NCBI RefSeq assembly: GCF_000242595.2
Contig: NC_017098.1
Span: 248,001 to 312,000, forward strand
Length of the DNA: 64,000 bases
Reading direction: 5' to 3'
Source of the DNA: Spirochaeta africana DSM 8902
Lineage (GTDB): Bacteria > Spirochaetota > Spirochaetia > DSM-27196 > DSM-8902
The translations under genes and the position numbers were made by a program. Of this stretch, positions 1 through 64,000 are shown in pieces. The notes under the pieces were generated by a model. The model did no database searches. It saw only the letters and a list, made by a program, of their open reading frames with translations, and was not told the DNA's origin. Numbering within the stretch: the stretch's first letter is position 1; each line of letters opens with the position of its first letter.

Positions 1-35
1 AGCGCAAGAAGCTGAAGATTGGATGGGGTGTATAA
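1..35 (+). CDS. secD: SecD C-terminal end (partial)
   Basis: Only the last ten codons are inside the window. The frame entering from the left reads RKKLKIGWGV and stops at TAA (33-35). That stop shares its last base with the secF ATG at 35, giving a TAATG overlap. SecD is the larger partner of SecF in the SecDF complex, which uses the proton gradient to help proteins leave the Sec channel. The identification rests on position and coupling to secF, not on the short sequence, so it is an inference. Confidence 0.6.
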   Translation, partial: RKKLKIGWGV

Positions 36-1105
36 TGAAGCGAGCAATTCCTTTTACTAAATACCGGTTTGCTGCTCTGGTTTTTTCACTGCTGGTGATT
101 ACTGCCGGGATTGCAATGACGGTTTCGCAGGGTGGGTTCAATCTCGGGATTGATTTTCAGCCGGGTCTGCGCATGCAGGTTCAGCTGGACGGGCAGAATG
201 TTACCCCGGAAGAGGTAAGCGCGGCGGTACGCAGCCTTACCGATATCCAGGCGGTTCAGGTTGGCGATCCTGCCGATCAGAGCTTTATGGTTCGGGTGCA
301 GGACGACGGCGATATTGCAGATTTCAGCGTGGTTACTGCCGAGCAGCTGCTGGACCTGCTGAAGGCTGCTTTTGGCGAGGTAGAGGTCCAGGAGACGGCC
401 TATGTCGGGCCGCGCTTCAGTCAAGACCTGACCGGTAACGCTATCTGGCTGCTGATTGGTGTTTTCGGACTGATCCTGGCCTATATCTGGTTCCGGTTCC
501 GTCTCACCTATGCTGCCTCGGCAATCGTTACCCTGGTGCACGACGTTATTGTTATGCTGGGGGTGATCGGGGCCTTTCAGCTCGAGGTGACTACCGCGAC
601 TATTGCGGCTGTACTCACCATTATCGGGTACTCGCTGAATGACACCATCGTTATCTTTGATCGTATCCGCGAAAACGAGACCCTGCTGCGCGAGGCCCCG
701 CATACCCAGGTAATCGATACATCGATTACCCAGTCGCTGACGCGAACGATTATTACATCGGTTACCACCCTGCTGGCTGTGGGCGCCATCTATGTCTTTG
801 CTGTCGGCGAGATTCAGCTGTTCGCACTGAACCTGATGGTGGGTATCGTGGTTGGTACCTACTCCTCGATTTTCGTTGCCAGTCCGGCTCTGCTGGTGTT
901 TACCAAGCAAAAGAAGAAGCGACGGGCTAAAAAGGCGGTGCAGGACGGCGATGCCCCGGCAGCAGCTGCACCGGCCAAAGCCGGCAGTAAAACTGCCAAC
1001 GAGGTCAGCTTTGCCGAGAAGAAGGCCATGATCGAGCAGATGGCGCAGAAACGCAGCGCCAACAAGGCCGGTACCGGCAAGCCGAAAAAGGGCAAAAAGA
1101 AGTAG
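35..1105 (+). CDS. secF: Protein translocase subunit SecF
   Basis: SecF is an inner-membrane subunit of SecDF, which helps pull exported proteins across the membrane. The 356-residue frame has a first membrane segment at about residues 9-30, a periplasmic P1-like region to about 130, and then the five-helix RND-type core. The family motif GYSLNDTIVIFDRIRENE is present in the core. I chose ATG 35 over the in-frame ATG 23 because the upstream frame stops at 33-35 and so couples to it. The last 60 residues or so are a very basic Ala/Lys tail ending KPKKGKKK, longer than in typical SecF and presumably cytoplasmic. A strong intrinsic terminator follows, so secF closes its operon. Confidence 0.95.
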   Translation: MKRAIPFTKYRFAALVFSLLVITAGIAMTVSQGGFNLGIDFQPGLRMQVQLDGQNVTPEEVSAAVRSLTDIQAVQVGDPADQSFMVRVQDDGDIADFSVVTAEQLLDLLKAAFGEVEVQETAYVGPRFSQDLTGNAIWLLIGVFGLILAYIWFRFRLTYAASAIVTLVHDVIVMLGVIGAFQLEVTTATIAAVLTIIGYSLNDTIVIFDRIRENETLLREAPHTQVIDTSITQSLTRTIITSVTTLLAVGAIYVFAVGEIQLFALNLMVGIVVGTYSSIFVASPALLVFTKQKKKRRAKKAVQDGDAPAAAAPAKAGSKTANEVSFAEKKAMIEQMAQKRSANKAGTGKPKKGKKK

Positions 1106-1165
1106 CGGCAGCTGCTGTAGAATCTGTTCTGTTTTCTGACCGTTTTCTGGTCGGGAAAAGAGAGG

Positions 1166-1195
1166 CCGCCACCTGCACAGGGTGGCGGTTTTTTT
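1166..1195 (+). terminator. Intrinsic terminator after secF
   Basis: Perfect 8-bp stem CCGCCACC/GGTGGCGG with a 7-base loop, followed by seven T. It separates secF from the next gene, whose promoter starts two bases further on. Confidence 0.9.
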
Positions 1196-1196
1196 A

Positions 1197-1225
1197 TTGA
1201 CTGGGGTGCGTCTACAGCGTACAGT
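1197..1225 (+). promoter_or_regulatory. Sigma70-type promoter placed for a leaderless mRNA
   Basis: TTGACT (1197-1202), 17-bp spacer, TACAGT (1220-1225). The ATG of the transporter gene lies six bases beyond the -10 box, about where transcription should begin, and there is no Shine-Dalgarno. Confidence 0.65.
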
Positions 1226-1231
1226 AGCCGC

Positions 1232-3493
1232 ATGAAGCGCTTTGGTACCTTTAGCGGGGTTTTTGTCCCCAGTTTCGAGGCAATCCTCGGGGCCGTGCTG
1301 TTCCTGATCCTGCCATTACTGGTTGGCCAGGTAGGGATGGTGAATATGCTGATCATTGTGGTGCTGGCAAACACCGCTACCCTGGCAACCGGCTTTTCTA
1401 TAGCCGATTCAGCCACCAATCTGGCTGATGTAGGCGGCGGCGGGATGTATGCGGTGTCCAAGCAGTCGCTGGGGCGTGCCTTTGGCGGTTCAATCGGTGT
1501 GCAGATCTATATTGCCCAGGCCGTGTCGATCGGCTTTTACTGCATCGGTTTTGCCGAACCGCTGGAGCCCCTGCTGCGACAGTTCGCGCCGGCCGCAGCA
1601 ATTATCGAGCAGTACGGACTGAGTTCGCTGCAGACGCGGCAGGTTATTGCCACCCTGTTTGCCGTAGTTGGGCTGATTGTTGCCCTGGTGGGTGCCGATT
1701 TCGTTTCCGGACTGCAGATGATCATTCTGGTGGTCCTTTCGGCAGCGGTGCTGGCCATCTTTGTTTCACCACTGATGAACCCGACCTACGAAGGCAGCCG
1801 GCTGTTTGCGGCTGCACCGAATCTGACGGGCTCAGGTGTCAGGATCGGGTTTGCGGCTGCCTTTGCCATTTTCTTTCCTGCGGTTACCGGTATCGATGCC
1901 GGGGTCGGGATGAGCGGCAGCCTCAAGACCCCGCAGCGCAGCCTGGTGATCGGGACATTTGCCGCTATCGGTGTCACCACCGCGGTATACCTGGGTGTTA
2001 CCGTGGTATTCGGTTTTGTCGATCCTCAGCTCCTGCTTCCGCGTAACGGTCAGACGGTAACCACCCTGGATCTGTTTTCGCAAACCCCTGTACTACCCCT
2101 GGTATTGATGGCCGGTATCCTGCTGGCAACCAGCTCATCGGCGCTGTCCTATTTTCTTACGGCCCCGCGAACCCTGCAGGCCCTGATTGCCGATAACGTG
2201 ATGCCAAGGCAAACGGGGTTTCTGGGGCGTGATTTCCGTGCCGGCGGCAGTGAGCCGCGTATCGCCGCGCTACTTACCTTCGCCATCACCACCGGGGTTA
2301 TCTGGTCAGGTGACATCAGTTTCATCTCGATGGTGGTTGGTATCTGCTTTCTGGTGGTGTACGGATGGGTGAACTTTGCTGCCTTCCTGGAGCATATCAG
2401 CGGTAACCCGAGTTTTCGCCCCAGCAGTCGTGGTCACTGGCTGATCTCCCTGTACGGTTTTCTGTTATGCCTGGGGATAATCGCCCTGTTCAATATCTGG
2501 GTAGGGATTGCCGTGCTGGCATTCCAGGTAACCATCTTCTCGCTTATCCTCAGGTACAAAACCGGCAGCCAGCTTGAAGGGGTGTGGTGGGGCGCCCTGT
2601 TTGCCTTGATGCAGTGGCTGTTTGGCCGCATGGGCAAGATTATCCAGGGAACCAAGAACTGGCGACCTATAGTCGGTACTTTTGCTTTCCATGATCGTCC
2701 AAACCAGATTGATGGCATGCTGGAGATGGGCAAGCGCCTGGCAGAGTACAAGGGGATTGTGTCGATGCATGTGCTTGCCGACCGTGGCGAGGATGACGCC
2801 GAGATCGAGCTGCGTACACCGACTACGGCACATGTGCTGCGCTACAATGGCGACAGCGTAAACACCATGCTTTCCGGTATCATCCAGTCGGTACCTGCTG
2901 CCGGTTTTGGTATGAATACCGTGATGCTGCCGGTCGACCCCCGGTTTGATGCCGCCTCGCTGATCGAGTATGCACTGCGGCTGGACAAGCATGTGCTACT
3001 GTATAAACCGGCCGGGATGACAGAGGTAGATGGCGTGACGCGCTATAATCGCATCGATGTATGGTGGAAGGGGGCCGAGAATGGCAGCCTTATGGCATTG
3101 CTGGCCCATGTTGTGCGGTACAACGACATGAAACGCAAGCAGACACCAAGTCGCATCCGGTTTCTTCGCAAGCTCTGGGGCGAGGAATCCACTGACGAGG
3201 CCCGACGCGAGATGCAGGAGCTGCTGAGGGTAGCCCGCCTGGATGGCGAGGTGGTGATAATCGACCAGGATGATCAGCCGATTGCCGCAACCGTGTGCAG
3301 CTACAGCAGTGACGCGCGCCTGGTGTTTCTGGGGCTTCCCGGCAAGCCTGCCGAGTCGGGCAAGGCTGCCGGAAGCCTGACCCGATTTTTTAATATAGAT
3401 CGCAAGATATTTCAGAAAAACTTTGAGCCCTATGCGCAGATGCCCGAGATGCTGTTTGTAAAAGCCGCGCATGTTCTGGATTTGCGGGAATAA
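1232..3493 (+). CDS. APC-superfamily (SLC12-like) transporter with cytosolic C-terminal domain
   Basis: Predicted inner-membrane permease of 753 residues. The N-terminal part, to about residue 460, has roughly twelve hydrophobic segments. It opens with a family-like Gly-rich stretch (ADVGGGGMYAVSKQSLG), and its helix 6-7 region resembles amino-acid/polyamine/organocation permeases, closest in style to bacterial relatives of cation-chloride cotransporters. About 290 residues of soluble sequence follow, as in SLC12-type proteins, where this part is regulatory. The substrate cannot be told; amino acids or K+/Na+/Cl- are the obvious candidates. The start follows a promoter with no room for a ribosome site. 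The metallopeptidase gene begins 20 bases downstream. Confidence 0.75.
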   Translation: MKRFGTFSGVFVPSFEAILGAVLFLILPLLVGQVGMVNMLIIVVLANTATLATGFSIADSATNLADVGGGGMYAVSKQSLGRAFGGSIGVQIYIAQAVSIGFYCIGFAEPLEPLLRQFAPAAAIIEQYGLSSLQTRQVIATLFAVVGLIVALVGADFVSGLQMIILVVLSAAVLAIFVSPLMNPTYEGSRLFAAAPNLTGSGVRIGFAAAFAIFFPAVTGIDAGVGMSGSLKTPQRSLVIGTFAAIGVTTAVYLGVTVVFGFVDPQLLLPRNGQTVTTLDLFSQTPVLPLVLMAGILLATSSSALSYFLTAPRTLQALIADNVMPRQTGFLGRDFRAGGSEPRIAALLTFAITTGVIWSGDISFISMVVGICFLVVYGWVNFAAFLEHISGNPSFRPSSRGHWLISLYGFLLCLGIIALFNIWVGIAVLAFQVTIFSLILRYKTGSQLEGVWWGALFALMQWLFGRMGKIIQGTKNWRPIVGTFAFHDRPNQIDGMLEMGKRLAEYKGIVSMHVLADRGEDDAEIELRTPTTAHVLRYNGDSVNTMLSGIIQSVPAAGFGMNTVMLPVDPRFDAASLIEYALRLDKHVLLYKPAGMTEVDGVTRYNRIDVWWKGAENGSLMALLAHVVRYNDMKRKQTPSRIRFLRKLWGEESTDEARREMQELLRVARLDGEVVIIDQDDQPIAATVCSYSSDARLVFLGLPGKPAESGKAAGSLTRFFNIDRKIFQKNFEPYAQMPEMLFVKAAHVLDLRE

Positions 3494-3513
3494 ACCTGCT
3501 ATTTTAGGCCGAT

Positions 3514-6507
3514 ATGAGAACCATCATTACGGCTGCACTTGCGTTGCTGCTGATTACCGTGCCCGTTGGATCCGGGCTGGCAGCCCGGGCTAATGCGGCA
3601 GAGAGCCTGTTTTCTCAGCCAAGCTCGCCACTGCCGGCTGCAGCCCATGCGCAGACGGCAGTGGGCCCGACGCCAGAATTCCAGGGGCACCTGCAGCTGG
3701 AGACCGAACACACACGGATTATCTACGAACCGCATGCCGCCGCCGCAGCACTGGAGGTGGCCGGTTTTGCCGATGAGGTGTTCCTCCAGGTCTCCGGACT
3801 GCTGGGGTATGCCCCGCCCGAGCGGGTGCCGGTGGTTATTACCGACCGCACCGCCCTTGCCAACGGGTTTTACAGCCCGCTGCCCCACCGTATTACCCTG
3901 TTCGTTACCAGCCCGGCCGATCGTTTCCTCGGTTCCCGTACCGAAAGCTGGCTGCGTACCCTCTACACCCATGAACTGGTGCACTACATTCATCTTACCG
4001 AGCGTATTGGCATGCCCGGCCTGCTTTCGCATGTGTTCGGCCATGATCTGACTGCGGCCAACGTGGTGCTGATGCCGCTGTGGTGGATTGAGGGGATCGC
4101 GGTGTATGCGGAAACTGCCCTGGAGCCGGGCGGCAGGGGGGATTCACCGCTGTTTGCCCTTCGCTATCGTGCGCCGCTGGTCGCAGACCGCATGTGGCAC
4201 CGCCACCAGCTGCGCTATGCATCGGCCTTTCCGCCGCCGGATCGGGCGTACATCGGCGGGTATCTGCTGGTAAACTATCTTGTCGAACGATTCGGTGAGC
4301 CGGTAATCCGGGACATCAATCAGCGGTTTGTGCGGTTCCCCCTGGGCGGGATCGGTCCGGCGATCTACTCGGTTACCGGCGAGAGCTTCGCCGATCTCTA
4401 TGCCGGTATGGTTGATTCCTTGGCCGCCGATGAGCCTGCCGGCAGCGGGGCAATCGGATCCCCCGGAGGAGAGCGGATCCTGCCGCATACAGTGGGTCTG
4501 GTTCAGCTGCCCTTCAGTACCCGCCAGGGGGCGTTTGGCTACGTCCGCAGTCAGAACAGCGCCGGTGAATGGGTCGAGTATGATATTCAGGATGGTGAGT
4601 TTCACCCGGTGCGCCGCTTTCCGATTGGCCGACTCAGCGATGAGCTGTCCATATCGGCTGCACCCGACGGGAAGCACGCGGTATTTGCCCAGGTTGTTCA
4701 TAATCTCTCGCATCCGGCCGGGCAGACAATGACACCGGTTGGCTACTCTGATATCTATCTGCTTGATCATAGCGATGGCAGCGTGCGACAGCTAACCCAT
4801 GGACGGCGACTGTATCAGCCGGCCATCGGCGGGGATGTGGTGGTGGCCCTGGAGATGGTCGGCCAGTTCTACCGGCTGGTGCAGATTGATCCCGCGAGCG
4901 GGGAGGTGGAACCGTTGTACCAGCCGCCGGGCGGCAGCCTCTACGAACCCCAGGTGAGCGCCGACGGTGACCAGGTACTGGCAGTGCGAATTGTCGGCGG
5001 GCAGAGCTCGCTTGTCCGGGTAGATATGGCCACACGTGATGTCGAGAAGCTCCTGCCGGCAGGGCCGGCCGGGATCTATCGGCCGCGATTCGGACACGAC
5101 GACTCGGTGATTTTCTCTTCTGACCGCTCCGGCCGCCTGCAGCTGTATCGTATTCGGCTGGATGACGATACACCGACGGTGGAACTGCTGTTGCAGGATG
5201 TGCTCGGCGTTATTGGCGGGCAGTACCACCAGGGGTATCTGCTGTACGGAAGCTACCGGGTTGAGGGCAGTACCGCGACTGCCCTCCCGGTTGATAGGGT
5301 CGCGGCAGTCCAGGTTGCATGGCTGCCGTCCGGTGCCGATAATCGCCCTGACAGCCTTCACACCCCTGTCAGCCCGGACCACCCGGGCAACCCCGGCAGA
5401 TTGGACATTCCTGGTAACCCTGCAGAAGCGCCTCCCGGGGAATATCTTCCTGCCGGTGACCTGCCGCACCGTGACCTTCAGGATACCGCCCGTCAGTATC
5501 GCGACCTGCCCCGTCCGGGTTTCTGGCTGCCGCTGCCGCGACTGTACACCGACGGGAACGACACCATCGGTATGGCGCCGGGGATGTTCTGGCTGTTGCA
5601 GAGCGTTCTGGGTCGGCATTCACTGCAGGGGACCCTGGACTACCATCTTGCCGATGCCGAGTTGAGTATCGGGGTGGAGTACCGCCAGTTCCGGGCCTGG
5701 GGGAGCGCCGGGATTTCCGCCGCAAGCCGGTATCTGCAGAGCAGCGGTGCAGAGCAGAGCGACGAATTGCAGTGGCTCCGGCAGAATACCGTGGGGGCAC
5801 AGGTGTCCCGCGTGGTATGGAGCCGGCGACGCCTGAACTGGAACTATGCCGTGCAGGGAGGGCTTGCTGCAGCCTATACCGGCTATCCCGGCGGCGAGCT
5901 GCCGCAGTCGCTGGCAGCCCTGGGCCGGCTGCAGTATGCCGCTGCCGAGCAGGCCCCGCCAGCGGCCTTCTTCGGCTTGCGTCGGGCTGGCCTGCATGCC
6001 GGGATGCGTACCGAGGCACCGCTTGATGGCGGGCAGCAGCTGCGTGTGCTGCCATCGGCGGGCGGATTGATCCAGCTGCCGGTGCCCTGGGGATTCCAGG
6101 TGGTACGGCTCGAGCTTGATGCGATGTTTACTTCGTACGGCAGCCTGTCCGGTGCCCTGCTGCCGCGCGGCGAACCGCAGTGGGAGAGTCTGTCGGCTCC
6201 CGCCAAGCTGCGGGGCGGGATATGGTATCGACTGCCTTTGGGGCTCTATGACCGGTGGATTCCCTATGGCGGGCTGGCAGGTGCCGGGGCAAGCCTGTTC
6301 GTGCAGTCGGCCTGGTACCTGGACTCACCATCGCAGCTGGCCTGGGAGGAGAGGCTGTATGCGGGGGGCGAACTGGCGCTGGATCTGCGAATGCTGCTGT
6401 CGGTCGGAGTTCGTCCTGCACTGGGGGTGGTGTTTCGGGTGGATCCGGCCCGTGGGGGGATAGATCCGGGGGAGGATGTTCATCTGTATCTGGATCTGGT
6501 TCTGTGA
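3514..6507 (+). CDS. Exported zinc metallopeptidase-like protein with beta-propeller and possible beta-barrel
   Basis: 997 residues. A Sec signal peptide (about 1-29, ending AARANA) is followed by a gluzincin-type peptidase domain. The zinc motif HELVH is at residues 153-157, and WWIEGIAVY at 190-198 supplies the likely third ligand Glu193. Residues of about 320-600 look like TolB/WD40-type propeller blades (SADGDQVLAV, FSSDRSGRLQLYRI). A Pro/Gly-rich linker (about 610-655) precedes about 300 residues of alternating hydrophobic strands resembling an outer-membrane barrel. The likely job is processing or binding of envelope proteins; the substrate is unknown. An extended -10 box (TGcTATTTT, 3497-3505) lies eight bases before the start. 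The sensor kinase gene follows after 12 bases. Confidence 0.7.
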   Translation: MRTIITAALALLLITVPVGSGLAARANAAESLFSQPSSPLPAAAHAQTAVGPTPEFQGHLQLETEHTRIIYEPHAAAAALEVAGFADEVFLQVSGLLGYAPPERVPVVITDRTALANGFYSPLPHRITLFVTSPADRFLGSRTESWLRTLYTHELVHYIHLTERIGMPGLLSHVFGHDLTAANVVLMPLWWIEGIAVYAETALEPGGRGDSPLFALRYRAPLVADRMWHRHQLRYASAFPPPDRAYIGGYLLVNYLVERFGEPVIRDINQRFVRFPLGGIGPAIYSVTGESFADLYAGMVDSLAADEPAGSGAIGSPGGERILPHTVGLVQLPFSTRQGAFGYVRSQNSAGEWVEYDIQDGEFHPVRRFPIGRLSDELSISAAPDGKHAVFAQVVHNLSHPAGQTMTPVGYSDIYLLDHSDGSVRQLTHGRRLYQPAIGGDVVVALEMVGQFYRLVQIDPASGEVEPLYQPPGGSLYEPQVSADGDQVLAVRIVGGQSSLVRVDMATRDVEKLLPAGPAGIYRPRFGHDDSVIFSSDRSGRLQLYRIRLDDDTPTVELLLQDVLGVIGGQYHQGYLLYGSYRVEGSTATALPVDRVAAVQVAWLPSGADNRPDSLHTPVSPDHPGNPGRLDIPGNPAEAPPGEYLPAGDLPHRDLQDTARQYRDLPRPGFWLPLPRLYTDGNDTIGMAPGMFWLLQSVLGRHSLQGTLDYHLADAELSIGVEYRQFRAWGSAGISAASRYLQSSGAEQSDELQWLRQNTVGAQVSRVVWSRRRLNWNYAVQGGLAAAYTGYPGGELPQSLAALGRLQYAAAEQAPPAAFFGLRRAGLHAGMRTEAPLDGGQQLRVLPSAGGLIQLPVPWGFQVVRLELDAMFTSYGSLSGALLPRGEPQWESLSAPAKLRGGIWYRLPLGLYDRWIPYGGLAGAGASLFVQSAWYLDSPSQLAWEERLYAGGELALDLRMLLSVGVRPALGVVFRVDPARGGIDPGEDVHLYLDLVL

Positions 6508-6519
6508 TAGGCTGATGCC

Positions 6520-8979
6520 ATGAAGGCTGTTACGCTTCCGCCAGGGTTTCCCGTACGGCTCGCCGGTGCACTGATTCTGGCAGTGCTGGGCCTGTTCGGC
6601 AATCTGCTGGCAGTAGATCTGTTTTTTTCGATTGATTTTCTGCTTGGCGGCATTTTCGCCATGCTTGCCCTGCTGGTACTGGGCCCCGGCTGGGGGATTG
6701 CGGTAGCTGCGGTGGCGTCGCTGGCGACCTACAGCCTCTGGCAGCACCCCTACGCGATCGTGGTGTTCACTGCCGAGGCGGTTTTTGTTGGCCTGCTGCT
6801 GCGCAGACGTGCGGCCTGGCTGTTTACCCTCGACATTCTTTACTGGGTCAGCCTGGGGGCTGCCCAGATCTTCCTGTTCTATCATCTGGTGATGGGGATC
6901 GATCTCCAGGGCACGGTATTGATCGCGCTGAAACAGGGGGTGAACGGGATATTTAATGCCTTTGTTGCGGTCGTGCTGGTACTGATGCTACAGTTGTTAT
7001 ACAAGCGCCGGCGGCGACCATTGCTGGGGCGACATCACCTGCGCGCTATGCTGCAGCTGCTGGTGGTAGGGTTTGTTCTGATTCCCCTGCTGCTGGAGGT
7101 GGTGGTAACCGGGCGTGATGAATTCAGCTCAATCGAGAATGAAATAGCCGCACGTGTGCAGTATCAGCTGCGCGGCAGCAGGGTTCTCCTGGAACAGAAT
7201 ATTCTCAGTAGAGAGCGTCAGCTGCAGCGGTTTTCCCGGCAGCTGCATGAGGATTTCGAACTGAGTCAGGGAGATCAGGCCGATAGCGCTGCAGAGTGGT
7301 TTCTCGCCGTGCATAGCGACTTCGTGCGACTCGAGATCGAATCAGCCGCGGGCTATATTGGCGGGGCCGAACGCTCAGCTGCCGGGGAACAGCCGACGAT
7401 CGGGATAACCGCCGGACTGGAATCTCCGGAGGGCCAGGTCTATCGCCTTACCGGATATATGCAACCGGAGCGCATCATGCCGGCACAGCTGCCGGGGGCG
7501 GATGGTTCCGGGCTGTTGCTGCTTGATGCCCATGGCCGGGTCCTGGGTTCGGTTGGCGATGAACTCCCGGAGGAGCTGGCTGCCCGGGCCGCCGGCAAGG
7601 CCGGCAACCCTGGGCAGCATCTGCTGGCCCCCGCGCTGGCGCCGAATGTGTCGGTCATGGATCGCTGGCGGAGCAGCTATTTCGCCGCAGTGGAGCCCGT
7701 CGGTCAGGACATCAGTACGCCAATGTATGCCCTGTTCTACATTGCGGCCGAGGGCTACCGTAACCGCCTGTACGCCAGCTATATCCGCCTGTTTTCCATG
7801 CTGGCGGGCCTGCTGCTTTTGAGTATCCTGCTGGCATCGGCGATTACGCAGCGCTTCTTCCGTTCACTGCGTGCGATCAACGCCGTGGCCCGGGACTTGC
7901 CGGCAAGGATAGCTGCCGATCAGGAGGTCTCCTGGCCCAGCAGCATTATCCTGGAGTTTGAGGAAATCTCGGATAATTTCCATCAGGCCGGCAGCAAGAT
8001 TCGCACGATGTTTCAACAGCAGCGACAGCTCAATCGCGAACTGGAAGAGGCGCGACAGGCGGCCGAGGCCTCCAGTCGGGCCAAGAGCGAGTTTATTGCA
8101 GGCATGAGCCATGAGTTGCGTACCCCGCTGAATGCGATACTCGGGTACGCTCAGCTGCTGCGGCGCAGTGAATCCTCCGCCGAGGATCTGGACGAGATCG
8201 GCAGGGTGATCAGCTCCAGCGGGCAACATCTGCTTCGCCTTATCAATGATATCCTGCAGTATGCCGGCTCGAATATCGAGGAAATGCCGCTGGAGTATCG
8301 CCTTATCCACATTCATGACCTGGTCAAGGATCTGGAACTGATGTTTCAGGTAAAGGCGAGGCAGAAAGGAGTGGAACTGATCACCCGGGTGGACCCGGCA
8401 ATCAGGATGCAGGTGCATCTGCCCGAGCGGGCGGTGACCCAGATACTGGTAAACCTGTTGAATAATGCGCTGCAGCACGCCGCCAGCGGCCGGGTAGAGT
8501 TGTCTGCGGAAAAGCTGACGGACGGGCTGCTGTTCCGGGTACATGACACCGGCAACGGCATTCCGGTAGAAGAGCAGGAGCGGGTATTCCAGCCGTTTTA
8601 CCAGATCGGTGCCGTGCAGACCAAGCATGACGGGATCGGTCTGGGGCTGGCTATCTGCCGGCGGCTGGCGCGGGCCTTTGGCAGTGACATCGAGCTGGTG
8701 AGCACCCCTGGAGAGGGCACCGAGTTTTCCTTCCGGGTGCCGCTGCAGCAACCCACGGCAGCGGGTGCTGCAGCCGGCGGGCAGCTGCCGGAATGGCTGC
8801 GCATTGCATTGCTGGAAGAGGCCAGAAAAGGCGACATCGCCGGGATCGAGGCCCTGCTGGAGCAACATGTAGCTACAGATCCGCACCTTCAGGATTTCTC
8901 CCGGCAGGTTAAGCGACTGCTGGACTCCTTTGCCGTGGATGAGCTGGTCGAGCTGCTGCAGCCGCCTACTTCTGGGTAA
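6520..8979 (+). CDS. Membrane sensor histidine kinase
   Basis: 819 residues. Residues 1-165 form a multi-pass membrane module of about six helices, like MASE-type sensors. Another helix (about 185-202), an extracytoplasmic region (about 203-423) and a last helix (about 424-446) follow. A coiled linker leads into the HisKA domain with phospho-accepting His531 in MSHELRTPLN. The ATPase domain shows the N box (NLLNNALQHA, near 645) and the G boxes DTGNGIP and GIGLGLAI. A helical tail of about 70 residues after the ATPase domain is unassigned. No response regulator is adjacent, so the partner is unknown. Its 3' end overlaps the convergent cyclase gene by 14 bases. Confidence 0.88.
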   Translation: MKAVTLPPGFPVRLAGALILAVLGLFGNLLAVDLFFSIDFLLGGIFAMLALLVLGPGWGIAVAAVASLATYSLWQHPYAIVVFTAEAVFVGLLLRRRAAWLFTLDILYWVSLGAAQIFLFYHLVMGIDLQGTVLIALKQGVNGIFNAFVAVVLVLMLQLLYKRRRRPLLGRHHLRAMLQLLVVGFVLIPLLLEVVVTGRDEFSSIENEIAARVQYQLRGSRVLLEQNILSRERQLQRFSRQLHEDFELSQGDQADSAAEWFLAVHSDFVRLEIESAAGYIGGAERSAAGEQPTIGITAGLESPEGQVYRLTGYMQPERIMPAQLPGADGSGLLLLDAHGRVLGSVGDELPEELAARAAGKAGNPGQHLLAPALAPNVSVMDRWRSSYFAAVEPVGQDISTPMYALFYIAAEGYRNRLYASYIRLFSMLAGLLLLSILLASAITQRFFRSLRAINAVARDLPARIAADQEVSWPSSIILEFEEISDNFHQAGSKIRTMFQQQRQLNRELEEARQAAEASSRAKSEFIAGMSHELRTPLNAILGYAQLLRRSESSAEDLDEIGRVISSSGQHLLRLINDILQYAGSNIEEMPLEYRLIHIHDLVKDLELMFQVKARQKGVELITRVDPAIRMQVHLPERAVTQILVNLLNNALQHAASGRVELSAEKLTDGLLFRVHDTGNGIPVEEQERVFQPFYQIGAVQTKHDGIGLGLAICRRLARAFGSDIELVSTPGEGTEFSFRVPLQQPTAAGAAAGGQLPEWLRIALLEEARKGDIAGIEALLEQHVATDPHLQDFSRQVKRLLDSFAVDELVELLQPPTSG

Positions 8980-11698
8980 GGGAGAATACCCCGTCCCAGT
9001 TGGCCGGTGGCGGGTTATCTAGGAACTTCCGGCAGCGCTCCAGATAGGTCCGGCTCGGGCCGTCGTCCGGGAACTCCTCCAGGGTTGCGCTGAACTGCTG
9101 CATGGCGGCGTGAAACTGCGCCTTTTCAAACAGCTCCAGGCCCTGTTCAAATCCGTTCAGCAGGGCAGCGGTACCGTCTGCAGCAGAGAGGATCTCGTAC
9201 AGTCTGACCGGTTCATTCACCCCGACAACCCTGACCCGGTCCAGACGGCGCCACACAAAAGCGGCTGGTTCCTGACTGCTCCCATCCGCGATCTGATCAA
9301 TGGTGCTCTGGCTTGCCAGAATCCAGCTGCTGTACTGTTTGTTCACTCCTTCCAGTCGGGCCGCAAGATTTACGTTGTGTCCCATCATGGTGTAGTCCAT
9401 CTTGCGTTCGGTGCCCATGTTGCCGACTACCATCTCACCGCTGTTCATCCCGATCCGGGTCAATAGCGGGCCGGGTGATATCCCCTCCTGCTCGAACTGT
9501 CGGTTAAGCTCGCGTTCCATCTGTTTCATGCGGGCTGAGGCCAGACAGGCGCGATAGGCATGGTCGGGTACATCAAGAGGTGCGCCGAAAAACGCAATAA
9601 TCGCATCCCCTTCGTACTTGTCGATGGTGCCACCCAGCTCAAGTATGATATCGCTCATGGCCGACAGGTAGCGGTTCAGCAGGGTTACCAGATCCTGGGG
9701 ATCCATCTGTTCGGAGATGGTGGAGAACCCCTTCACATCGGTAAACAGGGCTGTCATCTCGCGCTTCTCACCCCCCAGGTTCAGGCGTGAAGGGTCATTG
9801 ATAATCTCACGCACAACATCCTGGGAAAGATAGCGCGAAAATGCTCCGCTGATGTAGCGTTTCTCGCTCTCGGTAAGGTAGAACTTGAACAGTGAGAGCG
9901 CAATGAACACGGACCCGATGCTGAACAGGATCACCACCGGCCGCAGATACCAGCCACCAAACACAAACAGTGCCCACACCGCAACCGTAACCGCAATCAG
10001 CATGCTGATGCCCAGAATGATGGTCCGCCGTGCAGATGTGTTGCGAACCAGCCAGCCGATCAGCAGTGACAGCAGCAGGGCCGTCAGGATGGAAACGATA
10101 TATGGCAGCTCGATCAAAAAATCTCGCTGCAGGATGGTGTTGGCTACGGCTGCGTGGGTACCAACGTTCATGTACCGCTCATCAAAAGGGTTAACCCCGA
10201 TATCGGTTGTTGATATCCCGGTCCAGCCGATTATGATGAACGAGTCATTAAGTTCCTGCAGCAGTTCAGCCCGTCGCTGCAGCAGATCCCCGGCGACCTC
10301 GGCCGTAGCATTGAACTGCTCGATTATCTCTTCCCGGGTTTCCTGGTAAAACAGCCGATCATCATCTGCAAGGTTTTCCGAGGCGAGGATCCGGTCAATC
10401 TGTGCCAGCAATGGTTCAATCGTAGCAGTCTGAAAGACCTCCTCTACGGCCATGAACCAGTAGGCCCGCTCCTCCAGATAGAGTTCGTACAGATCCCGGT
10501 CTGCCTGTGCAAACATCTCCTCGCGCAGCTGCTGGATTTCGCGATACCAGGGCAGCAGCTCCATGCCCAGTTCATGACCGGTCAGAAAACGGGCCTCGGT
10601 CAGCTGTTCGATATTGAACACCAGATCGCTTTCAAACTGATCAAGGGTGTATATTCGCGAATAGCTGAGCTGGCGAAAGGTGTCGTCAAATCCCCGCGGC
10701 GGCCAGGTTATCAGCATCCGCCCGTCGGTTGAGCGGGGAATGCGTACATTGCGGGTGGAGCCGTCGGGGTAGCTGGCGCCGCGCAGCAGGATGCTGCGGT
10801 CGCGTACCACAACCTCGGGATTGCCCAGGTAGTCCAGCAACGGGCGAAAGGCCAGCTGTCCGAAAATCTGCCGGCCGTCTCCCTGTACCAGATCGATCCG
10901 GCGGCGAACCCCGTCGGGATCGACCGGCACGTTCGGAAACCCGGCCCCGACCGCATTGCGGCCAATCGGTTCGATTACCGGCTGGATGGCGTTCCCGCTC
11001 GGGTAGTTTTCCGTCTCCAGGATCAGGTTCGGGATGCCGAAATTCTCCCGGGCAAAGGCTGCAGCCGCCTCGGTGCCGGGCAGGGCCTGATCCTCCGCAT
11101 CCAGGATGGTGTTGGTATAGTACGCGCGCCCGAACAGTCCGGCAGCGGTGCCGTGGTAGCGGTCGTTGTCTCTGGCGATCGCCCGTGCGGTTTCCAGCAG
11201 ACGATCCCGATGACTGCGGGTCAGGTCGCCCAGCTCGAAGATAAAATCCTCGGCATCCGCCAGCGGGATCATTTCCTGCTGCAGGGCGAAGAACAGCTGC
11301 TCGGTCTGGTTCTGGATATCGGCAAAGCTGTCGTTCAACACCCGCGGGAACTCCTCGTTCAGTACCTCGGGTGCTACCCCCATCGGGCTGGGATCGATGT
11401 ACTCGATATCGAAAATCGCCGCCGCCGCGCCGAATTCGCCCAGGCGCAGCAGACCGTCCGCGAGGATGCTGCGGCTCCAGGGCCAGGTGCCGACCCTGGA
11501 GATGGCATCATCGTCAACGTTCAGCAGCAGAACCCTGGGGCTCTCCGGCACCGCTGGCCTGAGGCCGAGCAGCTGATCGTAAAAGGTAAAATCAATGTAG
11601 CGAAAGCGTGGTATCAGCAACAGGGCCGAGAATACCACTGGTACAGCCAGGGCGATGCCGATTTGAATAAGTCTGTGTCTACGCATATGAATTTCCAT
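8966..11698 (-). CDS. CHASE2-domain class III adenylate cyclase
   Basis: 910-residue membrane enzyme predicted to make cAMP from ATP. After an N-terminal helix comes a periplasmic CHASE2 sensor (hallmarks FTFYDQLLGLRP and a GTWPWSR segment), to about residue 510. Three membrane helices and a class III cyclase domain follow. The metal-binding Asp654 lies in FTDVKGFS. Lys694 (DKYEGDAII) and Asp768 (MDYTMMG) are the pair that selects adenine over guanine, and the catalytic Asn/Arg are in NLAARLE. The C-terminus has a TPR-like helical repeat. It diverges from a predicted outer-membrane/FecR pair, and CHASE2 cyclases and FecR-type proteins are often neighbours in other bacteria. The signal sensed is unknown. 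Confidence 0.93.
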   Translation of the reverse strand: MEIHMRRHRLIQIGIALAVPVVFSALLLIPRFRYIDFTFYDQLLGLRPAVPESPRVLLLNVDDDAISRVGTWPWSRSILADGLLRLGEFGAAAAIFDIEYIDPSPMGVAPEVLNEEFPRVLNDSFADIQNQTEQLFFALQQEMIPLADAEDFIFELGDLTRSHRDRLLETARAIARDNDRYHGTAAGLFGRAYYTNTILDAEDQALPGTEAAAAFARENFGIPNLILETENYPSGNAIQPVIEPIGRNAVGAGFPNVPVDPDGVRRRIDLVQGDGRQIFGQLAFRPLLDYLGNPEVVVRDRSILLRGASYPDGSTRNVRIPRSTDGRMLITWPPRGFDDTFRQLSYSRIYTLDQFESDLVFNIEQLTEARFLTGHELGMELLPWYREIQQLREEMFAQADRDLYELYLEERAYWFMAVEEVFQTATIEPLLAQIDRILASENLADDDRLFYQETREEIIEQFNATAEVAGDLLQRRAELLQELNDSFIIIGWTGISTTDIGVNPFDERYMNVGTHAAVANTILQRDFLIELPYIVSILTALLLSLLIGWLVRNTSARRTIILGISMLIAVTVAVWALFVFGGWYLRPVVILFSIGSVFIALSLFKFYLTESEKRYISGAFSRYLSQDVVREIINDPSRLNLGGEKREMTALFTDVKGFSTISEQMDPQDLVTLLNRYLSAMSDIILELGGTIDKYEGDAIIAFFGAPLDVPDHAYRACLASARMKQMERELNRQFEQEGISPGPLLTRIGMNSGEMVVGNMGTERKMDYTMMGHNVNLAARLEGVNKQYSSWILASQSTIDQIADGSSQEPAAFVWRRLDRVRVVGVNEPVRLYEILSAADGTAALLNGFEQGLELFEKAQFHAAMQQFSATLEEFPDDGPSRTYLERCRKFLDNPPPANWDGVFSLTQK

Positions 11699-11759
11699 TC
11701 TTTTTCCGTCGGATTAGAAACCCGATGAAAAATGTAATATACTAAGTCTAAGACAGAGG

Positions 11760-13010
11760 ATGGAGAGTATGCAAATGACAGGAAAAATTCTTTTCGCCAT
11801 AACGCTGATACTCGGGTTGGCAGTCCCGGTGACCGGGCTGGATTTCGGGTTTACCATTGATTCGGCCACCGGTGTCCGGCAGGGTGCCGAATCGGATGCG
11901 AAGCTATCCCATGCCGATACCATCAGCTTCTGGGGTGTTCGTCATCAGGGTGATTCCCCGGTTGGCTTCGTCTGGCGCGCCTGGTATCGCTATTCGCTGG
12001 ATCGACCGGTCGCATTCGAGCTTGATGAGCTCTACCTGACCGCCCGGATTGGGGGTGACAGCGCCGAAACGGCCATCCGTGCCGGCAGGTTCACCCACCG
12101 TGACTGGGGAGGGACGGTGTTCAATCACCCGCAGGATGGGGTGCGTGCAACGATCTCGGCAGGACCGGCAGATATTCGTCTCATGACCGGGACCACGGCC
12201 TTGATTGCCGGTCACCGTTCAACGATTTTTCTTTCCAGCCTGGATGAGGAGAACCGTGACGCGACCTTTGGCAGCCCTCGGGTGGTTTCGGGTCTCGGGC
12301 TGCGCCTGCCTTCGATTCTGCCTGGTTTTACCCCGACCCTGGAGGGAATCGCCCAGTTCGAGGTTCGGCCGGATGATGATGTCGCGTACAATAGCCAGTA
12401 TCTGACCCTGCGGCTTGATCAGGCGGTGGGCGGATCACTGAGTGCCGAAACCCTGGGTACGCTTATGCTGGCTCAAGACAACGACGGGGGCGTCGAAAAT
12501 AAAATCCTCGGCCACTATGCTCATGCAGGGCTGCAGTATGTTCGCCCCGAGTTGTCCGGACTGAGTCTGGGGCTGCGCGGCTGGCATGCCAGCGGTATCT
12601 CCGGGCCGCCGCGGGAGGTTGGTGAGTATCTGGTGGGCAGTTTTCAGCCGATCAGCATCCATCGGGTGGCCTCGGTTATCCCGGTGCCGGTTGGCGGCAC
12701 CATGGGGGGGCGGCTTCGCGCATCGGTAAAGCCGTTCGGGGAGTCCGCAGCGGTCTGGCTGCAGGAGACCCAGCTCAGCAGCCATGTAACCCCCCTGCTG
12801 CGGTCCACCGATCTGGTGGTACCGGTAGAGCAGGTCGATCCCGATTCTGATGACCTGTACCTGGGAACCGAGATTGGCGCGGGCTTCGAGATGCGACCGG
12901 CACCGGATTTTGGTCTGAGAATAGGCGGCGGGGTGTTCCTGCCGGGAGCAGCGATGGCCGATTCGTCGGTACGCTGGCAGGTATCGACAAATCTGTCGGT
13001 AACATTCTAG
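11760..13010 (+). CDS. Predicted outer-membrane beta-barrel protein
   Basis: 416 residues, no family recognised. A signal peptide ends near residue 24 (LAVPVTG). The rest is dominated by short alternating polar/hydrophobic strands separated by Gly/Asp turns, and the chain ends in Phe (STNLSVTF), the usual signature of barrels inserted by BamA. The start is ambiguous because ATG codons at 11760, 11769 and 11775 all lie close to a GAGGATGGAG purine stretch. The FecR-domain gene follows after 23 bases, so the two are probably co-transcribed. A TATACT box at about 11739-11744 could serve as the -10 element. Confidence 0.6.
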   Translation: MESMQMTGKILFAITLILGLAVPVTGLDFGFTIDSATGVRQGAESDAKLSHADTISFWGVRHQGDSPVGFVWRAWYRYSLDRPVAFELDELYLTARIGGDSAETAIRAGRFTHRDWGGTVFNHPQDGVRATISAGPADIRLMTGTTALIAGHRSTIFLSSLDEENRDATFGSPRVVSGLGLRLPSILPGFTPTLEGIAQFEVRPDDDVAYNSQYLTLRLDQAVGGSLSAETLGTLMLAQDNDGGVENKILGHYAHAGLQYVRPELSGLSLGLRGWHASGISGPPREVGEYLVGSFQPISIHRVASVIPVPVGGTMGGRLRASVKPFGESAAVWLQETQLSSHVTPLLRSTDLVVPVEQVDPDSDDLYLGTEIGAGFEMRPAPDFGLRIGGGVFLPGAAMADSSVRWQVSTNLSVTF

Positions 13011-13033
13011 CTTCGTAAACGAGGGAGGAGACT

Positions 13034-13771
13034 ATGTATACAGGAAATAGATGCAGATCACCACTGCTGCTGACGGCGCTGCTGGCGGGCTGCATGCTGC
13101 TGCTGCCGTTGCTGGCGACAGCCCAGCAGGACAGTGTCCGGGCAGAGGTGCGCAGTACTACCGGCAGGGTGGAATTCCGGCAGGGTGGCGGCAGCTGGCA
13201 GACCCTCAGCGAGGGGGACGAGCTGCCGCTGGGGGCTACGATCTCCACCGGGTTCAACAGCAGCGCTGTCTTGGAGATGGGGCTGGCGGTTCTTGAGGTG
13301 CAGGCCCTTACCCGGATGACCATCGAAGAGCTCGCCGAACGCGAAGGGGTTGTCGAGAGCGACCTGTACCTGGAGGTCGGTCGTGTCCGTGCCGATGTAC
13401 GGCGGGTCGAGGACCGGCGCCAGGATTTTCGTCTGCGCAGCCCGGTAGCTACGGCTGCGGTGCGCGGCACAAGCTTCACGTTTGACGGCAGGAATCTGCA
13501 GGTAGTGGAGGGGATCGTTGAGCTGGCCAACCTGCGCGGTCGCCGCTCGGTGGTTCCGGCAGGCCGGCGCTCACGCACGGTTGCGGGGGAAGCGCCCCAG
13601 ACGCCCCAGCAGGCAGCCCAGGAAGATACCCGGGTAGAGTACGACACTACTATCCGGGTTACCGGGCTTGACGATGATCCGGTGCGCGATGATGATCAGG
13701 ACACCATCTTCGATGACGATCTGCCGGCTGTTACCGGTGAGTTTGGTTCGCTCCTGATACTGTTTGAGTAA
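13034..13771 (+). CDS. Exported FecR-domain protein
   Basis: 245 residues with a signal peptide (to about residue 31, LLATAQQ) and a FecR domain at about 36-170. Hallmarks are a strand-rich N-terminal half (TGRVEFRQGG, LPLGATISTG) and the VATAAVRGTSF segment. The last 60 residues are acidic (DDDPVRDDDQDTIFDDD). FecR domains act in the periplasm, classically relaying a signal from an outer-membrane protein to a cytoplasmic regulator. No sigma factor is adjacent here. The neighbours are a predicted outer-membrane protein upstream in the same operon and the divergent CHASE2 cyclase, so a link to cAMP signalling is possible but inferred. The start has a canonical GGGAGGAG site. Confidence 0.85.
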   Translation: MYTGNRCRSPLLLTALLAGCMLLLPLLATAQQDSVRAEVRSTTGRVEFRQGGGSWQTLSEGDELPLGATISTGFNSSAVLEMGLAVLEVQALTRMTIEELAEREGVVESDLYLEVGRVRADVRRVEDRRQDFRLRSPVATAAVRGTSFTFDGRNLQVVEGIVELANLRGRRSVVPAGRRSRTVAGEAPQTPQQAAQEDTRVEYDTTIRVTGLDDDPVRDDDQDTIFDDDLPAVTGEFGSLLILFE

Positions 13772-13820
13772 AGTCGCGTGGTGTCTGATGTGAAATTTGG
13801 ATTGCGGTCTGGCTTGAGAT

Positions 13821-13856
13821 CGGACGGCCCGGAAACGGGCCGTCCGTTTTTTTTTT
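13821..13856 (+). terminator. Intrinsic terminator after the FecR gene
   Basis: Perfect 11-bp stem CGGACGGCCCG/CGGGCCGTCCG with a GAAA tetraloop, followed by ten T. It closes the outer-membrane/FecR operon. Confidence 0.95.
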
Positions 13857-13908
13857 GCCGCATCCTGGCCGCGGCTGGTGAAAACTACCGGTTATATTAA
13901 CCTTCCGG

Positions 13909-14367
13909 TTACATTCGAGCTGGTCGCCCGCGTTCTACGTACTCGGCATAGCGGTTAGCGATTCTCAGGGCTGCCTCGCCGGAAACCGGGTCGTTCGGGT
14001 TGGCTGAAGACTGCATGATCCGGCGATAGCGTGCATCCCGGAATGCGTACCTTGGGCTGCCGGTTATGCGCATCAGTAACCCCGGCGGCACCTCAAACAG
14101 CTGATTGCCGATCAGGCTTATATCCGCCATGCTGGCTGGTGCCGACGGATCCGCACCCTGATAGCGGGGGATCACCTGCTGCAGCTGCAGGAAGGCCTCC
14201 TCACTGTCGCCGTCCGGCTCGATCATGTCGGCCGATCCCAGCAGGATATACGCCGCGTCGGCCAGGCTGATGCTGTCGCGTTCCAGCAGGCTGTCTATGG
14301 TTTCGGCACTCTGCGAATGAACCGCAAGGGCCGGCAGCAGTAATAGCAGTACAGTCAAGATTTTCAT
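13909..14367 (-). CDS. Small exported protein of unknown function
   Basis: 152 residues, not recognised. A clear signal peptide (KILTVLLLLLPALAVHSQS) predicts export to the periplasm. The mature part is mostly helical and acidic near its start (LLERDSISLADAAYILLG), with a Tyr/Arg-rich end. There is no lipobox cysteine. ATG 14367 is preferred over GTG 14373 because AAGGAG lies at ideal spacing before it. It stands alone, divergent from the RRM gene across an AT-rich region. Confidence 0.65.
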   Translation of the reverse strand: MKILTVLLLLLPALAVHSQSAETIDSLLERDSISLADAAYILLGSADMIEPDGDSEEAFLQLQQVIPRYQGADPSAPASMADISLIGNQLFEVPPGLLMRITGSPRYAFRDARYRRIMQSSANPNDPVSGEAALRIANRYAEYVERGRPARM

Positions 14368-14431
14368 ACTCACTCCTTTCCTTCTCCTACCTTATCTCGT
14401 ATATAAACAATTTTCCTGTTGAATTCCAGTA

Positions 14432-14460
14432 TTGACGTAAATCAATAATCGCAGTAGAGT
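14432..14460 (+). promoter_or_regulatory. Promoter of the RRM-protein gene
   Basis: TTGACG (14432-14437), 17-bp spacer, TAGAGT (14455-14460). Transcription would begin near 14467, leaving an untranslated leader of about 180 bases before the start codon at 14647. That is exceptional in this window, where many genes appear to have almost no leader. Confidence 0.65.
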
Positions 14461-14646
14461 ACATTGTGCGCAGTAACCTCGGTAGGAGGCGAATGTGCGC
14501 CGTGTTTTTTGATTTTCGTTTCTTTCTCGCCGAGCGCCGTTTTCGATGTTCCCAACAGTAAGGAAGCACCTCAAGAACGCGGAGATCCATGCAAATGCAT
14601 GGAAGACCACAAGCCCGGGATACGTACCCGGAAAGAGGATTGGTGT
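14461..14646 (+). promoter_or_regulatory. Long structured 5' leader of the RRM gene
   Basis: This stretch contains a possible short ORF (14493-14561), a U-rich segment (about 14504-14527) and two small hairpins. The first is CCATGC/GCATGG (14587-14602, AAAT loop). The second is CCGGG/CCCGG (14615-14631), immediately upstream of the AGAGGA ribosome site. Long leaders are typical of cold-shock and RNA-binding protein genes, where they control translation by temperature. That role is inferred here from layout alone. Confidence 0.45.
14493..14561 (+). CDS. Possible 22-codon upstream ORF
   Basis: ATG 14493 follows AGGAGG (14484-14489) with a tight three-base spacer. The frame encodes 22 residues rich in Phe and Arg (MCAVFFDFRFF...) and ends at TAA. 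It is out of frame with the RRM gene and may be a leader peptide. It could also be chance, since nothing about the peptide is recognised. Confidence 0.3.
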   Translation: MCAVFFDFRFFLAERRFRCSQQ

Positions 14647-14925
14647 ATGTCCAACAAACTTTATGTCGGTAATATGAATTACCGCACCAACGAAGAGACT
14701 CTGCGCAGTCTGTTCGAAGCACACGGAGCAGTGAATGCGGTGACCATTATTTATGATCGCCAGACTGGTCAGAGCAAGGGATTCGGTTTCGTAGAAATGG
14801 AAGCCCCTGAAGCAGCCGAGGCTGCTATCGAAGCCCTGAATGAGCAGGAAGTTGAAGGCCGCCGTCTGCGTGTAAACGTAGCGCAGCCGCGCGAAGAGGG
14901 CGCTCGTCGTCCCCGCCGCTTCTAA
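14647..14925 (+). CDS. RRM-type RNA-binding protein
   Basis: 92-residue single RRM protein of the bacterial/cyanobacterial Rbp type. RNP2 is LYVGNM (5-10) and RNP1 is KGFGFVEM (44-51), with the aromatic residues that stack on RNA. The domain is followed only by a short Arg-rich tail (REEGARRPRRF). Such proteins bind single-stranded RNA and are often cold-induced chaperones. The start at 14647 has AGAGGA at good spacing; the frame stays open further upstream, but the RRM fold begins right at this Met. It is flanked by its own promoter, long leader and terminator, so it is monocistronic. Confidence 0.93.
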   Translation: MSNKLYVGNMNYRTNEETLRSLFEAHGAVNAVTIIYDRQTGQSKGFGFVEMEAPEAAEAAIEALNEQEVEGRRLRVNVAQPREEGARRPRRF

Positions 14926-14950
14926 TCGAGATATTCTCGTCTGAATGCAA

Positions 14951-14981
14951 AGCCGCCATCCTTGAGATGGCGGCTTTTTTT
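14951..14981 (+). terminator. Intrinsic terminator after the RRM gene
   Basis: Perfect 10-bp stem AGCCGCCATC/GATGGCGGCT with a CTTGA loop and a run of T. Read from the other strand it has only three T, so it would be weak for the convergent cysE transcript. Confidence 0.93.
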
Positions 14982-15034
14982 GGCATACATGTTGGCGGCA
15001 AAGGGGTTCACGTATATGCCGGCAGTTACCGGGG

Positions 15035-15979
15035 CTATATCTGGAAGTCTGGCAGGTACTCGTTGTGCTGGTTGCGCCGGATATAGTCGCTGGGCAGGTT
15101 GTAGATCTTGCTCCCCGGTGGTACCGAGCTGGTAATCCAGACGTTACCGCCGATTATCGCTCCCTCGCCGATCACGGTATCGCCGCCCAGGATGGTAGCC
15201 CCGCTGTAGATGGTAACATTATCCTCGATGGTGGGATGGCGCTTTTGATTGGCCTTGCCTTTCTTGACGCTGAGCGCCCCGAGGGTCACCCCCTGATAGA
15301 TCTTTACCTGGCGACCGATACGGGTTGTCTCGCCAATAACCACCCCGGTTGCATGGTCAATAAAGAAAGACTCCCCGATCTCTGCCCCGGGGTGGATATC
15401 GATGCCGGTTTTTCCATGCACAATCTCGCTCATGATGCGCGGGATAAGCGGTACCTGCTGCTGCCACAGCTGATGCGCAATCCGGTGGGTGATGATTGCC
15501 TCCACACCGGGATAGGACAGGATAACCTCTTCGGTAGATTTTGCCGCCGGATCGCCGGCGAAAGCCGCCTCGACATCGAGCTGTACCATCCGCCGGATCG
15601 CCGGGATGTCCTCGATCAGTTTCATGGAGTAGCCTTCGGCGATCTCCCGGCAGTCGTGCATGTCCTGCTGGCTACTGGCGGCGGATGATGCCTGCCTGCT
15701 GTCGTGAAGCCGCTTCTCGAAGCACAGTGATTTCTGGATCTCGGTGGTCAGGGTCCGGCACAGGCGGCTGACCTTTTCCACCAGGACAAATCTCAGATCA
15801 TGCTCCTCGATCAGCTCCTGTTCGCGGAAGCCGGGGAAGATGAGAGCCTCCAGATCCAGCAAAATGGTTTCGATGGTACGTCGGGAGGGGAGATTCGGTC
15901 CCTGAATATGATTGATGCCGCCGATCTCGCGATACGAGGCAGCAATTGCATCTACCAGTTTCGGTATATGGTGTGCCAT
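15035..15979 (-). CDS. cysE: Serine O-acetyltransferase
   Basis: 314 residues. It transfers acetyl from acetyl-CoA to L-serine, the first committed step of cysteine synthesis in the cytoplasm. The N-terminal half is helical (about 1-180). The C-terminal half is a left-handed beta-helix of hexapeptide repeats, with the signature [14 protein letters not shown] and further turns [21 protein letters not shown]. The length fits the long EpsC-type enzymes. No cysteine synthase gene lies nearby. Its promoter is TTGACA-17-TGGAAT with the -10 only eight bases before ATG, and no Shine-Dalgarno is visible. Transcription converges on the RRM gene. Confidence 0.92.
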
Positions 15980-15987
15980 AGCCTGTT

Positions 15988-16016
15988 ATTCCATTGGAAT
16001 CTCCGTGCTGTGTCAA
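15988..16016 (-). promoter_or_regulatory. cysE promoter, leaderless spacing
   Basis: On the minus strand: TTGACA (16016-16011), 17-bp spacer, TGGAAT (15993-15988), then eight bases to the ATG at 15979. The -35 box is a perfect consensus. Confidence 0.6.
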
Positions 16017-16056
16017 GTCCATGCGGTAATTCTGGTCGTGAAGCAGATAATTCATT

Positions 16057-16797
16057 ATGTTATGCGACATGGGACGTATGGTCTGGTTTGATTTCGGCGA
16101 CACCGTGCTGGAGTTCTATCGCTGGGATGCCGCTGCCGGGTTGGCGGCGGTACTGCAGCATATTCTGGGTGAATCCCCCGACGCCCGGCTGCAGGAAAAA
16201 GCTCTGGAGCGATCCCGGCTGCTGAATCAACTCTTTGAAACCCGCAGCAGTGCGACCGGGCTTGAGTATGACCAGCGGAGTTTTCTGCGCCTTTTGTGCG
16301 AACCACTGACCGGCAGAATGGCAGACAGTCTCCCGGAGCAGCTGGCCGGGATATACTGGGATACCGCCTTCAGCTTCCGGGCTCAGCCGGGAATCCATGA
16401 GGCCCTGGACTGGCTGGATGATGCGGGCATATCCTGCGGGATTATCAGTAATGCCAGTTTTCCCGCCCGGCAGCTGGCGATGGAGCTCGCGCGGCATGGC
16501 CTGGGTGATCGCTTTGATCCGATAATCTCGACCGCTGATTACGGGCTGCGCAAGCCGGAGGCAGAGCTGTTTTACCTGGCCGAGAAGCTGCAGCCTGCCG
16601 GCAGCACGCTACCCCCGTGGTATTTTGGCAACTCGATACCGCTTGATATTCGCGGTGCACTGGCGGCGGGATGGCATGCCGGGTGGTACAACAGAGGCGG
16701 GGAAAGCAGGCAGCGCTGCCCGGCCGCGGCTCGTGAGCTCCACAGCTGGGGTGATCTGCCCCGCATACTTCAAGATACGCGACAGGAGGCTCGGTGA
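16057..16797 (+). CDS. HAD-superfamily hydrolase
   Basis: 246-residue cytoplasmic HAD phosphatase-like protein. Motif I is WFDFGDTVLEF (the DxxD pair with Gly in the middle), motif II is IISNAS and motif III contains the Lys of LRKPEAELF. A helical cap lies between motifs I and II. The substrate is unknown; the NUDIX neighbour might suggest a nucleotide-related phosphate. ATG codons at 16057, 16069 and 16078 are all possible. The GATAAT box at 16046-16051 points to 16057. Its stop overlaps the NUDIX start as GTGA, so it heads a four-gene operon. Confidence 0.82.
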   Translation: MLCDMGRMVWFDFGDTVLEFYRWDAAAGLAAVLQHILGESPDARLQEKALERSRLLNQLFETRSSATGLEYDQRSFLRLLCEPLTGRMADSLPEQLAGIYWDTAFSFRAQPGIHEALDWLDDAGISCGIISNASFPARQLAMELARHGLGDRFDPIISTADYGLRKPEAELFYLAEKLQPAGSTLPPWYFGNSIPLDIRGALAAGWHAGWYNRGGESRQRCPAAARELHSWGDLPRILQDTRQEAR

Positions 16798-17384
16798 AAA
16801 AGGATGCACATCTGCACTGGCATGATCTGAAAAACCGGAAGTTGCTCGACGGCTATGTGTTTACGGTGAACTCGGCACTGCGACGATCGGACGATGGCAG
16901 AGAGGCCGAGTTCTATCTGCTGGACTCGCCTGACTGGGTTCATGTGATAGCCGAGACAGTTGATTCAACCGGTGTGCCGTGTTTCATTCTGGTTCGTCAG
17001 TTCCGGCATGGTGATCGCCAGATTACGGTCGAGTTCCCCGGTGGGGTGGTGGATTCCCATGAGGATCCGGCCGCCGCAGCCCTGCGGGAACTGCGGGAGG
17101 AAACCGGCTATGAGGCCGAATCGGTGCTGGAGATCGGGCGCAGTAATCCGAATCCGGCCCTGATGAATAACCGGGCGATTACCTACCTTGCCAGGGGGGT
17201 CCACCCGATACAGGCCTCCCAGCAGCTGGACACCAACGAGATTGTCGATGTCGAACTGGTTCCCAGGGATGACATCCTGCATGGACGTCGCCCGGATTTT
17301 ACTCGCCATGCCGTTATGCTGGGGGCGGTGTACTGGTATCTGCTGCACAGCGGCAGTATCCGGCCTGTCACAGGGGTATCGTAA
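16794..17384 (+). CDS. NUDIX hydrolase, ADP-ribose pyrophosphatase-like
   Basis: 196 residues. The Nudix box is complete: GX5E (GVVDSHE), seven residues, then REELEETG-type REL-REE-TGY at about residues 82-105. This binds the metals that cleave nucleoside-diphosphate-linked compounds. The region before the box (VRQFRHGDRQITVEFPGG) is like ADP-ribose/sugar pyrophosphatases (NudF group). GTG 16794 is preceded by AGGAGG and overlaps the HAD stop. The gene ends in TAATG, which starts the CheB-CheR kinase. Coupling a nucleotide-sugar hydrolase to a sensor kinase by overlap is unusual. Confidence 0.87.
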   Translation: MKKDAHLHWHDLKNRKLLDGYVFTVNSALRRSDDGREAEFYLLDSPDWVHVIAETVDSTGVPCFILVRQFRHGDRQITVEFPGGVVDSHEDPAAAALRELREETGYEAESVLEIGRSNPNPALMNNRAITYLARGVHPIQASQQLDTNEIVDVELVPRDDILHGRRPDFTRHAVMLGAVYWYLLHSGSIRPVTGVS

Positions 17385-20300
17385 TGCCGGCTCAGTATCT
17401 GGTTGGCATTGGGGCATCGGCCGGTGGTCTGGAGGCCCTGCAGGCATTGCTCAGCAGCGTTGAGCCCCGCAAGGCTGGGTCTATGGCAATCGTTATTGCC
17501 CAGCATGTAAGCCCTACCTATAAAAGCCAGCTGGTAGAGCTGCTGTCGCGTCAGACGGCGCTGCCGATCGGGGAGGTGGTCGACGGTGAATCCCCCCAGG
17601 GTGGACGGGTATATATTACCCCGCCGGATCGGGATGTGGCCTTTGCATCCGGGCGGTTTGTGCTTACCAGGCCGGCATCAGGGCACGGGCCGCGCCCAAG
17701 CGTCGATGAGTTCTTCTGCAGCCTGGCAGAAAACTACCAGGCTGCGGCAGCGGCGATCGTGCTGTCCGGCACCGGCTCTGATGCAGCACACGGGGTGATG
17801 GCGATTCATGCAGCAGGCGGCCTGGTGATGGTACAGGATCCTGCCAGCGCGAAGTACGACGGCATGCCGGCTGCCGCTATTGAAACCCGGGCAGTCGACG
17901 TAGTTGCCGAGCCGCACGTGATCGGTTCCAGTCTCTGGAGCTGGCTGCAGCAGGGGGCGCAGGCATTCCGGGTGGACAAGGCAGGACGGTCACTGCATAC
18001 CGGTAGTGCCGTCGAGCATATCATGCAGCTGCTGTCGGATCGGACAGGCACGGATTTCTCACGCTACAAACCGGCCACCATCGGCCGGCGGCTGGAGAAA
18101 CGGCTGAGCAGTCTGGGGATAGATTCGATCGAGGACTATCTCGAGCTGCTGCGCAGCAGTGCCGGGGAGCTGGATGAGCTGTTTTCCACGATCCTGATCG
18201 GGGTAACCTATTTTTTCAGGGATGCCGAATCCTTCGATGCCCTGCGCGAGCAGTTGGAGCAGCGGCTGCTGCAGATCGGTCAGGCCGAACGTATCAGGAT
18301 CTGGGTGCCAGGCTGTGCAACCGGGGAGGAGGCTTACTCGGTGGCAATCCTGGCTGCCGATATCCTGGGGGATCGGATCGGGGTCGCTGATATACAGATA
18401 TTTGCTACCGATCTCGACGAGAAAGCACTGAGCGTTGCCCGCCGCGGCCGGTACCCGGGGACCGCATTGGAGAATATGCCGCAACACCTGCGCAGCAGCT
18501 ATTTTATTGCTGACGGTGATATGTATGAGGTTGTTCCGGCGATCCGTTCGCTGGTACTCTTCTCTCGTCATGATGTAACCAGTAATCCCCCGTTTCTGAA
18601 GCTTGATCTGATCAGCTGTCGGAATCTGCTGATTTATTTTGGCCAGGAGCTGCAGCAGCATGTGGTGCCGCTGTTCCATTACGCCCTTAAGCCGGAAGGG
18701 CTGCTGTTTCTGGGGAAAAGTGAAACCATCGGGGGGTTCAGCGATCTGTTCGAGACCCTCTCTACCCGGCACAAGGTGTACCGCCGCACCCGCGGCTCCA
18801 ATCCCTACGCCAACCGCGCGCTGAGTTTTACCGCGCATGCCATGCCGTCGCGCCGACGCCAGATCCCGAAAAAACGGGAGTACACCATTGCCGACATGGT
18901 CAAGGATACCCTGTACCACAGCTTTGAGCACCCCTACGTGGTGGTGAACAACACTATGGAGGTGATGGAGGTCGCCGGTGATGTGCGGGACTATCTTTCC
19001 ATCAAGACCGGGGCCATGAGCTCCGATCTGATCACCCTGATAGACGACCGCTACGAAATCGAGCTGCGCAGCTTGCTCACCGCGGCAATCCGGGACAATA
19101 CCCCGGCGACCGGAAATCTGCGCCGCCTGCCCGGGGATGACCGGCGCATGCTGCGTTTTCAGATAAAACCGCTGCTGTATTCCGGCAGCAGTGACGCGCT
19201 GTACCTGGTGGTCTTTGAGCACCTGCAGCTGGATGAGTATAGTATGCCGGGCCGGCAGGAGGATAGCGGTGATGCCACCATGCGTGAGCGCGAGCTGGAG
19301 CTCGAGCTGGCCGCTACCCGCGAGCATCTGCAGAACTATATCGAGGAGCTGGAAACATCTACCGAGGAACTCCAGTCATTGAATGAGGAACTTCAGTCAA
19401 CCAATGAAGAGCTCCAATCCTCCAACGAGGAGCTCGAGACCTCGAACGAGGAACTGCAGTCTACCAACGAGGAGCTGCAGATTGCCTATACCGAGCTGAA
19501 GAACCTTAACGACGAGGCAGAGCAGCAGCGTGAGCAGCTGCATCGCTCCGAGGTCAATCTGCGTGCCGTACTGGAGAATACCCTGCAGGGATTTCTGCTG
19601 TTGGATCGTTCCTATCGGGTAGTGGTTCGTAACGAGACTGCCGCAGTCATGCTGCACCAGCTGTCGGGGGCCGAGGTGACGGCCGACCCTCTTATTATCG
19701 ACTATCTGCCAGGCGATGAGATCGAGATGTTTCACCACTCGATCTCTCGCTGCATGCAGGGTGAAACTGTGGCCAAGACGCGACGGATGGTGTATGCCGA
19801 TGGGTCAGAACACTGGCTGCTGCTGCAGTTCACCCCGGTTCCGGTCGATGACGATGGGCAGATCCAGCTGATTTCGCTGGCAGTTCTGGATATAACCGAA
19901 CGTAAGGAATCAGAGCTGGCACTGTCGGAGGAGAAACAGCTGAACCAGCTGATCCTGGACAGTGCCCAGGTAGGTATCTGTCTCACCGGTATCGAGGGGA
20001 ATTTCGAGCAGGTGAATGCCGGCTACTGCAGTCTCTATGGCTATACCGCCGAAGAGCTTGTCGGAAAGCCCTTTTCCATGGTCCTGCCGCCGGGAATGCG
20101 GGATTATGCCGAGCGACTGCATAAACGGTACCTGCAGGGCCAGACCGAGGAGAGCTCCGGCGAGTGGGAGGTCCTACGCAAGGATGGAACTCGCCTCACG
20201 GTGCTGGTGGGGGCCGGCCGTTTGCACAAACGAGACGGCAGCGTCTACAAGGTTACCACCGTGGTGGATATTACCGCCCAGAAACAGGCAGAGGAGGAGC

Positions 20301-22138
20301 GTAATCGCCTGTTTACCGTCTCCCTGGATCTTATGGGCATCCTTCGTTACGACGGCTTTTTTCAGCATGTAAATCCTGCCTGGGTCAGTACACTGGGCTA
20401 CGCCAAGGATCGGCTGCTGCAGGAGCCGCTGATTGAACTGGTGCACACCGATGATCGCCGGCGGACACTGGATTTCTTCCGGGCACTCATCGAAAAACCC
20501 CAGACACCGGTCAGCTTTGAAAATCGCTGCATCGCTGCTGACGGGACTGTCCGCTGGCTATCCTGGAACATCGCGGTTGTACCGGAGCAGCGACAGATGT
20601 ATGTGGTAGCCCGCGATGTGACTGATTCTCGTCGGTATCAGAACCTGCTGCGCGATACCCAAAGCGTCGCCAAGGTAGGCGGCTGGGAACTGGACACCGA
20701 TACCGAGCACATCAGCTGGACCGATGAGGTGTATCATATCTACGATCTTCCCGCCGGGCAGCCGGTTGACTACGAACTGGCCCTGAGCACCTACGAACCT
20801 CGGGATCAGGAACTGATCCGCGAAGCGATCGCCAAGGCCGTCGAGTACGGCGAATCATCGGATCTCGAGGTGCGCTTCACCAGTCATGTCGGGCGCCAGC
20901 TCTGGGTCCGGGTGACCTTTAAAGGGGTGGCGATTGATGGAACTGCCGGGAAGGTAATCGGTACCATCCAGGACATCACCCTGCAGAAACAGGCCGAGCT
21001 CGAGAATCTGCGGCTGTCGCTGGCGGCAAGCCGCACCGATAACGGGGTGGTGATTGCCGACCACAGTTTCCGTCTGGAGTGGGTGAACCACGGATTCGAG
21101 GTGATGACCGGCTACAAGCTGAGCGAGATCAAGGCACGGCAGCTGGACAAGGCACTGCTGCGCATGGGGGCCTCCGGCAAGGCGGTACGGCAGATCAACC
21201 AGGGGATTGCCACGCAGCAGTCGCTGCATGAGGAACTTGAACTGCGGCGGCGTAACGGTCAGGAGTGCTGGGTCCGGCTGGATATAACCCCGGTGCTGGA
21301 TGACGACGGTCAGCTGGTGAACTGGGTTGCCCTCGTACACGATATCACCGGGCAAAAGGAGTTCCAGACCGAGCTTATCGAGGCCAGAAACCGCGCCGAG
21401 GAGATGAATCGGCTCAAGAGCAGCTTTCTGGCCAATATGTCGCACGAGATCCGCACCCCGCTCAATGGTATCCTGGGGATGGCCAATATAATCCGCCGAG
21501 ACGCCGGTGATGCGGGAATTCGTGACTATGCCGACCTTCTGGAGCAAAGCGGCCAGAGGCTGCTGCGGACTATCAACCAGGTGCTGGATCTCTCAAAACT
21601 CGAGGCCCACCAGACCGAGCTCTTTCTGGAACCCATGGAGCTTAATCAACTGGTGCAGCAGGTGCATGACTCAATCGAACCAGCGGTTCAGGAAAAGCAG
21701 CTGCAGCTGGTACTTAAACCGCATCCCGAGCCGCTGTATGCCGAGGGGGACAGCTATCTGGTCGAAAATATTCTGTTGAACTTGCTGAACAATGCTATTA
21801 AGTTTACAGACGAGGGGCAGGTCACCATACGGATCAGAACCAGGGTGGTTGACGGCAGCCCCTGTGCCGCGGTAGAGGTGACAGATACCGGTATCGGGAT
21901 GAGCCCGGAGTATCTGTCGAGATTGTTTGTGCCGTTCAGCCAGGAGAGCACCGGCCAGGCTCGTCGCTACGAGGGTACCGGCCTGGGGCTGTCTATTTCC
22001 CGCGAATATGCGGTACTGATGGACGGAGACATACAGGTGGAGTCGAAGAAGGGTACGGGAAGCACATTTCGACTGCTGCTGCCGATGGCTGATCGAGAAA
22101 CAGGACGAGGTGAGCATGAAACGCGTGTTGATAGTTGA
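17384..22138 (+). CDS. CheB-CheR-PAS hybrid sensor histidine kinase
   Basis: 1584 residues in one chain. CheB-type methylesterase, about 1-190, has the triad Ser12 (GASAGG), His41 (AQHVSP) and Asp133 (SGTGSDAAHG) but no N-terminal receiver. CheR-type methyltransferase, about 210-480, has TYFFRD, the SAM loop WVPGCATGEEAYS and SCRNLLIYF. A Glu-rich heptad coil of repeated EELQSTN units spans about 640-720. About four PAS domains follow (about 730-1320). The kinase core has His1354 (MSHEIRTPLNG), NLLNNAIKF, DTGIGM and GTGLGLSI. Such fusions link receptor-methylation chemistry to phosphorelay, and no MCP gene is nearby. The response regulator gene overlaps its end by 23 bases and is the obvious partner. 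Confidence 0.95.
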   Translation: MPAQYLVGIGASAGGLEALQALLSSVEPRKAGSMAIVIAQHVSPTYKSQLVELLSRQTALPIGEVVDGESPQGGRVYITPPDRDVAFASGRFVLTRPASGHGPRPSVDEFFCSLAENYQAAAAAIVLSGTGSDAAHGVMAIHAAGGLVMVQDPASAKYDGMPAAAIETRAVDVVAEPHVIGSSLWSWLQQGAQAFRVDKAGRSLHTGSAVEHIMQLLSDRTGTDFSRYKPATIGRRLEKRLSSLGIDSIEDYLELLRSSAGELDELFSTILIGVTYFFRDAESFDALREQLEQRLLQIGQAERIRIWVPGCATGEEAYSVAILAADILGDRIGVADIQIFATDLDEKALSVARRGRYPGTALENMPQHLRSSYFIADGDMYEVVPAIRSLVLFSRHDVTSNPPFLKLDLISCRNLLIYFGQELQQHVVPLFHYALKPEGLLFLGKSETIGGFSDLFETLSTRHKVYRRTRGSNPYANRALSFTAHAMPSRRRQIPKKREYTIADMVKDTLYHSFEHPYVVVNNTMEVMEVAGDVRDYLSIKTGAMSSDLITLIDDRYEIELRSLLTAAIRDNTPATGNLRRLPGDDRRMLRFQIKPLLYSGSSDALYLVVFEHLQLDEYSMPGRQEDSGDATMRERELELELAATREHLQNYIEELETSTEELQSLNEELQSTNEELQSSNEELETSNEELQSTNEELQIAYTELKNLNDEAEQQREQLHRSEVNLRAVLENTLQGFLLLDRSYRVVVRNETAAVMLHQLSGAEVTADPLIIDYLPGDEIEMFHHSISRCMQGETVAKTRRMVYADGSEHWLLLQFTPVPVDDDGQIQLISLAVLDITERKESELALSEEKQLNQLILDSAQVGICLTGIEGNFEQVNAGYCSLYGYTAEELVGKPFSMVLPPGMRDYAERLHKRYLQGQTEESSGEWEVLRKDGTRLTVLVGAGRLHKRDGSVYKVTTVVDITAQKQAEEERNRLFTVSLDLMGILRYDGFFQHVNPAWVSTLGYAKDRLLQEPLIELVHTDDRRRTLDFFRALIEKPQTPVSFENRCIAADGTVRWLSWNIAVVPEQRQMYVVARDVTDSRRYQNLLRDTQSVAKVGGWELDTDTEHISWTDEVYHIYDLPAGQPVDYELALSTYEPRDQELIREAIAKAVEYGESSDLEVRFTSHVGRQLWVRVTFKGVAIDGTAGKVIGTIQDITLQKQAELENLRLSLAASRTDNGVVIADHSFRLEWVNHGFEVMTGYKLSEIKARQLDKALLRMGASGKAVRQINQGIATQQSLHEELELRRRNGQECWVRLDITPVLDDDGQLVNWVALVHDITGQKEFQTELIEARNRAEEMNRLKSSFLANMSHEIRTPLNGILGMANIIRRDAGDAGIRDYADLLEQSGQRLLRTINQVLDLSKLEAHQTELFLEPMELNQLVQQVHDSIEPAVQEKQLQLVLKPHPEPLYAEGDSYLVENILLNLLNNAIKFTDEGQVTIRIRTRVVDGSPCAAVEVTDTGIGMSPEYLSRLFVPFSQESTGQARRYEGTGLGLSISREYAVLMDGDIQVESKKGTGSTFRLLLPMADRETGRGEHETRVDS

Positions 22139-22481
22139 GGACGACCCGGTCGGTAAAGTGGTGATGCAGCGCATGCTGGAAACTGACTTCAGCTGTGATG
22201 TCGCGGAGACCGCCGAGGAGGCAATGGGTCTGGTACAGCAGACACGCTACGCCGGACTGGTGCTGGATATAAACCTCGGGGATGACAGTATTGATGGCTG
22301 TCGCCTGTTGGCCCGGATACGCCAGCTTGATGGGTACCAGGAGATTCCGGCGGTCGCAACCACGGCGTATGCCATGAATGGCGACCGCGAGCGTTTCCTG
22401 GATTCCGGCTTTAATGCCTATGTCTCCAAGCCGGTGCGCATCAGTGAGCTGCTGGAAACTATGCACCGGGTCTTCGGCTGA
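22116..22481 (+). CDS. Single-domain response regulator
   Basis: 121 residues, a lone receiver domain. The acidic pair is in LIVEDDPVGK, the phospho-acceptor is Asp51 (LVLDINLGDD), the switch Thr is in ATTAYAMNG and the conserved Lys is in YVSKPVR. There is no output domain, so it probably works as a phosphate shuttle or by protein contact, as CheY does. ATG 22116 has a GAGGTG site and lies inside the end of the kinase gene, indicating translational coupling to the CheB-CheR kinase. Confidence 0.93.
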   Translation: MKRVLIVEDDPVGKVVMQRMLETDFSCDVAETAEEAMGLVQQTRYAGLVLDINLGDDSIDGCRLLARIRQLDGYQEIPAVATTAYAMNGDRERFLDSGFNAYVSKPVRISELLETMHRVFG

Positions 22482-22534
22482 AGCGCTATGCAATATAGCC
22501 AATACACGTTATAGTCCTCCTTCCAGGAGGCTTT

Positions 22535-24379
22535 GTGCCACATTCACAGATAATCAATAACGCTATTCGAAATATCGCAATCATCGCCCATGTTGACCAT
22601 GGTAAAACCACGCTGGTGGATTCCCTGTTTCAGCAAAGCGGCACCTTTCGCGCCAACCAGGAGGTTGCCGAGCGGGTCATGGACAGCATGGACCTGGAAC
22701 GGGAGCGCGGGATTACCATCTCGGCCAAGAACTGCGCCGTCCAGTATCAGGATGTCAAGATCAATATCATTGATACCCCCGGGCACGCCGATTTTGGCGG
22801 CGAGGTGGAACGGGCTTTGTCGATGGTGGACGGTACCATACTGCTGGTTGATGCCTCGGAAGGACCCCTGCCGCAGACGCGCTTTGTGCTGAAGAAAGCC
22901 CTTGAGCGCGGTTTGAAGCTCATTGTGGTAATCAACAAGATCGATCGCAAGGACGCCCGTCCCCAGGCGGTGCTGGACGAGATCTACAGCCTGTTGATCG
23001 ATCTGGATGCCACCGAGGAACAGCTGGATTTTCCCCTGATTTACGCCAATGGCCGTGACGGGATCGCGCAGCTGGCGCTGGACAGCCCGGGGGAAAACCT
23101 GCAGCCGCTGTTCGAGGCAATCATCAATGATATTCCCGGGCCGCATGGCGATCCGGACAAACCCGTTCAGATGCTGGTGTCGGATCTTTCCTATTCGGAT
23201 TTTCTTGGACGGCTGTGTGTCGGGCGCATCCACAATGGTCGCTTGTCGGCTGGTGATGCCCTGGTCTGTGTCGGAGAGCATGACCAGGTGACCCCGCTCA
23301 AGGTGAACAAGCTGCAGGTGTACCAGGGGCTGAAACTGATCGAGGTCGACCGGGCTGAGCCGGGTGACATAGCCGTACTGGCCGGAATCCAGGATGTCCA
23401 TATCGGTGACACGATCTGTACCAAGGATGCACCGCTGGCGCTGAAGCGCCTGACGGTGGATGAGCCGACCGTCTCGATGAAGTTCTATCGCAACAACGGT
23501 CCCTTGTCGGGCACCGAGGGAAGCCTGGTTCAGCCCGGCAAAATCAAGCAACGTCTGGACAAGGAATCCCTGATCAATCTGGCAATCAAGGTCGAGGATA
23601 CCCCGGATCGGGACAGCTTTCTGGTAAAGGGGCGCGGGGAGTTCCAGCTGGCGATACTGATCGAGACCATGCGCCGGGAAGGCTATGAGTTCTGTGTCGG
23701 GCGTCCGGAGGTTATCATGCATCGGGAGGATGGGCAGCTGCTGGAGCCAATCGAGCATCTGTTTGTCGACGCCGAGGAGGGCTTTGCTGGGGTAATTACC
23801 GAAAAACTCTCGGTGCGCAAGTGTCGGATGATCACCATGGTGAATCACGGCACCGGCCGGGTACGCATGGAGTTTTCGGCGCCGTCACGGGCGCTGATCG
23901 GTTTCCGGGACGAATTCCTGACCGATACCAAGGGCACCGGGTTGATGAACAGCTACCTCTCCGGCTACGAACCCTACCGCGGTGACTTTCTGAGCCGCCG
24001 CAACGGCAGCCTGGTATCCGACCGGTCCGGGGCGGCGGTGCCGTATGCACTCTTCAATCTTGAGCCGCGCGGCCGGATGTTTATCGTTCCAGGGGAAAAG
24101 GTGTACGCCGGTATGATCATTGGCGAGCATAACCGCGATCAGGATCTGGATGTGAATCCCTGCAAGGAAAAGAAGCTGAGCAATATGCGCGCGGCCGGCA
24201 AGGATGATAACGTAACCCTGACCCCGGTGGTGCCGCTGTCGCTTGAGCAGTGTCTGAACTTTCTTCGCGATGACGAGCTGCTGGAGATTACGCCAAAGAG
24301 CCTGCGCCTGAGAAAGTCCGAGCTGGATCCGACCAGTCGTCGGATCCAGGCCAAGCGGGATAAGGCCGACAAGGCGTAA
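22535..24379 (+). CDS. typA: Ribosome-associated GTPase TypA/BipA
   Basis: 614 residues, the normal length. BipA binds the ribosome like EF-G and assists 50S assembly and stress/cold adaptation. The GTPase motifs are [10 protein letters not shown] (G1), ITISAKN (G2 region), [10 protein letters not shown] (G3) and NKID (G4). The BipA-specific C-terminal domain is present ([32 protein letters not shown]). GTG 22535 has AGGAGG four bases upstream. A short inverted repeat (CCTCC 22516-22520/GGAGG 22526-22530) could hide that site. A TATAGT box (22510-22515) may be its own -10. The small PilZ gene converges on it. Confidence 0.96.
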
Positions 24380-24441
24380 GGGTACGGCGGCAGATCGGGC
24401 AGGCAGCTGCCTCGTCACGAACTACGCGGCCAATCGTCGGG

Positions 24442-24819
24442 CTACTGCCCGAGCTCGCGGATTTCCCGATCGACGCTGTCGGGGTCTCCGCTGTTCAGCT
24501 CCAGCAACCGTCGCAGCATGGTGATGCTGTCGATATCGATCATGGTGAACTCCAGGCCGATCGAGAGATCCTGTCGGTGTGCAATCACGGCGGTGGCCTG
24601 AATATCCTGTTCGGCGGCCGGGAGTTCCAGATCAAACTGAAGCCCGGTGTCCTCCGGCAGGGCCTCCAGCGCGCGGGTGTCCTCCGGGGAAAGGCGAACA
24701 AGGGCACCCTTCAGGCTGATGTCCTCCAGTGCAAACGGGATCCGGACTGCAGCGGTCGAGATGGTTCCGCTGCTGTGGAACGGGAGGCGGGTAAAACGGC
24801 GCCGATCGGCAATACTCAT
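24442..24819 (-). CDS. PilZ-domain protein
   Basis: 125 residues forming a single PilZ-like domain. The c-di-GMP signature is present: Arg7-x3-Arg11 (RRRFTR) and DISLKG at 33-38. The usual (D/N)xSxxG spacing is met, so cyclic-di-GMP binding is likely. Such small proteins modulate motility or surface properties by binding other proteins. The start at 24819 follows a good promoter (TTGCAC-17-TATATT) whose -10 box lies seven bases before the ATG, with no Shine-Dalgarno. Confidence 0.8.
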   Translation of the reverse strand: MSIADRRRFTRLPFHSSGTISTAAVRIPFALEDISLKGALVRLSPEDTRALEALPEDTGLQFDLELPAAEQDIQATAVIAHRQDLSIGLEFTMIDIDSITMLRRLLELNSGDPDSVDREIRELGQ

Positions 24820-24826
24820 ACCTGTA

Positions 24827-24855
24827 AATATAGACCCGAATACTCCCCCGTGCAA
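24827..24855 (-). promoter_or_regulatory. Promoter of the PilZ gene, leaderless spacing
   Basis: Minus strand: TTGCAC (24855-24850), 17-bp spacer, TATATT (24832-24827), then seven bases to ATG 24819. Confidence 0.6.
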
Positions 24856-24899
24856 GCTGATGAGCCGAACACCTGCGGGTTTCGATTCGGGCCGTAAGC

Positions 24900-25709
24900 T
24901 CAGCGGTAGGTCTGTCGGCCGGTGGTGGTAGTGCCGAACACGGTTATGCCGCTGCCGCCGGCGGTGATTTCTCCCCGACCGAAACCGCGATCCCCGATCT
25001 GGACGGTGCCGGTTGTTGTCTGCAGGCGAAACCCGAGCTGCTCGATATCGTTCAGGAAGGTGATTTCTACCCCGCCGGTGGTCGTCTGAAATTCGGCATC
25101 CTCCCGCAGGCGCACCCGGCTGCCGCGAATCCCGCCGGTTGTGGTGCTGGCCTGTACCCGCCCGGAGAATCCGTCCAGCACGATCTGACCGGTGGTACTT
25201 CTGGCCTGCAGCCGGCCGTTAAAGTTGCGTGCCTGCTGATTGCCGGTGCTGCTGCGCAGCGTCGCGCTGCCGGCGCTGTCGGTCAGCTGTATCTCTCCGG
25301 AGGAGGTAGACAGCTCAAAGCTGCCGGAAAGCTCCTGCACATGGATGGAACCGGTAGAGGTGCGGGCTGTAATACTGACCCCGTTGCGGGGCACGGCAAT
25401 CCGGAGGCGGGCTCGACCGCTTCCCCAGCCTGGCAGGCTCAGCATTTGCCGCTGCAGCTGTACTACAATCCGGCCTCCCTGTCTGCCATGTGAGACGGTA
25501 AACCCGCTGGGAATGTTGGACTCAAGCAGGGTAATCACCTGGGCATCGGCGGGAACGAATTCCAGGTCGAATATCGAGGCATCTATCCGCAGTTCGCTGT
25601 ACCCGGCATAGCTGAACTCCTGGGCTTCGCTGCTGCCGGCAGCTGCGGCAGTGACGGGGTGAATGAATCCGCTCAGGAGCAGACAGAGCATTGGTATACC
25701 GTATCTCAC
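24900..25709 (-). CDS. Exported DUF4097-type beta-helical protein
   Basis: 269 residues. A signal peptide (PMLCLLLSGFIHPVTAAAA) is followed by repeated short strands of the form 'STTGxI/V' (RTSTGSIHV, SSTGNQQ, STTGQIVLD, TTTGGIRG, TTTGGVEI, TTTGTVQI). This is the pattern of DUF4097/putative-adhesin repeats, which stack as a beta-helix. The role is unknown, probably periplasmic or surface. The start is GTG 25709, preceded by AAGGAGG at five bases. It lies downstream of the zinc-ribbon gene in the same orientation, 86 bases away. Confidence 0.75.
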   Translation of the reverse strand: MRYGIPMLCLLLSGFIHPVTAAAAGSSEAQEFSYAGYSELRIDASIFDLEFVPADAQVITLLESNIPSGFTVSHGRQGGRIVVQLQRQMLSLPGWGSGRARLRIAVPRNGVSITARTSTGSIHVQELSGSFELSTSSGEIQLTDSAGSATLRSSTGNQQARNFNGRLQARSTTGQIVLDGFSGRVQASTTTGGIRGSRVRLREDAEFQTTTGGVEITFLNDIEQLGFRLQTTTGTVQIGDRGFGRGEITAGGSGITVFGTTTTGRQTYR

Positions 25710-25795
25710 TGGAACCTCCTTGGTACCGAACCGGCCTGCCCACTGCAGTACCGCTTGCATCTGCAACACCGCGGGTATCTGTATCTGTTCCCCGG

Positions 25796-26230
25796 CTATC
25801 GTGCGCCGCGACGGCATCGGGTGCATCCCAGCACATGAACATGGGGTTTGGGTTTTCCTGGTCGCGGCGGAAACATTCGTGCTATCAGATGATCATCCAG
25901 GGTGAGTTCCTTGGTGCAGACCGGGCAGCGGCGCTCCCTGGGATTCGCCAGCGGCTGGTGTTTGGGAAAGCAGTCAGGACACCCGAAGATGTGCATCAGG
26001 CGATCACTGGTGCCGGGAAAAACTGCCGAGTAGATACGGCGCCCGTTGCCCAGGGTGCTGCGGCAGACCGGGCAGCTGCGAGCCCCGGGGGTTGCTCCAA
26101 AGCGTTGTGCAGAGGCGCTGCGGTGTCCGCCTGCCGCCGGCCGGCGGCGCCTGGCGAATGCCTGCCGCGCCAGGGAACCGAGTAATACCGCTACAATAAC
26201 CAGGCCTATCAGGCCTGCAAACCAGATCAT
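25796..26230 (-). CDS. Membrane-anchored double zinc-ribbon protein
   Basis: 144 residues, unknown function. One N-terminal helix (MIWFAGLIGLVIVAVLLG) anchors the protein. A basic linker (ARRRRPAAGG) follows, then four CxxC knuckles, CPVC, CPDC, CPVC and CTRC, arranged as two zinc ribbons each closed by an FGCPDC/LGCTRC pair. Short His-containing segments lie between them. The two halves resemble an internal duplication. The start at 26230 lies six bases downstream of a TACTAT box, and the promoter is back-to-back with that of rsmI. Confidence 0.65.
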   Translation of the reverse strand: MIWFAGLIGLVIVAVLLGSLARQAFARRRRPAAGGHRSASAQRFGATPGARSCPVCRSTLGNGRRIYSAVFPGTSDRLMHIFGCPDCFPKHQPLANPRERRCPVCTKELTLDDHLIARMFPPRPGKPKPHVHVLGCTRCRRGAR

Positions 26231-26236
26231 GCTTAC

Positions 26237-26265
26237 ATAGTAGCCGCGCCCTGCGGTTCCGTCTA
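26237..26265 (-). promoter_or_regulatory. Promoter of the zinc-ribbon gene, leaderless spacing
   Basis: Minus strand: TAGACG (26265-26260), 17-bp spacer, TACTAT (26242-26237), then six bases to ATG 26230. It overlaps the -10 region (TACACT, 26264-26269) of the divergent rsmI gene. The two start codons are only 45 bases apart. Confidence 0.45.
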
Positions 26266-26275
26266 CACTGGGGGT

Positions 26276-26956
26276 ATGGCTGTTTTGTACATTACTGCAA
26301 CCCCGATCGGGAATCTTGGCGATATAACCGTACGTGCCCTCGAGGTACTGAAATCTGTGGATCTGATAATCTGTGAGGACACCCGCCACAGCAGCAGGCT
26401 GCTGCAGCACTACGCGATCGAGAAACCGCTGGCCAGCTGGCATGCCCACAGTAAGCCCGTTGCAGTCCAGCGCCTCCTGCAGCGGATCCCCGAAGACGGG
26501 GCGGCCGCATATATCAGCGATGCCGGTACCCCGGGGGTGAGTGATCCTGGCCTGCTCCTGGTCCGGGCGGCACGAGAGGCCGGGATACAGGTTGTGCCGA
26601 TACCCGGGGCATCGGCACCAACAACCCTGCTGAGTGTAGGCGGGGTACCTGGCAAGGGCTATCTGTTCGAGGGGTTTCTCTCTCCGAAAAGTGGCCGACG
26701 CCGTACGGCACTTGCTGAACTGATTGCCACCGGGCGACCATTTATTCTGTTTGAATCCCCGCATCGAATTCTAAAGCTGCTGGCAGATCTGGCCGAATTC
26801 ATACCTGAGGGGGAGATTACGGTTGGTCGTGAACTGACCAAGCGCTACGAGGAGGTCTGGCATGGCAGCTGTTTCGAGGCACATCAGGAGTTTTCCATGC
26901 GCAGTTCGCAAAAAGGTGAGTTCACAATCCTTGTATCTCCGGGAAAAATTGGTTAA
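26276..26956 (+). CDS. rsmI: 16S rRNA (cytidine-2'-O)-methyltransferase RsmI, short form
   Basis: Transfers a methyl group from SAM to the ribose of C1402 in 16S rRNA, at the decoding centre. The TP-methylase motifs are clear: ATPIGNLGDIT, ICEDTRHSSRLL, YISDAGTPGVSDPG and IPGASAPTTLLS. At 226 residues it is clearly shorter than the usual ~280, and the C-terminal helical extension seen in E. coli RsmI is missing. The catalytic fold appears complete. The TACACT box sits six bases before ATG. The flgM promoter lies within 25 bases of its stop. Confidence 0.92.
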   Translation: MAVLYITATPIGNLGDITVRALEVLKSVDLIICEDTRHSSRLLQHYAIEKPLASWHAHSKPVAVQRLLQRIPEDGAAAYISDAGTPGVSDPGLLLVRAAREAGIQVVPIPGASAPTTLLSVGGVPGKGYLFEGFLSPKSGRRRTALAELIATGRPFILFESPHRILKLLADLAEFIPEGEITVGRELTKRYEEVWHGSCFEAHQEFSMRSSQKGEFTILVSPGKIG

Positions 26957-26980
26957 CATATACGATGAGAGTGCCGATAG
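26954..26980 (+). promoter_or_regulatory. Sigma28 (FliA)-type promoter for flgM
   Basis: TAACATAT (26954-26961), exactly 11 bases, then GCCGATAG (26973-26980). The flagellar sigma28 consensus is TAAAGTTT-N11-GCCGATAA; seven of eight -10 bases and five of eight -35 bases match. Its position just upstream of the anti-sigma28 gene supports it. Confidence 0.75.
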
Positions 26981-27004
26981 TAATAGTGAAAGGAAGGACT
27001 TCAG

Positions 27005-27289
27005 ATGAGTATTGACCGTCTGGGGCCGGTGGATCCGGTTGCCAAGTTTAACAAAACTCAGAAGACGCAGCGCGCTGATACTACCCAGCGCAGCGACTCT
27101 GTCAATTTCTCTGAAGAGTCTCGCATGCAGGCTGAGCTCTACAAGATAAGTGAGGCTGTCCGTTCGCAGCCGGATATCCGGGCCGATCGTGTAGCCGAGG
27201 TTCAGCGCAAGCTGGAGGATCCTTCATATATTGACGATGCGGTGCTGAACACAGTAGCAGATCGTATCATGGATGTGTTCGGGCTGTAA
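27005..27289 (+). CDS. flgM: Anti-sigma28 factor FlgM
   Basis: 94 residues. FlgM binds sigma28 (FliA) and holds it inactive until the flagellar hook is finished, then leaves the cell. The C-terminal half carries the family core (RADRVAEVQRKLEDPSYI). The N-terminal half is polar and probably disordered (KTQKTQRADTTQRSD), as expected for a secreted FlgM. The start has an AAGGAAGGA site. The sigma28-type promoter directly upstream implies the usual autoregulatory loop. It is followed by its own terminator. Confidence 0.88.
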   Translation: MSIDRLGPVDPVAKFNKTQKTQRADTTQRSDSVNFSEESRMQAELYKISEAVRSQPDIRADRVAEVQRKLEDPSYIDDAVLNTVADRIMDVFGL

Positions 27290-27315
27290 CGCCGCAACTC
27301 AGGTTACCTGATGCA

Positions 27316-27350
27316 AGCAGAGGTGGTACCCCACTCTCTGCTTTTTTTTT
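27316..27350 (+). terminator. Intrinsic terminator after flgM
   Basis: Stem GCAGAG-GTGG / CCAC-CTCTGC with one bulged T, followed by nine T. Confidence 0.88.
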
Positions 27351-27371
27351 CTCCACTGCTGAGGGGGGTTC

Positions 27372-28520
27372 ATGGAGTCGATGTACATGCATATTCCAGC
27401 CGAGATTTTTTCCGGGCGGGGTTCTTATGAGCAGATCGGTGACTGTGCCCGGAAATATGGAACCAGGGTACTGCTGATTTCCGAACCGGTTATGCAGGAT
27501 CAGGGTATCTGTGCAAAGATCCAGAGCGAACTTGAGGATAAAGGCCTGAGCTGTCTGCGCTACGATGATATCGGGCCGGAGGCATCACACGCCGGACTGC
27601 AGGAGGCGGTGCGGCTGGCGCGTGCCGGTAAAGCCCAGATGATTGTCTCGGTTGGCGGGATGCGGGTGTTAATGGCCGGACGCATAGCTGCGTTAACGGC
27701 CGGCTCCAACCGCAGCATCCGGGATCTGCTCGCTGATGAACAGCCTGCCGAACGTGCTTTGCCATGTCTGGAAATCCCCACCAGCTATCGAAACCCGCTG
27801 CAGTTTGCCGACCGTGTGCTGGTGCCGGAAGAGACAACGCGCGTGCCGCATATGCTGCCGATGCCGGCCGGCTTTCTTCGCTGTGTAATAGTCGATCCCT
27901 CCCTGACGACCGGACTCTCCGGCAAGTACAGTGCCGCACTGTTGATGGACAGCATCCTTGGGGGTATCGAAGGCTATATGTCCCATACCACCGGGTACAT
28001 CGGTCGCCCGCTGCTGCGCGACGGACTGCAGCTGGTCAGCGAATCGGTACTGTCGGTATACAATGCCCCGGCTGAGCTGCGGCCACGAATAAAGGCCTGT
28101 GAGGGCGGCCTGTTAACCGGACTCGGACTGGGATTCGGTCGTCAGGGTATCGGTGGCGCGCTGGTGTATGTGCTGGGCAGCATGTACGATGTTCCCAAGT
28201 CATGGGTCGCCACCGTACTGGCTCCGCATGTGGCTGAGCACTGGGTGCCGATTGTGCCCCAAAGCCTGGCGGAGATTGCCGGGGCAATGGGCGCCGACAC
28301 CGCCAATCTCTCGGCTACCGAGGCTGCCCGACAGGTGCCGCAGATCCTGCGGCGGATGATCGGGCAGACCGACCTGCCTGGACGCCTGCGAGAACTGGAT
28401 ATCAGTATGGAGCATGCCAAGGAGGCTGCCGAGCTGGTTATGGAGTTCGATATGATCCGCAGCTGTCCCCGCTTCCCCAGCCTGAACGATGTCCTGAACC
28501 TGGTAAAGCGGGCATTCTGA
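27372..28520 (+). CDS. Iron-containing alcohol dehydrogenase homologue lacking metal ligands
   Basis: 382 residues with the group III (Fe-ADH/glycerol dehydrogenase-like) fold. It has an N-terminal nucleotide-binding part with VSVGG (the family's GGGSxxD region, here altered) and a helical C-terminal part. Iron is normally held by Asp, His, His and His. The Asp remains in LLMDSILGGIEGY, but the adjacent His is Gly. In GRQGIGGALVYVLGSMYDVPKSW, where family members have VHAMAHxxGGxxxxPHG, no His remains. Alcohol dehydrogenase activity is therefore doubtful, and the protein may be structural, regulatory or use another chemistry. The start has a GAGGGGGG site. The TrmH gene overlaps its stop as TGATG. 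Confidence 0.75.
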   Translation: MESMYMHIPAEIFSGRGSYEQIGDCARKYGTRVLLISEPVMQDQGICAKIQSELEDKGLSCLRYDDIGPEASHAGLQEAVRLARAGKAQMIVSVGGMRVLMAGRIAALTAGSNRSIRDLLADEQPAERALPCLEIPTSYRNPLQFADRVLVPEETTRVPHMLPMPAGFLRCVIVDPSLTTGLSGKYSAALLMDSILGGIEGYMSHTTGYIGRPLLRDGLQLVSESVLSVYNAPAELRPRIKACEGGLLTGLGLGFGRQGIGGALVYVLGSMYDVPKSWVATVLAPHVAEHWVPIVPQSLAEIAGAMGADTANLSATEAARQVPQILRRMIGQTDLPGRLRELDISMEHAKEAAELVMEFDMIRSCPRFPSLNDVLNLVKRAF

Positions 28521-29326
28521 TGATTGCGCTCCGCAAATTGCAGCGCATGCCCCTGGAGACGGCGCTGCGCCATGTCGTGCGCCAGCTGGAAGCGGCTGAG
28601 CGTACTGCAGTGCTGGATGCGGCCTGGCGGCTGTATCTGCGCAGCCTGCTGCAGTGGGTGTCCGAGGTGGTGCCGCCACAACAGGCCCGGAGCATGCGGT
28701 TGTCTGTCTGTCTGGAGCTGCTTGCCCATACCCGGCCCGGGAGTGCGGATGTATCCGAGCTGCTGATACGTGAGTTGAATACTGTCCGGCATGTACTGCA
28801 GATGCAGCTGGGGCTGGAACCGGCTGAATGGGATCTGCCGATCCAGGCTGGCGGTGCTGCCAACGCTACTGCGTCACCGCTGCGCGAGCTCGATCTGTAT
28901 CTGGACGGGATACGCAGCCCCTTTAATCTTGGATCAATACTGCGGACGGCTGCTGCCCTGGGGGTTCACGGCCTGCTGCTGTCTCCTGACACGGTTGACC
29001 CAGCACACCGGCGGGCGGTTCGCTCGGCTATGGGATGCAGTCTGCCGCTGCAGCGCATGGAGCGCCAGGAACTGATCGAAAGCGGGCGACAGGTGGTGGC
29101 TCTGGAGACCGGCGGCATGGATATCCGTGAGTATCGCCCGCTGCAGCGTGATTTTGTGCTGGTGCTCGGTTCCGAGGAGCTGGGTATCCATCCTGAGCTT
29201 CTGCAGGCTGCAGATCAGCGCCTCTCGGTGCCGATGTACGGCACCAAGGCCTCCCTGAATGTGGGTGTTGCTGCCGGTGCAGCCCTGTATGCAATTATGA
29301 CTGGTTTATCTCGAGTGAATAGGTAA
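28520..29326 (+). CDS. TrmH/SpoU-family RNA 2'-O-methyltransferase
   Basis: 268 residues. The C-terminal 150 carry the SPOUT motifs: RSPFNLGSILRTAA (motif 1), VLGSEELGI (motif 2) and KASLNVGVAAG (motif 3), which form the SAM-binding trefoil knot. The N-terminal 110 residues are helical and unlike the usual L30e-type substrate domain. The target, rRNA or tRNA, is not known. It is translationally coupled to the Fe-ADH homologue (TGATG). Its 3' end overlaps the convergent OsmC gene by 32 bases. Confidence 0.87.
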   Translation: MIALRKLQRMPLETALRHVVRQLEAAERTAVLDAAWRLYLRSLLQWVSEVVPPQQARSMRLSVCLELLAHTRPGSADVSELLIRELNTVRHVLQMQLGLEPAEWDLPIQAGGAANATASPLRELDLYLDGIRSPFNLGSILRTAAALGVHGLLLSPDTVDPAHRRAVRSAMGCSLPLQRMERQELIESGRQVVALETGGMDIREYRPLQRDFVLVLGSEELGIHPELLQAADQRLSVPMYGTKASLNVGVAAGAALYAIMTGLSRVNR

Positions 29327-29714
29327 TCTCGGCGGTATGCTTCATGGTGGCCGCCACCGGGCAGTACTTGTTCAGTGACAAACCGATTGCCTTCTCGATT
29401 TTTGCCGCATCCAGATCCTCCCCGCTGAATTTGTAGGTGATATGTACCTTGGTGTATACGTGGGGGTGGGTATCCGCACTCTCGGCATCGATCTGGAGAG
29501 AGAATGAGTCGTAGGGCATCTGCATCTTGCCGAGTATGGCGGTTACATCCATGCCGGTGCAGCCGGCCAGCCCTGCCAGCAGAAAGCTCTTGGGGGTCGG
29601 TCCGCGATCCTGACCGCCAAAGTCGGCCAGGGAGTCGGCGGTCAGGGTATGCCCGCCGACCGTGATGTCGAATGCCATGCCTTCGCTGTGGGTTGCGTGT
29701 ACCGTCTGGCTCAT
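29295..29714 (-). CDS. OsmC/Ohr-family protein
   Basis: 139-residue cytoplasmic OsmC-type peroxidase. The two redox cysteines are in GLAGCTGMD and KYCPVAATM. This family reduces organic hydroperoxides with these thiols. The length and the DFGGQDRGPTPKSFLLAGLAG segment fit OsmC/YhfA rather than the stricter Ohr group. The start overlaps the HDOD stop (ATGA), so it is the last gene of a Lon-like/HDOD/OsmC operon and probably a stress function. Confidence 0.88.
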   Translation of the reverse strand: MSQTVHATHSEGMAFDITVGGHTLTADSLADFGGQDRGPTPKSFLLAGLAGCTGMDVTAILGKMQMPYDSFSLQIDAESADTHPHVYTKVHITYKFSGEDLDAAKIEKAIGLSLNKYCPVAATMKHTAEITYSLEINQS

Positions 29715-31189
29715 ACTGACTCCTTGGAGAATTCACTGCTCATCCGCGCAAGATGGGCCTGCAGTTCTGTTTCACTGCCGATACCATAATCATTCAGGAT
29801 TTCCTGGTCAATAAATACATACGGCAGGCTGCCAGTCTCGTATTCACAGGCTGCGTTGGCAAGGTAGACCGCTGCGGTTACCTCGTAGTATCGCGGTGGT
29901 GCCTGTTCAGGGGCATGCTGGAACCGGATGGCGTGGATCAGCGGCTGCGGGAAATTCCACTTCTCGGCGATCATGGCGCCGACCTCGGAATGGTTGAACC
30001 CTGCTGCCAGCTCTTCCAGCAGGGAGATTGGCAGCTTGCGTTCCGTGCAGAAGTCGCTGATCCTTTGCATCAGCGGTTCGTGGCTGGTGGAGAACAGTAT
30101 CTTGCCGATGTCGTGCAGAATTCCGCCAACGTAGGCATCGTCCAGGATCTCTCGGCGTCCTGAGCTTTTGGCCAGTTGATAGGCAAAAAAGGCGGTTCGG
30201 TAGCTGTGGCTCCACAGCTGTTGAATCCGCGGGGTGTCCTTGTCCAGCACCTCGATTGATCCGTAGGAATACACCAGATTCTGTACCCCGCGCAACCCGA
30301 TAAGCTTGACTGCTTCCAGGATGTTGTCGATGCGTTTGGGCAGCATGTACTGTGCCGAGTTTACGATCTTCAGCAGGTCAGCGGTCAGGGCGGGGTCGGT
30401 ACTGACCTTGCGGGCAATGGTCTGCAGATCGATTTTGGGGTCCTGCAGCAGCCGCTGCAGCTGGGCGATGTTCTCGGGAAACTGCGGGAGGCTGTCTACC
30501 TCGTTTACGATCTCGCGTGCAATGGTTTCAAGGTTGCCCTGTTTTGTTTCCTCCAGTGGAATCGACAGGCGTACCACCGTTTCCCCGTTCTCGACATCCA
30601 GCTCGAATGCCTCTTCGCTCAGGCCGATCTTGCGCAGCATCAGCACCAGGATGATGATCCCCAGCCCGGCGCCCTCGGATTCATCGATGGCCTGCTCCAT
30701 TGCTTCCTGCAGCGAGTTGTAAGCCCGGGATCTGGCTATGCGGTCAAACACCCTGATCTGCTCCTTCTGGGTCATCTCGGTGTTGTTGGCAATCGAGATC
30801 ACCAGGGTGGTTCCCTTCATGGTAAAGCTTATCCGGATGTAGTAGCCTTGCTCATCCATCATTGGCAGGTAGTGCTGGATATTGCCCAGGGTATCACGCT
30901 TGAAGGTCTGCATTCCTTTGGTGTAGTCGCCGGGGTTGCTGATGTCCAATCCAAGGCTGGTGAAATACACCCGCTTGGTGTTGGCTTTCTTGGCATTCAC
31001 CGCAAGCTCGCGCAGGCAGTATCCCAGTGAGTCTTTCAGCTGCCCTCGTCCGATCTCCTCCAGAAACAGAGACAGGATCTCCTCCAGCTGCAGCTCGGTC
31101 TCATGCGGCAGGGTAGCGGTCGTTACCGAGTAGGGCGTGCCGCTCCGGACACATTTTCGTATCTCTGTACGGTCTTTTTGTCCAAGCAT
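29711..31189 (-). CDS. ATPase-like plus HDOD-domain regulatory protein
   Basis: 492 residues. Residues of about 30-210 resemble a GHKL/anti-sigma-type ATP-binding domain (YCLRELAVNAKKANTK as N box, GAGLGIIILVLML as G box). Residues of about 225-425 form an HDOD domain (LPQFPENIAQLQ, IVNSAQYMLP) that retains the HD pair in GGILHDIGK. HDOD proteins act in signalling, often with c-di-GMP or chemotaxis systems. A fusion to an ATPase domain is also seen in other spirochaetes as far as I recall. It begins six bases after the Lon-like stop; GGAGG lies 12 bases upstream. Confidence 0.8.
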   Translation of the reverse strand: MLGQKDRTEIRKCVRSGTPYSVTTATLPHETELQLEEILSLFLEEIGRGQLKDSLGYCLRELAVNAKKANTKRVYFTSLGLDISNPGDYTKGMQTFKRDTLGNIQHYLPMMDEQGYYIRISFTMKGTTLVISIANNTEMTQKEQIRVFDRIARSRAYNSLQEAMEQAIDESEGAGLGIIILVLMLRKIGLSEEAFELDVENGETVVRLSIPLEETKQGNLETIAREIVNEVDSLPQFPENIAQLQRLLQDPKIDLQTIARKVSTDPALTADLLKIVNSAQYMLPKRIDNILEAVKLIGLRGVQNLVYSYGSIEVLDKDTPRIQQLWSHSYRTAFFAYQLAKSSGRREILDDAYVGGILHDIGKILFSTSHEPLMQRISDFCTERKLPISLLEELAAGFNHSEVGAMIAEKWNFPQPLIHAIRFQHAPEQAPPRYYEVTAAVYLANAACEYETGSLPYVFIDQEILNDYGIGSETELQAHLARMSSEFSKESV

Positions 31190-31194
31190 GTTGT

Positions 31195-33621
31195 TTAGGA
31201 ACCTCCAAACTCTTTTACCAGCAGCGCCATCTCGCGCAGACGCCGCTCGATCTTTCCATTCAGGGTTTCGGGGGGGTAGTACCCCTTCCTGTTCGGAACA
31301 CCAGCCTCCATCCCTGTTAAAATCTCGAGCCCCTGATCAATTGTGTCAATAGCATAGATGTGAAAAAATCCGTTTTGCACCGCTTCCTGGACCTCCCGGG
31401 ACAGAATCAGCATGTCGAGGTTGCGTTTCGGGATAACAACCCCTTGCTTGCCGGTCAATCCGAGTTTGCGACAGATATGAAAAAACCCCTCCACCTTTTC
31501 CGAGATACCACCGACCGGCTGTATCTCGCCGGTCTGGTTCACCGATCCGCTGACGGCAATGTCCTGGCGCAGTGGTACCCCGCTGATTGCAGACAACAGC
31601 ACGTAGATCTCGGTAGACGAGGCCGAGTCGCCATCTACCTCGGAGTAGGACTGCTCAAAGGCGATGCTGGCCCGGATGTTCTGCGGAAAGTCCTTGGCAT
31701 ATTTGGTCTGCAGGTAGCCTTCGATGATATAGATCCCCTTGTCGTGGATCTCGCCGGACAGCCCGGATTCACGTTCAATATTGATGATACCCTCGGATCC
31801 CGGGGCAACCCGAGCCGTGATCAGCATCGGGCGACCAAAGGCATAGTAGCCCCGGTCAAGGATTGCCAGGCCGTTGATTCGCCCGACTGCGCTGCCCTGC
31901 AGATCGATCAGCAGTTCGCCGCTCTGGATCTGCTCATCGATCTTTTCCTCCGGCAGGTTGGCGAAAAACCGTCGCTCATTAAAAGCCCGGTGGATGACCT
32001 CGGCGGTTATCCGTTCGCAACTCATCTGCCCCGCCCAGTAATTGGCCTCGCGCAGCAGGTCGGCAATCAGCGAGAACTGGGTGCTTATGTGGTTACGGTG
32101 CTCGGCCAGGCGAACCCCGTACTCGATAACGGCTGCCATACCGTCCGGGGAGGTGGGAAAGAGCTTTTCCTCGCTGCAGATCATCCGCGAGAAGGCGATG
32201 TACTCACGGATGGCCTGATCGTTGCGCGGCATAACCGAATCGAACTCGGCCGGCACCTTGAACAGTTTCTGGAAATCCTCGTCGATGTTGTACAGCAACT
32301 CATACAGCCCGTCGGTGCCCATCATGATTACCTTGAGGTGAATCGGGATCGGATCCGGCTTGAGTGCCGGGCCGGGCAGCCCGTAGGGACCGGGGTGATT
32401 GCGGATTTCGGTTACGCTGTCCTCCAGAGCCCGCTTCAACCCGTTCCAGACATCCTCCTGGTGCAGGACGTCCTCGGCACGCAGGATCAGAAAACCGCCT
32501 GATGCCTGCAGCAGCGAACCGGCTCGCAGCAGCTGGTGCATCGGTTTGGGTTCTGCCGACTCCTGCTGCGACTCGAGTACCCCGAACAGCTTGGCGGAGT
32601 CGGGATTGGTCTCGAACACCACCGGAGCACCCTCGGTCTCGCTGTGATCTACCACGATATTGATGCTGTAGCGGGCAAAGAAGCGTTCGGCGGTGTTTTC
32701 CTCGTCCTCTGGCTGACTCAGGGTCGTTTGCAGGTCGGTCTTCATTGCCTCTATGTGTGCCTGGATCGGCTCGTCCTGGTAATCTGCCGACAGGCGCTCG
32801 AACTCGGCAGCGATCAGCGGCTGCAGCACGGTGCGCCGCAGCGTGTCGATATCCTCTTCCATGCTGATCCGGTTGTCATGGATGGCCTGGAACAGCTGGT
32901 TCATTTCATCGGTAAAGCGGAAGTACTGTTCACGCATCTGCTGGAAATCCTGCTTGGCGATGCTGCCGGCCTTTACCCTGTTCTGCAGCTCGTCAAAGTC
33001 GATCACCTCGCCGTCGATTACCGGAAAGATGTCCGGCATCGATTCGTCCTGATCCATCAGGCGTACCAGTTGGAACCCATGCTCTTCCAGGCGGGTTTCA
33101 AAGCTCTTCAGCAGCTCGCTGTCCTTGCCTTCGGTCGAGATGATAATGCTGTCGCGTTGATCCCTGAACGGCTTTTTCTTGAACAGTTCCTGGCTGCGGC
33201 TGCGCAGGCGCTGGAGGACCTCTTTCAGTCGCCGCTGGAAGGTCTTTGCCTCTCCCTTGGTAAAGCGCAGCAGCCGGGGTGCCTCATCGTTGTCAAAACG
33301 GGCAGCATAGGCCAGGTCCAGCACCCGCTCGGTATTCGGGGTATGCGATTTCAGGATCTTGGTAATGGCCGTGCGCTTCCCGGTTCCTGGCAGCCCGGTA
33401 GCGAATACATTGTAGCCTTTGGCATCGATAGCGATGGCCATCTCGATTGCCCGCAGGGCACGCGGCTGCCCGATAATGTGAAACTCATCGGTCGTTGCAC
33501 GAATGCCTTCGACATAGTCAGGGGATATACTGAAATGTACCCGCTCAGGCGGTATAAGATATCGATCGGGACCGCTGGCGTCCTGAGTGTACAGATCTTT
33601 GTTGCGTGGTTGTTGTGCCAT
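31195..33621 (-). CDS. Lon-family ATP-dependent protease (AAA_32 type)
   Basis: 808 residues. Walker A is GLPGTGKRTA (Lys82). A long helical insertion spans about 170-330. The C-terminal Lon protease domain has the Ser666 (GDSASSTE)-Lys709 (ISEKVEGF) dyad, 43 residues apart as in E. coli Lon. The order and the N-terminus without a LAN domain match the Lon-like YcbZ/LonC-type enzymes. The substrate is unknown. A TACTAT -10 box lies seven bases before ATG. It leads the operon with HDOD and OsmC, suggesting protein-quality or stress control. Confidence 0.92.
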   Translation of the reverse strand: MAQQPRNKDLYTQDASGPDRYLIPPERVHFSISPDYVEGIRATTDEFHIIGQPRALRAIEMAIAIDAKGYNVFATGLPGTGKRTAITKILKSHTPNTERVLDLAYAARFDNDEAPRLLRFTKGEAKTFQRRLKEVLQRLRSRSQELFKKKPFRDQRDSIIISTEGKDSELLKSFETRLEEHGFQLVRLMDQDESMPDIFPVIDGEVIDFDELQNRVKAGSIAKQDFQQMREQYFRFTDEMNQLFQAIHDNRISMEEDIDTLRRTVLQPLIAAEFERLSADYQDEPIQAHIEAMKTDLQTTLSQPEDEENTAERFFARYSINIVVDHSETEGAPVVFETNPDSAKLFGVLESQQESAEPKPMHQLLRAGSLLQASGGFLILRAEDVLHQEDVWNGLKRALEDSVTEIRNHPGPYGLPGPALKPDPIPIHLKVIMMGTDGLYELLYNIDEDFQKLFKVPAEFDSVMPRNDQAIREYIAFSRMICSEEKLFPTSPDGMAAVIEYGVRLAEHRNHISTQFSLIADLLREANYWAGQMSCERITAEVIHRAFNERRFFANLPEEKIDEQIQSGELLIDLQGSAVGRINGLAILDRGYYAFGRPMLITARVAPGSEGIINIERESGLSGEIHDKGIYIIEGYLQTKYAKDFPQNIRASIAFEQSYSEVDGDSASSTEIYVLLSAISGVPLRQDIAVSGSVNQTGEIQPVGGISEKVEGFFHICRKLGLTGKQGVVIPKRNLDMLILSREVQEAVQNGFFHIYAIDTIDQGLEILTGMEAGVPNRKGYYPPETLNGKIERRLREMALLVKEFGGS

Positions 33622-33648
33622 ACCCCCTATAGTACCGGATTGCGGGCA

Positions 33649-34677
33649 TCATGGGCAGAGGTTGTGCAGCAGGCGCAGCAGCTGTGTCCGGGTGTGTGCA
33701 CCTGTTTTCCGGTATATGCTGGAGATGTGCGTTTTTACGGTGTTTACCGACAGCCCCAACTGAGTAGCAATCTGTTCGTATGACCTGCCCTGCACAAGTA
33801 AAGGGATCACATCCCACTCCCGATTGGTGATTCGCGTCAGGAATATCTCTGTGTGCTTGCAGTCAAGGTGGTTTTCTGTTGATCGATTCAGCAACGACTG
33901 CGTTCTGTTGATGTTGGCAGCCGCTGTCTGCTCCCAGATCTCGTATACACAGGTGCAGTCGCCGTCGGGATTCAGCTGCGGCAGAGCGGTTACCCGGATA
34001 CGCATACCCAGCTCAGGGATATACAGCACCCGGCTGATTTTTCTTCGCGTCGCCATACCGTCCATGGCAGGGTAACCCGGCCAGCAGGAATCCCTTCCCA
34101 GGAGTTGGTAGAGGGTGCGCCCATGGCTGAGCTCCTTGCCGCCAAACATTTCATATCCGGTGCTGTTCAGCTGCACCACCTGCAGATCCGGATTCAGCTG
34201 CGCAACGGGGGTGGCAATGGAGTCAAGGATTGTCTCGAACAGCTGCAGCTGATGATTCGCGGTAGCCAGGTTTTTTTCCAGCTGTACAGCCCTGCGGTGC
34301 AGGCAGTGCAGCTGCAAAAGGGTATCGATCAGCCGGCGCAGGTGGAAGGCGTCGATGTGGGGATGGATATAGGCATGGACAAAGTTCTCTGAAATAACTC
34401 CGTCGGCACATTCCTGATCCCGGGCGGCACCATTGCTGTGCACCAGCAGGCTGATCGTCTGGAAGCGTGAATTCAGTTCCCGGGCAAGCTGCAAGCCGCT
34501 GCAGTGGGTGTCCAGGTGCAGTGGGGCTATCACCGCCTCGATGTCGGACTGGCTGCTGATGATCTGTATTGCCTCGTCCATGGAGGTGGCGCTTACTACC
34601 GGCAATCCTCCGGCCAGGGCGGTTCTCCACAGGTATTTGGTTTCCTGGTGTCCATTATGAAGCAGAAGTGCCTTCAT
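33649..34677 (-). CDS. LuxR-type transcription regulator with pseudo-receiver and PAS-like domain
   Basis: 342 residues. The N-terminal 120 look like a receiver that has lost the phosphorylated Asp (VIAPLHLDTHCSG). A PAS-like domain follows (FETILDSIATPVAQLNPDLQVV). The last 70 residues are a LuxR helix-turn-helix (NREWDVIPLLVQGRSYEQIATQ, SVNTVKTHISSIYRKTG). The start at 34677 overlaps the stop of the upstream receiver gene (ATGA). The last 15 codons lie inside a 45-bp sequence repeated exactly at 35295-35339. Confidence 0.87.
   Translation of the reverse strand: MKALLLHNGHQETKYLWRTALAGGLPVVSATSMDEAIQIISSQSDIEAVIAPLHLDTHCSGLQLARELNSRFQTISLLVHSNGAARDQECADGVISENFVHAYIHPHIDAFHLRRLIDTLLQLHCLHRRAVQLEKNLATANHQLQLFETILDSIATPVAQLNPDLQVVQLNSTGYEMFGGKELSHGRTLYQLLGRDSCWPGYPAMDGMATRRKISRVLYIPELGMRIRVTALPQLNPDGDCTCVYEIWEQTAAANINRTQSLLNRSTENHLDCKHTEIFLTRITNREWDVIPLLVQGRSYEQIATQLGLSVNTVKTHISSIYRKTGAHTRTQLLRLLHNLCP
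33654..33698. repeat. 45-bp direct repeat, copy A
   Basis: Identical to 35295-35339. It covers the codons for THTRTQLLRLLHNLC-like residues at the C-terminus of the LuxR gene. The two copies bracket the LuxR/receiver pair. Confidence 0.9.
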
Positions 34678-35213
34678 GTAGGGTTCCTGTTGGTGGTCTG
34701 CCGCTGCAAAAAATGTAACGCCGCTTTGAGATCCTCGAGTCCGACCGGCTTCTCCAGAAACCCGTCGAAACCGGCCTGGCGACACTGCTGCCCGACATGC
34801 GCAGCCGAGTATCCGGTGATGGCTATGCACAAGGTAGTAATATTATGGTGCGGCGGCAATTGATGCTGCTGTTCATATGCTCGCAGCCAAGAGACCAGAT
34901 CGCAGCCGTCCAGGTGGGGCATGTTCAGATCCAGCATTGATACCTGAGGCCGGTGCTGCAGCCAGCAGCTTCGAGCTGCTTCGCCATCGCTGGCGGTGAC
35001 AATCCGGCAGTCGGGCAGGAGCCTGCGGGTAAAATGGGCAAGAGTTCGCCGGGACAAGGGCTCGTCATCAGCAATCAGAACCGTGAGCCCGTCCGGCAGA
35101 GGTTTTGGTCTGTACTCATCGGCGGGTGCTTGTAACGGTGAGTTACGCGCACTCGGAACGTGGCTGCTGCACATAGCTATGGTTTCCTGCGTAATTTTAG
35201 CCTCTGTGGACAT
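34674..35213 (-). CDS. Single-domain response regulator
   Basis: 179 residues with a receiver domain at about 43-170. The acidic pair is in IADDEPLSRR, the phospho-acceptor Asp in MLDLNMPHLDG and the Lys in FLEKPVG. About 40 polar residues precede it. It has no output domain; the LuxR protein encoded immediately downstream (ATGA overlap) has DNA-binding but no phospho-acceptor, so the two may work as a split regulator. No kinase is adjacent. Confidence 0.88.
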   Translation of the reverse strand: MSTEAKITQETIAMCSSHVPSARNSPLQAPADEYRPKPLPDGLTVLIADDEPLSRRTLAHFTRRLLPDCRIVTASDGEAARSCWLQHRPQVSMLDLNMPHLDGCDLVSWLRAYEQQHQLPPHHNITTLCIAITGYSAAHVGQQCRQAGFDGFLEKPVGLEDLKAALHFLQRQTTNRNPT

Positions 35214-35294
35214 TTTCGTGTATCACCTGAAAACAAGGGGTGATGCAGGCAATGCCCCCCGGGCTAACCCGAACAGGTGAGGGGCCCCGAAACT

Positions 35295-35339
35295 GGCAGA
35301 GGTTGTGCAGCAGGCGCAGCAGCTGTGTCCGGGTGTGTG
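35295..35339. repeat. 45-bp direct repeat, copy B (remnant of a luxR 3' end)
   Basis: Exact copy of 33654-33698. Read on the minus strand it still encodes THTRTQLLRLLHNLC. The flanking bases (to about 35355) are alignable with the LuxR gene only with indels, so it looks like the decayed end of a second luxR-type gene. No intact reading frame remains around it. Confidence 0.75.
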
Positions 35340-35376
35340 TGCCGGCTGTTTCAGGTAGGCGCGGCACGGTGCTTGC

Positions 35377-35385
35377 TGGTATACT
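35377..35385 (+). promoter_or_regulatory. Extended -10 promoter of the Nif3 gene
   Basis: TGgTATACT (35377-35385) with no good -35 box, followed by seven bases and ATG 35393. An extended -10 can work without a -35. It predicts a leaderless transcript. Confidence 0.5.
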
Positions 35386-35392
35386 GGCGGGT

Positions 35393-36154
35393 ATGACGGT
35401 ACAGGAACTGGATACAGTGCTGCGCACCTGGTTTGCGCCCGAGCAGTTCGGGCGGATTGATCGTTCAATGAACGGGCTGCAGGTGGGGCGGCAGGACAAA
35501 CAGGTACAGCGACTTGGCACTGCGGTAGACGCCTGTCTGGAGACATTTCGTCGCGCGGCCGAACAGGATGTGGATATGCTGTTCGTGCATCACGGGCTCT
35601 TCTGGGGGATGCCGATTGCGGTAACCGGGGAGCACTATGCACGGCTTGAACTGCTGATGCAGCAGGATATTGCCCTGTATGCCATGCACCTCCCACTGGA
35701 TCAGCATCTTGAGCTGGGAAATAATGCGGTAATGGCACAACAGCTTGGACTGCAGGATATACGCCCGTTCGGGCGCCTGAAGGGCACCGAGATCGGGGTT
35801 CGGGGAGATCTTCCCGAATCGGTCGGGCTTGATGAGGTGCGTGAGCGGTTGTTCGGCAGTCGGGAAAATCCGCTTGGTGTGCTGCCCTTCGGGACCGACA
35901 CGATCCGCAGTGTGGGGCTGATTTCCGGTGGTGCCCCGTTTGAGGTAGGGCAGGCAATCGAGGCTGGCCTTGATCTGTATATCACCGGCGATGCCAATCA
36001 TGTGGTATATCATATGGCCCAGGAGGCTGGAATCAATGTAATATTCGGCGGACATTACGCTACCGAGACCTGGGGTGTTCAGGCAACAGGGCGGAAGCTT
36101 GCCGATGAGTTCGGGATCGAGCATCACTTTATTGATGTCCCGACGGGACTGTAA
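35393..36154 (+). CDS. Nif3-like dinuclear metal-centre protein
   Basis: 253 residues of the Nif3/GTP-cyclohydrolase-I-type-2 family. The metal ligands are in FVHHGLFW and GGHYATETWGVQA. DANHVVYHMAQE and GLQVGRQD are further family motifs. These are cytoplasmic hexamers with a two-metal site whose true substrate is unsettled. ATG 35393 is preferred; the frame remains open upstream, but that stretch runs through the repeat remnant. lspA follows after 11 bases, so they form an operon. Confidence 0.9.
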   Translation: MTVQELDTVLRTWFAPEQFGRIDRSMNGLQVGRQDKQVQRLGTAVDACLETFRRAAEQDVDMLFVHHGLFWGMPIAVTGEHYARLELLMQQDIALYAMHLPLDQHLELGNNAVMAQQLGLQDIRPFGRLKGTEIGVRGDLPESVGLDEVRERLFGSRENPLGVLPFGTDTIRSVGLISGGAPFEVGQAIEAGLDLYITGDANHVVYHMAQEAGINVIFGGHYATETWGVQATGRKLADEFGIEHHFIDVPTGL

Positions 36155-36165
36155 GGAGTCATTTG

Positions 36166-36762
36166 ATGGGAACACAGGTGCGACACAGGGCTTCTCGCCG
36201 CGAAAAACTGATGCCCGGGATACTGATGGCAGGGGTGCTGGTGATCGACCAGCTGACAAAGCTGCTGGTGGTAATGAGGATCGAGTATACCCGGCCGCCG
36301 CAGATTGCTTTCGAGGCATTCGGGGATTTCTTCCGTATCATCCATACCCGTAACCTGGGGATCGCCTTCAGTATCGGGCGCAGCCTGCCCGATGCCTGGC
36401 GTTCAGTGCTGTTTGTGCTGCTGCCGCTGCTGGTCATGGCGGGGCTCGGGGTGTACTACTGGCGAACCCGTGAGCTTTCGCCGCTGCAGCGATGGTGTCT
36501 GGCCGGGGTTATGGGCGGTGGCCTGGGAAATCTGGTCGATCGTATCTTTCGCCCTGAGGGCGTGGTGGATTTCCTGGATGTGAGGATCTACGGGCTATTC
36601 GGGATGGAACGCTGGCCTACCTTTAATGTTGCAGATGCAGCCGTGGTGGTGGCGGGTATCCTGTTTATGGTTTCAATTATTATCGAGGATGTACGCCGGC
36701 AGCGTCGGTCTGCGAGCGATAAAACCCTGTCGGCTCCTGCCGAAAAGGAGCGTGCGGAATGA
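36166..36762 (+). CDS. lspA: Lipoprotein signal peptidase
   Basis: Inner-membrane aspartyl protease that removes the signal peptide of lipoproteins after diacylglyceryl addition. It has 198 residues and four membrane helices. The catalytic aspartates are in VVDFLDVR and NVADAAVVV, and the other signatures are VIDQLTKLLV, NLGIAFSI and GGGLGNLVDRI. The C-terminal tail is charged. ATG 36166 has AAGGAG at seven bases. A substrate encoded in this window is the lipoprotein at 50791-51831. Its stop overlaps the next start as ATGA. Confidence 0.96.
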   Translation: MGTQVRHRASRREKLMPGILMAGVLVIDQLTKLLVVMRIEYTRPPQIAFEAFGDFFRIIHTRNLGIAFSIGRSLPDAWRSVLFVLLPLLVMAGLGVYYWRTRELSPLQRWCLAGVMGGGLGNLVDRIFRPEGVVDFLDVRIYGLFGMERWPTFNVADAAVVVAGILFMVSIIIEDVRRQRRSASDKTLSAPAEKERAE

Positions 36763-37031
36763 CTCGTGAGACCAACACCGTACTGTTTGTACTGGCCGGG
36801 GTGCTCTACAATCTGGTTATGATGGGGCTGGTGTTCTTTGTGGTAATCTTTATTCTGGCCAGGGTTTTTGCCCCGATAGTAACCGAGCAGGTTGGCCAGA
36901 TCCTGATGGTCGTGGCTCTGCTGGCCTCAATCGGCGGCAGCCTCTATTCGTACTATCGCCTGGTTCGACTGCTGCAGCGCAAAATAGATTTTGATAAATA
37001 CTTTGTTCCCCTGTTCAAGGACGGGAAATAG
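36759..37031 (+). CDS. Small membrane protein encoded after lspA
   Basis: 90 residues, not recognised. Two hydrophobic helices (about 7-38 and 47-65) are separated by a short loop, and a basic C-terminal tail ends YFVPLFKDGK. ATGA overlap with lspA implies co-translation and perhaps a function tied to lipoprotein or envelope maturation. Its stop is separated by one base from the end of the convergent gene. Confidence 0.7.
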   Translation: MTRETNTVLFVLAGVLYNLVMMGLVFFVVIFILARVFAPIVTEQVGQILMVVALLASIGGSLYSYYRLVRLLQRKIDFDKYFVPLFKDGK

Positions 37032-37032
37032 A

Positions 37033-38694
37033 TCAGTAGCCGTCGGAGAGTGAGCGGTTGCGGTCTTTCTTGCACAGCTCGTTGTATACAAAGCCGCGGT
37101 TCTTCAGTTTGTCTTTGACTTCCTGCGGGAACGGGGTGTAGCGCCACAGGATGTCGCGTACCTCACGCTCGAGCTTCTGCGTTCCATCGCTCTCTTTGGT
37201 AATCCAGAGGATGTAGTCCTGAATAAACTGATGCCGGACATCACCCTTGAGTTTGGCTTCGCTGAACCACTGGTAGTACCACCCGGTCAGGCCCTCCTCC
37301 ATCCAGTAATGGGCGGCCTTTTCCTTGGCGACCTGCCAGCGCAGGTCTGCCAGTGCAGCGATGACGGCGGTGCGGGGGTCTTTCGGGTACATCGGGATTG
37401 CCAGTCGGCCGCGACTGGTGGCGCGGTTAAAGCGATCGAACGGCTCCCAGCATATACCGAACTCCCCGTAGCAGGGGACCAGGATGATATTCGGGACAAT
37501 GCGGTTGGTCTGTTGCTTGAAGGTTCTCAGGAATATCCCGGGATCGAGATACTCGACATCAGCAAGGATATTGATGGTGTTCTCGCGGGTGCAGATATCG
37601 TGGATGGAGCCACGGAAATACGGCTTGTACAGCAGCGGGAAATGATTGCCCTGGCGTCCGACACAGAGTTTTGCCATCTGGCGCACAGTCCCCATTTCCT
37701 TGGAGGCAAGGCTGCTGTCCATGGCGGAATCCTGCTGATCGTCCAGCATGTCTGCCTGGGTTGCCAGGCCTTCGACATCGTCCTTGTAGCGCTCCAGCTC
37801 CCGGAACGCCCGTTCCAGTTCGCGATTCAGGCGACCGATGGTCCGCACCGAAGAGAAAATCTCGGTTATACCGTTCTTCTGCGCCTCTGACAGCGGGGCT
37901 TCCAGTGCCTCGCCCAGCTCGGGGCGCTGTTCGCGCTGGGCCATCAGGTTGATATGCTGAGCACACTGGCGCAGCTGATCATTCAGTTCCTGATTTTTGC
38001 TGCGGATCAGGGTGCACTGGGCATCGTACTGTCCCCGGCGCTTGGCCAGGGTTTCGCTTACCCGGGCCTGGCTGCCGCGTGGCCCCTTGGTTTCGTCAGT
38101 TGCCGAGGCGGCGACCTCACCGCTGCCGACAAAACGTATCCACTCATCAACATAGTATACCGGGTCGGTACTGCGATTGCGCAGCGGGATGGTCTCCAGG
38201 CTCTTGCGCTGTCGTGCGTCAATCATGGTAGGGACCAGCAGGCCGAACCGCAGGGCCAGCCGTTTCTCGGTGATCTCGTGGGCGTTGGTTTTGGCAGCCA
38301 GATTGGCTGCAAGCTCCCAGAATGCAGGCTGCAGCCGACCGCGGAATACCGATCGATCCTGGGGATCCTGGGCTTTGAGGAACCCGGCAATGAGCGAATG
38401 CAGACGCTTGGAGATCTCTCCCTCGCCAACCAGAACCTTTTTGTAGTAATCGGCGGTGGAGAACTTGCCGTGTGGTTCGCTGTTCGTCAATGTGTCAAAC
38501 TTGACAAAGCGTTCTTCCGCAGTGCTCTCATCATCGTTTTCCGGCTCGAGAAAGGCGGGGGACCTGGCCTGCAGGTCGGGATCATCCTGAAACAGCTCGG
38601 CGAAATCAGGGACATCCTCGATTCCGCCCCCGCCTGCCGGCGAGTAGAAAACGCTGAGCGTCCAGATCTGTGGAATCGAGTCGTCTTTAATCAT
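37033..38694 (-). CDS. Large unknown cytoplasmic protein downstream of tRNA-Ala
   Basis: 553 residues, not recognised; the composition suggests a soluble protein without signal peptide. The N-terminal 100 residues are acidic and low complexity (AGGGGIEDVPDFAEL). A long helical, probably coiled-coil middle section includes ELERAFRELERYKDD. A mixed alpha/beta part ends near WRYTPFPQEVKDKL. ATG 38694 is chosen because the frame upstream runs through the tRNA gene; only 11 bases separate the two and there is no Shine-Dalgarno. It may be translated from the transcript left after tRNA processing. Confidence 0.65.
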   Translation of the reverse strand: MIKDDSIPQIWTLSVFYSPAGGGGIEDVPDFAELFQDDPDLQARSPAFLEPENDDESTAEERFVKFDTLTNSEPHGKFSTADYYKKVLVGEGEISKRLHSLIAGFLKAQDPQDRSVFRGRLQPAFWELAANLAAKTNAHEITEKRLALRFGLLVPTMIDARQRKSLETIPLRNRSTDPVYYVDEWIRFVGSGEVAASATDETKGPRGSQARVSETLAKRRGQYDAQCTLIRSKNQELNDQLRQCAQHINLMAQREQRPELGEALEAPLSEAQKNGITEIFSSVRTIGRLNRELERAFRELERYKDDVEGLATQADMLDDQQDSAMDSSLASKEMGTVRQMAKLCVGRQGNHFPLLYKPYFRGSIHDICTRENTINILADVEYLDPGIFLRTFKQQTNRIVPNIILVPCYGEFGICWEPFDRFNRATSRGRLAIPMYPKDPRTAVIAALADLRWQVAKEKAAHYWMEEGLTGWYYQWFSEAKLKGDVRHQFIQDYILWITKESDGTQKLEREVRDILWRYTPFPQEVKDKLKNRGFVYNELCKKDRNRSLSDGY

Positions 38695-38705
38695 GATGTG
38701 AAAAA

Positions 38706-38779
38706 TGGAGGTGACGGGATTCGAACCCGTGACCTCGTGAATGCCATTCACGCACTCTAGCCAACTGAGCTACACCCCC
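38706..38779 (-). tRNA. tRNA-Ala (GGC)
   Basis: 74-base cloverleaf on the minus strand: acceptor GGGGGTG/CACCTCC, D-arm TAGCTCAGTTGGCTAGA, anticodon stem CGTGA/TCACG with loop ATGGCAT (anticodon GGC) and T-arm GGGTTCGAATCCC. The acceptor stem has the G3-U70 pair that identifies tRNA-Ala. The discriminator is A. The 3' CCA is not encoded, since the next bases are TTTTT. Confidence 0.97.
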
Positions 38780-38793
38780 AAAATTATGCTTAG

Positions 38794-38822
38794 ATACTAC
38801 GCGCTCGCGGGGCGAATGTCAA
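38794..38822 (-). promoter_or_regulatory. Promoter of tRNA-Ala
   Basis: Minus strand: TTGACA (38822-38817), 17-bp spacer, TAGTAT (38799-38794). The -35 is perfect. Transcription would begin about eight bases before the mature tRNA. Confidence 0.75.
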
Positions 38823-38842
38823 GCTGCCGCGGGACAACTTTT

Positions 38843-39076
38843 TCAGCCTGCGGTACGCATCAGCGGTTTTATCTGATGTGCCGGGAGCGGCACCGGAATC
38901 AGGTATCCGGTACGCAGGCAGGAGTCAAACAGATCACTGCTGATGTATTCCTCTGAATCACTCTCCCCGTAAGGTGTCGAGCTGTGGATATGGATGTGAA
39001 ATCCATCATCTTCCTCGCGCAGAATTTCCATATAGGTTTCGATACCATGCATTCCTTTTATTCGGAATAGTGTCAT
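38843..39076 (-). CDS. Small soluble protein of unknown function
   Basis: 77 residues, unrecognised. It is rich in acidic residues and His (DGFHIHIHSSTPYGESDSEE) and has no membrane segment. Start 39076 is chosen because TGGAGG lies eight bases before it. It is transcribed in the same direction as tRNA-Ala and ends about 20 bases upstream of that promoter. Confidence 0.55.
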   Translation of the reverse strand: MTLFRIKGMHGIETYMEILREEDDGFHIHIHSSTPYGESDSEEYISSDLFDSCLRTGYLIPVPLPAHQIKPLMRTAG

Positions 39077-39112
39077 GTCGGTACCCTCCATGTACTTATT
39101 TTCGGCAGTTCT

Positions 39113-39141
39113 TTGAAGCAGATAAGGGTTATCGTTATAGT
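39113..39141 (+). promoter_or_regulatory. Promoter of addB, leaderless spacing
   Basis: TTGAAG (39113-39118), 17-bp spacer, TATAGT (39136-39141), then six bases to ATG 39148. No Shine-Dalgarno is visible. Confidence 0.65.
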
Positions 39142-39147
39142 GGTCAT

Positions 39148-41970
39148 ATGCAGCACCCAGATACCCCTTTGACCGTAATCGGCCAGCATCTTGATGACCC
39201 GCGACATGTGTTTGTGTTTCCCTCAGAAATAATTGCCGCGCAGTGGCGCTCCCGGGCGGCTGCTGCCGCTGTTGATGCCCGGCGCTGGATTTCCTGGGAT
39301 CAGTTCAAACAGTACACCCAGGTGGTAGAGCATCGAACCGACCGGGACCCGGCACCGGCCAACGCAGCGGTGCGGATGTTGTGCGCCGATGCCCTGCTGC
39401 ACACCCGGTCCTTTCCCAGCCTGATTGCCGAGGGGGCCCAGCGCGGGGTTTTTCGCGGTTTCCTGGCCAGACTGCTACCGACTGCCCTGCGACTGCTGCA
39501 CCATGACGGGCTTGAGACGGTGCTGGGGGCATCGCAGGCGGCTGATATCCGTGCTGCAGGTCAGGCCTATCAAGCCTTTCTGGATGAACATAATCTGTTT
39601 GAACCTTCGGCGGTTCGCGGCCGGATCGAGACCCGCGGCGCGGTGTATCACCTGTTCGCGGTCGAGGCGGTGGAGGACTTTCGCGAGCTGGCCGGGCAGG
39701 TGCAGGAAAATCCGGATATCCGGCTGCACAGTGCTCCGGCGGCGGCATGGCCACAGCTCCGGAGGTTTGCCACTATCAAGGGCGAGGTTCGGGCTGCCTG
39801 TGACCGTATCGAAACCCTGCTGCGCAGCGGCACCCCATGGGACCGGATAGCAGTCTCTGCGGTAGACCTGGAAACGGTGCTGCCGCATCTGCAGCGCGAG
39901 GCGCGGCTGCGGGGAATCCCGCTGAATCCCCGGCTTGGGGTTCCCCTGTCGCGGACTCCCGGCGGGGGGCTGTTTACCAGTCTGGTAGAGCTTGGGGGCA
40001 GCGGTATGGGATACGCCGCGGTGAGAGATTTCGTGCTGCATGGCGGGATACCCTTTCGAAATCCCCTGGTTATGCGCGCCCTGGCTGCATTCGGGCGTCG
40101 CTGGCGCTGCTGGGGCCGGTTCGGTCAGCTGGATCTGTGGGAACAGGGCTTTTCCCGGGCTCGCCGCCTGGAGGAGGAGTTCGCGACCGGAGGCCGGTTT
40201 TTTACCGATTATCCCGGGGTTGATCTGGATCAGCTGCAGCTGGCCTATCGAGGCCTGGTACGGGTTATGCGCGGCCTGAATCAGGCTGCCTCGCTGGCAG
40301 ATGTGCGTCGCAGCTTTTTTGCCTGGTACAACGAATGGATCGATGCCGATGGGTGGGACCCTGCCGGCGAGCGAGAATTCCAGGCTGCGCTGGAGGTGCT
40401 GGGCGACCTTATTGGCCTGGAGCAGCGATTGGGGCTTGCGCCGTCCAGCCCGGTGCGGGTCTTTCTCGAGCTGCTGCAGGGCAAGCTGTACCTGCAGGCA
40501 GGGGGGCGGGGAATCCCGGTCTATCCATATCGCGTAGCCGCCGGTGGCTGCGTACAGCATCATTTTGTACTCAATCTGCATCAGGACGGTGTCGAGGTGT
40601 TGTCCGGCGGGGTCTCCTTTCTGCGCGAGGATCAGCAGGAGGCCCTGGAACTGGCGGTTCAGGACATGACCCTGGCGTTCCTCCAGGCCTATGCATCCTA
40701 TGGCAGCGACGAGGTGTGGTTTAGCGGCAATCACGGGATTCGCGGTGGTGTTCACGCAGTGCCGGCGGTCTACCTGGATCATCACGATCTTGTACAGGAG
40801 CTGGATGCCGGACCCGGTCTTGAGCAGCGCGAACAGCAGTGGTGGGCCGATCCCGATGCGGCAGTGCCGGGGCTGCCGTTGCATCTTGTTTCGGGCCTGC
40901 GCCACTGCCGGGCCGTGCTGCCAGATCGCCATGGCTGTAATATGATCCGGCAATCCCTCCGCGATGCAGGCGAGGACGAATATACTCGCCGGGTGCGGCA
41001 GCTGCTGCAGGCGGCAGTCACGCAGCGCTACTGCCCGGAGGGCAACTGGACCGTTTCCGCAGCCTCGCTCAGGTCCATGACCGCCAATCCTGCGGCGGTC
41101 TTGCTGCAGCGGGTGCTGGGGCTGGAGGACGGACCCTGGGAACCGGACTGGCAGATGGCGCTGGATGTCGGCAATCTCTATCACCAGGCGCTGGAGATCC
41201 TGCTGGATCCGCAGGGAGCCCTTGCCGCTGCGGATCATTTTGATCCCGGGATACTGGAGCGCGAGCTGCACGAGGTAGTGCAGCGACTGCGGCGGGGGTT
41301 TATCCCGTTCCGAACCAGATTGACCGAGCTGGAGATCGAGGCGGAGCTGGCGGTGATGCAGCGTACTCTACAGGAGCTGGTGCCGTTCCTGGACCCCGGA
41401 CTGGATGGCGCCGGACTGGCAGCGGTAGAACACGAGATCCGCCAGCCTGACAGCGAGTTCGGGATGGAGTGGAAGGGACGGATCGATCGACTGGACCGGG
41501 TACCCGCGGACGGCAGTGTGATTGTGTATGACTACAAACGCCGACGGGTGCCGACCGCCGGCGAGCTGCGGCCGCTGCGTCTGGACGACAGTGATCCGTT
41601 TCCGATTATCAGCGAACCACAGATGGCGGTGTATCTGCGTTGGGCACATCTCACCGGGCAGGAAGTTGCCGGGGCACGATTTGTCAGCCTGACCGACGCC
41701 CAGACCCTGACCGCCCGCAAGGTAAAGCATGTGGTGCTTTCCTCCCTGCTGCTGGACGAGGTGAAGGAACGCGAGGGACGCAAACCCCGACTGATGGAGG
41801 AGTATCAGGATCCCGAATGTGGTGCCCTGTTTGCCGCGCTGCACTTTCAGACCAGGGAGTATCTGCGCCGCTTTCAGGAGCTGGATTTTTCGATCCCTCC
41901 AGAGCGCACCCGGTTTCAACAGGACAGCAGTTTCCGCCAGGTAACCCGGCATCGCTATCGGGTCCGATAA
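39148..41970 (+). CDS. addB: AddB/RexB-type exonuclease subunit
   Basis: 940 residues, partner of the AddA helicase encoded next. With AddA it should resect double-strand breaks for recombinational repair. The N-terminal and central parts are an inactivated UvrD-like helicase fold without a Walker A motif (FVFPSEIIAAQWR where AddB has GPSGSGKT). The C-terminal PD-(D/E)XK nuclease is recognisable (WKGRIDRLDRV, VIVYDYKRRR). Only one Cys follows the nuclease motif, so the iron-sulfur cluster of Bacillus AddB is absent; this is like RexB or other divergent AddB. The start follows a leaderless-type promoter. addA begins 23 bases downstream. Confidence 0.8.
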   Translation: MQHPDTPLTVIGQHLDDPRHVFVFPSEIIAAQWRSRAAAAAVDARRWISWDQFKQYTQVVEHRTDRDPAPANAAVRMLCADALLHTRSFPSLIAEGAQRGVFRGFLARLLPTALRLLHHDGLETVLGASQAADIRAAGQAYQAFLDEHNLFEPSAVRGRIETRGAVYHLFAVEAVEDFRELAGQVQENPDIRLHSAPAAAWPQLRRFATIKGEVRAACDRIETLLRSGTPWDRIAVSAVDLETVLPHLQREARLRGIPLNPRLGVPLSRTPGGGLFTSLVELGGSGMGYAAVRDFVLHGGIPFRNPLVMRALAAFGRRWRCWGRFGQLDLWEQGFSRARRLEEEFATGGRFFTDYPGVDLDQLQLAYRGLVRVMRGLNQAASLADVRRSFFAWYNEWIDADGWDPAGEREFQAALEVLGDLIGLEQRLGLAPSSPVRVFLELLQGKLYLQAGGRGIPVYPYRVAAGGCVQHHFVLNLHQDGVEVLSGGVSFLREDQQEALELAVQDMTLAFLQAYASYGSDEVWFSGNHGIRGGVHAVPAVYLDHHDLVQELDAGPGLEQREQQWWADPDAAVPGLPLHLVSGLRHCRAVLPDRHGCNMIRQSLRDAGEDEYTRRVRQLLQAAVTQRYCPEGNWTVSAASLRSMTANPAAVLLQRVLGLEDGPWEPDWQMALDVGNLYHQALEILLDPQGALAAADHFDPGILERELHEVVQRLRRGFIPFRTRLTELEIEAELAVMQRTLQELVPFLDPGLDGAGLAAVEHEIRQPDSEFGMEWKGRIDRLDRVPADGSVIVYDYKRRRVPTAGELRPLRLDDSDPFPIISEPQMAVYLRWAHLTGQEVAGARFVSLTDAQTLTARKVKHVVLSSLLLDEVKEREGRKPRLMEEYQDPECGALFAALHFQTREYLRRFQELDFSIPPERTRFQQDSSFRQVTRHRYRVR

Positions 41971-41993
41971 ACCAGAGTATCCAGGAGTATCCA

Positions 41994-44900
41994 ATGCAGC
42001 TGCACCCGAAACAGCAAAGCGCAATAGAGACAAATACCACGGCGGTGGTATCGGCCGGGGCTGGCTCCGGTAAAACAATGGTGCTGACCCGCCGCTATGT
42101 ACGGCTGATCGCGGAGGGATATGATGTAGAGGAAATCCTGACGCTTACCTTTACCCGCAAGGCCGCTGCCGAGATGAGGGAACGCATCCAGCACGCCCTG
42201 GCGGCAGCTGCTGCGGATACCCGGCAGCCGGCAGCCGTCCGGGATCGCGCCGTGACGGCGGTGGCGAGGTTTCCCCAGGCCCGGATCACCACCCTGGACA
42301 GTTTCTGCAACACCATCGTGCGCGAGTCGGCGCGCAGCTACGGCATAACCCCCGAGTTTACGACCGACGAACAGCAGGTTCAGCAGCTTCTACAGCAGGA
42401 ATGCCTGGGTTTTCTGGCAGAGCATCGTGAATCGCCGGGAATGCAGGCATGGCTGCAGGATTTCTCGGTAGAGCGGGTCCTGCAGGACGGCCTGATTCAC
42501 CTGGCAGCAGAGGAGTTTTCCATTGCCGAGCCGCGCTGCTGGCGGACGTATATCGACCGGACAATCGACGAATCTCTCCAGCAAGCCGAGGGACTGCTGC
42601 AGGATATCGAGCGGCTGGGGGCGGTGGTGAGCGGCTGTCCCTTCCCGGACAACAAATTTGTGAATGCGATGGCCGCAATGCTGCGGCGCTACCCGATCTC
42701 GCTTTCGCAGTCACCGCAGGAACAATGTACAGCCCTGGAGCATCTGGCCCGCGGGGTACGGGGCATTCGCCGGCCCTCACGATACCGTGCCGAGATTGCA
42801 CCCTGGGTGGATGCTGCCCGGGAACTGCACGATCTGCTCAAGCAGCAGGCCTTGCTGATCGTGAACGCGGTGCGGACCATTCCGTATCTCCAGGATATCG
42901 GCGAGCTGTGCAATCGCCTGCAGGAACGGGTGATCGAACGCAAGCGGGCAGCTGGGGTACTGAGTTTTGCCGATGTTGCCGGGCTGGCGCTGCATGCCCT
43001 GCTGAATCAGCCGGAGCTGCGGTCGTATCACGCCGGCCGGATCCGCCGGATCATGATCGATGAATTCCAGGACAACAACCAGCTGCAGCAGGATCTCCTG
43101 TTTGTTCTGGCGCTTAAGGATCCCGATGACCAGCGGATTTTCCGGCGCCCGCCGCAGCTTGCAGATGTAGCCGAGGACAAACTCTTTTTTGTGGGGGACG
43201 AAAAGCAGTCGATTTTCCGGTTTCGCCGGGCTGATGTCGCAATCTTTCGCGGGCTGTCGGAACAGGTTGGCAGCTATGGGGGGCAGACCATCAATCTTGA
43301 TGTGAACTACCGCAGCGAACCGCGACTGATTGCGGTGTTCAACCAGCTGTTTCCACTGATCTTCGGTGATGCCCGCCAGGAGTACGAGGCCCGTTTCGAG
43401 TCTCTGGAGCCGCGAGATGCAATCGAGGGGATAACGCCCTGTATCGAGCTGTGGCTGAATGAATACCGCGAACGGGATGAGCAGGATGGTGCCGGTGTGC
43501 TGAACAGCAGCGAGAGCGAGGCGGCCTATCTGGCCGACTGGCTGGCCGAGGCGGTGTCCACCGGCAGCCTGCTGGTTTCGGATGGAGCCGGGGGAGTGCG
43601 GCCGGCAGCCTACCGGGACTGTGCAATTCTGTTTCGATCCGGCGGCTCGGTGATGGATTTTGAGGAGGCCCTGCGACAGCGCGGCATCCCCTACAACTCC
43701 ATGATCATGCGCAGCCTGTTTCTGGAGGCCCCGGCAAATGATCTGTATGCAGTACTGCAGCTGGCGGTGTATCCGGAGGATCGTTCCGCCTATGCTGCCG
43801 TCCTGCGTTCACCGCTGGTCGGTCTGGATGACCGTGCCGTGCTGCAGCTGCTGCTGACGACTGAACTGCCGCCGTTTCCGGAGCAGGAGCAGCTGCAGCA
43901 GCTTGGCCTCCCGCAGGACCAGCAGCAGCGGCTGGCTCATGCACGCGGGATGTGGCAGTTTCTGCAGGAACAGTACGACCGCTTGAGTCCGGCCGAATTG
44001 CTGGACTACCTGTGGTATGACTGCGGCTACCGCTGGTTCCTGCTGCGCAACCCGGATAATCATGCCTACCTGGAGCACTTCGAGTATCTGCGGGAGTGGT
44101 TCTCCCGACCGGGTGTTCGCCTGCCGGAGCTGCTGCAGGAACTGCGTGAACGGCTGGGGTCCAGCACCAAGTACGATGGCGAGGAAATCGTGCGCGAGCA
44201 GCAGGATGCGGTACGGATTCTGACGGTGCATAGCTCCAAAGGGCTGGGGTTCCCGGTGGTGGTTCTGGCCCGAGCCGGACAGCGTCCCAGTGCCCCTGGC
44301 GGGGTTCCGCTGGGACGCTATCGAGGTGAGCCGGTTTTTATGCTGTCCGATCCCGCCTCGGCATCTACGGAGCGGGCCAGTCTGCTGGTGCATAATGCTG
44401 CCGAGGAAGAGGATCTGCAGCAGGAGGCCGAGCTCAAACGGCTGCTGTATGTAGCCCTGACCCGTGTTCAGCAGCACCTGGTTGTGTCCGGGATTGATGT
44501 GACCAAGCTGTCGCCGGCCGAAGGTACGGTCGAGCGGACCTTCGGCGGGCTGCTGCGTTCAGCACTGGGGCTGGAGCTGGATACTGACGGGCAGGTCAGC
44601 TGCGGCAGTGAACAGCTGACAGTACGCTGGATTCCACGCGTCGCACGAACCGTTCAGCGAGGCACGGGCTGGCAGCGGGATATGCAGCACGCCGCCGACT
44701 GCCTGGCAGGGGCAGCGGTTGCTCCGCCGCCGGAGTATCCCGGTACGGCAAGCGTCAGTGAGCTTGCGGCCAGAATGCGCAGTGGCGAGATCCGGCAGAT
44801 CCGCACCCCTGACGGTGCCGTCCTTTCGGCCGACACCGCGCAGATAGATCTTGATGCCGGAGCTCAGCAGCTGCCGTCACTTGATGTCGATGCCAGGCTG

Positions 44901-45443
44901 GAGCAGCTTGGCTGGGAAGACCGCTTTGGCAGTCTGTGCCATTTTATCCTCGAGCAACGGGTGGTACGTCCAGACCGGCCTGACAGCCTGCTGGAGATCG
45001 AGGATGCAGCCGCCGGGCGCTTTCAGAGCCGGCTGTCGGATGAGGACTGGCTGCCGTTGTGGTATGCGGCCCGCACCCTGGCTGAACAGTGGTTCGCCGG
45101 CGCCGCAGCGGGTGAGCTGGGGATCCAGCCCGGCCGTGCCCTGCCGCACGGGGTGTACCGGTGCGGTGTGTTTCCTGAGCTGCAGGCTGAACGGGAGTTT
45201 CTGCTGCCGCTGGAGGTAGATGGTCGCTGCTGTCGGGTCCGCGGGATTATGGATATAACCCTGGAGTACCAGGATCGGGCCCTGGTGCTTGACTACAAGA
45301 CCGATCGCCAGTGGGACCCGCTCCAGCATCAGGTACAGCTGTGGATCTACCGTGCAGCGCTGCAGGGGATAACCGGTAAAGCTGCCTCGGCATATGTTGC
45401 GTCGCTGCGGTCGGGACAGCTGCAGTACCTGCAGGATGCCTGA
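41994..45443 (+). CDS. addA: ATP-dependent helicase/nuclease AddA
   Basis: 1149 residues. UvrD/RecB-type superfamily 1 helicase with Walker A SAGAGSGKT (Lys27), FTRKAAAEMRERI (Ia), IDEFQDNN (II), VGDEKQSIFRFR (III), VNYRSE (IV), VHSSKGLGF (V) and VALTRVQQHL (VI). The last 250 residues are a PD-(D/E)XK nuclease (LCHFILEQ, ALVLDYKTDRQ). The domain order is that of AddA. ATG 41994 has AGGAG at good spacing. It forms an operon with addB. The 3' end converges on the EamA gene with 11 bases between. Confidence 0.95.
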   Translation: MQLHPKQQSAIETNTTAVVSAGAGSGKTMVLTRRYVRLIAEGYDVEEILTLTFTRKAAAEMRERIQHALAAAAADTRQPAAVRDRAVTAVARFPQARITTLDSFCNTIVRESARSYGITPEFTTDEQQVQQLLQQECLGFLAEHRESPGMQAWLQDFSVERVLQDGLIHLAAEEFSIAEPRCWRTYIDRTIDESLQQAEGLLQDIERLGAVVSGCPFPDNKFVNAMAAMLRRYPISLSQSPQEQCTALEHLARGVRGIRRPSRYRAEIAPWVDAARELHDLLKQQALLIVNAVRTIPYLQDIGELCNRLQERVIERKRAAGVLSFADVAGLALHALLNQPELRSYHAGRIRRIMIDEFQDNNQLQQDLLFVLALKDPDDQRIFRRPPQLADVAEDKLFFVGDEKQSIFRFRRADVAIFRGLSEQVGSYGGQTINLDVNYRSEPRLIAVFNQLFPLIFGDARQEYEARFESLEPRDAIEGITPCIELWLNEYRERDEQDGAGVLNSSESEAAYLADWLAEAVSTGSLLVSDGAGGVRPAAYRDCAILFRSGGSVMDFEEALRQRGIPYNSMIMRSLFLEAPANDLYAVLQLAVYPEDRSAYAAVLRSPLVGLDDRAVLQLLLTTELPPFPEQEQLQQLGLPQDQQQRLAHARGMWQFLQEQYDRLSPAELLDYLWYDCGYRWFLLRNPDNHAYLEHFEYLREWFSRPGVRLPELLQELRERLGSSTKYDGEEIVREQQDAVRILTVHSSKGLGFPVVVLARAGQRPSAPGGVPLGRYRGEPVFMLSDPASASTERASLLVHNAAEEEDLQQEAELKRLLYVALTRVQQHLVVSGIDVTKLSPAEGTVERTFGGLLRSALGLELDTDGQVSCGSEQLTVRWIPRVARTVQRGTGWQRDMQHAADCLAGAAVAPPPEYPGTASVSELAARMRSGEIRQIRTPDGAVLSADTAQIDLDAGAQQLPSLDVDARLEQLGWEDRFGSLCHFILEQRVVRPDRPDSLLEIEDAAAGRFQSRLSDEDWLPLWYAARTLAEQWFAGAAAGELGIQPGRALPHGVYRCGVFPELQAEREFLLPLEVDGRCCRVRGIMDITLEYQDRALVLDYKTDRQWDPLQHQVQLWIYRAALQGITGKAASAYVASLRSGQLQYLQDA

Positions 45444-45454
45444 TCGGCACGGGA

Positions 45455-46291
45455 TTACAGACTCAACAGGGCTACCCCGACCAGGGCCAGCAGCAGGCCG
45501 GTAATCCGGTTGGCAGTCAGAACCTCGCCCAGCAGAACGCGGCCAAGGATAACGGTTGGGCCAGGGGCCAGGGAGGACACCACCGACACCACCGGCAGCA
45601 GTTCCAGCTGTGCCGACAGCACAAAGGTGATGTTGGCTGCGGTGTCAAAGCTGCCGGCAACCGCGACCGCCGGCATGCTTTCACGGGCAATCCGGATCCG
45701 TTCACGACGCAGGCGGATCCAGCTCAGTACCATCAGTACCGATGCGGCCCGGGAGGCCGCGATCGGCCAGAAACCGGCTGCTGGTGAGGGGCGCGATATC
45801 AGAATAAAAAACGCCCCGAAAGCGATGCCAGCGACCAGCCCGCACTTGAGCGATTCCGCCATGCGCACCGGATCCGGACGGGAGCCGGGTTCATAGGCCA
45901 GCAGAAAGATCGCCGGTATGCTTACCGCAATACCTGACCAGCCAAGCAGCCCCGGGGCTTCACCCAGCAGAACCCCGCCGATTACCGGAACCGCGGCGCC
46001 GGTAACGGCGGCCAGAGGGGCGGTTACCGCGACAAATCCGCGGGCGATACCGCGATACAGGTATCCCAGGCCGATCGCCCCGGTCATGCCGGCCAATGCC
46101 CCCCACAGCAGATCGCCGGCGGTGACCCGGTCCCAGCCAAGCAGGGGGGCGGCGACCAATGCGATGACCAGGCCAAGGATCTGCGAGGTAACCAGTACCG
46201 CCGCAGTCGGGCTTTTTCGGGTAGCCAGCCCGCCGGAGAAGTCGGCAGTTCCGTAGAGAACGGCAGAGAGTGCCGCGAACATGATTCCCAT
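45455..46291 (-). CDS. EamA/DMT-family transporter
   Basis: 278-residue inner-membrane protein with about ten short helices in two repeated halves (the EamA signature). The halves are visible as GTADFSGGLATR... and AGSFDTAANITFVLSAQL. Drug/metabolite transporters of this family export small molecules such as amino acids or their analogues. The substrate is unknown. AAGGAA precedes ATG 46291. A 77-bp inverted-repeat element lies 17 bases upstream of the start codon. Confidence 0.87.
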   Translation of the reverse strand: MGIMFAALSAVLYGTADFSGGLATRKSPTAAVLVTSQILGLVIALVAAPLLGWDRVTAGDLLWGALAGMTGAIGLGYLYRGIARGFVAVTAPLAAVTGAAVPVIGGVLLGEAPGLLGWSGIAVSIPAIFLLAYEPGSRPDPVRMAESLKCGLVAGIAFGAFFILISRPSPAAGFWPIAASRAASVLMVLSWIRLRRERIRIARESMPAVAVAGSFDTAANITFVLSAQLELLPVVSVVSSLAPGPTVILGRVLLGEVLTANRITGLLLALVGVALLSL

Positions 46292-46308
46292 GGGTATTCC
46301 TTACTGAC

Positions 46309-46385
46309 TGACGCCAGTTTTGTTGTTCGGGGCCTCAGGGGGCTGCTGTCGCTGTCTCAGGGGGCAAACAACAAAACTGGCGTCA
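46309..46385. repeat. Perfect 19-bp inverted repeat with 39-base centre
   Basis: TGACGCCAGTTTTGTTGTT (46309-46327) and its exact complement (46367-46385). The centre carries CTCAGGGGGC twice (46334-46343, 46356-46365). No T run follows on either strand, so it is not a typical terminator. It lies in the 5' region of the EamA gene. The flanks CTGAC and CTAAC are nearly a direct duplication, as a small mobile element would leave. Confidence 0.85.
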
Positions 46386-46423
46386 CTAACTGTTTTTCCT
46401 GTGCAGCTGCTACTCTTCAACGG

Positions 46424-49400
46424 CTATTCTGAGGCTGCTGCCGGCAGCAGAAGCTGCAGGGCTTGCCATGCCTGGAGAATGCGGTCCAGCTGTTCTGCCA
46501 CTATAGCCTGATCCGGCGGCCCGGCGTCAATCGCATCCTCAAGCCGGGCGGCCTCCTCGGCAAGACGCTCGAAACAGAGGTTGCCAGCGGTGCCGCGGAT
46601 CGCGTGGGCCTGCTGCCGGACCTCGTCCAGCCTGCCCTGGCTACAGGCATCCTGCAGCAGTGTTACACGCTTCCGGAAATTTTCCCGGGCCCCGGTAGTA
46701 AGGCGGGCAAACAGGGCATGATCGTAGTTGATTTTTTCCAGCAGCAGCTCTTTGTCAAACACTGGTGTCTCGGATGCCGGGCTGTCTTTCAGATAATGTG
46801 CCAGTTTTTCCTGCAGCATCCTCTGGCTGACGGGTTTGCCCAGGAAATCGTCCATGCCTGCCGCAAGACACCGGGCGCGCTGATCGGTATGGGCCCCGGC
46901 GGTAAGGGCGATGATCGGGGTGTAGCTCCCGCGCTCTTTTTCCAGCTGTCGTATCTCGCGGGCAGCCTGAATACCGTCCATCTCCGGCATCTGGATATCC
47001 ATCAGGATCAGCGAGATATCACCGGAATTCCGGATAGTCTCCAGGGCCTGGATGCCGTTGTGGGCCTCCAGTATACGCAGCCCGGGGGCTGCCTTGTGCA
47101 GCATTGCCCGTACCAGGGTCATGTTCAGCGATACGTCCTCCACCACCAGGATGGTGCCGGCAGGGGCGGTTTCTGTCTTGGCTGGCTGGTCCGGTGGGGC
47201 TGTGGTTTCTGGCGAGGTGAACAGACGCAGCATGCAGCTTCGCAGTTCGGTTGGCTTGACTGGCTTGGGCAGCAGCCCGCCCGCTCCGGGCCGGGGAGCC
47301 TGGCTGTGGATCTGTTCGTCCTCGGCAGCGTCGTACATCAGTACAATTTTTGTCTGCTGCAGCCTGTCCTGTCGGCAGGTGCGTTGCAGCAGCTGCAGGG
47401 TTTCAAGGCCGGACAGTCCGGGCATGCGGCTGTCGATAAACAGCAGGCTGCAGCCCTCGGAGGAGTTCACCAGGCTTACCGCCTGCATCCCGTCGCTGCA
47501 GTGATCGGCCGGTAATCCCAGATCCTCGAGCTGCTGCTTCAGCAGCGCGGCGGCGGTGGGGTTATCATCGATTATCAGAACCCGTGGCGGGCAGGACGAT
47601 ACTGCCAGTTTCAGCTGCTCGGCGTCGCGTGACCATGCGGCTGCTGCTGAATGCAGCCGGAAGGCTGGCACACACACGGTACAGGTAAAGGTTGTGCCGT
47701 GCCCCGGTTCACTCTCGAAGCCGATGCTGCCTCCCATTTTTTCGGCCAGAATGCTGCTGATAATCAAACCCAGGCCGGTGCCGCCAAACTTGCGGGTAGT
47801 GGAGGTGTCTGCCTGCGAGAATGCCTGGAATAATTTGTGCTGCTGATCCGGTCGAATCCCGATCCCGGTGTCACGAACCTGTAGCTCAAGCACACCGGCG
47901 GCATCTCCCTGTTCGGCTGCAGTGCAGGTTTCGGGCAGAAACCTGGCGACGAGCTCCACCTCGCCGTGTTCGGTAAACTTTACTGCGTTGCTTAAAAGAT
48001 TGATGAGGATCTGCTTGAGGCGGGTGGGATCGACCACCACCTCGGCCGGCAGATCCCGGGGAACATTCAGCAGGAGTTCCAGCCCCTTGCTCGCCGCCTG
48101 GTACTGTATGATATCTATCGCGTTCTCCAGCAGCGGCAGCAGTTCACTGCGCACTAACTCCAGCTCCAGCTTGCCTGACTCGATCTTTGACAGATCCAGG
48201 ATGTCGCTGATTATGTCCAGCAAGGCGTGTGCCGACACCTTGGAGTTGTGCACATACTGCCGCTGCAGCTGGCTGAGCGGGGTGCCTTCCAGCAGCTCGG
48301 TGAACCCGATTACCCCGTTCAGGGGGGTGCGTATCTCGTGGCTCATGTTGGCCAGAAACTCGGATTTTGCCTGGTTGGCCGATTCGGCCTGTTCCTTGGC
48401 AAGGATCAGCTGCTGCTCTGCATCCACTTTTTGCTGGGCGTCGGAAAGAATGTTGGCCAGCACCTGCATCAGCGCAATGTCCTGTTCCTGCCATGTCCGG
48501 GTACGACCGGTGAGCTCGAATGCCAGAAAACCCAGTATCCCGTCGGTGCCGGTTACCGGGACCGCGAGCAAGGAGGTGACCTGGCGCTGCTGCAGGGCGG
48601 CCCTGGCATACCCCACCGGCAGAGCGTCGGTGTCGGGGATATGGATCATGTCATGGCTGTCCAGCAGCTGGCTCCACCAGTGTGGCCAGTCAGTTGACAG
48701 CTGATGCAGAGATCCCTGCCCGGATTCGGTTCCGTGGGCAGACCACTCATGGACTGCCCTGATCGGCTGCTGAACCCCGTCGATGAACAGGACATAGCTG
48801 CGATCAGCGTCAAAAAACCTCCCGGTTTGCTGCAGCATGCCGGCAATGCATTTCTGGATGCTGGCGGCATCAGCACCGATAAACTCGGTTGAAACATCGG
48901 TGATCAGAGACTGGAACTGATTCACATAGAACAGTGATTCCTCGATTTCCTGCTGATGAGAGATGTCAAAGATGTACCCGTCGATGTAGCGAACCCCGCC
49001 ATCCGGGGTGAAAAATCCTCGCCCCTGATCCAGTACCCAGCGAACACCTCCGTCCCGGTGCAGTATCCGGTACCGGACAGAATGGGATGCCTTGCGGTGC
49101 AGGGTTTCCTGAATTGTCTGGCGAACCATCGCAATGTCATCCGGATGTATGATTGAGCTGAAGGCTCGAACCGAACTCTGCAGAAACTCCTCGGCCGGAT
49201 ATCCGGTCAGGGATTCCGCCCCCTCACTGATAAACTGCATGGTGGAATCCGCATCGGTAAGGCAGCGATAGATAACCCCCGGGATGTTGGCTACCAGCGA
49301 GCGATAGCGATTCTCGCTGTCCTCCAGGCGCTGCTCGGCAGCACGCCGCAGGCTGATGTCCCGGGAGGATCCGATAATATACCTGGCAGCGTTATCGCTG

Positions 49401-50089
49401 CGGTCGAGTGTCAGGGTTGTCTGCCAGTGGGTGGTCCCCCGCGGCAGGTTCAGGATCTCCTCGTACGAGATGGTACCTTCCGATGTCAGGCAGCGTTGAA
49501 AGTTATCCTCCATCTGCGTGCCGGCTTCGTTGCCCAGTAACTCCCGGGGTGTCCTGCCCTGAACATCGTGCTGGCCAAGGCCAGTGGCGTACTGGTACGC
49601 ACGGTTAATCCGGACGAATCGGAACTTCCCGTCGGGATGAATCCGGATCAGGAACAGGGCATCCTGGGTGCTGTCGAAAACCGAGCCATATTCGCGCTGC
49701 AGCCGTTCCAGATTCTGTTCGGCGCGTTTGGCTGCGGTTATGTCGGTGTACACTGCCGCGACATGCCCGGCCTCCGGCGAGTAGAGCTGTACCCTGAACC
49801 AGTGACTATCCCCGGCATGGCAGAACTCATAGCTCTCAGCGCCTTCATGTGTCAGCACGGTGCTGCAGCGATCAAACCATGCCCGGTCTCCGCCTCCCCA
49901 ATCCCCGGGTGCGAGACTGCGGATCGGCTTGCCGATCAGGTTGCCCTTGCCGACCATCTGCTCGAACACCGGGTTTGCTGTCCGGAATACCCCGTCATGG
50001 ATCCTGTCGTTCGCGTCGCGCAAGACCCGGATACAGGCATACCCGAACGGTGCATGTGTGAGGGCTGGGTGCTCGGCTGCAGTTGGCAT
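46424..50089 (-). CDS. Hybrid sensor kinase (PAS-PAS-PAS-GAF-HisKA-ATPase-REC-REC-HPt)
   Basis: 1221 residues without a membrane segment. Three PAS domains (about 10-380) and a GAF-like domain (about 390-550) sense an intracellular signal. The kinase core has His584 (MSHEIRTPLNG), NLLSNAVKF, DTGIGI and GTGLGLII. Two receivers follow with Asp886 (FIDSRMPG) and Asp1031 (LMDIQMPEMDG). A final HPt domain has His1162 (QQAHAIRGTAGN). The full His-Asp-His chain resembles BarA/ArcB. The final regulator is not encoded here. Start 50089 has AGGAG ten bases upstream. Confidence 0.95.
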   Translation of the reverse strand: MPTAAEHPALTHAPFGYACIRVLRDANDRIHDGVFRTANPVFEQMVGKGNLIGKPIRSLAPGDWGGGDRAWFDRCSTVLTHEGAESYEFCHAGDSHWFRVQLYSPEAGHVAAVYTDITAAKRAEQNLERLQREYGSVFDSTQDALFLIRIHPDGKFRFVRINRAYQYATGLGQHDVQGRTPRELLGNEAGTQMEDNFQRCLTSEGTISYEEILNLPRGTTHWQTTLTLDRSDNAARYIIGSSRDISLRRAAEQRLEDSENRYRSLVANIPGVIYRCLTDADSTMQFISEGAESLTGYPAEEFLQSSVRAFSSIIHPDDIAMVRQTIQETLHRKASHSVRYRILHRDGGVRWVLDQGRGFFTPDGGVRYIDGYIFDISHQQEIEESLFYVNQFQSLITDVSTEFIGADAASIQKCIAGMLQQTGRFFDADRSYVLFIDGVQQPIRAVHEWSAHGTESGQGSLHQLSTDWPHWWSQLLDSHDMIHIPDTDALPVGYARAALQQRQVTSLLAVPVTGTDGILGFLAFELTGRTRTWQEQDIALMQVLANILSDAQQKVDAEQQLILAKEQAESANQAKSEFLANMSHEIRTPLNGVIGFTELLEGTPLSQLQRQYVHNSKVSAHALLDIISDILDLSKIESGKLELELVRSELLPLLENAIDIIQYQAASKGLELLLNVPRDLPAEVVVDPTRLKQILINLLSNAVKFTEHGEVELVARFLPETCTAAEQGDAAGVLELQVRDTGIGIRPDQQHKLFQAFSQADTSTTRKFGGTGLGLIISSILAEKMGGSIGFESEPGHGTTFTCTVCVPAFRLHSAAAAWSRDAEQLKLAVSSCPPRVLIIDDNPTAAALLKQQLEDLGLPADHCSDGMQAVSLVNSSEGCSLLFIDSRMPGLSGLETLQLLQRTCRQDRLQQTKIVLMYDAAEDEQIHSQAPRPGAGGLLPKPVKPTELRSCMLRLFTSPETTAPPDQPAKTETAPAGTILVVEDVSLNMTLVRAMLHKAAPGLRILEAHNGIQALETIRNSGDISLILMDIQMPEMDGIQAAREIRQLEKERGSYTPIIALTAGAHTDQRARCLAAGMDDFLGKPVSQRMLQEKLAHYLKDSPASETPVFDKELLLEKINYDHALFARLTTGARENFRKRVTLLQDACSQGRLDEVRQQAHAIRGTAGNLCFERLAEEAARLEDAIDAGPPDQAIVAEQLDRILQAWQALQLLLPAAASE

Positions 50090-50184
50090 GATTCGGATAC
50101 TCCTGCATACAGTTTCGGCGCTGGGTCAGGTTGAGTCAAGGACGCCGTTCGTCTGCTGCCGCACACAACAATCACGACTTCAAT

Positions 50185-50213
50185 AAAAAAGCCCGTCGCA
50201 TGATGCGACGGGC
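50185..50213 (-). terminator. Intrinsic terminator after dps
   Basis: 10-bp perfect stem GCCCGTCGCA/TGCGACGGGC with a 3-base loop, followed on the minus strand by six T. Confidence 0.95.
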
Positions 50214-50238
50214 TGTCCGAAAACCTAAGGATGAAGGT

Positions 50239-50706
50239 TTACTGGGCCAGGTAGGCGCGCAGCATCCAGCTGTTTTTTTCGTAGGTCTCGATGCTGGCGG
50301 TCAGCATGTCGGCGGTGCCGGGATCACTGTTGTCCTCGGCTACCTCGATGCTTTCCCGCAGCAGCTTGATAATGTACTCGAAGTCTGCCAGGACCGACTT
50401 GGCACTGTCCGGGCCGTTAATCGGGGTGCTGGGGGCCTCGGCAACCTTGGTGGTGGCCAGAAAATCCTTTAATGAAGCCAGCGGGCGCTGTCCCAGCGAG
50501 AGTACCCGCTCGGCAACCTCATCGATCTGCTCGGCCAGAAAGTCGTAGAACTCTTCGTATTTCTCGTGCAGGGTAAAGAAGCTTGCGCCGATAAGATTCC
50601 AGTGGTAGTTCTGTACCTTGGCATGCAGGGTGCGCAGGTCAGCCAGGTACTGATTCAGTGCCTTGGCTACAGCGGCGGTTTCCTTGTTTTCCAGTCCAAT
50701 ATCCAT
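50239..50706 (-). CDS. dps: Dps-type ferritin-like DNA-protection protein
   Basis: 155 residues. Dps forms a 12-subunit shell that oxidises iron with peroxide and shields DNA in stress. The ferroxidase residues match the family at constant offset: His35 (YHWN), His47, Asp62 and Glu66 (IDEVAERV). The end is NSWMLRAYLAQ. The N-terminus lacks a Lys-rich DNA-binding tail. Start with AAGGAG at six bases; a good promoter and terminator make it monocistronic. Confidence 0.95.
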   Translation of the reverse strand: MDIGLENKETAAVAKALNQYLADLRTLHAKVQNYHWNLIGASFFTLHEKYEEFYDFLAEQIDEVAERVLSLGQRPLASLKDFLATTKVAEAPSTPINGPDSAKSVLADFEYIIKLLRESIEVAEDNSDPGTADMLTASIETYEKNSWMLRAYLAQ

Positions 50707-50739
50707 ATATTACTCCTTATTGGTGGTGATTGTGTTGGT

Positions 50740-50769
50740 AAGATACGCAGAAAGCTCCGTGCTCGTCAA
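50740..50769 (-). promoter_or_regulatory. dps promoter
   Basis: Minus strand: TTGACG (50769-50764), 18-bp spacer, TATCTT (50745-50740). It gives a leader of about 25-30 bases containing AAGGAG. No palindrome typical of a PerR or Fur operator was noticed. Confidence 0.6.
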
Positions 50770-50790
50770 ATCACCAGGGCTGGCGGCTTT

Positions 50791-51831
50791 CTAACGGTTG
50801 ATCAATTCCTGGTACACCAGCAGCATGCCGTCGGCTTCGGTATCCAGAATGCGCATGACCTCGCTGTCGGCAGTAAATTCTTCATCACCACGGATAGCGG
50901 TCAGCACCCCGGAGGCCGCAGCGACATCACCCGTTCTGAGGTAATACAGGAACCGGTTCAGTTGTACGACTGCCCGGAAACTGGTCTCGAGATCTGTCCG
51001 GCGGCTTAATCCGTTCAACAGCCCGTAGGCGTTGTCCAGGTTGTCCTGGCGTTCGTCATGGATCCAGGCCTCGGCGACGGCCAGAACCTCGGCCGGGTCA
51101 TCCTGCATGGGGTCCGGGTCGGCTGCTGCCAGTTCCGGGTCGTGCAGTCGCTGTGCCGGTATCAGTTCATGCTGCGGGGAGATGACAAAGATAAACGATA
51201 CATTCTGATGCAGATTGCCGAAAAACCCCTCCTGCGGGTCTATCCGTCCGGTACGTTCGTCAATAAACAGGTTGGTCTGGACCACCAGCAGGCCCTCGGC
51301 CTGGATAGTTGCATCAGCTCCCGGCTGCAGCGCACGCAGCTGGAAGATAAGCGGGTCACCATTCTGGAAATACTGCGGTATGGCCACCTCGCGGTATACC
51401 GCCTCGGTTTCTGCCGGGTATCCCCGAAAGAGGTGATCGGCCAGTGCCAGGCGGTGTTCCGGGCGCAGCGCCGGGTTAAGCCCGGTATTTGACAACAGCC
51501 CGTTCAGGGCAAAGACTACGCTGTAGGGAGCAAACTCAAGGGTCTCTGTAGGGGTAAGGGCATCGTAGGTAAAAAAACCATACTCGTCCTGACTGATGTC
51601 CTGATCGGCGTCTGCTGGATCCTGAGCATTGGCTGAAAGCGGCAGCTCGGTGTCGGCGTCGTCCGGAAGTGCGGCGGCGTCTGCGGGGTCAGCCCCAGGG
51701 CTTGAGGCGCAGCCGACAAACAGGGTAAGCACGACAAACAGAGCGAGCACGACAAACAGGGCGGGAGCCGACAGCGGGTGCGGGATCCGGCGCTTTCCTC
51801 TGATGGAACCGGTAGTTTTCTGTATCTGCAT
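50791..51831 (-). CDS. Lipoprotein of unknown function
   Basis: 346 residues. Signal peptide with lipobox LFVGC (Cys about residue 41). The hydrophobic core is three repeats of LFVVLA/LFVVLT/LFVG, encoded by an 18-base tandem repeat. The mature part is acidic near the start (DADTELPLSANAQDPADAD) and has a mixed strand/helix body, not recognised. Start 51831 is preferred because the signal peptide begins there; a GATACT box lies seven bases before it and no ribosome site is seen. It is divergent from the inositol-monophosphatase gene. Confidence 0.7.
   Translation of the reverse strand: MQIQKTTGSIRGKRRIPHPLSAPALFVVLALFVVLTLFVGCASSPGADPADAAALPDDADTELPLSANAQDPADADQDISQDEYGFFTYDALTPTETLEFAPYSVVFALNGLLSNTGLNPALRPEHRLALADHLFRGYPAETEAVYREVAIPQYFQNGDPLIFQLRALQPGADATIQAEGLLVVQTNLFIDERTGRIDPQEGFFGNLHQNVSFIFVISPQHELIPAQRLHDPELAAADPDPMQDDPAEVLAVAEAWIHDERQDNLDNAYGLLNGLSRRTDLETSFRAVVQLNRFLYYLRTGDVAAASGVLTAIRGDEEFTADSEVMRILDTEADGMLLVYQELINR
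51715..51765. repeat. 18-base tandem repeat in a signal-peptide region
   Basis: Three units starting GACAAACAG at 51715, 51733 and 51751 (last one partial). In the minus-strand gene they encode the hexapeptide LFVVLx. Confidence 0.85.
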
Positions 51832-51892
51832 ACTGCAGAGTATCCCCGCAGGTAAAAAACTGCAATGGCTGTGGATGCGGCAATTCCGACAG

Positions 51893-51921
51893 TTGTCTCG
51901 CCCGGTCGGAAAGCGTACATT
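51893..51921 (+). promoter_or_regulatory. Promoter of the inositol-monophosphatase operon, leaderless spacing
   Basis: TTGTCT (51893-51898), 17-bp spacer, TACATT (51916-51921), then six bases to ATG 51928. No Shine-Dalgarno. Confidence 0.6.
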
Positions 51922-51927
51922 AGCCGT

Positions 51928-52713
51928 ATGAGAGAGCATATGGAAGCGATCGTGCGTGAGGCCGGGACGATCGCCCTTAAGTATCATGGCGGCCTGACCA
52001 AAACGGATATCGATTTTAAAAGCGAAGCGGATCTGGTAACCCGCGCGGATCGTGAGGTTGAGGATTTTATCGCCTCACAGCTGCGGGCTGCGTATCCCTG
52101 GGTGCATTTTGTCGGGGAGGAGACTGCTGCCGAGATGGACTACCGCAGCGGCGAGGCCTTCGTGCTGGATCCGATCGATGGAACCACCAACTATGTGCAC
52201 GGACTGCCGTATTTCGCCATCAGCCTGGCATATCTGCGCGATGGCGTGCCTCAGGCTGCGGTGGTCTATGCCCCGGCCCTTGATGCATTGTACTCGGCCG
52301 AATCCGGACAGGGTGCCTTGCTGAACAACGAGCCGATTCGGGCCTCGCAGAACGATGATCCCGGACACAGTCTGGCGGTAACCGGGTTCGTAAACCTGCG
52401 GTCCAGGGTGCAACCGGACAATCTGGCGGCTTTCGGGCATGTAGCCTACCAGGTGCGCTCGGTTCTGCGTCTCGGATCGGCGGCGGTAGATCTGTGTTAT
52501 GTTGCTGACGGCAAGATGGACTTCTTCTGGGAACATGGCCTGAATGTATGGGATGTTGCCGCCGGTGCGCTGATTGTACAGGAGGCCGGGGGTGTGGTTA
52601 CCGGTATGGATGGCGGTCCGGATTATCTGAGCGGGCGCTGCGGAATACTTGCCGGCGGACCGAATATCCATGGTAGGGCCGTCCGTCTGCTCAAGGAGGC
52701 AGAGAATGCATGA
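51928..52713 (+). CDS. Inositol-monophosphatase family protein
   Basis: 261 residues. Mg2+-dependent phosphatase of the IMPase/SuhB/CysQ superfamily. The metal sites are in GEET (HFVGEETAA), DPIDGTTNYVHG and the late motif GLNVWDVAAGALIVQEAGG. It should hydrolyse inositol-1-phosphate or a related sugar phosphate. The neighbours encode an aldonolactone oxidase and a HAD phosphatase, which suggests a sugar or polyol pathway. ATG 51928 is fixed by the promoter. The oxidase gene starts 8 bases before its stop. Confidence 0.92.
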   Translation: MREHMEAIVREAGTIALKYHGGLTKTDIDFKSEADLVTRADREVEDFIASQLRAAYPWVHFVGEETAAEMDYRSGEAFVLDPIDGTTNYVHGLPYFAISLAYLRDGVPQAAVVYAPALDALYSAESGQGALLNNEPIRASQNDDPGHSLAVTGFVNLRSRVQPDNLAAFGHVAYQVRSVLRLGSAAVDLCYVADGKMDFFWEHGLNVWDVAAGALIVQEAGGVVTGMDGGPDYLSGRCGILAGGPNIHGRAVRLLKEAENA

Positions 52714-54037
52714 TCATACCAGGGCCGGGCAGGAATGGATCAGCTGGAACGGGAATGTACGGCACCGCTACGCCCGCATGCATCAACCTGCCAGCGAGAG
52801 TGAGCTGGTGGATGCGGTTCGCGACAGCTCGGTGGTACGGCCGTTTGGCAACAAGCAGTCATCGGCAGACATCGCTGCCGGAACCCCTGACCTGGTCTCG
52901 CTGGATCGCTATGACCGGATTGTGGCGATAGATCACGAGCGACGCGAGATAACCGCCGAGAGCGGAATCCGCCTGGCCGATCTGCTGCGAAGGATTGATG
53001 AACTGGGCTGGAGCCTGTCGGCCCTGCCGGATATCGATACCATCACCCTTGGTGGGGCGATTGCCACCGCCACCCATGGCACTGCCGCTGCCGGCCGCAT
53101 CCTTTCGGATCACATGGTACGCTGTCGGCTGGTTACCGCTGACGGAACGGTTCGCGAGTTCACCGAGGATGATCCCGAAATGCCGGCCCTGCGGGTGTCG
53201 CTGGGGGTTCTCGGGGTGTTCTCCACCATTACCCTGCGGTGTGATCTGCCGTTTCATCTGGCACTGACCGAGCGTCCGGTGCGTGATCGCGACTGGTCGC
53301 AGATGATTCCGCACCTGCTGGACCGCCACCCCTTTGTCCGGGTGCTGTACCTGCCGCACACCGGTTACGGGTATCTGATTACCGGTGATCGCAGCGATAC
53401 CCCTCCCCGCGGGCGTACCGCCCCCTGGTGGGTCAAGTACCGCCGGGCAGTATCTGCAAGGCTGTATCGGCGCACCGTGCGTCACCCGAAGTTTACGGTT
53501 TTTGCCAATCGACTCATCAAGCGCCTGTTCTTCAGCCATACCCAGACCGGGTTCGGCACACTGTACGAGGCTACCGTTACCAAGTCCCGCGGCTCAACCC
53601 TGGAGCTGGCAGAGTGGAGCGTGGCACTGGAGGATTTTCCGGCGTTGTTTGCCGAGCTGTCGGCTGCCCTGAACGACCGCAAAAATCCTGCCTTTGCTCA
53701 TATCCCCATGGATGTGCGCTTCCTGCAGGCCGATACCAGCTGGCTGAGTTATGCATACCAGCGTGACTGCGTTACTGTAGGGTGTGTCACGCGAACCCCG
53801 GAGCACGCCGACGAATATGCTGCCTTCGAGGTGGTGGAGGATATCTTTCGCCGACATGGCGGGCGTCCTCACTGGGCCAAGCGCCATCGGATGCGGGGAG
53901 AGGATTTTGCAGCGGTGTACCCGCGCTGGGCTGATTTCTGCAGCCTGCGCCGCCGCATGGACCCGCACGGCAAGTTTCTTAACCCGTATCTGCGGCGTCT
54001 GTTTGGCGAGGAGTCTTCGTTTGATGCACCGTCCTGA
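52706..54037 (+). CDS. FAD-linked aldonolactone oxidase-like enzyme
   Basis: 443 residues of the VAO/ALO family (L-gulono- and D-arabinono-lactone oxidases, alditol oxidase). The FAD domain has TLGGAIATATHGT. The substrate domain ends with the HWxK motif, here PHWAKRH, and DPHGKFLNPYLRR. The covalent-flavin His of GxGHS is missing (PFGNKQSSADI), so FAD is probably non-covalent. It oxidises a sugar lactone or polyol using oxygen or another acceptor. Start 52706 has AAGGAGG. It overlaps the neighbours at both ends, so three genes are coupled. Confidence 0.85.
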   Translation: MHDHTRAGQEWISWNGNVRHRYARMHQPASESELVDAVRDSSVVRPFGNKQSSADIAAGTPDLVSLDRYDRIVAIDHERREITAESGIRLADLLRRIDELGWSLSALPDIDTITLGGAIATATHGTAAAGRILSDHMVRCRLVTADGTVREFTEDDPEMPALRVSLGVLGVFSTITLRCDLPFHLALTERPVRDRDWSQMIPHLLDRHPFVRVLYLPHTGYGYLITGDRSDTPPRGRTAPWWVKYRRAVSARLYRRTVRHPKFTVFANRLIKRLFFSHTQTGFGTLYEATVTKSRGSTLELAEWSVALEDFPALFAELSAALNDRKNPAFAHIPMDVRFLQADTSWLSYAYQRDCVTVGCVTRTPEHADEYAAFEVVEDIFRRHGGRPHWAKRHRMRGEDFAAVYPRWADFCSLRRRMDPHGKFLNPYLRRLFGEESSFDAPS

Positions 54038-54683
54038 TCCTGTCGCGGGCTGTCTGTTTGATTTTGACGGGGTGCTGGTAGACAGCTTCCTGCTGCATGC
54101 CGAGGGCTGGCGTCGCAGTTACGAGGCCGTGCTGCAGCTGCCGTTTCCCCGACTGCCCGCCGAAGAGCTGACCGGTCGCAGTTCCCCACAGATTGCCCGT
54201 GATCTTGCCGCGCTTGGCGGTGCGCCGGATATGGCGGAGCACATCTACCGGTACAAGACCGGCTTGATGAGTGATGGCAGCCTGGTCCCGCCGCTGCGTC
54301 CTGGTGCGCGGGAGGTGCTCGCCTGGTGTCGTGACACGGGCGTCCCGTTCGGGATCGGCAGCAATGCCCCGGGCGCTTATCTGCGAACGGTGCTGGCCGA
54401 GCACCGCCTGGAGGTCCCGGTGGTGCTGGGTTTTGATGATGTCGACAGACCTAAACCCTATCCTGATCTGTACCTGGCTGCGGCAGCAGCAGCCGGGGTT
54501 CCTGCCGGGCAGAGGTCATCCGTACTGGTTTTCGAGGACAGCCCGCCGGGCATTACAGCGGCGGTCAAGGCAGGCATGTACCCGGTCGGGATCCTGGCGC
54601 GAATCCCGGAGGAGGTGCTGCGGCGCTGCGGGGCCAGGGAATGGTATGACTCCCTGGCTGACTGGCTCGACGCGGCCAGGTGA
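54024..54683 (+). CDS. HAD-family phosphatase, beta-phosphoglucomutase-like
   Basis: 219 residues. The motifs are CLFDFDGVLVDS (DxD nucleophile), GSNAPG (Ser), the Lys in DRPKPYPDLYL and the Asp pair in VFEDSPPGI. The helical cap lies after motif I, as in subfamily IA. The substrate is likely a sugar phosphate, in keeping with the IMPase and lactone oxidase upstream. Start 54024 lies 14 bases before the oxidase stop; GAGGAG is ten bases upstream. A weak 7-bp hairpin without T run (54687-54705) lies between it and the convergent gene. Confidence 0.87.
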   Translation: MHRPDPVAGCLFDFDGVLVDSFLLHAEGWRRSYEAVLQLPFPRLPAEELTGRSSPQIARDLAALGGAPDMAEHIYRYKTGLMSDGSLVPPLRPGAREVLAWCRDTGVPFGIGSNAPGAYLRTVLAEHRLEVPVVLGFDDVDRPKPYPDLYLAAAAAAGVPAGQRSSVLVFEDSPPGITAAVKAGMYPVGILARIPEEVLRRCGAREWYDSLADWLDAAR

Positions 54684-54708
54684 GTGCCCGCCACACTATG
54701 GCGGGTTG

Positions 54709-56139
54709 CTACATGCGTCGTGAAACCCCGATGTAGAATTCGGTGCGGAGTATATCAACCTCGGGATTGCTGGTTATCATGCCGGCGATCATGAGCCCCA
54801 TTTCCAGGGCTGAGCGCTCGGAGAAATTCACCGATACCCCGGGGCCAGCCATCAGCCCGAAACCGAATACCAGACCGTCCTCGGTCTCCACAGGCAAGGT
54901 CTCCTCTGCCAGCCACTCGACCGGGCCGATAGCAACCGCCGGGCCAAGATTCAAAAACAGTTCGACTGCCCACAGCCTGACCTGCGGGCGCAGCAGCGTT
55001 GCCAGTTCCAGGCTGTAGTAGGTGTAGATCCGGCTTTCGATTTCCTCCGCGATAAAATCGAGCTCGTTACGCCCAAGCACCAGGTCGGTCTGAAAACCCA
55101 GGAACCGGAATACATCAAATGTCAGGCGGCCGCGCAGGGTAAATGATTTATACTCACGGTTATATGGCTGGTCGGGCTCTTCGATCTCGATTGGCACCGA
55201 TACCCCCAGCCCGGCCCCGATCCTGGTGCGTCGGTTCGGTTCGGTGTCGGCTTCAGGCGCTTCCGGTTCTTCCGGGGGAGCGGTGGCCGCGCGGGCACGG
55301 CGATCCTGGTCGAAGCGGGAGCGCAGTTCCTGGTAGCGATCGCGTTGTGCTGCCAGGTCGGTGGAGTAGGAAACGTCGGCCAGCAGGAACTCCAGGCGTT
55401 CAAACAGGCTGATCACCCGATCGGCTGCTGCCGGGTCGTCCCAGTTGGCGGTGATCTCTTCCTCAATGCCAAGCAGTACGCGCCGCTCATCCGGTGTCAG
55501 CAGTGGCAGCTCGAAACTGATGCTGATAGTTTCTCCTTCGCGCACCGTGACGGTTTGCTCGTGCAGGGTTACCGAGGTCAGCATGCGATCCTGCCGGATG
55601 GCAATCTCGCGCTCCCCGGTCAGGATGCGCGACTGGTCCTGGGGCAGGGGGCGGCCGTCTACCAGCACCTCGTACGAACCCGGACGCCCGGTGTTGCGCA
55701 GTGCCAGCTCGCCAAAGCGGATTACCTCGCCGCTCAGGGCTTCCATCAGTTCGATGGCTGCCTCCTCGGCGGCATCGAACAACTCGAAAACCGACTCGAT
55801 CCGGCGTTCAAAGGACGATGTTACCTCCTGTTCAGCCCGCGAAAAGACCGCGAGACTGATCACGGTGGCGGCGGCCTCCTCCTGAACCCGGCCATAGACC
55901 AGAAAGTCGTTCTCGGCGATGGTTCGGGCAGCCGTGTCATCATCGGCTCCGGCAACCCGAACCAGGCGGTAGCCGTCCAGCTGGTTCAGGATCATCTCCA
56001 GGGTACGGGTTGTGTGCTGTGCAATCGACTGTGAGCGGGAACTGTCGTCGGCATGCAGCGGGGCTATGGCGGTACGCACCTCTGCCGCAGGGACCGCCGC
56101 CACCAGAAAGGTCAATGCCAGTACCCATAGTGTCCTCAT
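54709..56139 (-). CDS. Exported protein with outer-membrane-like C-terminal domain
   Basis: 476 residues, unrecognised family. The signal peptide ends about residue 19 (AAVPAAE). The N-terminal half contains an alpha/beta region (RTLEMILNQLDGYRLVRV) and a PEGA-like strand segment (GSYEVLVDGRPL, SRILTGEREIAI). A helical, possibly coiled section follows. The last 150 residues are alternating strands like a small barrel (RLWAVELFLNLGPAVAIG). The extended -10 box TGGTATAAT overlaps the fabH stop; AGGGGG precedes ATG 56139 by eight bases. Confidence 0.6.
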   Translation of the reverse strand: MRTLWVLALTFLVAAVPAAEVRTAIAPLHADDSSRSQSIAQHTTRTLEMILNQLDGYRLVRVAGADDDTAARTIAENDFLVYGRVQEEAAATVISLAVFSRAEQEVTSSFERRIESVFELFDAAEEAAIELMEALSGEVIRFGELALRNTGRPGSYEVLVDGRPLPQDQSRILTGEREIAIRQDRMLTSVTLHEQTVTVREGETISISFELPLLTPDERRVLLGIEEEITANWDDPAAADRVISLFERLEFLLADVSYSTDLAAQRDRYQELRSRFDQDRRARAATAPPEEPEAPEADTEPNRRTRIGAGLGVSVPIEIEEPDQPYNREYKSFTLRGRLTFDVFRFLGFQTDLVLGRNELDFIAEEIESRIYTYYSLELATLLRPQVRLWAVELFLNLGPAVAIGPVEWLAEETLPVETEDGLVFGFGLMAGPGVSVNFSERSALEMGLMIAGMITSNPEVDILRTEFYIGVSRRM

Positions 56140-56160
56140 GCTCGCTACCCCCTGGTACTG

Positions 56161-56169
56161 ATTATACCA
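56161..56169 (-). promoter_or_regulatory. Extended -10 promoter at the end of fabH
   Basis: Minus strand TGGTATAAT: a perfect TATAAT plus the TG extension, no -35 match. It overlaps the fabH stop codon and lies 21 bases before ATG 56139. Confidence 0.6.
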
Positions 56170-57202
56170 CAGTGCGCAGCAGATTGCCGCCGTAGGTGAG
56201 CCCGGCGCCAAATCCTACCGTGATGATGTTCTGTCCCGGCTTGAGCATGCCGGCAGCGGCCATTTCGTTCATTGCAATCGGTATGGATGCTGCCGAGGTG
56301 TTGGCGTACTCGGCAATGTTGCTGTACATCTGTTCGACCGGGTACTTCAGGCGGCGGGCGGCAGCCTCCAGGATGCGGGCGTTTGCCTGATGCGGGATTA
56401 CCCAGTCGAGTTCCGCCAGGCTGAGTCCATTGCGGGTCAGCAGTTCCTGGATTACCTCGCCGATTGCGCCGACCGCAAAATTGTATACCTTTCTGCCGTC
56501 CATCTGTAAAAACTGGTCCGCGCCAAAGTTATCCCCCGGGTTGACTGGTCGTCTGGTGCCGCCGGCCGGACGTACCAGTGCCTGTGCATCGCTGCCGCGG
56601 GATTTCAGTACGGAGTCCAGAACCCGGGCACGGGGGAATCGGGGAGCGGTGTTTCCTGCTGATTCGGGCAGTGACTCCACCACTACGGCGCCGGCTCCGT
56701 CACCGAACAGCACACAGGTGCTGCGGTCCGACCAGTCGACCACCCTGCTGTAGATCTCGGCGCCTATCACCAGAATACGTCGCGCGGAACCTGAGCGGGC
56801 AAAGGCCCGGGCGGTCTCCAGGGCATACACAAAACCGGAGCACACCGCGGCAACATCCATCGCTGCGGCATTGGTGGCCCCCAGCAGATCCTGCACCACA
56901 CAGGCCGTGGAGGGCAGGCCGTTGTAGTCTGGTGATGAGGTAGCTACCAGTATCAGGTCGATGTCCAGCGGGGTCAGCCCGGCATCCGCAAGGGCCTGGC
57001 GGGCAGCGGCGGCGCCGAGGTCGCTGGTCGCCTGATCCTCGGCAGCAATATGCCGGTTGTGAATCCCGGTTTTGGAGAATATCCATTCGTCGGAGGTATC
57101 CAGAAATCCGGCCAGCTCGTCGTTGGACATGCGACGAGGCGGTACATAGGCCCCTGCGCCGGTGATTACTGCTTCCTGAAGCTCGGTGTGTTTGCTGTGC
57201 AC
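56162..57202 (-). CDS. fabH: 3-oxoacyl-ACP synthase III
   Basis: 346 residues. FabH condenses acetyl-CoA (or branched starter) with malonyl-ACP to begin fatty-acid synthesis. The Cys-His-Asn triad is present: AAVCSGFVY, IPHQANARI and YANTSAASIP. GTG 57202 is chosen because TCCTCC on the plus strand (GGAGGA on minus) lies just upstream. An in-frame ATG at 57253 has no ribosome site, though it may be near a promoter. It is divergent from fabD-fabG-fabF across 141 bases. Confidence 0.95.
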   Translation of the reverse strand: MHSKHTELQEAVITGAGAYVPPRRMSNDELAGFLDTSDEWIFSKTGIHNRHIAAEDQATSDLGAAAARQALADAGLTPLDIDLILVATSSPDYNGLPSTACVVQDLLGATNAAAMDVAAVCSGFVYALETARAFARSGSARRILVIGAEIYSRVVDWSDRSTCVLFGDGAGAVVVESLPESAGNTAPRFPRARVLDSVLKSRGSDAQALVRPAGGTRRPVNPGDNFGADQFLQMDGRKVYNFAVGAIGEVIQELLTRNGLSLAELDWVIPHQANARILEAAARRLKYPVEQMYSNIAEYANTSAASIPIAMNEMAAAGMLKPGQNIITVGFGAGLTYGGNLLRTVV

Positions 57203-57256
57203 TGCGTCCTCCGCGTGTATTCTCTGCAATTCTGTTTCGATATGCAATCGCATTGG

Positions 57257-57285
57257 TTGATTAAATCCCGGAAACCAGCTATCGT
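57257..57285 (+). promoter_or_regulatory. Promoter of the fabD-fabG-fabF operon
   Basis: TTGATT (57257-57262), 17-bp spacer, TATCGT (57280-57285), leaving a leader of about 50 bases with AAGGAGG before GTG 57344. No FapR- or FadR-type palindrome was noticed. Confidence 0.55.
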
Positions 57286-57343
57286 TTTATCGGCCGGCGA
57301 CCGATTAGTCAACCGAGCCGGCCGTTTTTCAAGGAGGTTGGGT

Positions 57344-58285
57344 GTGAAGACAGCGTTTCTGTTCCCCGGACAGGGGGCGCAATATCCCGGAATGGGTCAG
57401 GATCTCTACCAGGAAAGTGCTGCGGTGCGTGAGCTGTTTGCTGCGGCGCAGGATACGGTCGATTTCCCGGTGGCGGATACCCTGTTCCAGGGCAGCGAGG
57501 ATGACCTCAAGCGCACGGATATCACCCAGGTTGCCATCACCCTGGTGAACCTGAGCGCTGCCGCTGTGCTGCGTGATCGCGGTATTCTGCCCGATGCGGT
57601 GGCCGGTTTCAGTCTGGGTGAGTATGCCGCCCTGGTAACAGCCGGGGTACTGCGCCTGCAGGACGTATTTCCGCTGGTAAAGGCGCGCGGCGAGATTATG
57701 GCCGAAGAGTCCCGAATGCTGGCGGATGCTGCCGGTGCACCCGGGATGGCGGCGGTAATCGGTCTGGCGCCGGAGGCGGTGACCGCTGCCCTTGCCGGCC
57801 GTGATGATGTGTTTCCAGCCAATCTCAACAGCCCGAAGCAGACGGTGATCTCCGGGACTGCCGCCGGACTGGAGGCCGCCAGGGATCTCCTGAAAGAGGC
57901 TGGTGCCCGACGAATCATTGTGTTGAAGGTCTCCGGGCCGTTTCACTCGCCGCTGATGCAGCCGGCGCGGGATCGCATCGCCGGGCTGGTTGCTGATCTG
58001 CCCTTTCACGACCCGCAGCTGCCGTTGTATTCCAATGTCACCGGGCGCCCGATTCCCTCCGGGGAGGATGCCAAGCGGCTCTGCCTGGAGCACATCACCT
58101 CGCCGGTGCGCTGGGTCGAGGAGCAGACCGCACTGCTGCAGGATGGCTGTGAACGCTTTCTGGAGGTCGGCCCGGGTTCGGTCCTGGGGGGACTGATGCA
58201 GGGGCTGCTGAAGGATTTCCCGCAAGAAGGGATCGAGGTGCAGGCCGCTGGAACCATCGATGAGATTACATCGATCAATCAATAA
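57344..58285 (+). CDS. fabD: Malonyl-CoA-ACP transacylase
   Basis: 313 residues. Moves malonyl from CoA to acyl carrier protein. The start is GTG 57344 with AAGGAGG at six bases, giving the typical N-terminus MKTAFLFPGQGAQYPGMG. The catalytic Ser90 lies in GFSLGEYAAL; most FabDs have His before it (GHSLG), here Phe. The catalytic His is in SGPFHSPLM. fabG follows after 26 bases. No acpP is between. Confidence 0.95.
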   Translation: MKTAFLFPGQGAQYPGMGQDLYQESAAVRELFAAAQDTVDFPVADTLFQGSEDDLKRTDITQVAITLVNLSAAAVLRDRGILPDAVAGFSLGEYAALVTAGVLRLQDVFPLVKARGEIMAEESRMLADAAGAPGMAAVIGLAPEAVTAALAGRDDVFPANLNSPKQTVISGTAAGLEAARDLLKEAGARRIIVLKVSGPFHSPLMQPARDRIAGLVADLPFHDPQLPLYSNVTGRPIPSGEDAKRLCLEHITSPVRWVEEQTALLQDGCERFLEVGPGSVLGGLMQGLLKDFPQEGIEVQAAGTIDEITSINQ

Positions 58286-58311
58286 TCACGAACAGATACG
58301 GAGGAACCATT

Positions 58312-59073
58312 ATGGCAGATACGACGCCAAGACTGCTGGAAAACAAGATCGCGCTGGTAACCGGCGGCAGCCGGGGGATCGGCAAGGATATCGTGCTCAA
58401 GCTGGCTGCCCAGGGAGCATCGGTATATTATCTTTCGCAGAGCGAGGGGCCGCATGCCGATGAGTTTGCGACTGCCGCCAGCGAGAACGGGGTGTTTATC
58501 ACCCACAAACAGGGAAGTGTTGCCGACGCCGAGCGGGTGGATGCGGTGGTCAAGGAGATCCTGGATGAATCCGAAGGGGTCGATATCCTGATCAACAACG
58601 CCGGGATTACCCGGGATGGGTTGATCATGCGGATGTCCAACGAGGACTGGCAGCAGGTGCTGGACATCAATCTGACCGGGACCTTCTATCTCTGTCGAGC
58701 CCTGACCCGCAGCATGCTGCGCCGCCGCAGCGGATCGATCATCAATGTATCATCGATTGTCGGTCTGATTGGCAACGGCGGACAGACCAACTACAGCGCC
58801 AGCAAGGCCGGGATGATCGGGTTTACCAAGAGTCTGGCACGCGAGATCTCCAGCCGCGGGGTGCGCGCCAACGTGATTGCGCCGGGTTTTATTCGTACCG
58901 ACATGACCGACAAGCTGAGTGATGAGCAGAAAGAGGCTCTGCAGGAGCAGATTCCGCTGGGACGTATCGGGGACTCCTCGGAGATCGCCGATGCCGCCGT
59001 ATTCCTGGCATCGGATATGTCGTCGTACATCACCGGTCAGGTTCTCGAGGTTACCGGCGGACTGGGTATGTAA
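58312..59073 (+). CDS. fabG: 3-oxoacyl-ACP reductase
   Basis: 253 residues, short-chain dehydrogenase. Reduces 3-oxoacyl-ACP with NADPH. The motifs are TGGSRGIG (NADPH loop), NNAG, the catalytic Ser in NVSSIVG, YSASKAG (Tyr/Lys) and the C-terminal VTGGLGM. A canonical GGAGG site precedes ATG 58312. It is in operon with fabD and fabF. Confidence 0.95.
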   Translation: MADTTPRLLENKIALVTGGSRGIGKDIVLKLAAQGASVYYLSQSEGPHADEFATAASENGVFITHKQGSVADAERVDAVVKEILDESEGVDILINNAGITRDGLIMRMSNEDWQQVLDINLTGTFYLCRALTRSMLRRRSGSIINVSSIVGLIGNGGQTNYSASKAGMIGFTKSLAREISSRGVRANVIAPGFIRTDMTDKLSDEQKEALQEQIPLGRIGDSSEIADAAVFLASDMSSYITGQVLEVTGGLGM

Positions 59074-59115
59074 GCCGCGCTGCAGCAGCAGCGGCAGATG
59101 AATCAGGAGGAAAAC

Positions 59116-60375
59116 ATGAGTGTAGAAAAACGCACGGTGGTCGTAACCGGGATGGGAGCCATTACCCCGATCGGCAACAGTGTTCCCGAACTGTGGGATT
59201 CTATCCAGGCCGGACGCAGTGGTGCCGGGCCGATTACCCGGTTCGATGCGGCCGATTTTGCTACCGGGTATGCAGCCGAGGTGAAGGATTTTGATCCGAA
59301 GAACTGGATGGATCGTCGCGATGCCCGCAAGATGGATCGCTTTTCCCAGTATGCGGTTGCTGCTACCCGGGAAGCCCTCCAGGATGCCGGTCTGCTGCAG
59401 GACGGCAAGCTGGCCAACACCGACAGTGAGCGTACGGCCGTGGTGCTGGGTGTCGGTATCGGCGGCTTCGAGACCTTCGAGGATTCACTCCGCGCCCTGG
59501 TCGAGAAGGGGCCGTCCCGGGTACCCCCTATGACCATACCCAAGCTCATCTCGAACATCGGACCGGGCAACATCGGGATTGTGTACGGGATTCACGGCCC
59601 GGCCTTCAGTCTGGCCACAGCCTGCGCGTCGGGTACCGATGCCCTGACCAACGCCAAGCGCTGGATCGAATCGGGATTGGTGGATGTAGTGGTAGCTGGC
59701 GGGGTCGAGGCCTCGATAACCCCGCTGGGGATTGCCGGATTCAATGTAATCCAGGCCTTGAGCACCGGCTACGCTGATGATCCGAGCAAGGCCAGTCGTC
59801 CCTTCGATAAAAACCGGGACGGATTCCTGATGGGGGAGGGTGCTGGTATCATGGTTCTGGAGAGCGCCGAACACGCTGCCCGGCGCAAGGCACGTGTCTA
59901 CGCCACCCTTGCCGGCACCGCCATGACCTGCGATGCCAATCATCTGACTGCCCCGCATCCCGAAGGGATGGGCGCCATTGCTGCCATGAAGCTGGCGCTG
60001 GCCGAGGCCGGACTGCAGCCTGAGGATATCGACTACATCAATGCGCATGGCACCAGTACGCCCATCAACGACCCCACCGAGACTACGGCTATCAAGTCGG
60101 CGTTCGGCTCGCATGCCTATCAGCTGAAGGTGTCCAGTACCAAGTCGATGACCGGGCATTGTATCGGTGCAGCCGGAGGGATAGAGGCAATCATCAGTGT
60201 AAAGGCGCTGCAGGAGCAGTACTTCCCGGCTACCATCAATCTTGATGAGCCGGATGAGGCCTGTGACCTGGACTACGTACCGAACACCGGCGTGTCCGGC
60301 AGGATCCGGGCGGTAATGTCCAACTCTCTCGGTTTCGGGGGACATAACGGGATTGTGATTTTTACCGCTGAGTAA
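59116..60375 (+). CDS. fabF: 3-oxoacyl-ACP synthase II
   Basis: 419 residues. Elongating condensing enzyme of fatty-acid synthesis. The Cys-His-His triad is in ATACASGTDAL, NAHGTSTPIND and SMTGHCIGAAG. ATG 59116 is preferred over 59098 because AGGAGG lies five bases before it. acpP, which usually sits between fabG and fabF, is not in the window. Its terminator region holds degenerate repeats rather than a T-tailed hairpin. Confidence 0.95.
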   Translation: MSVEKRTVVVTGMGAITPIGNSVPELWDSIQAGRSGAGPITRFDAADFATGYAAEVKDFDPKNWMDRRDARKMDRFSQYAVAATREALQDAGLLQDGKLANTDSERTAVVLGVGIGGFETFEDSLRALVEKGPSRVPPMTIPKLISNIGPGNIGIVYGIHGPAFSLATACASGTDALTNAKRWIESGLVDVVVAGGVEASITPLGIAGFNVIQALSTGYADDPSKASRPFDKNRDGFLMGEGAGIMVLESAEHAARRKARVYATLAGTAMTCDANHLTAPHPEGMGAIAAMKLALAEAGLQPEDIDYINAHGTSTPINDPTETTAIKSAFGSHAYQLKVSSTKSMTGHCIGAAGGIEAIISVKALQEQYFPATINLDEPDEACDLDYVPNTGVSGRIRAVMSNSLGFGGHNGIVIFTAE

Positions 60376-60539
60376 ACCCGCTACAGATAAGCCCGGCGGA
60401 CGCTGCAGCCCCCGGGCTGCCTGAAGCGTGTTGCTGGAATCGGCTGCTTGAAGCGTGCCAGCAGGCCCTGCAGGCCCTGGGCTGCTTGAAGCAGGCTGCC
60501 GGAATCGGGCCGCATCAAGTAGCCATCTTGAGCGTGCCC
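60376..60539. repeat. Convergent intergenic region with degenerate repeats
   Basis: Two 28-base copies (60416-60443, 60481-60508) share 23 of 28 bases: GCTGCYTGAAGC followed by TGCYGGAATCGG. A third half copy (GCTGCTTGAAGCGTG) is at 60443-60457. A 7-bp hairpin AGCCCGG/CCGGGCT (60390-60418) overlaps the first. No T-tailed terminator is seen. The region separates fabF from the convergent patatin gene and contains no recognisable gene. Confidence 0.6.
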
Positions 60540-62807
60540 CTAAAAATGATGGCCGAGCGAGACTACCGTGCGCAGCCGTACGCCGGTGCGCACCGCGGTT
60601 TCGATCTGCAGTGCACCGATCGGGGTATCCACCCCGAGGCCAACACCGACCGCCCAGAGCATCTCCGGTTCCTCCCTGTCCTCTGCACCCGGCAGCAGCC
60701 GCGAAATGTCTGCTGTACTGGCCAGGCCGAAGCCGCCTCGCCAACTGGCGTACACCCGGTTATGCAGAAGTGGCGGCAAGGACGGCAACTGCCAGTAATG
60801 ACCGCCACCAAGCAGGGTGATCTGACGCCGCTGCAGTTCATGCCGGTAATAGCCGGGGAAATCCTCGCGCCCGCCGACCCATCGGCTGTCCCACAGCGGG
60901 GGCTGGGTATCCAGGGCGGAGGTACCGCGAAAGCGCCAGCTCAGGGTATGGCGTGAAGTCAGCGGCAGATAACGGCGGTAGTCAATATCCAGCACCTGGT
61001 AGTCCGACACGTCGCTGCTGAGCGAGAAGGAGCGAGAGTAGTACGCTGATCCATGGACACCCCGAGAGGGAAACGGAAACCGGTCCAGGGTATCCAGCTC
61101 GACCCCGGTCAGTATGCCGGTGAACCAGCCGTCGAGGGCAGGCAAGGAGACCTCCTGCCGGTATACCGGGGACTGCCGGAACCAGCCCGATCGAACTGCC
61201 GCCCGCAGGTTCATTGCCCCGAGAATCTCGTGCTGCAGGCCGATTCGGGCCATGCCCAGATCGGTCACGTAGCGTTCGGCAGGGTTGTCGGTTTCATGCA
61301 GGGTGTGCTGCAGGCGTCGGTAGTCCAGACCCGCGTTGGCCTGCAACCCCCGTATGACCGGCTGGTGATACTCCAGCATGCTGTGTAGGTTTTGCCCCAG
61401 GCGCAGTTCCAGTTCCAGACGGGATCCGCGGGTGAGCAGATTGATGGCGGTCAGATGTACTGCAGCGGTAAACTCTTCTTCCTGCAGCTTGCCGAAATGC
61501 GATTCATACCCGATGCCAAGCCGGACATAGTTGTAGGGCTCCTGCAGAGGTTCAAAATGGAGCGCCAGCACCGCCTGCTCTCCGGATATCTGCAGCAGCT
61601 GATACTCGATGGAACGGTAGCCGGCCTCGTTGGTAACCGCGTCGGCAATGGAGTGAATCTGTTCAATGTTCATCGCACGGTTCAGAGGAAACCGGCTGCG
61701 GATTCTCCGGGCATGACCGGGATAGGCCCCGTATATGCGCACCTCCTGCAGGCTGACCCGGCGCGGCCACGGCACCGCAGGGGTGGTGTGCGGGATCGAC
61801 CGGTCCTGTGGGTTCTGCGTATAGTATTGCGGTGTACGCAGTTCATCTGACAGCTGCTGAAGCTCGGCCTGATGCTGCTGTGCCGCTTCCCGGCCGCGCT
61901 CAATGAGCTCTGCCGCCGAGCCAAAACTTGCCGGGGTATACCCGTCAACCGCGGGGCGCAGCATAATATCCGCCAGTTCGTGTTTGCCGGTACTGGTGCG
62001 ATGTATCACCAGGTTAACCGTTTGGGTAAGCACATCGGCGATTCCCAGGATGTTTTCACTCTCCAGCAAGGGAACCTGGAGGTCAACCGCGATTACAATA
62101 TCTGCCCCGAGTTCCCTGGCGGTATCAATCGGGAGGTTGTTTACCAGGCCGCCGTCGACCAGCAGTCGTCCATCCATCTCTACGGTGTCGAATACACCCG
62201 GCACCGCCATGGACGCCCGCATAGCCAGCGCCAGATTTCCGGCGCCCAGCACCACCTCTTCCCCGGTCTCCAGGTCGGCCGCGATGGCGCGGAAGCGTGT
62301 CGGCAGTGCATCAAAATCCTGTTCGCCGCGATATTCCGAGGTAAGCAGGCGCAACAGATTGCTGATCCTGTTACCGCTGATCATCCCCGGGGTTAGGAGG
62401 CTGCCGCCGGCCTCAAAGTCGGCCTGGGCAAGATATGCGATACCATCGCTGTGCTCCTGAAACCGCGTGCGAACCCGCGGCGGCGGTTCGGCAAACAGCT
62501 CGATCCAGTCAACCGATTCCACGATCTCCTGCAGATCCGCAGCACGGTAGCCGATGCTGTACAGCCCGCCGGCGATAGCACCCATGCTGGTACCGACTAC
62601 CATATCGACCGGGATGCCAAGCTCCTCGATCATCTCCAGTACCCCGATGTGGGCAAAGCCCAGGGCACCGCCACCTGCCAGCACCACCGCGACGGTTGGC
62701 CGTGGCGTCTGTTCCCGGGAGTCGGTGAATGCCGGTGGTGTGGCGAGGCAGATACACAGCAGTGCGGCACCGCAGCGCCTGATGGCCCGGGAATGTAATC
62801 CGTTCAT
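60540..62807 (-). CDS. Patatin-like phospholipase with BamA-type barrel (type Vd autotransporter)
   Basis: 755 residues. After a signal peptide (to about residue 28) comes a patatin domain (about 37-330) with oxyanion loop GGGALG, catalytic Ser74 (GTSMG) and Asp218 (VDGG). A POTRA-like domain (about 385-460) and an outer-membrane barrel to the end (VVSLGHHF) follow. The order matches Pseudomonas PlpD, where the barrel exports the lipase to the surface. It probably hydrolyses phospholipids outside the cell or in the outer leaflet. Start 62807 has GGAGGGG. It is divergent from a small barrel gene. Confidence 0.9.
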   Translation of the reverse strand: MNGLHSRAIRRCGAALLCICLATPPAFTDSREQTPRPTVAVVLAGGGALGFAHIGVLEMIEELGIPVDMVVGTSMGAIAGGLYSIGYRAADLQEIVESVDWIELFAEPPPRVRTRFQEHSDGIAYLAQADFEAGGSLLTPGMISGNRISNLLRLLTSEYRGEQDFDALPTRFRAIAADLETGEEVVLGAGNLALAMRASMAVPGVFDTVEMDGRLLVDGGLVNNLPIDTARELGADIVIAVDLQVPLLESENILGIADVLTQTVNLVIHRTSTGKHELADIMLRPAVDGYTPASFGSAAELIERGREAAQQHQAELQQLSDELRTPQYYTQNPQDRSIPHTTPAVPWPRRVSLQEVRIYGAYPGHARRIRSRFPLNRAMNIEQIHSIADAVTNEAGYRSIEYQLLQISGEQAVLALHFEPLQEPYNYVRLGIGYESHFGKLQEEEFTAAVHLTAINLLTRGSRLELELRLGQNLHSMLEYHQPVIRGLQANAGLDYRRLQHTLHETDNPAERYVTDLGMARIGLQHEILGAMNLRAAVRSGWFRQSPVYRQEVSLPALDGWFTGILTGVELDTLDRFPFPSRGVHGSAYYSRSFSLSSDVSDYQVLDIDYRRYLPLTSRHTLSWRFRGTSALDTQPPLWDSRWVGGREDFPGYYRHELQRRQITLLGGGHYWQLPSLPPLLHNRVYASWRGGFGLASTADISRLLPGAEDREEPEMLWAVGVGLGVDTPIGALQIETAVRTGVRLRTVVSLGHHF

Positions 62808-62873
62808 AGCCCCTCCGTCCGGCAAGAGTAGCGCTCTGCTGCAAGAAAGTACAGTAAATCCTGCTGTCATAGC

Positions 62874-62902
62874 TGTACACAAGCTGTGGAAATTCCGATA
62901 AT
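62874..62902 (+). promoter_or_regulatory. Promoter of the small barrel gene, leaderless spacing
   Basis: TGTACA (62874-62879), 17-bp spacer, GATAAT (62897-62902), then six bases to ATG 62909. Confidence 0.5.
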
Positions 62903-62908
62903 CATGGC

Positions 62909-63412
62909 ATGAAGCGAACAACAATACTGGCATCACTGGTACTTCTGCTTGCCGGACCTGTCGGCATTTCGGCGACCTCTTTCTCGGCCGGTCTGGGAAT
63001 GGATTTCCTGAATTATGAACGCCCGTACCTCTCGACCCATCTGGCCTACATCGGTGAGCTGGCCGAGAATGTGGAGATGGAGCTTGGCGGAACCTTTGGC
63101 ATTGTAGTGGAGGACCAGGAACCTGGCTTCTTTCTGCCGTTGCAGCTGGGTCTGGGGTTTGTATTTCCCGATCTTCCCGGTGTTGATGGTATCCTGGGGG
63201 TTGGTGCCTCTCCGGCGTTCAACTGGGGAGTAGGGGTGGATGACTTCCGGTTCTATCTGGGACCGTATCTCAAAGCCGGGGTTCGGGTGCCGGTACACCC
63301 GTTTATGCGCTGGTACCTGGAGGTACAGCAGAACCTGCATATCGGTCCCCCGCAGTGGATAAATACCTCGACCCGGGTTATGACCGGGATCAACTTTCAT
63401 TTCGGAAATTAG
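62909..63412 (+). CDS. Small outer-membrane beta-barrel-like protein
   Basis: 167 residues, unrecognised. The signal peptide ends about residue 22 (GPVGISA). Eight or so alternating strands follow with Gly/aromatic girdles (MELGGTFGIVVE, LQLGLGFVFPD, FRFYLGPYLKAGVRV), resembling a small barrel. The chain ends INFHFGN rather than in Phe. It is leaderless by promoter position and divergent from the patatin. Confidence 0.6.
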   Translation: MKRTTILASLVLLLAGPVGISATSFSAGLGMDFLNYERPYLSTHLAYIGELAENVEMELGGTFGIVVEDQEPGFFLPLQLGLGFVFPDLPGVDGILGVGASPAFNWGVGVDDFRFYLGPYLKAGVRVPVHPFMRWYLEVQQNLHIGPPQWINTSTRVMTGINFHFGN

Positions 63413-63482
63413 CCCGACCAGGCAGTGTTGTCCGGGCAAATCCTGATCCCCTGCATTAGAGTTAAAGGATGGGGGTATACTC

Positions 63483-64000
63483 GTGGCGGAGCGGGACGGA
63501 TTCAACTATCTTGAGGGAACCGAATGTCCGGTAACCGGACTGCCGATAATCCCGCGCCCCGAGTGGAGCTTTTTTACCCGCGACAATCACTATACCGGCT
63601 ATATCACCCAGGTCGGCAGCAATGTCTTTATATACACCGCGATCGGGCGACCGGTTCCGGAGGACTCCCCCCAATCCGCGGCCAACGTCCATCGGTTTCT
63701 GGATGAAAACCTGCCGCCAGACGGCAGATTCTATGCCCTGTTTGACTACTCCCGGCTGGTAACCCCACCGGTGAAAAACCGGCTGAACGTACTCAAAGAG
63801 CTCCGGGCGCTTTTGCCGCGTATCCGGCTGATCATCTTTTTCGGGATGACCGGATCGCTGCGTTCGGTCGTGCAGCTGGCAGTATTTCTGTCCGGGATGG
63901 GTGACCGGATGTTTGTCTGTCGCGGCTACCGGGAAGCCCTGCATATCGTGCGTGCTGACCAGTTGCGGCACGGGATTCGCAACACACCGGCAGGTACGGG
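63483..64000 (+). CDS. Unknown soluble protein, cut by the window end
   Basis: At least 172 codons open to the last base. The only start in frame after the upstream stop is GTG 63483, with GGGGG seven bases before. The protein begins VAERDGFNYLEGTECPVTG. It looks soluble and alpha/beta, with one more hydrophobic strand region (RIRLIIFFGMTG) that could be buried. No family was recognised. The start of a multidomain regulator is possible, but there is no direct evidence. Confidence 0.55.
   Translation, partial: MAERDGFNYLEGTECPVTGLPIIPRPEWSFFTRDNHYTGYITQVGSNVFIYTAIGRPVPEDSPQSAANVHRFLDENLPPDGRFYALFDYSRLVTPPVKNRLNVLKELRALLPRIRLIIFFGMTGSLRSVVQLAVFLSGMGDRMFVCRGYREALHIVRADQLRHGIRNTPAGT

Follow-up and report, generated by a model that had tools for sequence, protein, structure and literature searches.

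What would a spirochaete do with a zinc peptidase, a β-propeller and an outer-membrane barrel in a single exported protein? The question is raised by an open reading frame at 3514-6507 (+) of the window (the whole stretch of 64,000 nucleotides of Spirochaeta africana DSM 8902 that was analysed; source genome of 3.29 Mb, single contig), which encodes a product of 997 aa. A sequence-only reading of this DNA had proposed such an architecture, and the present analysis indicates that the peptidase, propeller and barrel very probably do occur in this order in one chain. The protein is considered here, on balance, to be a periplasm-facing outer-membrane protease for processing or quality control.

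Gene and genomic neighbourhood

The protein begins with a signal-peptide-like stretch, MRTIITAALALLLITVPVGSGLAARANA (judged by eye), in which residues 1-28 (3514..3597, +) were assigned by eye to a signal peptide with cleavage near ANA-AES. When the window protein alone was searched against Pfam, NCBIfam and PDB sequences, none of the three domains gave a match above cut-off.

A permease-like gene immediately precedes the frame, and a histidine kinase gene (6520-8979, +) starts 12 bases past its stop codon; co-transcription of the frame and the kinase gene is possible in this genome. Among 15 homologous regions, no conserved partner gene of the family was found and the histidine kinase pairing was not kept elsewhere, so the neighbours give no hint at a substrate or client.

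Other genes of the window encode an adenylate/guanylate-cyclase-like protein (8966-11698, -), the N-terminal part of which is judged by eye to be extracytoplasmic, a porin-like exported barrel protein adjoining it (11760-13010, +), and an exported protein that ends, by eye, in a small barrel-like region (54709-56211, -).

The zinc peptidase domain

Residues 57-306 (3682..4431, +) were assigned to a gluzincin-type zinc peptidase domain from the family profile, an AF2 model and VIA-align comparisons. Conservation was counted in 82 family sequences aligned over this domain, 81 of which have letters at the catalytic columns. H153, E154, H157, E193 and R208 are invariant (81/81), E200 is found in 80 of 80 letters, and Y246 in 80 of the 81 homologues, the remaining one carrying Trp. 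The HELVH motif (residues 153-157, 3970..3984, +; alignment of homologues) and the predicted third zinc ligand Glu193 (in PLWWIEG, 4090..4092, +; alignment and AF2 model) lie where the sequence-only reading had placed them, and their conservation in all 81 sequences argues against a chance motif. As judged from the alignment, the zinc site (HExxH plus downstream Glu) is complete, conserved and of the gluzincin type, clan MA(E).

Modelled alone (AF2, residues 52-312), the domain reached pTM 0.75 and pLDDT 73; the helix bearing Glu193 (189-203) comes after the region of the HELVH helix. VIA-align matched the model to lugdulysin (M30) with Z 15.7 over 226 residues and to M1 aminopeptidases and M9 collagenases with Z about 13; 7edx_B, a chain of the TFIID complex, was also among the structural matches. 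In the model, the domain has a gluzincin fold. It shares this fold and the HExxH plus Glu zinc site with lugdulysin and the M1 and M9 enzymes, but identity is 8-16% over the aligned fold, and these enzymes have no propeller or barrel behind their peptidase. The lugdulysin of entry 7bb9 carries the substitutions E242Q and Y315F, the second of which suggests a Tyr as proton donor in that enzyme; Tyr246 (4249..4251, +) is a candidate proton donor in the window protein.

Pfam matches to the domain were below cut-off: PF13485 (Peptidase_MA_2; curated cut-off 32.4 bits) gave 17.2 bits in the window protein and 24.9 in the KSB1 homologue L033, and PF01752 matched the window protein below its Pfam cut-off. 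One homologue (L019, G039:C220) carries a tandem duplication of ~34 residues within the peptidase domain, perhaps an assembly artefact.

The propeller

The TolB-like β-propeller covers residues about 330-600 (4501..5313, +). TIGR02800, the NCBIfam TolB model, matched in a single stretch (473-551) with E 1.7e-8, and the family profile matched solved TolB structures with E 1e-24. The propeller was well modelled when AF2 was run on the full length of five sequences (the window protein and four related loci), and it was aligned to a TolB structure by VIA-align with Z 21.6 and 3.0 A over 240 residues at 337-599. These three comparisons uphold the TolB-like blades proposed earlier, and in the models the propeller fold is TolB-like. 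The likeness to TolB is one of fold; TolB is a soluble periplasmic protein, and the window protein scores far below the equivalog cut-off (33.9 vs 343 bits).

The predicted C-terminal barrel

A proline-rich linker of about 60 residues (about 601-659, 5314..5490, +; from the sequence) separates the propeller from residues about 660-997 (5491..6504, +), which were assigned to an Omp85-type outer-membrane barrel by hhalign. Structure prediction, which modelled the peptidase and the propeller, gave only pLDDT 20-40 for residues 598-997 in the five full-length sequences, and a crude strand scan, bearing on the 16 strands of an Omp85 barrel, did not distinguish the C-terminus from the protein's own peptidase domain. 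Neither PF01103 nor a Pfam POTRA domain matched the window protein at E<=1, and among the PF01103 matches listed for 61 related genomes none fell at a locus of the family.

For the C-terminal analysis, 59 further homologues were collected across the phylum. Ten of the 61 C-termini scanned (a set that includes L034, the Gemmatimonadales homologue) matched PF01103 at E<=1, and three full-length homologues from the same phylum exceeded the Omp85 cut-off of 24 bits: L111 (30.0), L105 (31.8) and L090 (24.6), each of which has PD40 and HEYTH besides Omp85. LRGY, EYRFPL and SAG.ELH-type segments are conserved among the aligned Omp85-positive homologues. To this group, hhalign aligned the C-terminal profile of the branch that includes the window protein with a score of 64.4 (E 7.4e-8, 318 columns), or 55.0 over 317 columns when the KSB1 sequence was removed; the window protein with its four closest relatives alone scored 35.7 over 302 columns. 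The highest decoy scores were 17.7 (60 column-shuffled), 24.4 (40 block-shuffled) and 16.7 (reversed alignment).

Searched against the PDB, the profile of the Omp85-positive group had BamA as its best match, with only E 0.059. No hhalign match was obtained with the five other Omp85 barrels of the genome (loosely aligned), with L034 alone or with unrelated barrels. One further hhalign match was discarded, as the profile involved already contained L034, and L033 and L034 were misaligned in the barrel-only alignment.

Because same-phylum homologues that share its domain order pass the Pfam Omp85 cut-off and the branch profile aligns to theirs, the C-terminus is, by transitive homology, a divergent Omp85 barrel with no detectable POTRA domain. 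The earlier description of a barrel-like C-terminus is thus confirmed by homology to Omp85 barrels, and this region is not more propeller; confidence in the structural model of the barrel is low.

Distribution across genomes

Matches to the peptidase profile were found in 204 of 296 genomes sampled from the phylum (apparently spirochaetes) and in 173 of the 254 high-quality ones, mostly one per genome and in frames of 900-1100 aa; those genomes that were listed for f26, a family with small genomes, had no match. The homologous loci include Sphaerochaeta and Spirochaetaceae. HELTH is kept in a treponeme-like genome of 1.14 Mb, where the full-length treponeme-branch profile matches over 483 residues, with no separate match for the C-terminus. 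The same domain order, found in L111, L105 and L090 within the phylum, recurs outside it at two loci: L034 (Gemmatimonadales), with HELVH, PD40 and Omp85 at 42.8 bits, and L033 (KSB1), the barrel of which was recognised by eye and alignment only. No homologue was found in the viral contigs searched. The frame around one homologue (L114, G118:C1:69775-70572) stays open for 2142 aa; it may encode a longer fusion or be open by chance.

Comparison with known systems

PF00149, which we take to be the metallophosphoesterase family, has no match at E<=1 in the window protein. In the sections consulted of the 2014 survey, the 'Metallo' Omp85 group rests on this family, there termed a metalloprotease domain (PMC4104836), and the window protein falls outside that group. 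The WD40-Omp85 proteins defined by Heinz and Lithgow in 2014 are closer: according to the same sections, their propeller is most like TolB and is followed by a C-terminal Omp85 barrel (PMC4104836), and the window protein too has a TolB-like propeller N-terminal to an Omp85-type barrel. Unlike the window protein, however, they are described with no N-terminal zinc peptidase in the main text consulted, where spirochaetes are unnamed and the word "peptidase" is absent (PMC4104836), and the barrel of the window branch is itself too divergent for the Pfam Omp85 model. As some Omp85 subfamilies, including WD40-Omp85, are reported there to have non-POTRA N-termini (PMC4104836, sections consulted), the absence of POTRA is not decisive for membership. 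The earlier remark on the lack of a named family with this order needs qualifying: no characterised protein was found to combine a zinc protease with a TolB-like propeller and an Omp85 barrel, but WD40-Omp85, as defined in those sections, already combines the last two (PMC4104836).

PlpD and other patatin-Omp85 proteins also join an enzyme domain, which is periplasmic, to an Omp85 barrel in one chain; in the window protein, the zinc peptidase and propeller take the place of their patatin and POTRA domains. The window also encodes, at 60540-62936 (-), a PlpD-like protein that is patatin-like and ends in an Omp85 barrel (PF01103, 40.1 bits), and two enzyme-bearing Omp85 proteins (3514-6507 and 60540-62936) therefore lie within one 64-kb window.

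BepA is a separate soluble M48 protein with TPR repeats and, unlike the peptidase of the window protein, is not fused. With the BAM complex of E. coli, it offers a parallel, in the part of the source consulted, of a zinc metallopeptidase that acts at the outer membrane next to an Omp85 protein (PMC8423444).

Proposed function and topology

N-terminal domains of Omp85-superfamily barrels are located in the periplasm. The enzyme domain of PlpD, an Omp85 relative, also stays periplasmic (PMC11116518). Both observations make a periplasmic placement of the peptidase likelier; of the "periplasmic or external face" suggested earlier, the external alternative is thus the less likely one, and the idea that a protease is tethered to the outer membrane is supported by the predicted Omp85-type barrel. 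The protein would be exported by Sec and then inserted into the outer membrane by BamA, the barrel serving as an anchor whose N-terminus points into the periplasm. This would keep the peptidase and propeller on the periplasmic side of the outer membrane, where substrates or partners may dock on the propeller, as on those of TolB and BamB, and the peptidase may cleave proteins as they reach the membrane or when they become lodged in it, as a step of maturation or quality control. By analogy, the most likely role would resemble that of BepA beside BamA, but in one chain.

The barrel could instead insert or export a client as BamA or FhaC do, with the peptidase trimming the client en route. Every Omp85 protein investigated before PlpD has a role in assembly or translocation (PMC11116518), and WD40-Omp85 has been compared to a BamA-BamB fusion in the sections consulted (PMC4104836); PlpD nevertheless shows that the Omp85 scaffold can be used otherwise. 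We regard such a machine as rather unlikely here: no POTRA domain was detected by Pfam at E<=1, the RGF/Y-type motif of the Omp85-positive group (R272-G273) is represented by a weak PRG at 884-886, and no client gene is linked in the 15 homologous regions. A separate BamA-type protein with POTRA-like repeats (L035; by eye) is also present, so an assembly machine would be an extra one. The broader proposal that a protease fused to a BamB/TolB-like platform and an Omp85 barrel serves across the phylum as a machine coupling client insertion or export to cleavage appears unlikely.

Two further readings concern the enzyme itself. Gluzincin folds include non-peptidase members, and no linked gene points to a substrate; the fold might therefore serve in peptidoglycan peptide cleavage, or purely in binding, rather than in protein proteolysis. 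The full conservation of HExxH and Glu193, with near-full Tyr246, argues for catalysis, and a non-proteolytic role is judged decidedly improbable. It is very improbable that the enzyme domain crosses the outer membrane to act outside the cell in nutrition or attack, as was suggested, in the sections consulted of the 2014 survey, for other Omp85 proteins with enzyme domains (PMC4104836): the membrane would have to let through a peptidase of 250 residues as well as a propeller, the equivalent proposal was disproved for PlpD (PMC11116518), and phylum-wide, mostly single-copy presence better fits housekeeping. The preferred reading remains that of a periplasm-facing protease.

Significance

Each of the three domains is known; their fusion and its breadth across the phylum are unusual. 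In a 2021 survey of modelled outer-membrane proteins of Treponema pallidum, propeller, WD40 and metalloprotease are absent from the main text (PMC8407342). With this family, a zinc protease would join the enzyme domains already known from Omp85 barrels. How spirochaete outer membranes are built and maintained is poorly known, and a conserved, mostly single-copy, anchored protease, its HExxH site complete in the 1.14-Mb treponeme-like genome as well, would be a testable candidate for outer-membrane protein processing.

Follow-up and report, generated by a model that had tools for sequence, protein, structure and literature searches.

The window, that is, the whole 64-kb stretch of DNA that was analysed, carries a pair of regulatory genes lodged between lonB and nif3 (Table 1). 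The pair is formed by a stand-alone receiver gene and a luxR-type gene, and the stop codon of the former overlaps the start codon of the latter (ATGA). The three genes lonB, luxR and receiver run on the minus strand, and divergently from them nif3 is followed by lspA on the plus strand. In the LuxR product the GerE helix-turn-helix was recognised well above the Pfam cut-off (3.7e-15; 55.7 bits vs. a cut-off of 23.5), whereas neither PAS_8 (19.3 bits) nor Response_reg (14.4 bits) reached its own. The structure of LuxR modelled from the single sequence was poor (mean pLDDT 51.9) and supports no conclusion. The gene pair is bracketed by two copies of a direct repeat, copy A inside luxR and copy B in the 179-bp spacer of the divergent receiver and nif3 genes.

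Table 1. Features of the lonB-nif3 locus, with positions counted from the first letter of the window.
Feature	Positions	Strand	Description
lonB-like AAA protease gene	31195..33621	-	left flank of the insertion site
Candidate -10 box TACTAT	33629..33634	-	7 bp before the lonB ATG; read from the sequence; outside the insert
luxR-type regulator gene, 342 aa	33649..34677	-	weak receiver-like N-terminus, weak PAS, GerE/LuxR helix-turn-helix
Copy A	33654..33698	-	final complete luxR codons, encoding HTRTQLLRLLHNLC, at the end of the GerE domain
Putative inserted segment, 1686 bp	33654..35339	.	both copies at its ends; removal leaves a spacer of ordinary size
Stand-alone receiver gene, 179 aa	34674..35213	-	Response_reg 9.6e-20
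Copy B	35295..35339	-	non-coding; 81 bp from the start of receiver, on its upstream side; 53 bp from the start of nif3
Candidate -10 box TATACT	35380..35385	+	7 bp before the nif3 ATG; outside the insert
nif3 (DUF34/NIF3) gene	35393..36154	+	right flank of the insertion site

As the initial annotation had reported, the two copies were identical in 45 of 45 bp. They share one orientation, with 1641 bp from start to start. No other exact direct repeat in the window reaches 18 bp, and the longest exact repeat found in 30 first-order Markov shuffles of the window measured 19 bp. When the whole genome (one contig, 3,285,855 bases) was searched at up to 3 mismatches, exactly two copies of the 45-mer were recovered and the reversed pattern, used as control, gave 0 matches; the search for further copies proposed in the initial annotation thus returned no third one. 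Under the same tolerance the 45-mer was absent from the 45 further genomes compared from the order. That the repeat was created by an error of assembly is hardly credible: nothing speaks in its favour except the general hazard that repeats pose, and against it count the single contig of this genome (99.98% complete), the length of ordinary reads, which exceeds 45 bp, and the differing flanks of copies A and B.

Copy A is genuine luxR coding sequence. When its codons were left out, the GerE match scored 45.3 instead of 55.7 bits and extended to profile position 44 instead of 56 (of 57), and therefore the direction of descent is from a luxR to copy B. The assignment of copy A to the 3′ end of luxR, as well as the description of copy B as lying past the 5′ end of the receiver gene and reading the luxR residues on the minus strand before diverging, were both borne out. 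After these residues the reading of copy B continues as QFRGPSPVRV, upstream of and outside any recognised gene, and the minus-strand frame around it gave no Pfam match. On the 3′ side there was no similarity between the flanks of the two copies and the homology stops abruptly. On the 5′ side the similarity beyond the 45 bp was marginal (TACCTGAAACAG.. vs. TACCGGAAAACAG.., upstream of copy B), with an extension score of 4 that was equalled in 16 of 500 shuffles and at 25 of 1000 random sites of the window, the first base being forced to mismatch in the random-site control.

This marginal similarity, together with the same orientation and the same codons in copy B, could be taken as what is left of a second luxR that once stood upstream in tandem and decayed down to its 3′ end. 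We regard this origin as unlikely, considering that random sites equal the extension at the rate just given, that zero decay within 45 bp sits beside adjoining bases almost without similarity, and that nif3 starts just 53 bp away from copy B. Moreover, the strains with luxR copies in tandem that the initial annotation suggested looking for did not appear among 46 genomes of the order, 392 sampled genomes of the phylum or 394 sampled genomes of the class.

Copy B is most likely inert, without a function of its own. Its location in a divergent regulatory spacer is what would be expected of an operator, a leader RNA or a part of a promoter serving receiver-luxR or nif3, and yet a functional element of this kind is highly improbable. 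The leader folded no more stably than its shuffles (z of +1.2 and +1.3) and had no match in Rfam at E up to 1, so that a structured leader or an Rfam RNA was rejected. A scan of 33500-35500 for the sigma-70-type promoter consensus gave no match; the same scan also misses the candidate -10 boxes of Table 1 because it requires both hexamers. Finally, copy A has the identical sequence, and there it is dictated by what luxR has to encode.

We compared the locus across 46 genomes of the order including this one, which alone represents its family in the set, the other 45 belonging to other families. In all 39 of the other genomes having lonB and nif3 on one contig the two genes were arranged head-to-head; in the remaining 6 of 45 they could not be paired (G010, G014, G023, G034, G042, and G043). 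After correction for unaligned N-termini, the spacer between them measured about 30-301 bp (median 98) in 31 of the 39 relatives, from families f3-f8, compared with 1771 bp in the window genome, where it is occupied by the receiver and luxR genes. Since these 31 relatives have no room for the gene pair between lonB and nif3, receiver and luxR are an insert in this lineage. The comparison with empty sites that the initial annotation had called for was therefore successful as regards the empty site itself, and failed as regards the single 45-mer expected there: none was present in the 20 empty sites examined out of the 31, where the best ungapped match covered 20-24 of 45 positions, the level of shuffles, nor in any of the 45 genomes. 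This absence is weak evidence, considering that the relatives with an empty site belong to other families and have diverged too far for a non-coding 45-mer to persist.

In the 8 genomes of family f2 the lonB-nif3 spacer was also long (1015-1200 bp in 8/8). In the two of these loci that were read (L029, 515-1501; L042, 515-1498) it holds one gene for a regulator with a PF04198 sugar-binding domain, and in both the gene reads towards nif3. The spacer has gained regulators at least twice. Around the regulator inserted in family f2 the only repeat was a 16-bp tandem, in one of the two loci examined, and hence family f2 and the window have no insertion signature in common.

The lengths also fit the copies being the ends of the insert, without amounting to proof. 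Subtracting the putative segment from the spacer leaves 85 bp, a length that 9 of the 31 empty spacers do not exceed; recombination between copies A and B would leave 130 bp, and 19 of 31 are of that length or less. The argument from 85 bp is permissive, as 130 or 211 bp also fall within the range of 30-301 bp. It is conceivable that the cassette is excisable, such that recombination across the 45 bp removes 1641 bp and restores a normal lonB-nif3 divergent promoter of 130 bp, so that cells could switch the regulator pair embedded in this promoter in and out although the pair has no recombinase of its own; we consider this very improbable.

Both edges of the site carry a candidate -10 box. Directly before the ATG of nif3 the best TATAAT-like box had 6 of 6 matching positions in 8 of 20 relatives, 5 of 6 in 3, 4 of 6 in 7 and fewer in 2; for lonB, 15 of 20 relatives had a -10-like box matching at 5/6 ahead of an ATG taken as its start. 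In many relatives the lonB and nif3 boxes (in the window, within 33622-33634 and 35380-35392) precede the ATG by about 5-9 bp. From the sequences, this arrangement suggests that leaderless transcripts of lonB and nif3 are conserved across the order. As the candidate boxes adjoin both ATGs and, as in the relatives, lie outside the repeats, the cassette would be located between two old promoters.

With respect to the origin of the cassette, LuxR relatives extending beyond the DNA-binding domain were found in its own genome only, among 46 genomes of the order (1e-12), among 392 sampled genomes of the phylum (1e-14) and among 394 sampled genomes of the class (1e-12), with up to 5 candidates scored per genome in the phylum and class searches; the search of genome contigs gave no LuxR relative. 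The best matches of the receiver elsewhere were about 30% identical, and several of them were parts of larger open frames. Given that no full-length LuxR relative and only distant receiver matches were obtained, the cassette is lineage-specific at this sampling. Neither a donor site nor tandem copies were found, the genome holding two copies of the 45-mer and the searches no full-length LuxR relative. Several mobile origins were considered and set aside. Arrival by plasmid or phage was rejected, as tblastn at 1e-10 against 72,556 plasmid and 50,697 phage records gave no match in either set. A site-specific element whose integrase uses the 3′ end of a gene was rejected too: between the copies there is no transposase or integrase, and the two genes there match the receiver and LuxR families only. 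The segment has no perfect inverted pair listed as terminal repeats, the 45-bp repeats being direct. A target-site duplication of pre-existing intergenic DNA is unlikely, as roughly 10 bits of the GerE match come from copy A. We found no published account of this locus in a non-exhaustive search of the literature.

Taking these results together, we favour, with a probability of roughly 0.55, that the repeat is an inert scar left behind when the cassette was inserted or duplicated by recombination or repair. The two-gene cassette, receiver and then luxR, would have entered a short divergent promoter region between the -10 boxes of lonB and nif3, and it would be terminally redundant, with the 45 bp of the luxR 3′ end at the lonB edge (the genic copy A) and again at the nif3 edge (copy B, a non-coding stub). 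The cause was most likely a recombination or repair event which inserted or duplicated the cassette. One possible path is the integration of a fragment or circle coming from a tandem or circular receiver-luxR unit; another would be a tandem duplication whose extra unit was later lost except for 45 bp. A terminally redundant insert is expected from the integration of a tandem or circular unit, from a reduced tandem duplication or from ectopic short copying, and it is the class of scars linked to insertion or duplication, all paths taken together, that is favoured. We also counted for it the abrupt end of homology on the 3′ side and the presence of two copies with no third in the genome. The exact identity of the 45 bp speaks for a recent event or homogenisation; the chance of zero differences over that length is about 0.10 at 5% divergence and about 0.009 at 10%. 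Between the two interpretations offered in the initial annotation, the recombination scar is the one we favour, in view of the empty site in 31 of 39 relatives, and the remnant of a second luxR, to which nothing outside the 45 bp clearly points, is the less likely one.

Several considerations count against the scar of insertion or duplication, among them that the searches gave no donor and that the argument from 85 bp is permissive. Simple homologous integration predicts the 45-mer in the empty site of a near relative, and it was seen in 0 of 20 sites, a weak objection given that those families are distant. In addition, a separate and later copying of 45 bp, unlinked to the insertion, would look alike. 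Here an error of replication or repair after the arrival of the cassette would have copied the luxR end to a place 1.6 kb away. One small event suffices for this, the 3′ limit of the homology is sharp and no larger remnant is visible; on the other hand, the place of the copy in the outer flank of the cassette, towards nif3, is left unexplained, and by eye there was no clear microhomology at the edges. We take this templated duplication as a possible origin, clearly less probable than the scar.

Among systems described elsewhere, 10-18% of bacterial variable segments are flanked by direct repeats (PMC2884548). Like them, the present segment exists in one genome, is absent in others and has direct repeats at its base; those repeats, however, are mostly shorter than 30 bp and were compared between strains of one species, while here the repeat has 45 bp and other families were compared. 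Restriction-modification units can insert with a long target duplication (Nobusato et al. 2000, as described in PMC3874152). That case resembles our locus in that long direct repeats enclose a gene unit and relatives have the site empty, and differs in that the repeat there comes from the target, whereas here it comes from the inserted gene and 0 of 20 empty sites carried the 45-mer. For transposed genes of Arabidopsis, genic, non-transposon direct repeats at the flanks have been described and a circle model starting from tandem duplicates has been proposed (PMC2869330). The flanking repeat is genic in both cases, copy A being luxR coding sequence, but that case concerns a plant genome and target homology was seen there in a sister species, which was not seen here. 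The locus records the entry of a regulator gene pair into a conserved divergent promoter, and the lonB-nif3 spacer, filled separately in another family by a different regulator, offers a small test case for the gain of regulators at promoters.

The repeat itself is ordinary debris of genome rearrangement. In 20 stretches of 20 kb each (400 kb) from the same genome, setting aside short-period arrays and one masked run, repeats of at least 30 bp were present in one stretch, which held a three-copy dispersed family of 145 nt. The 45-bp pair is unusual for its own genome, yet as a class it is not unique. The three copies of the 145-nt repeat (L122, 1461-1605, 4154-4298, and 6639-6783) are 79-84% identical, and the gene lying amid them presumably encodes a product resembling a DEAD-box helicase, to judge by its motifs. 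A perfect inverted repeat with 19-bp arms and a 39-bp centre was observed at 46309-46385 of the window. Allowing up to 2 mismatches, the genome contains 21 occurrences of the arm, mostly in facing pairs of near-constant spacing, and the element is a member of a dispersed palindromic (REP- or MITE-like) family of about 8 paired copies.
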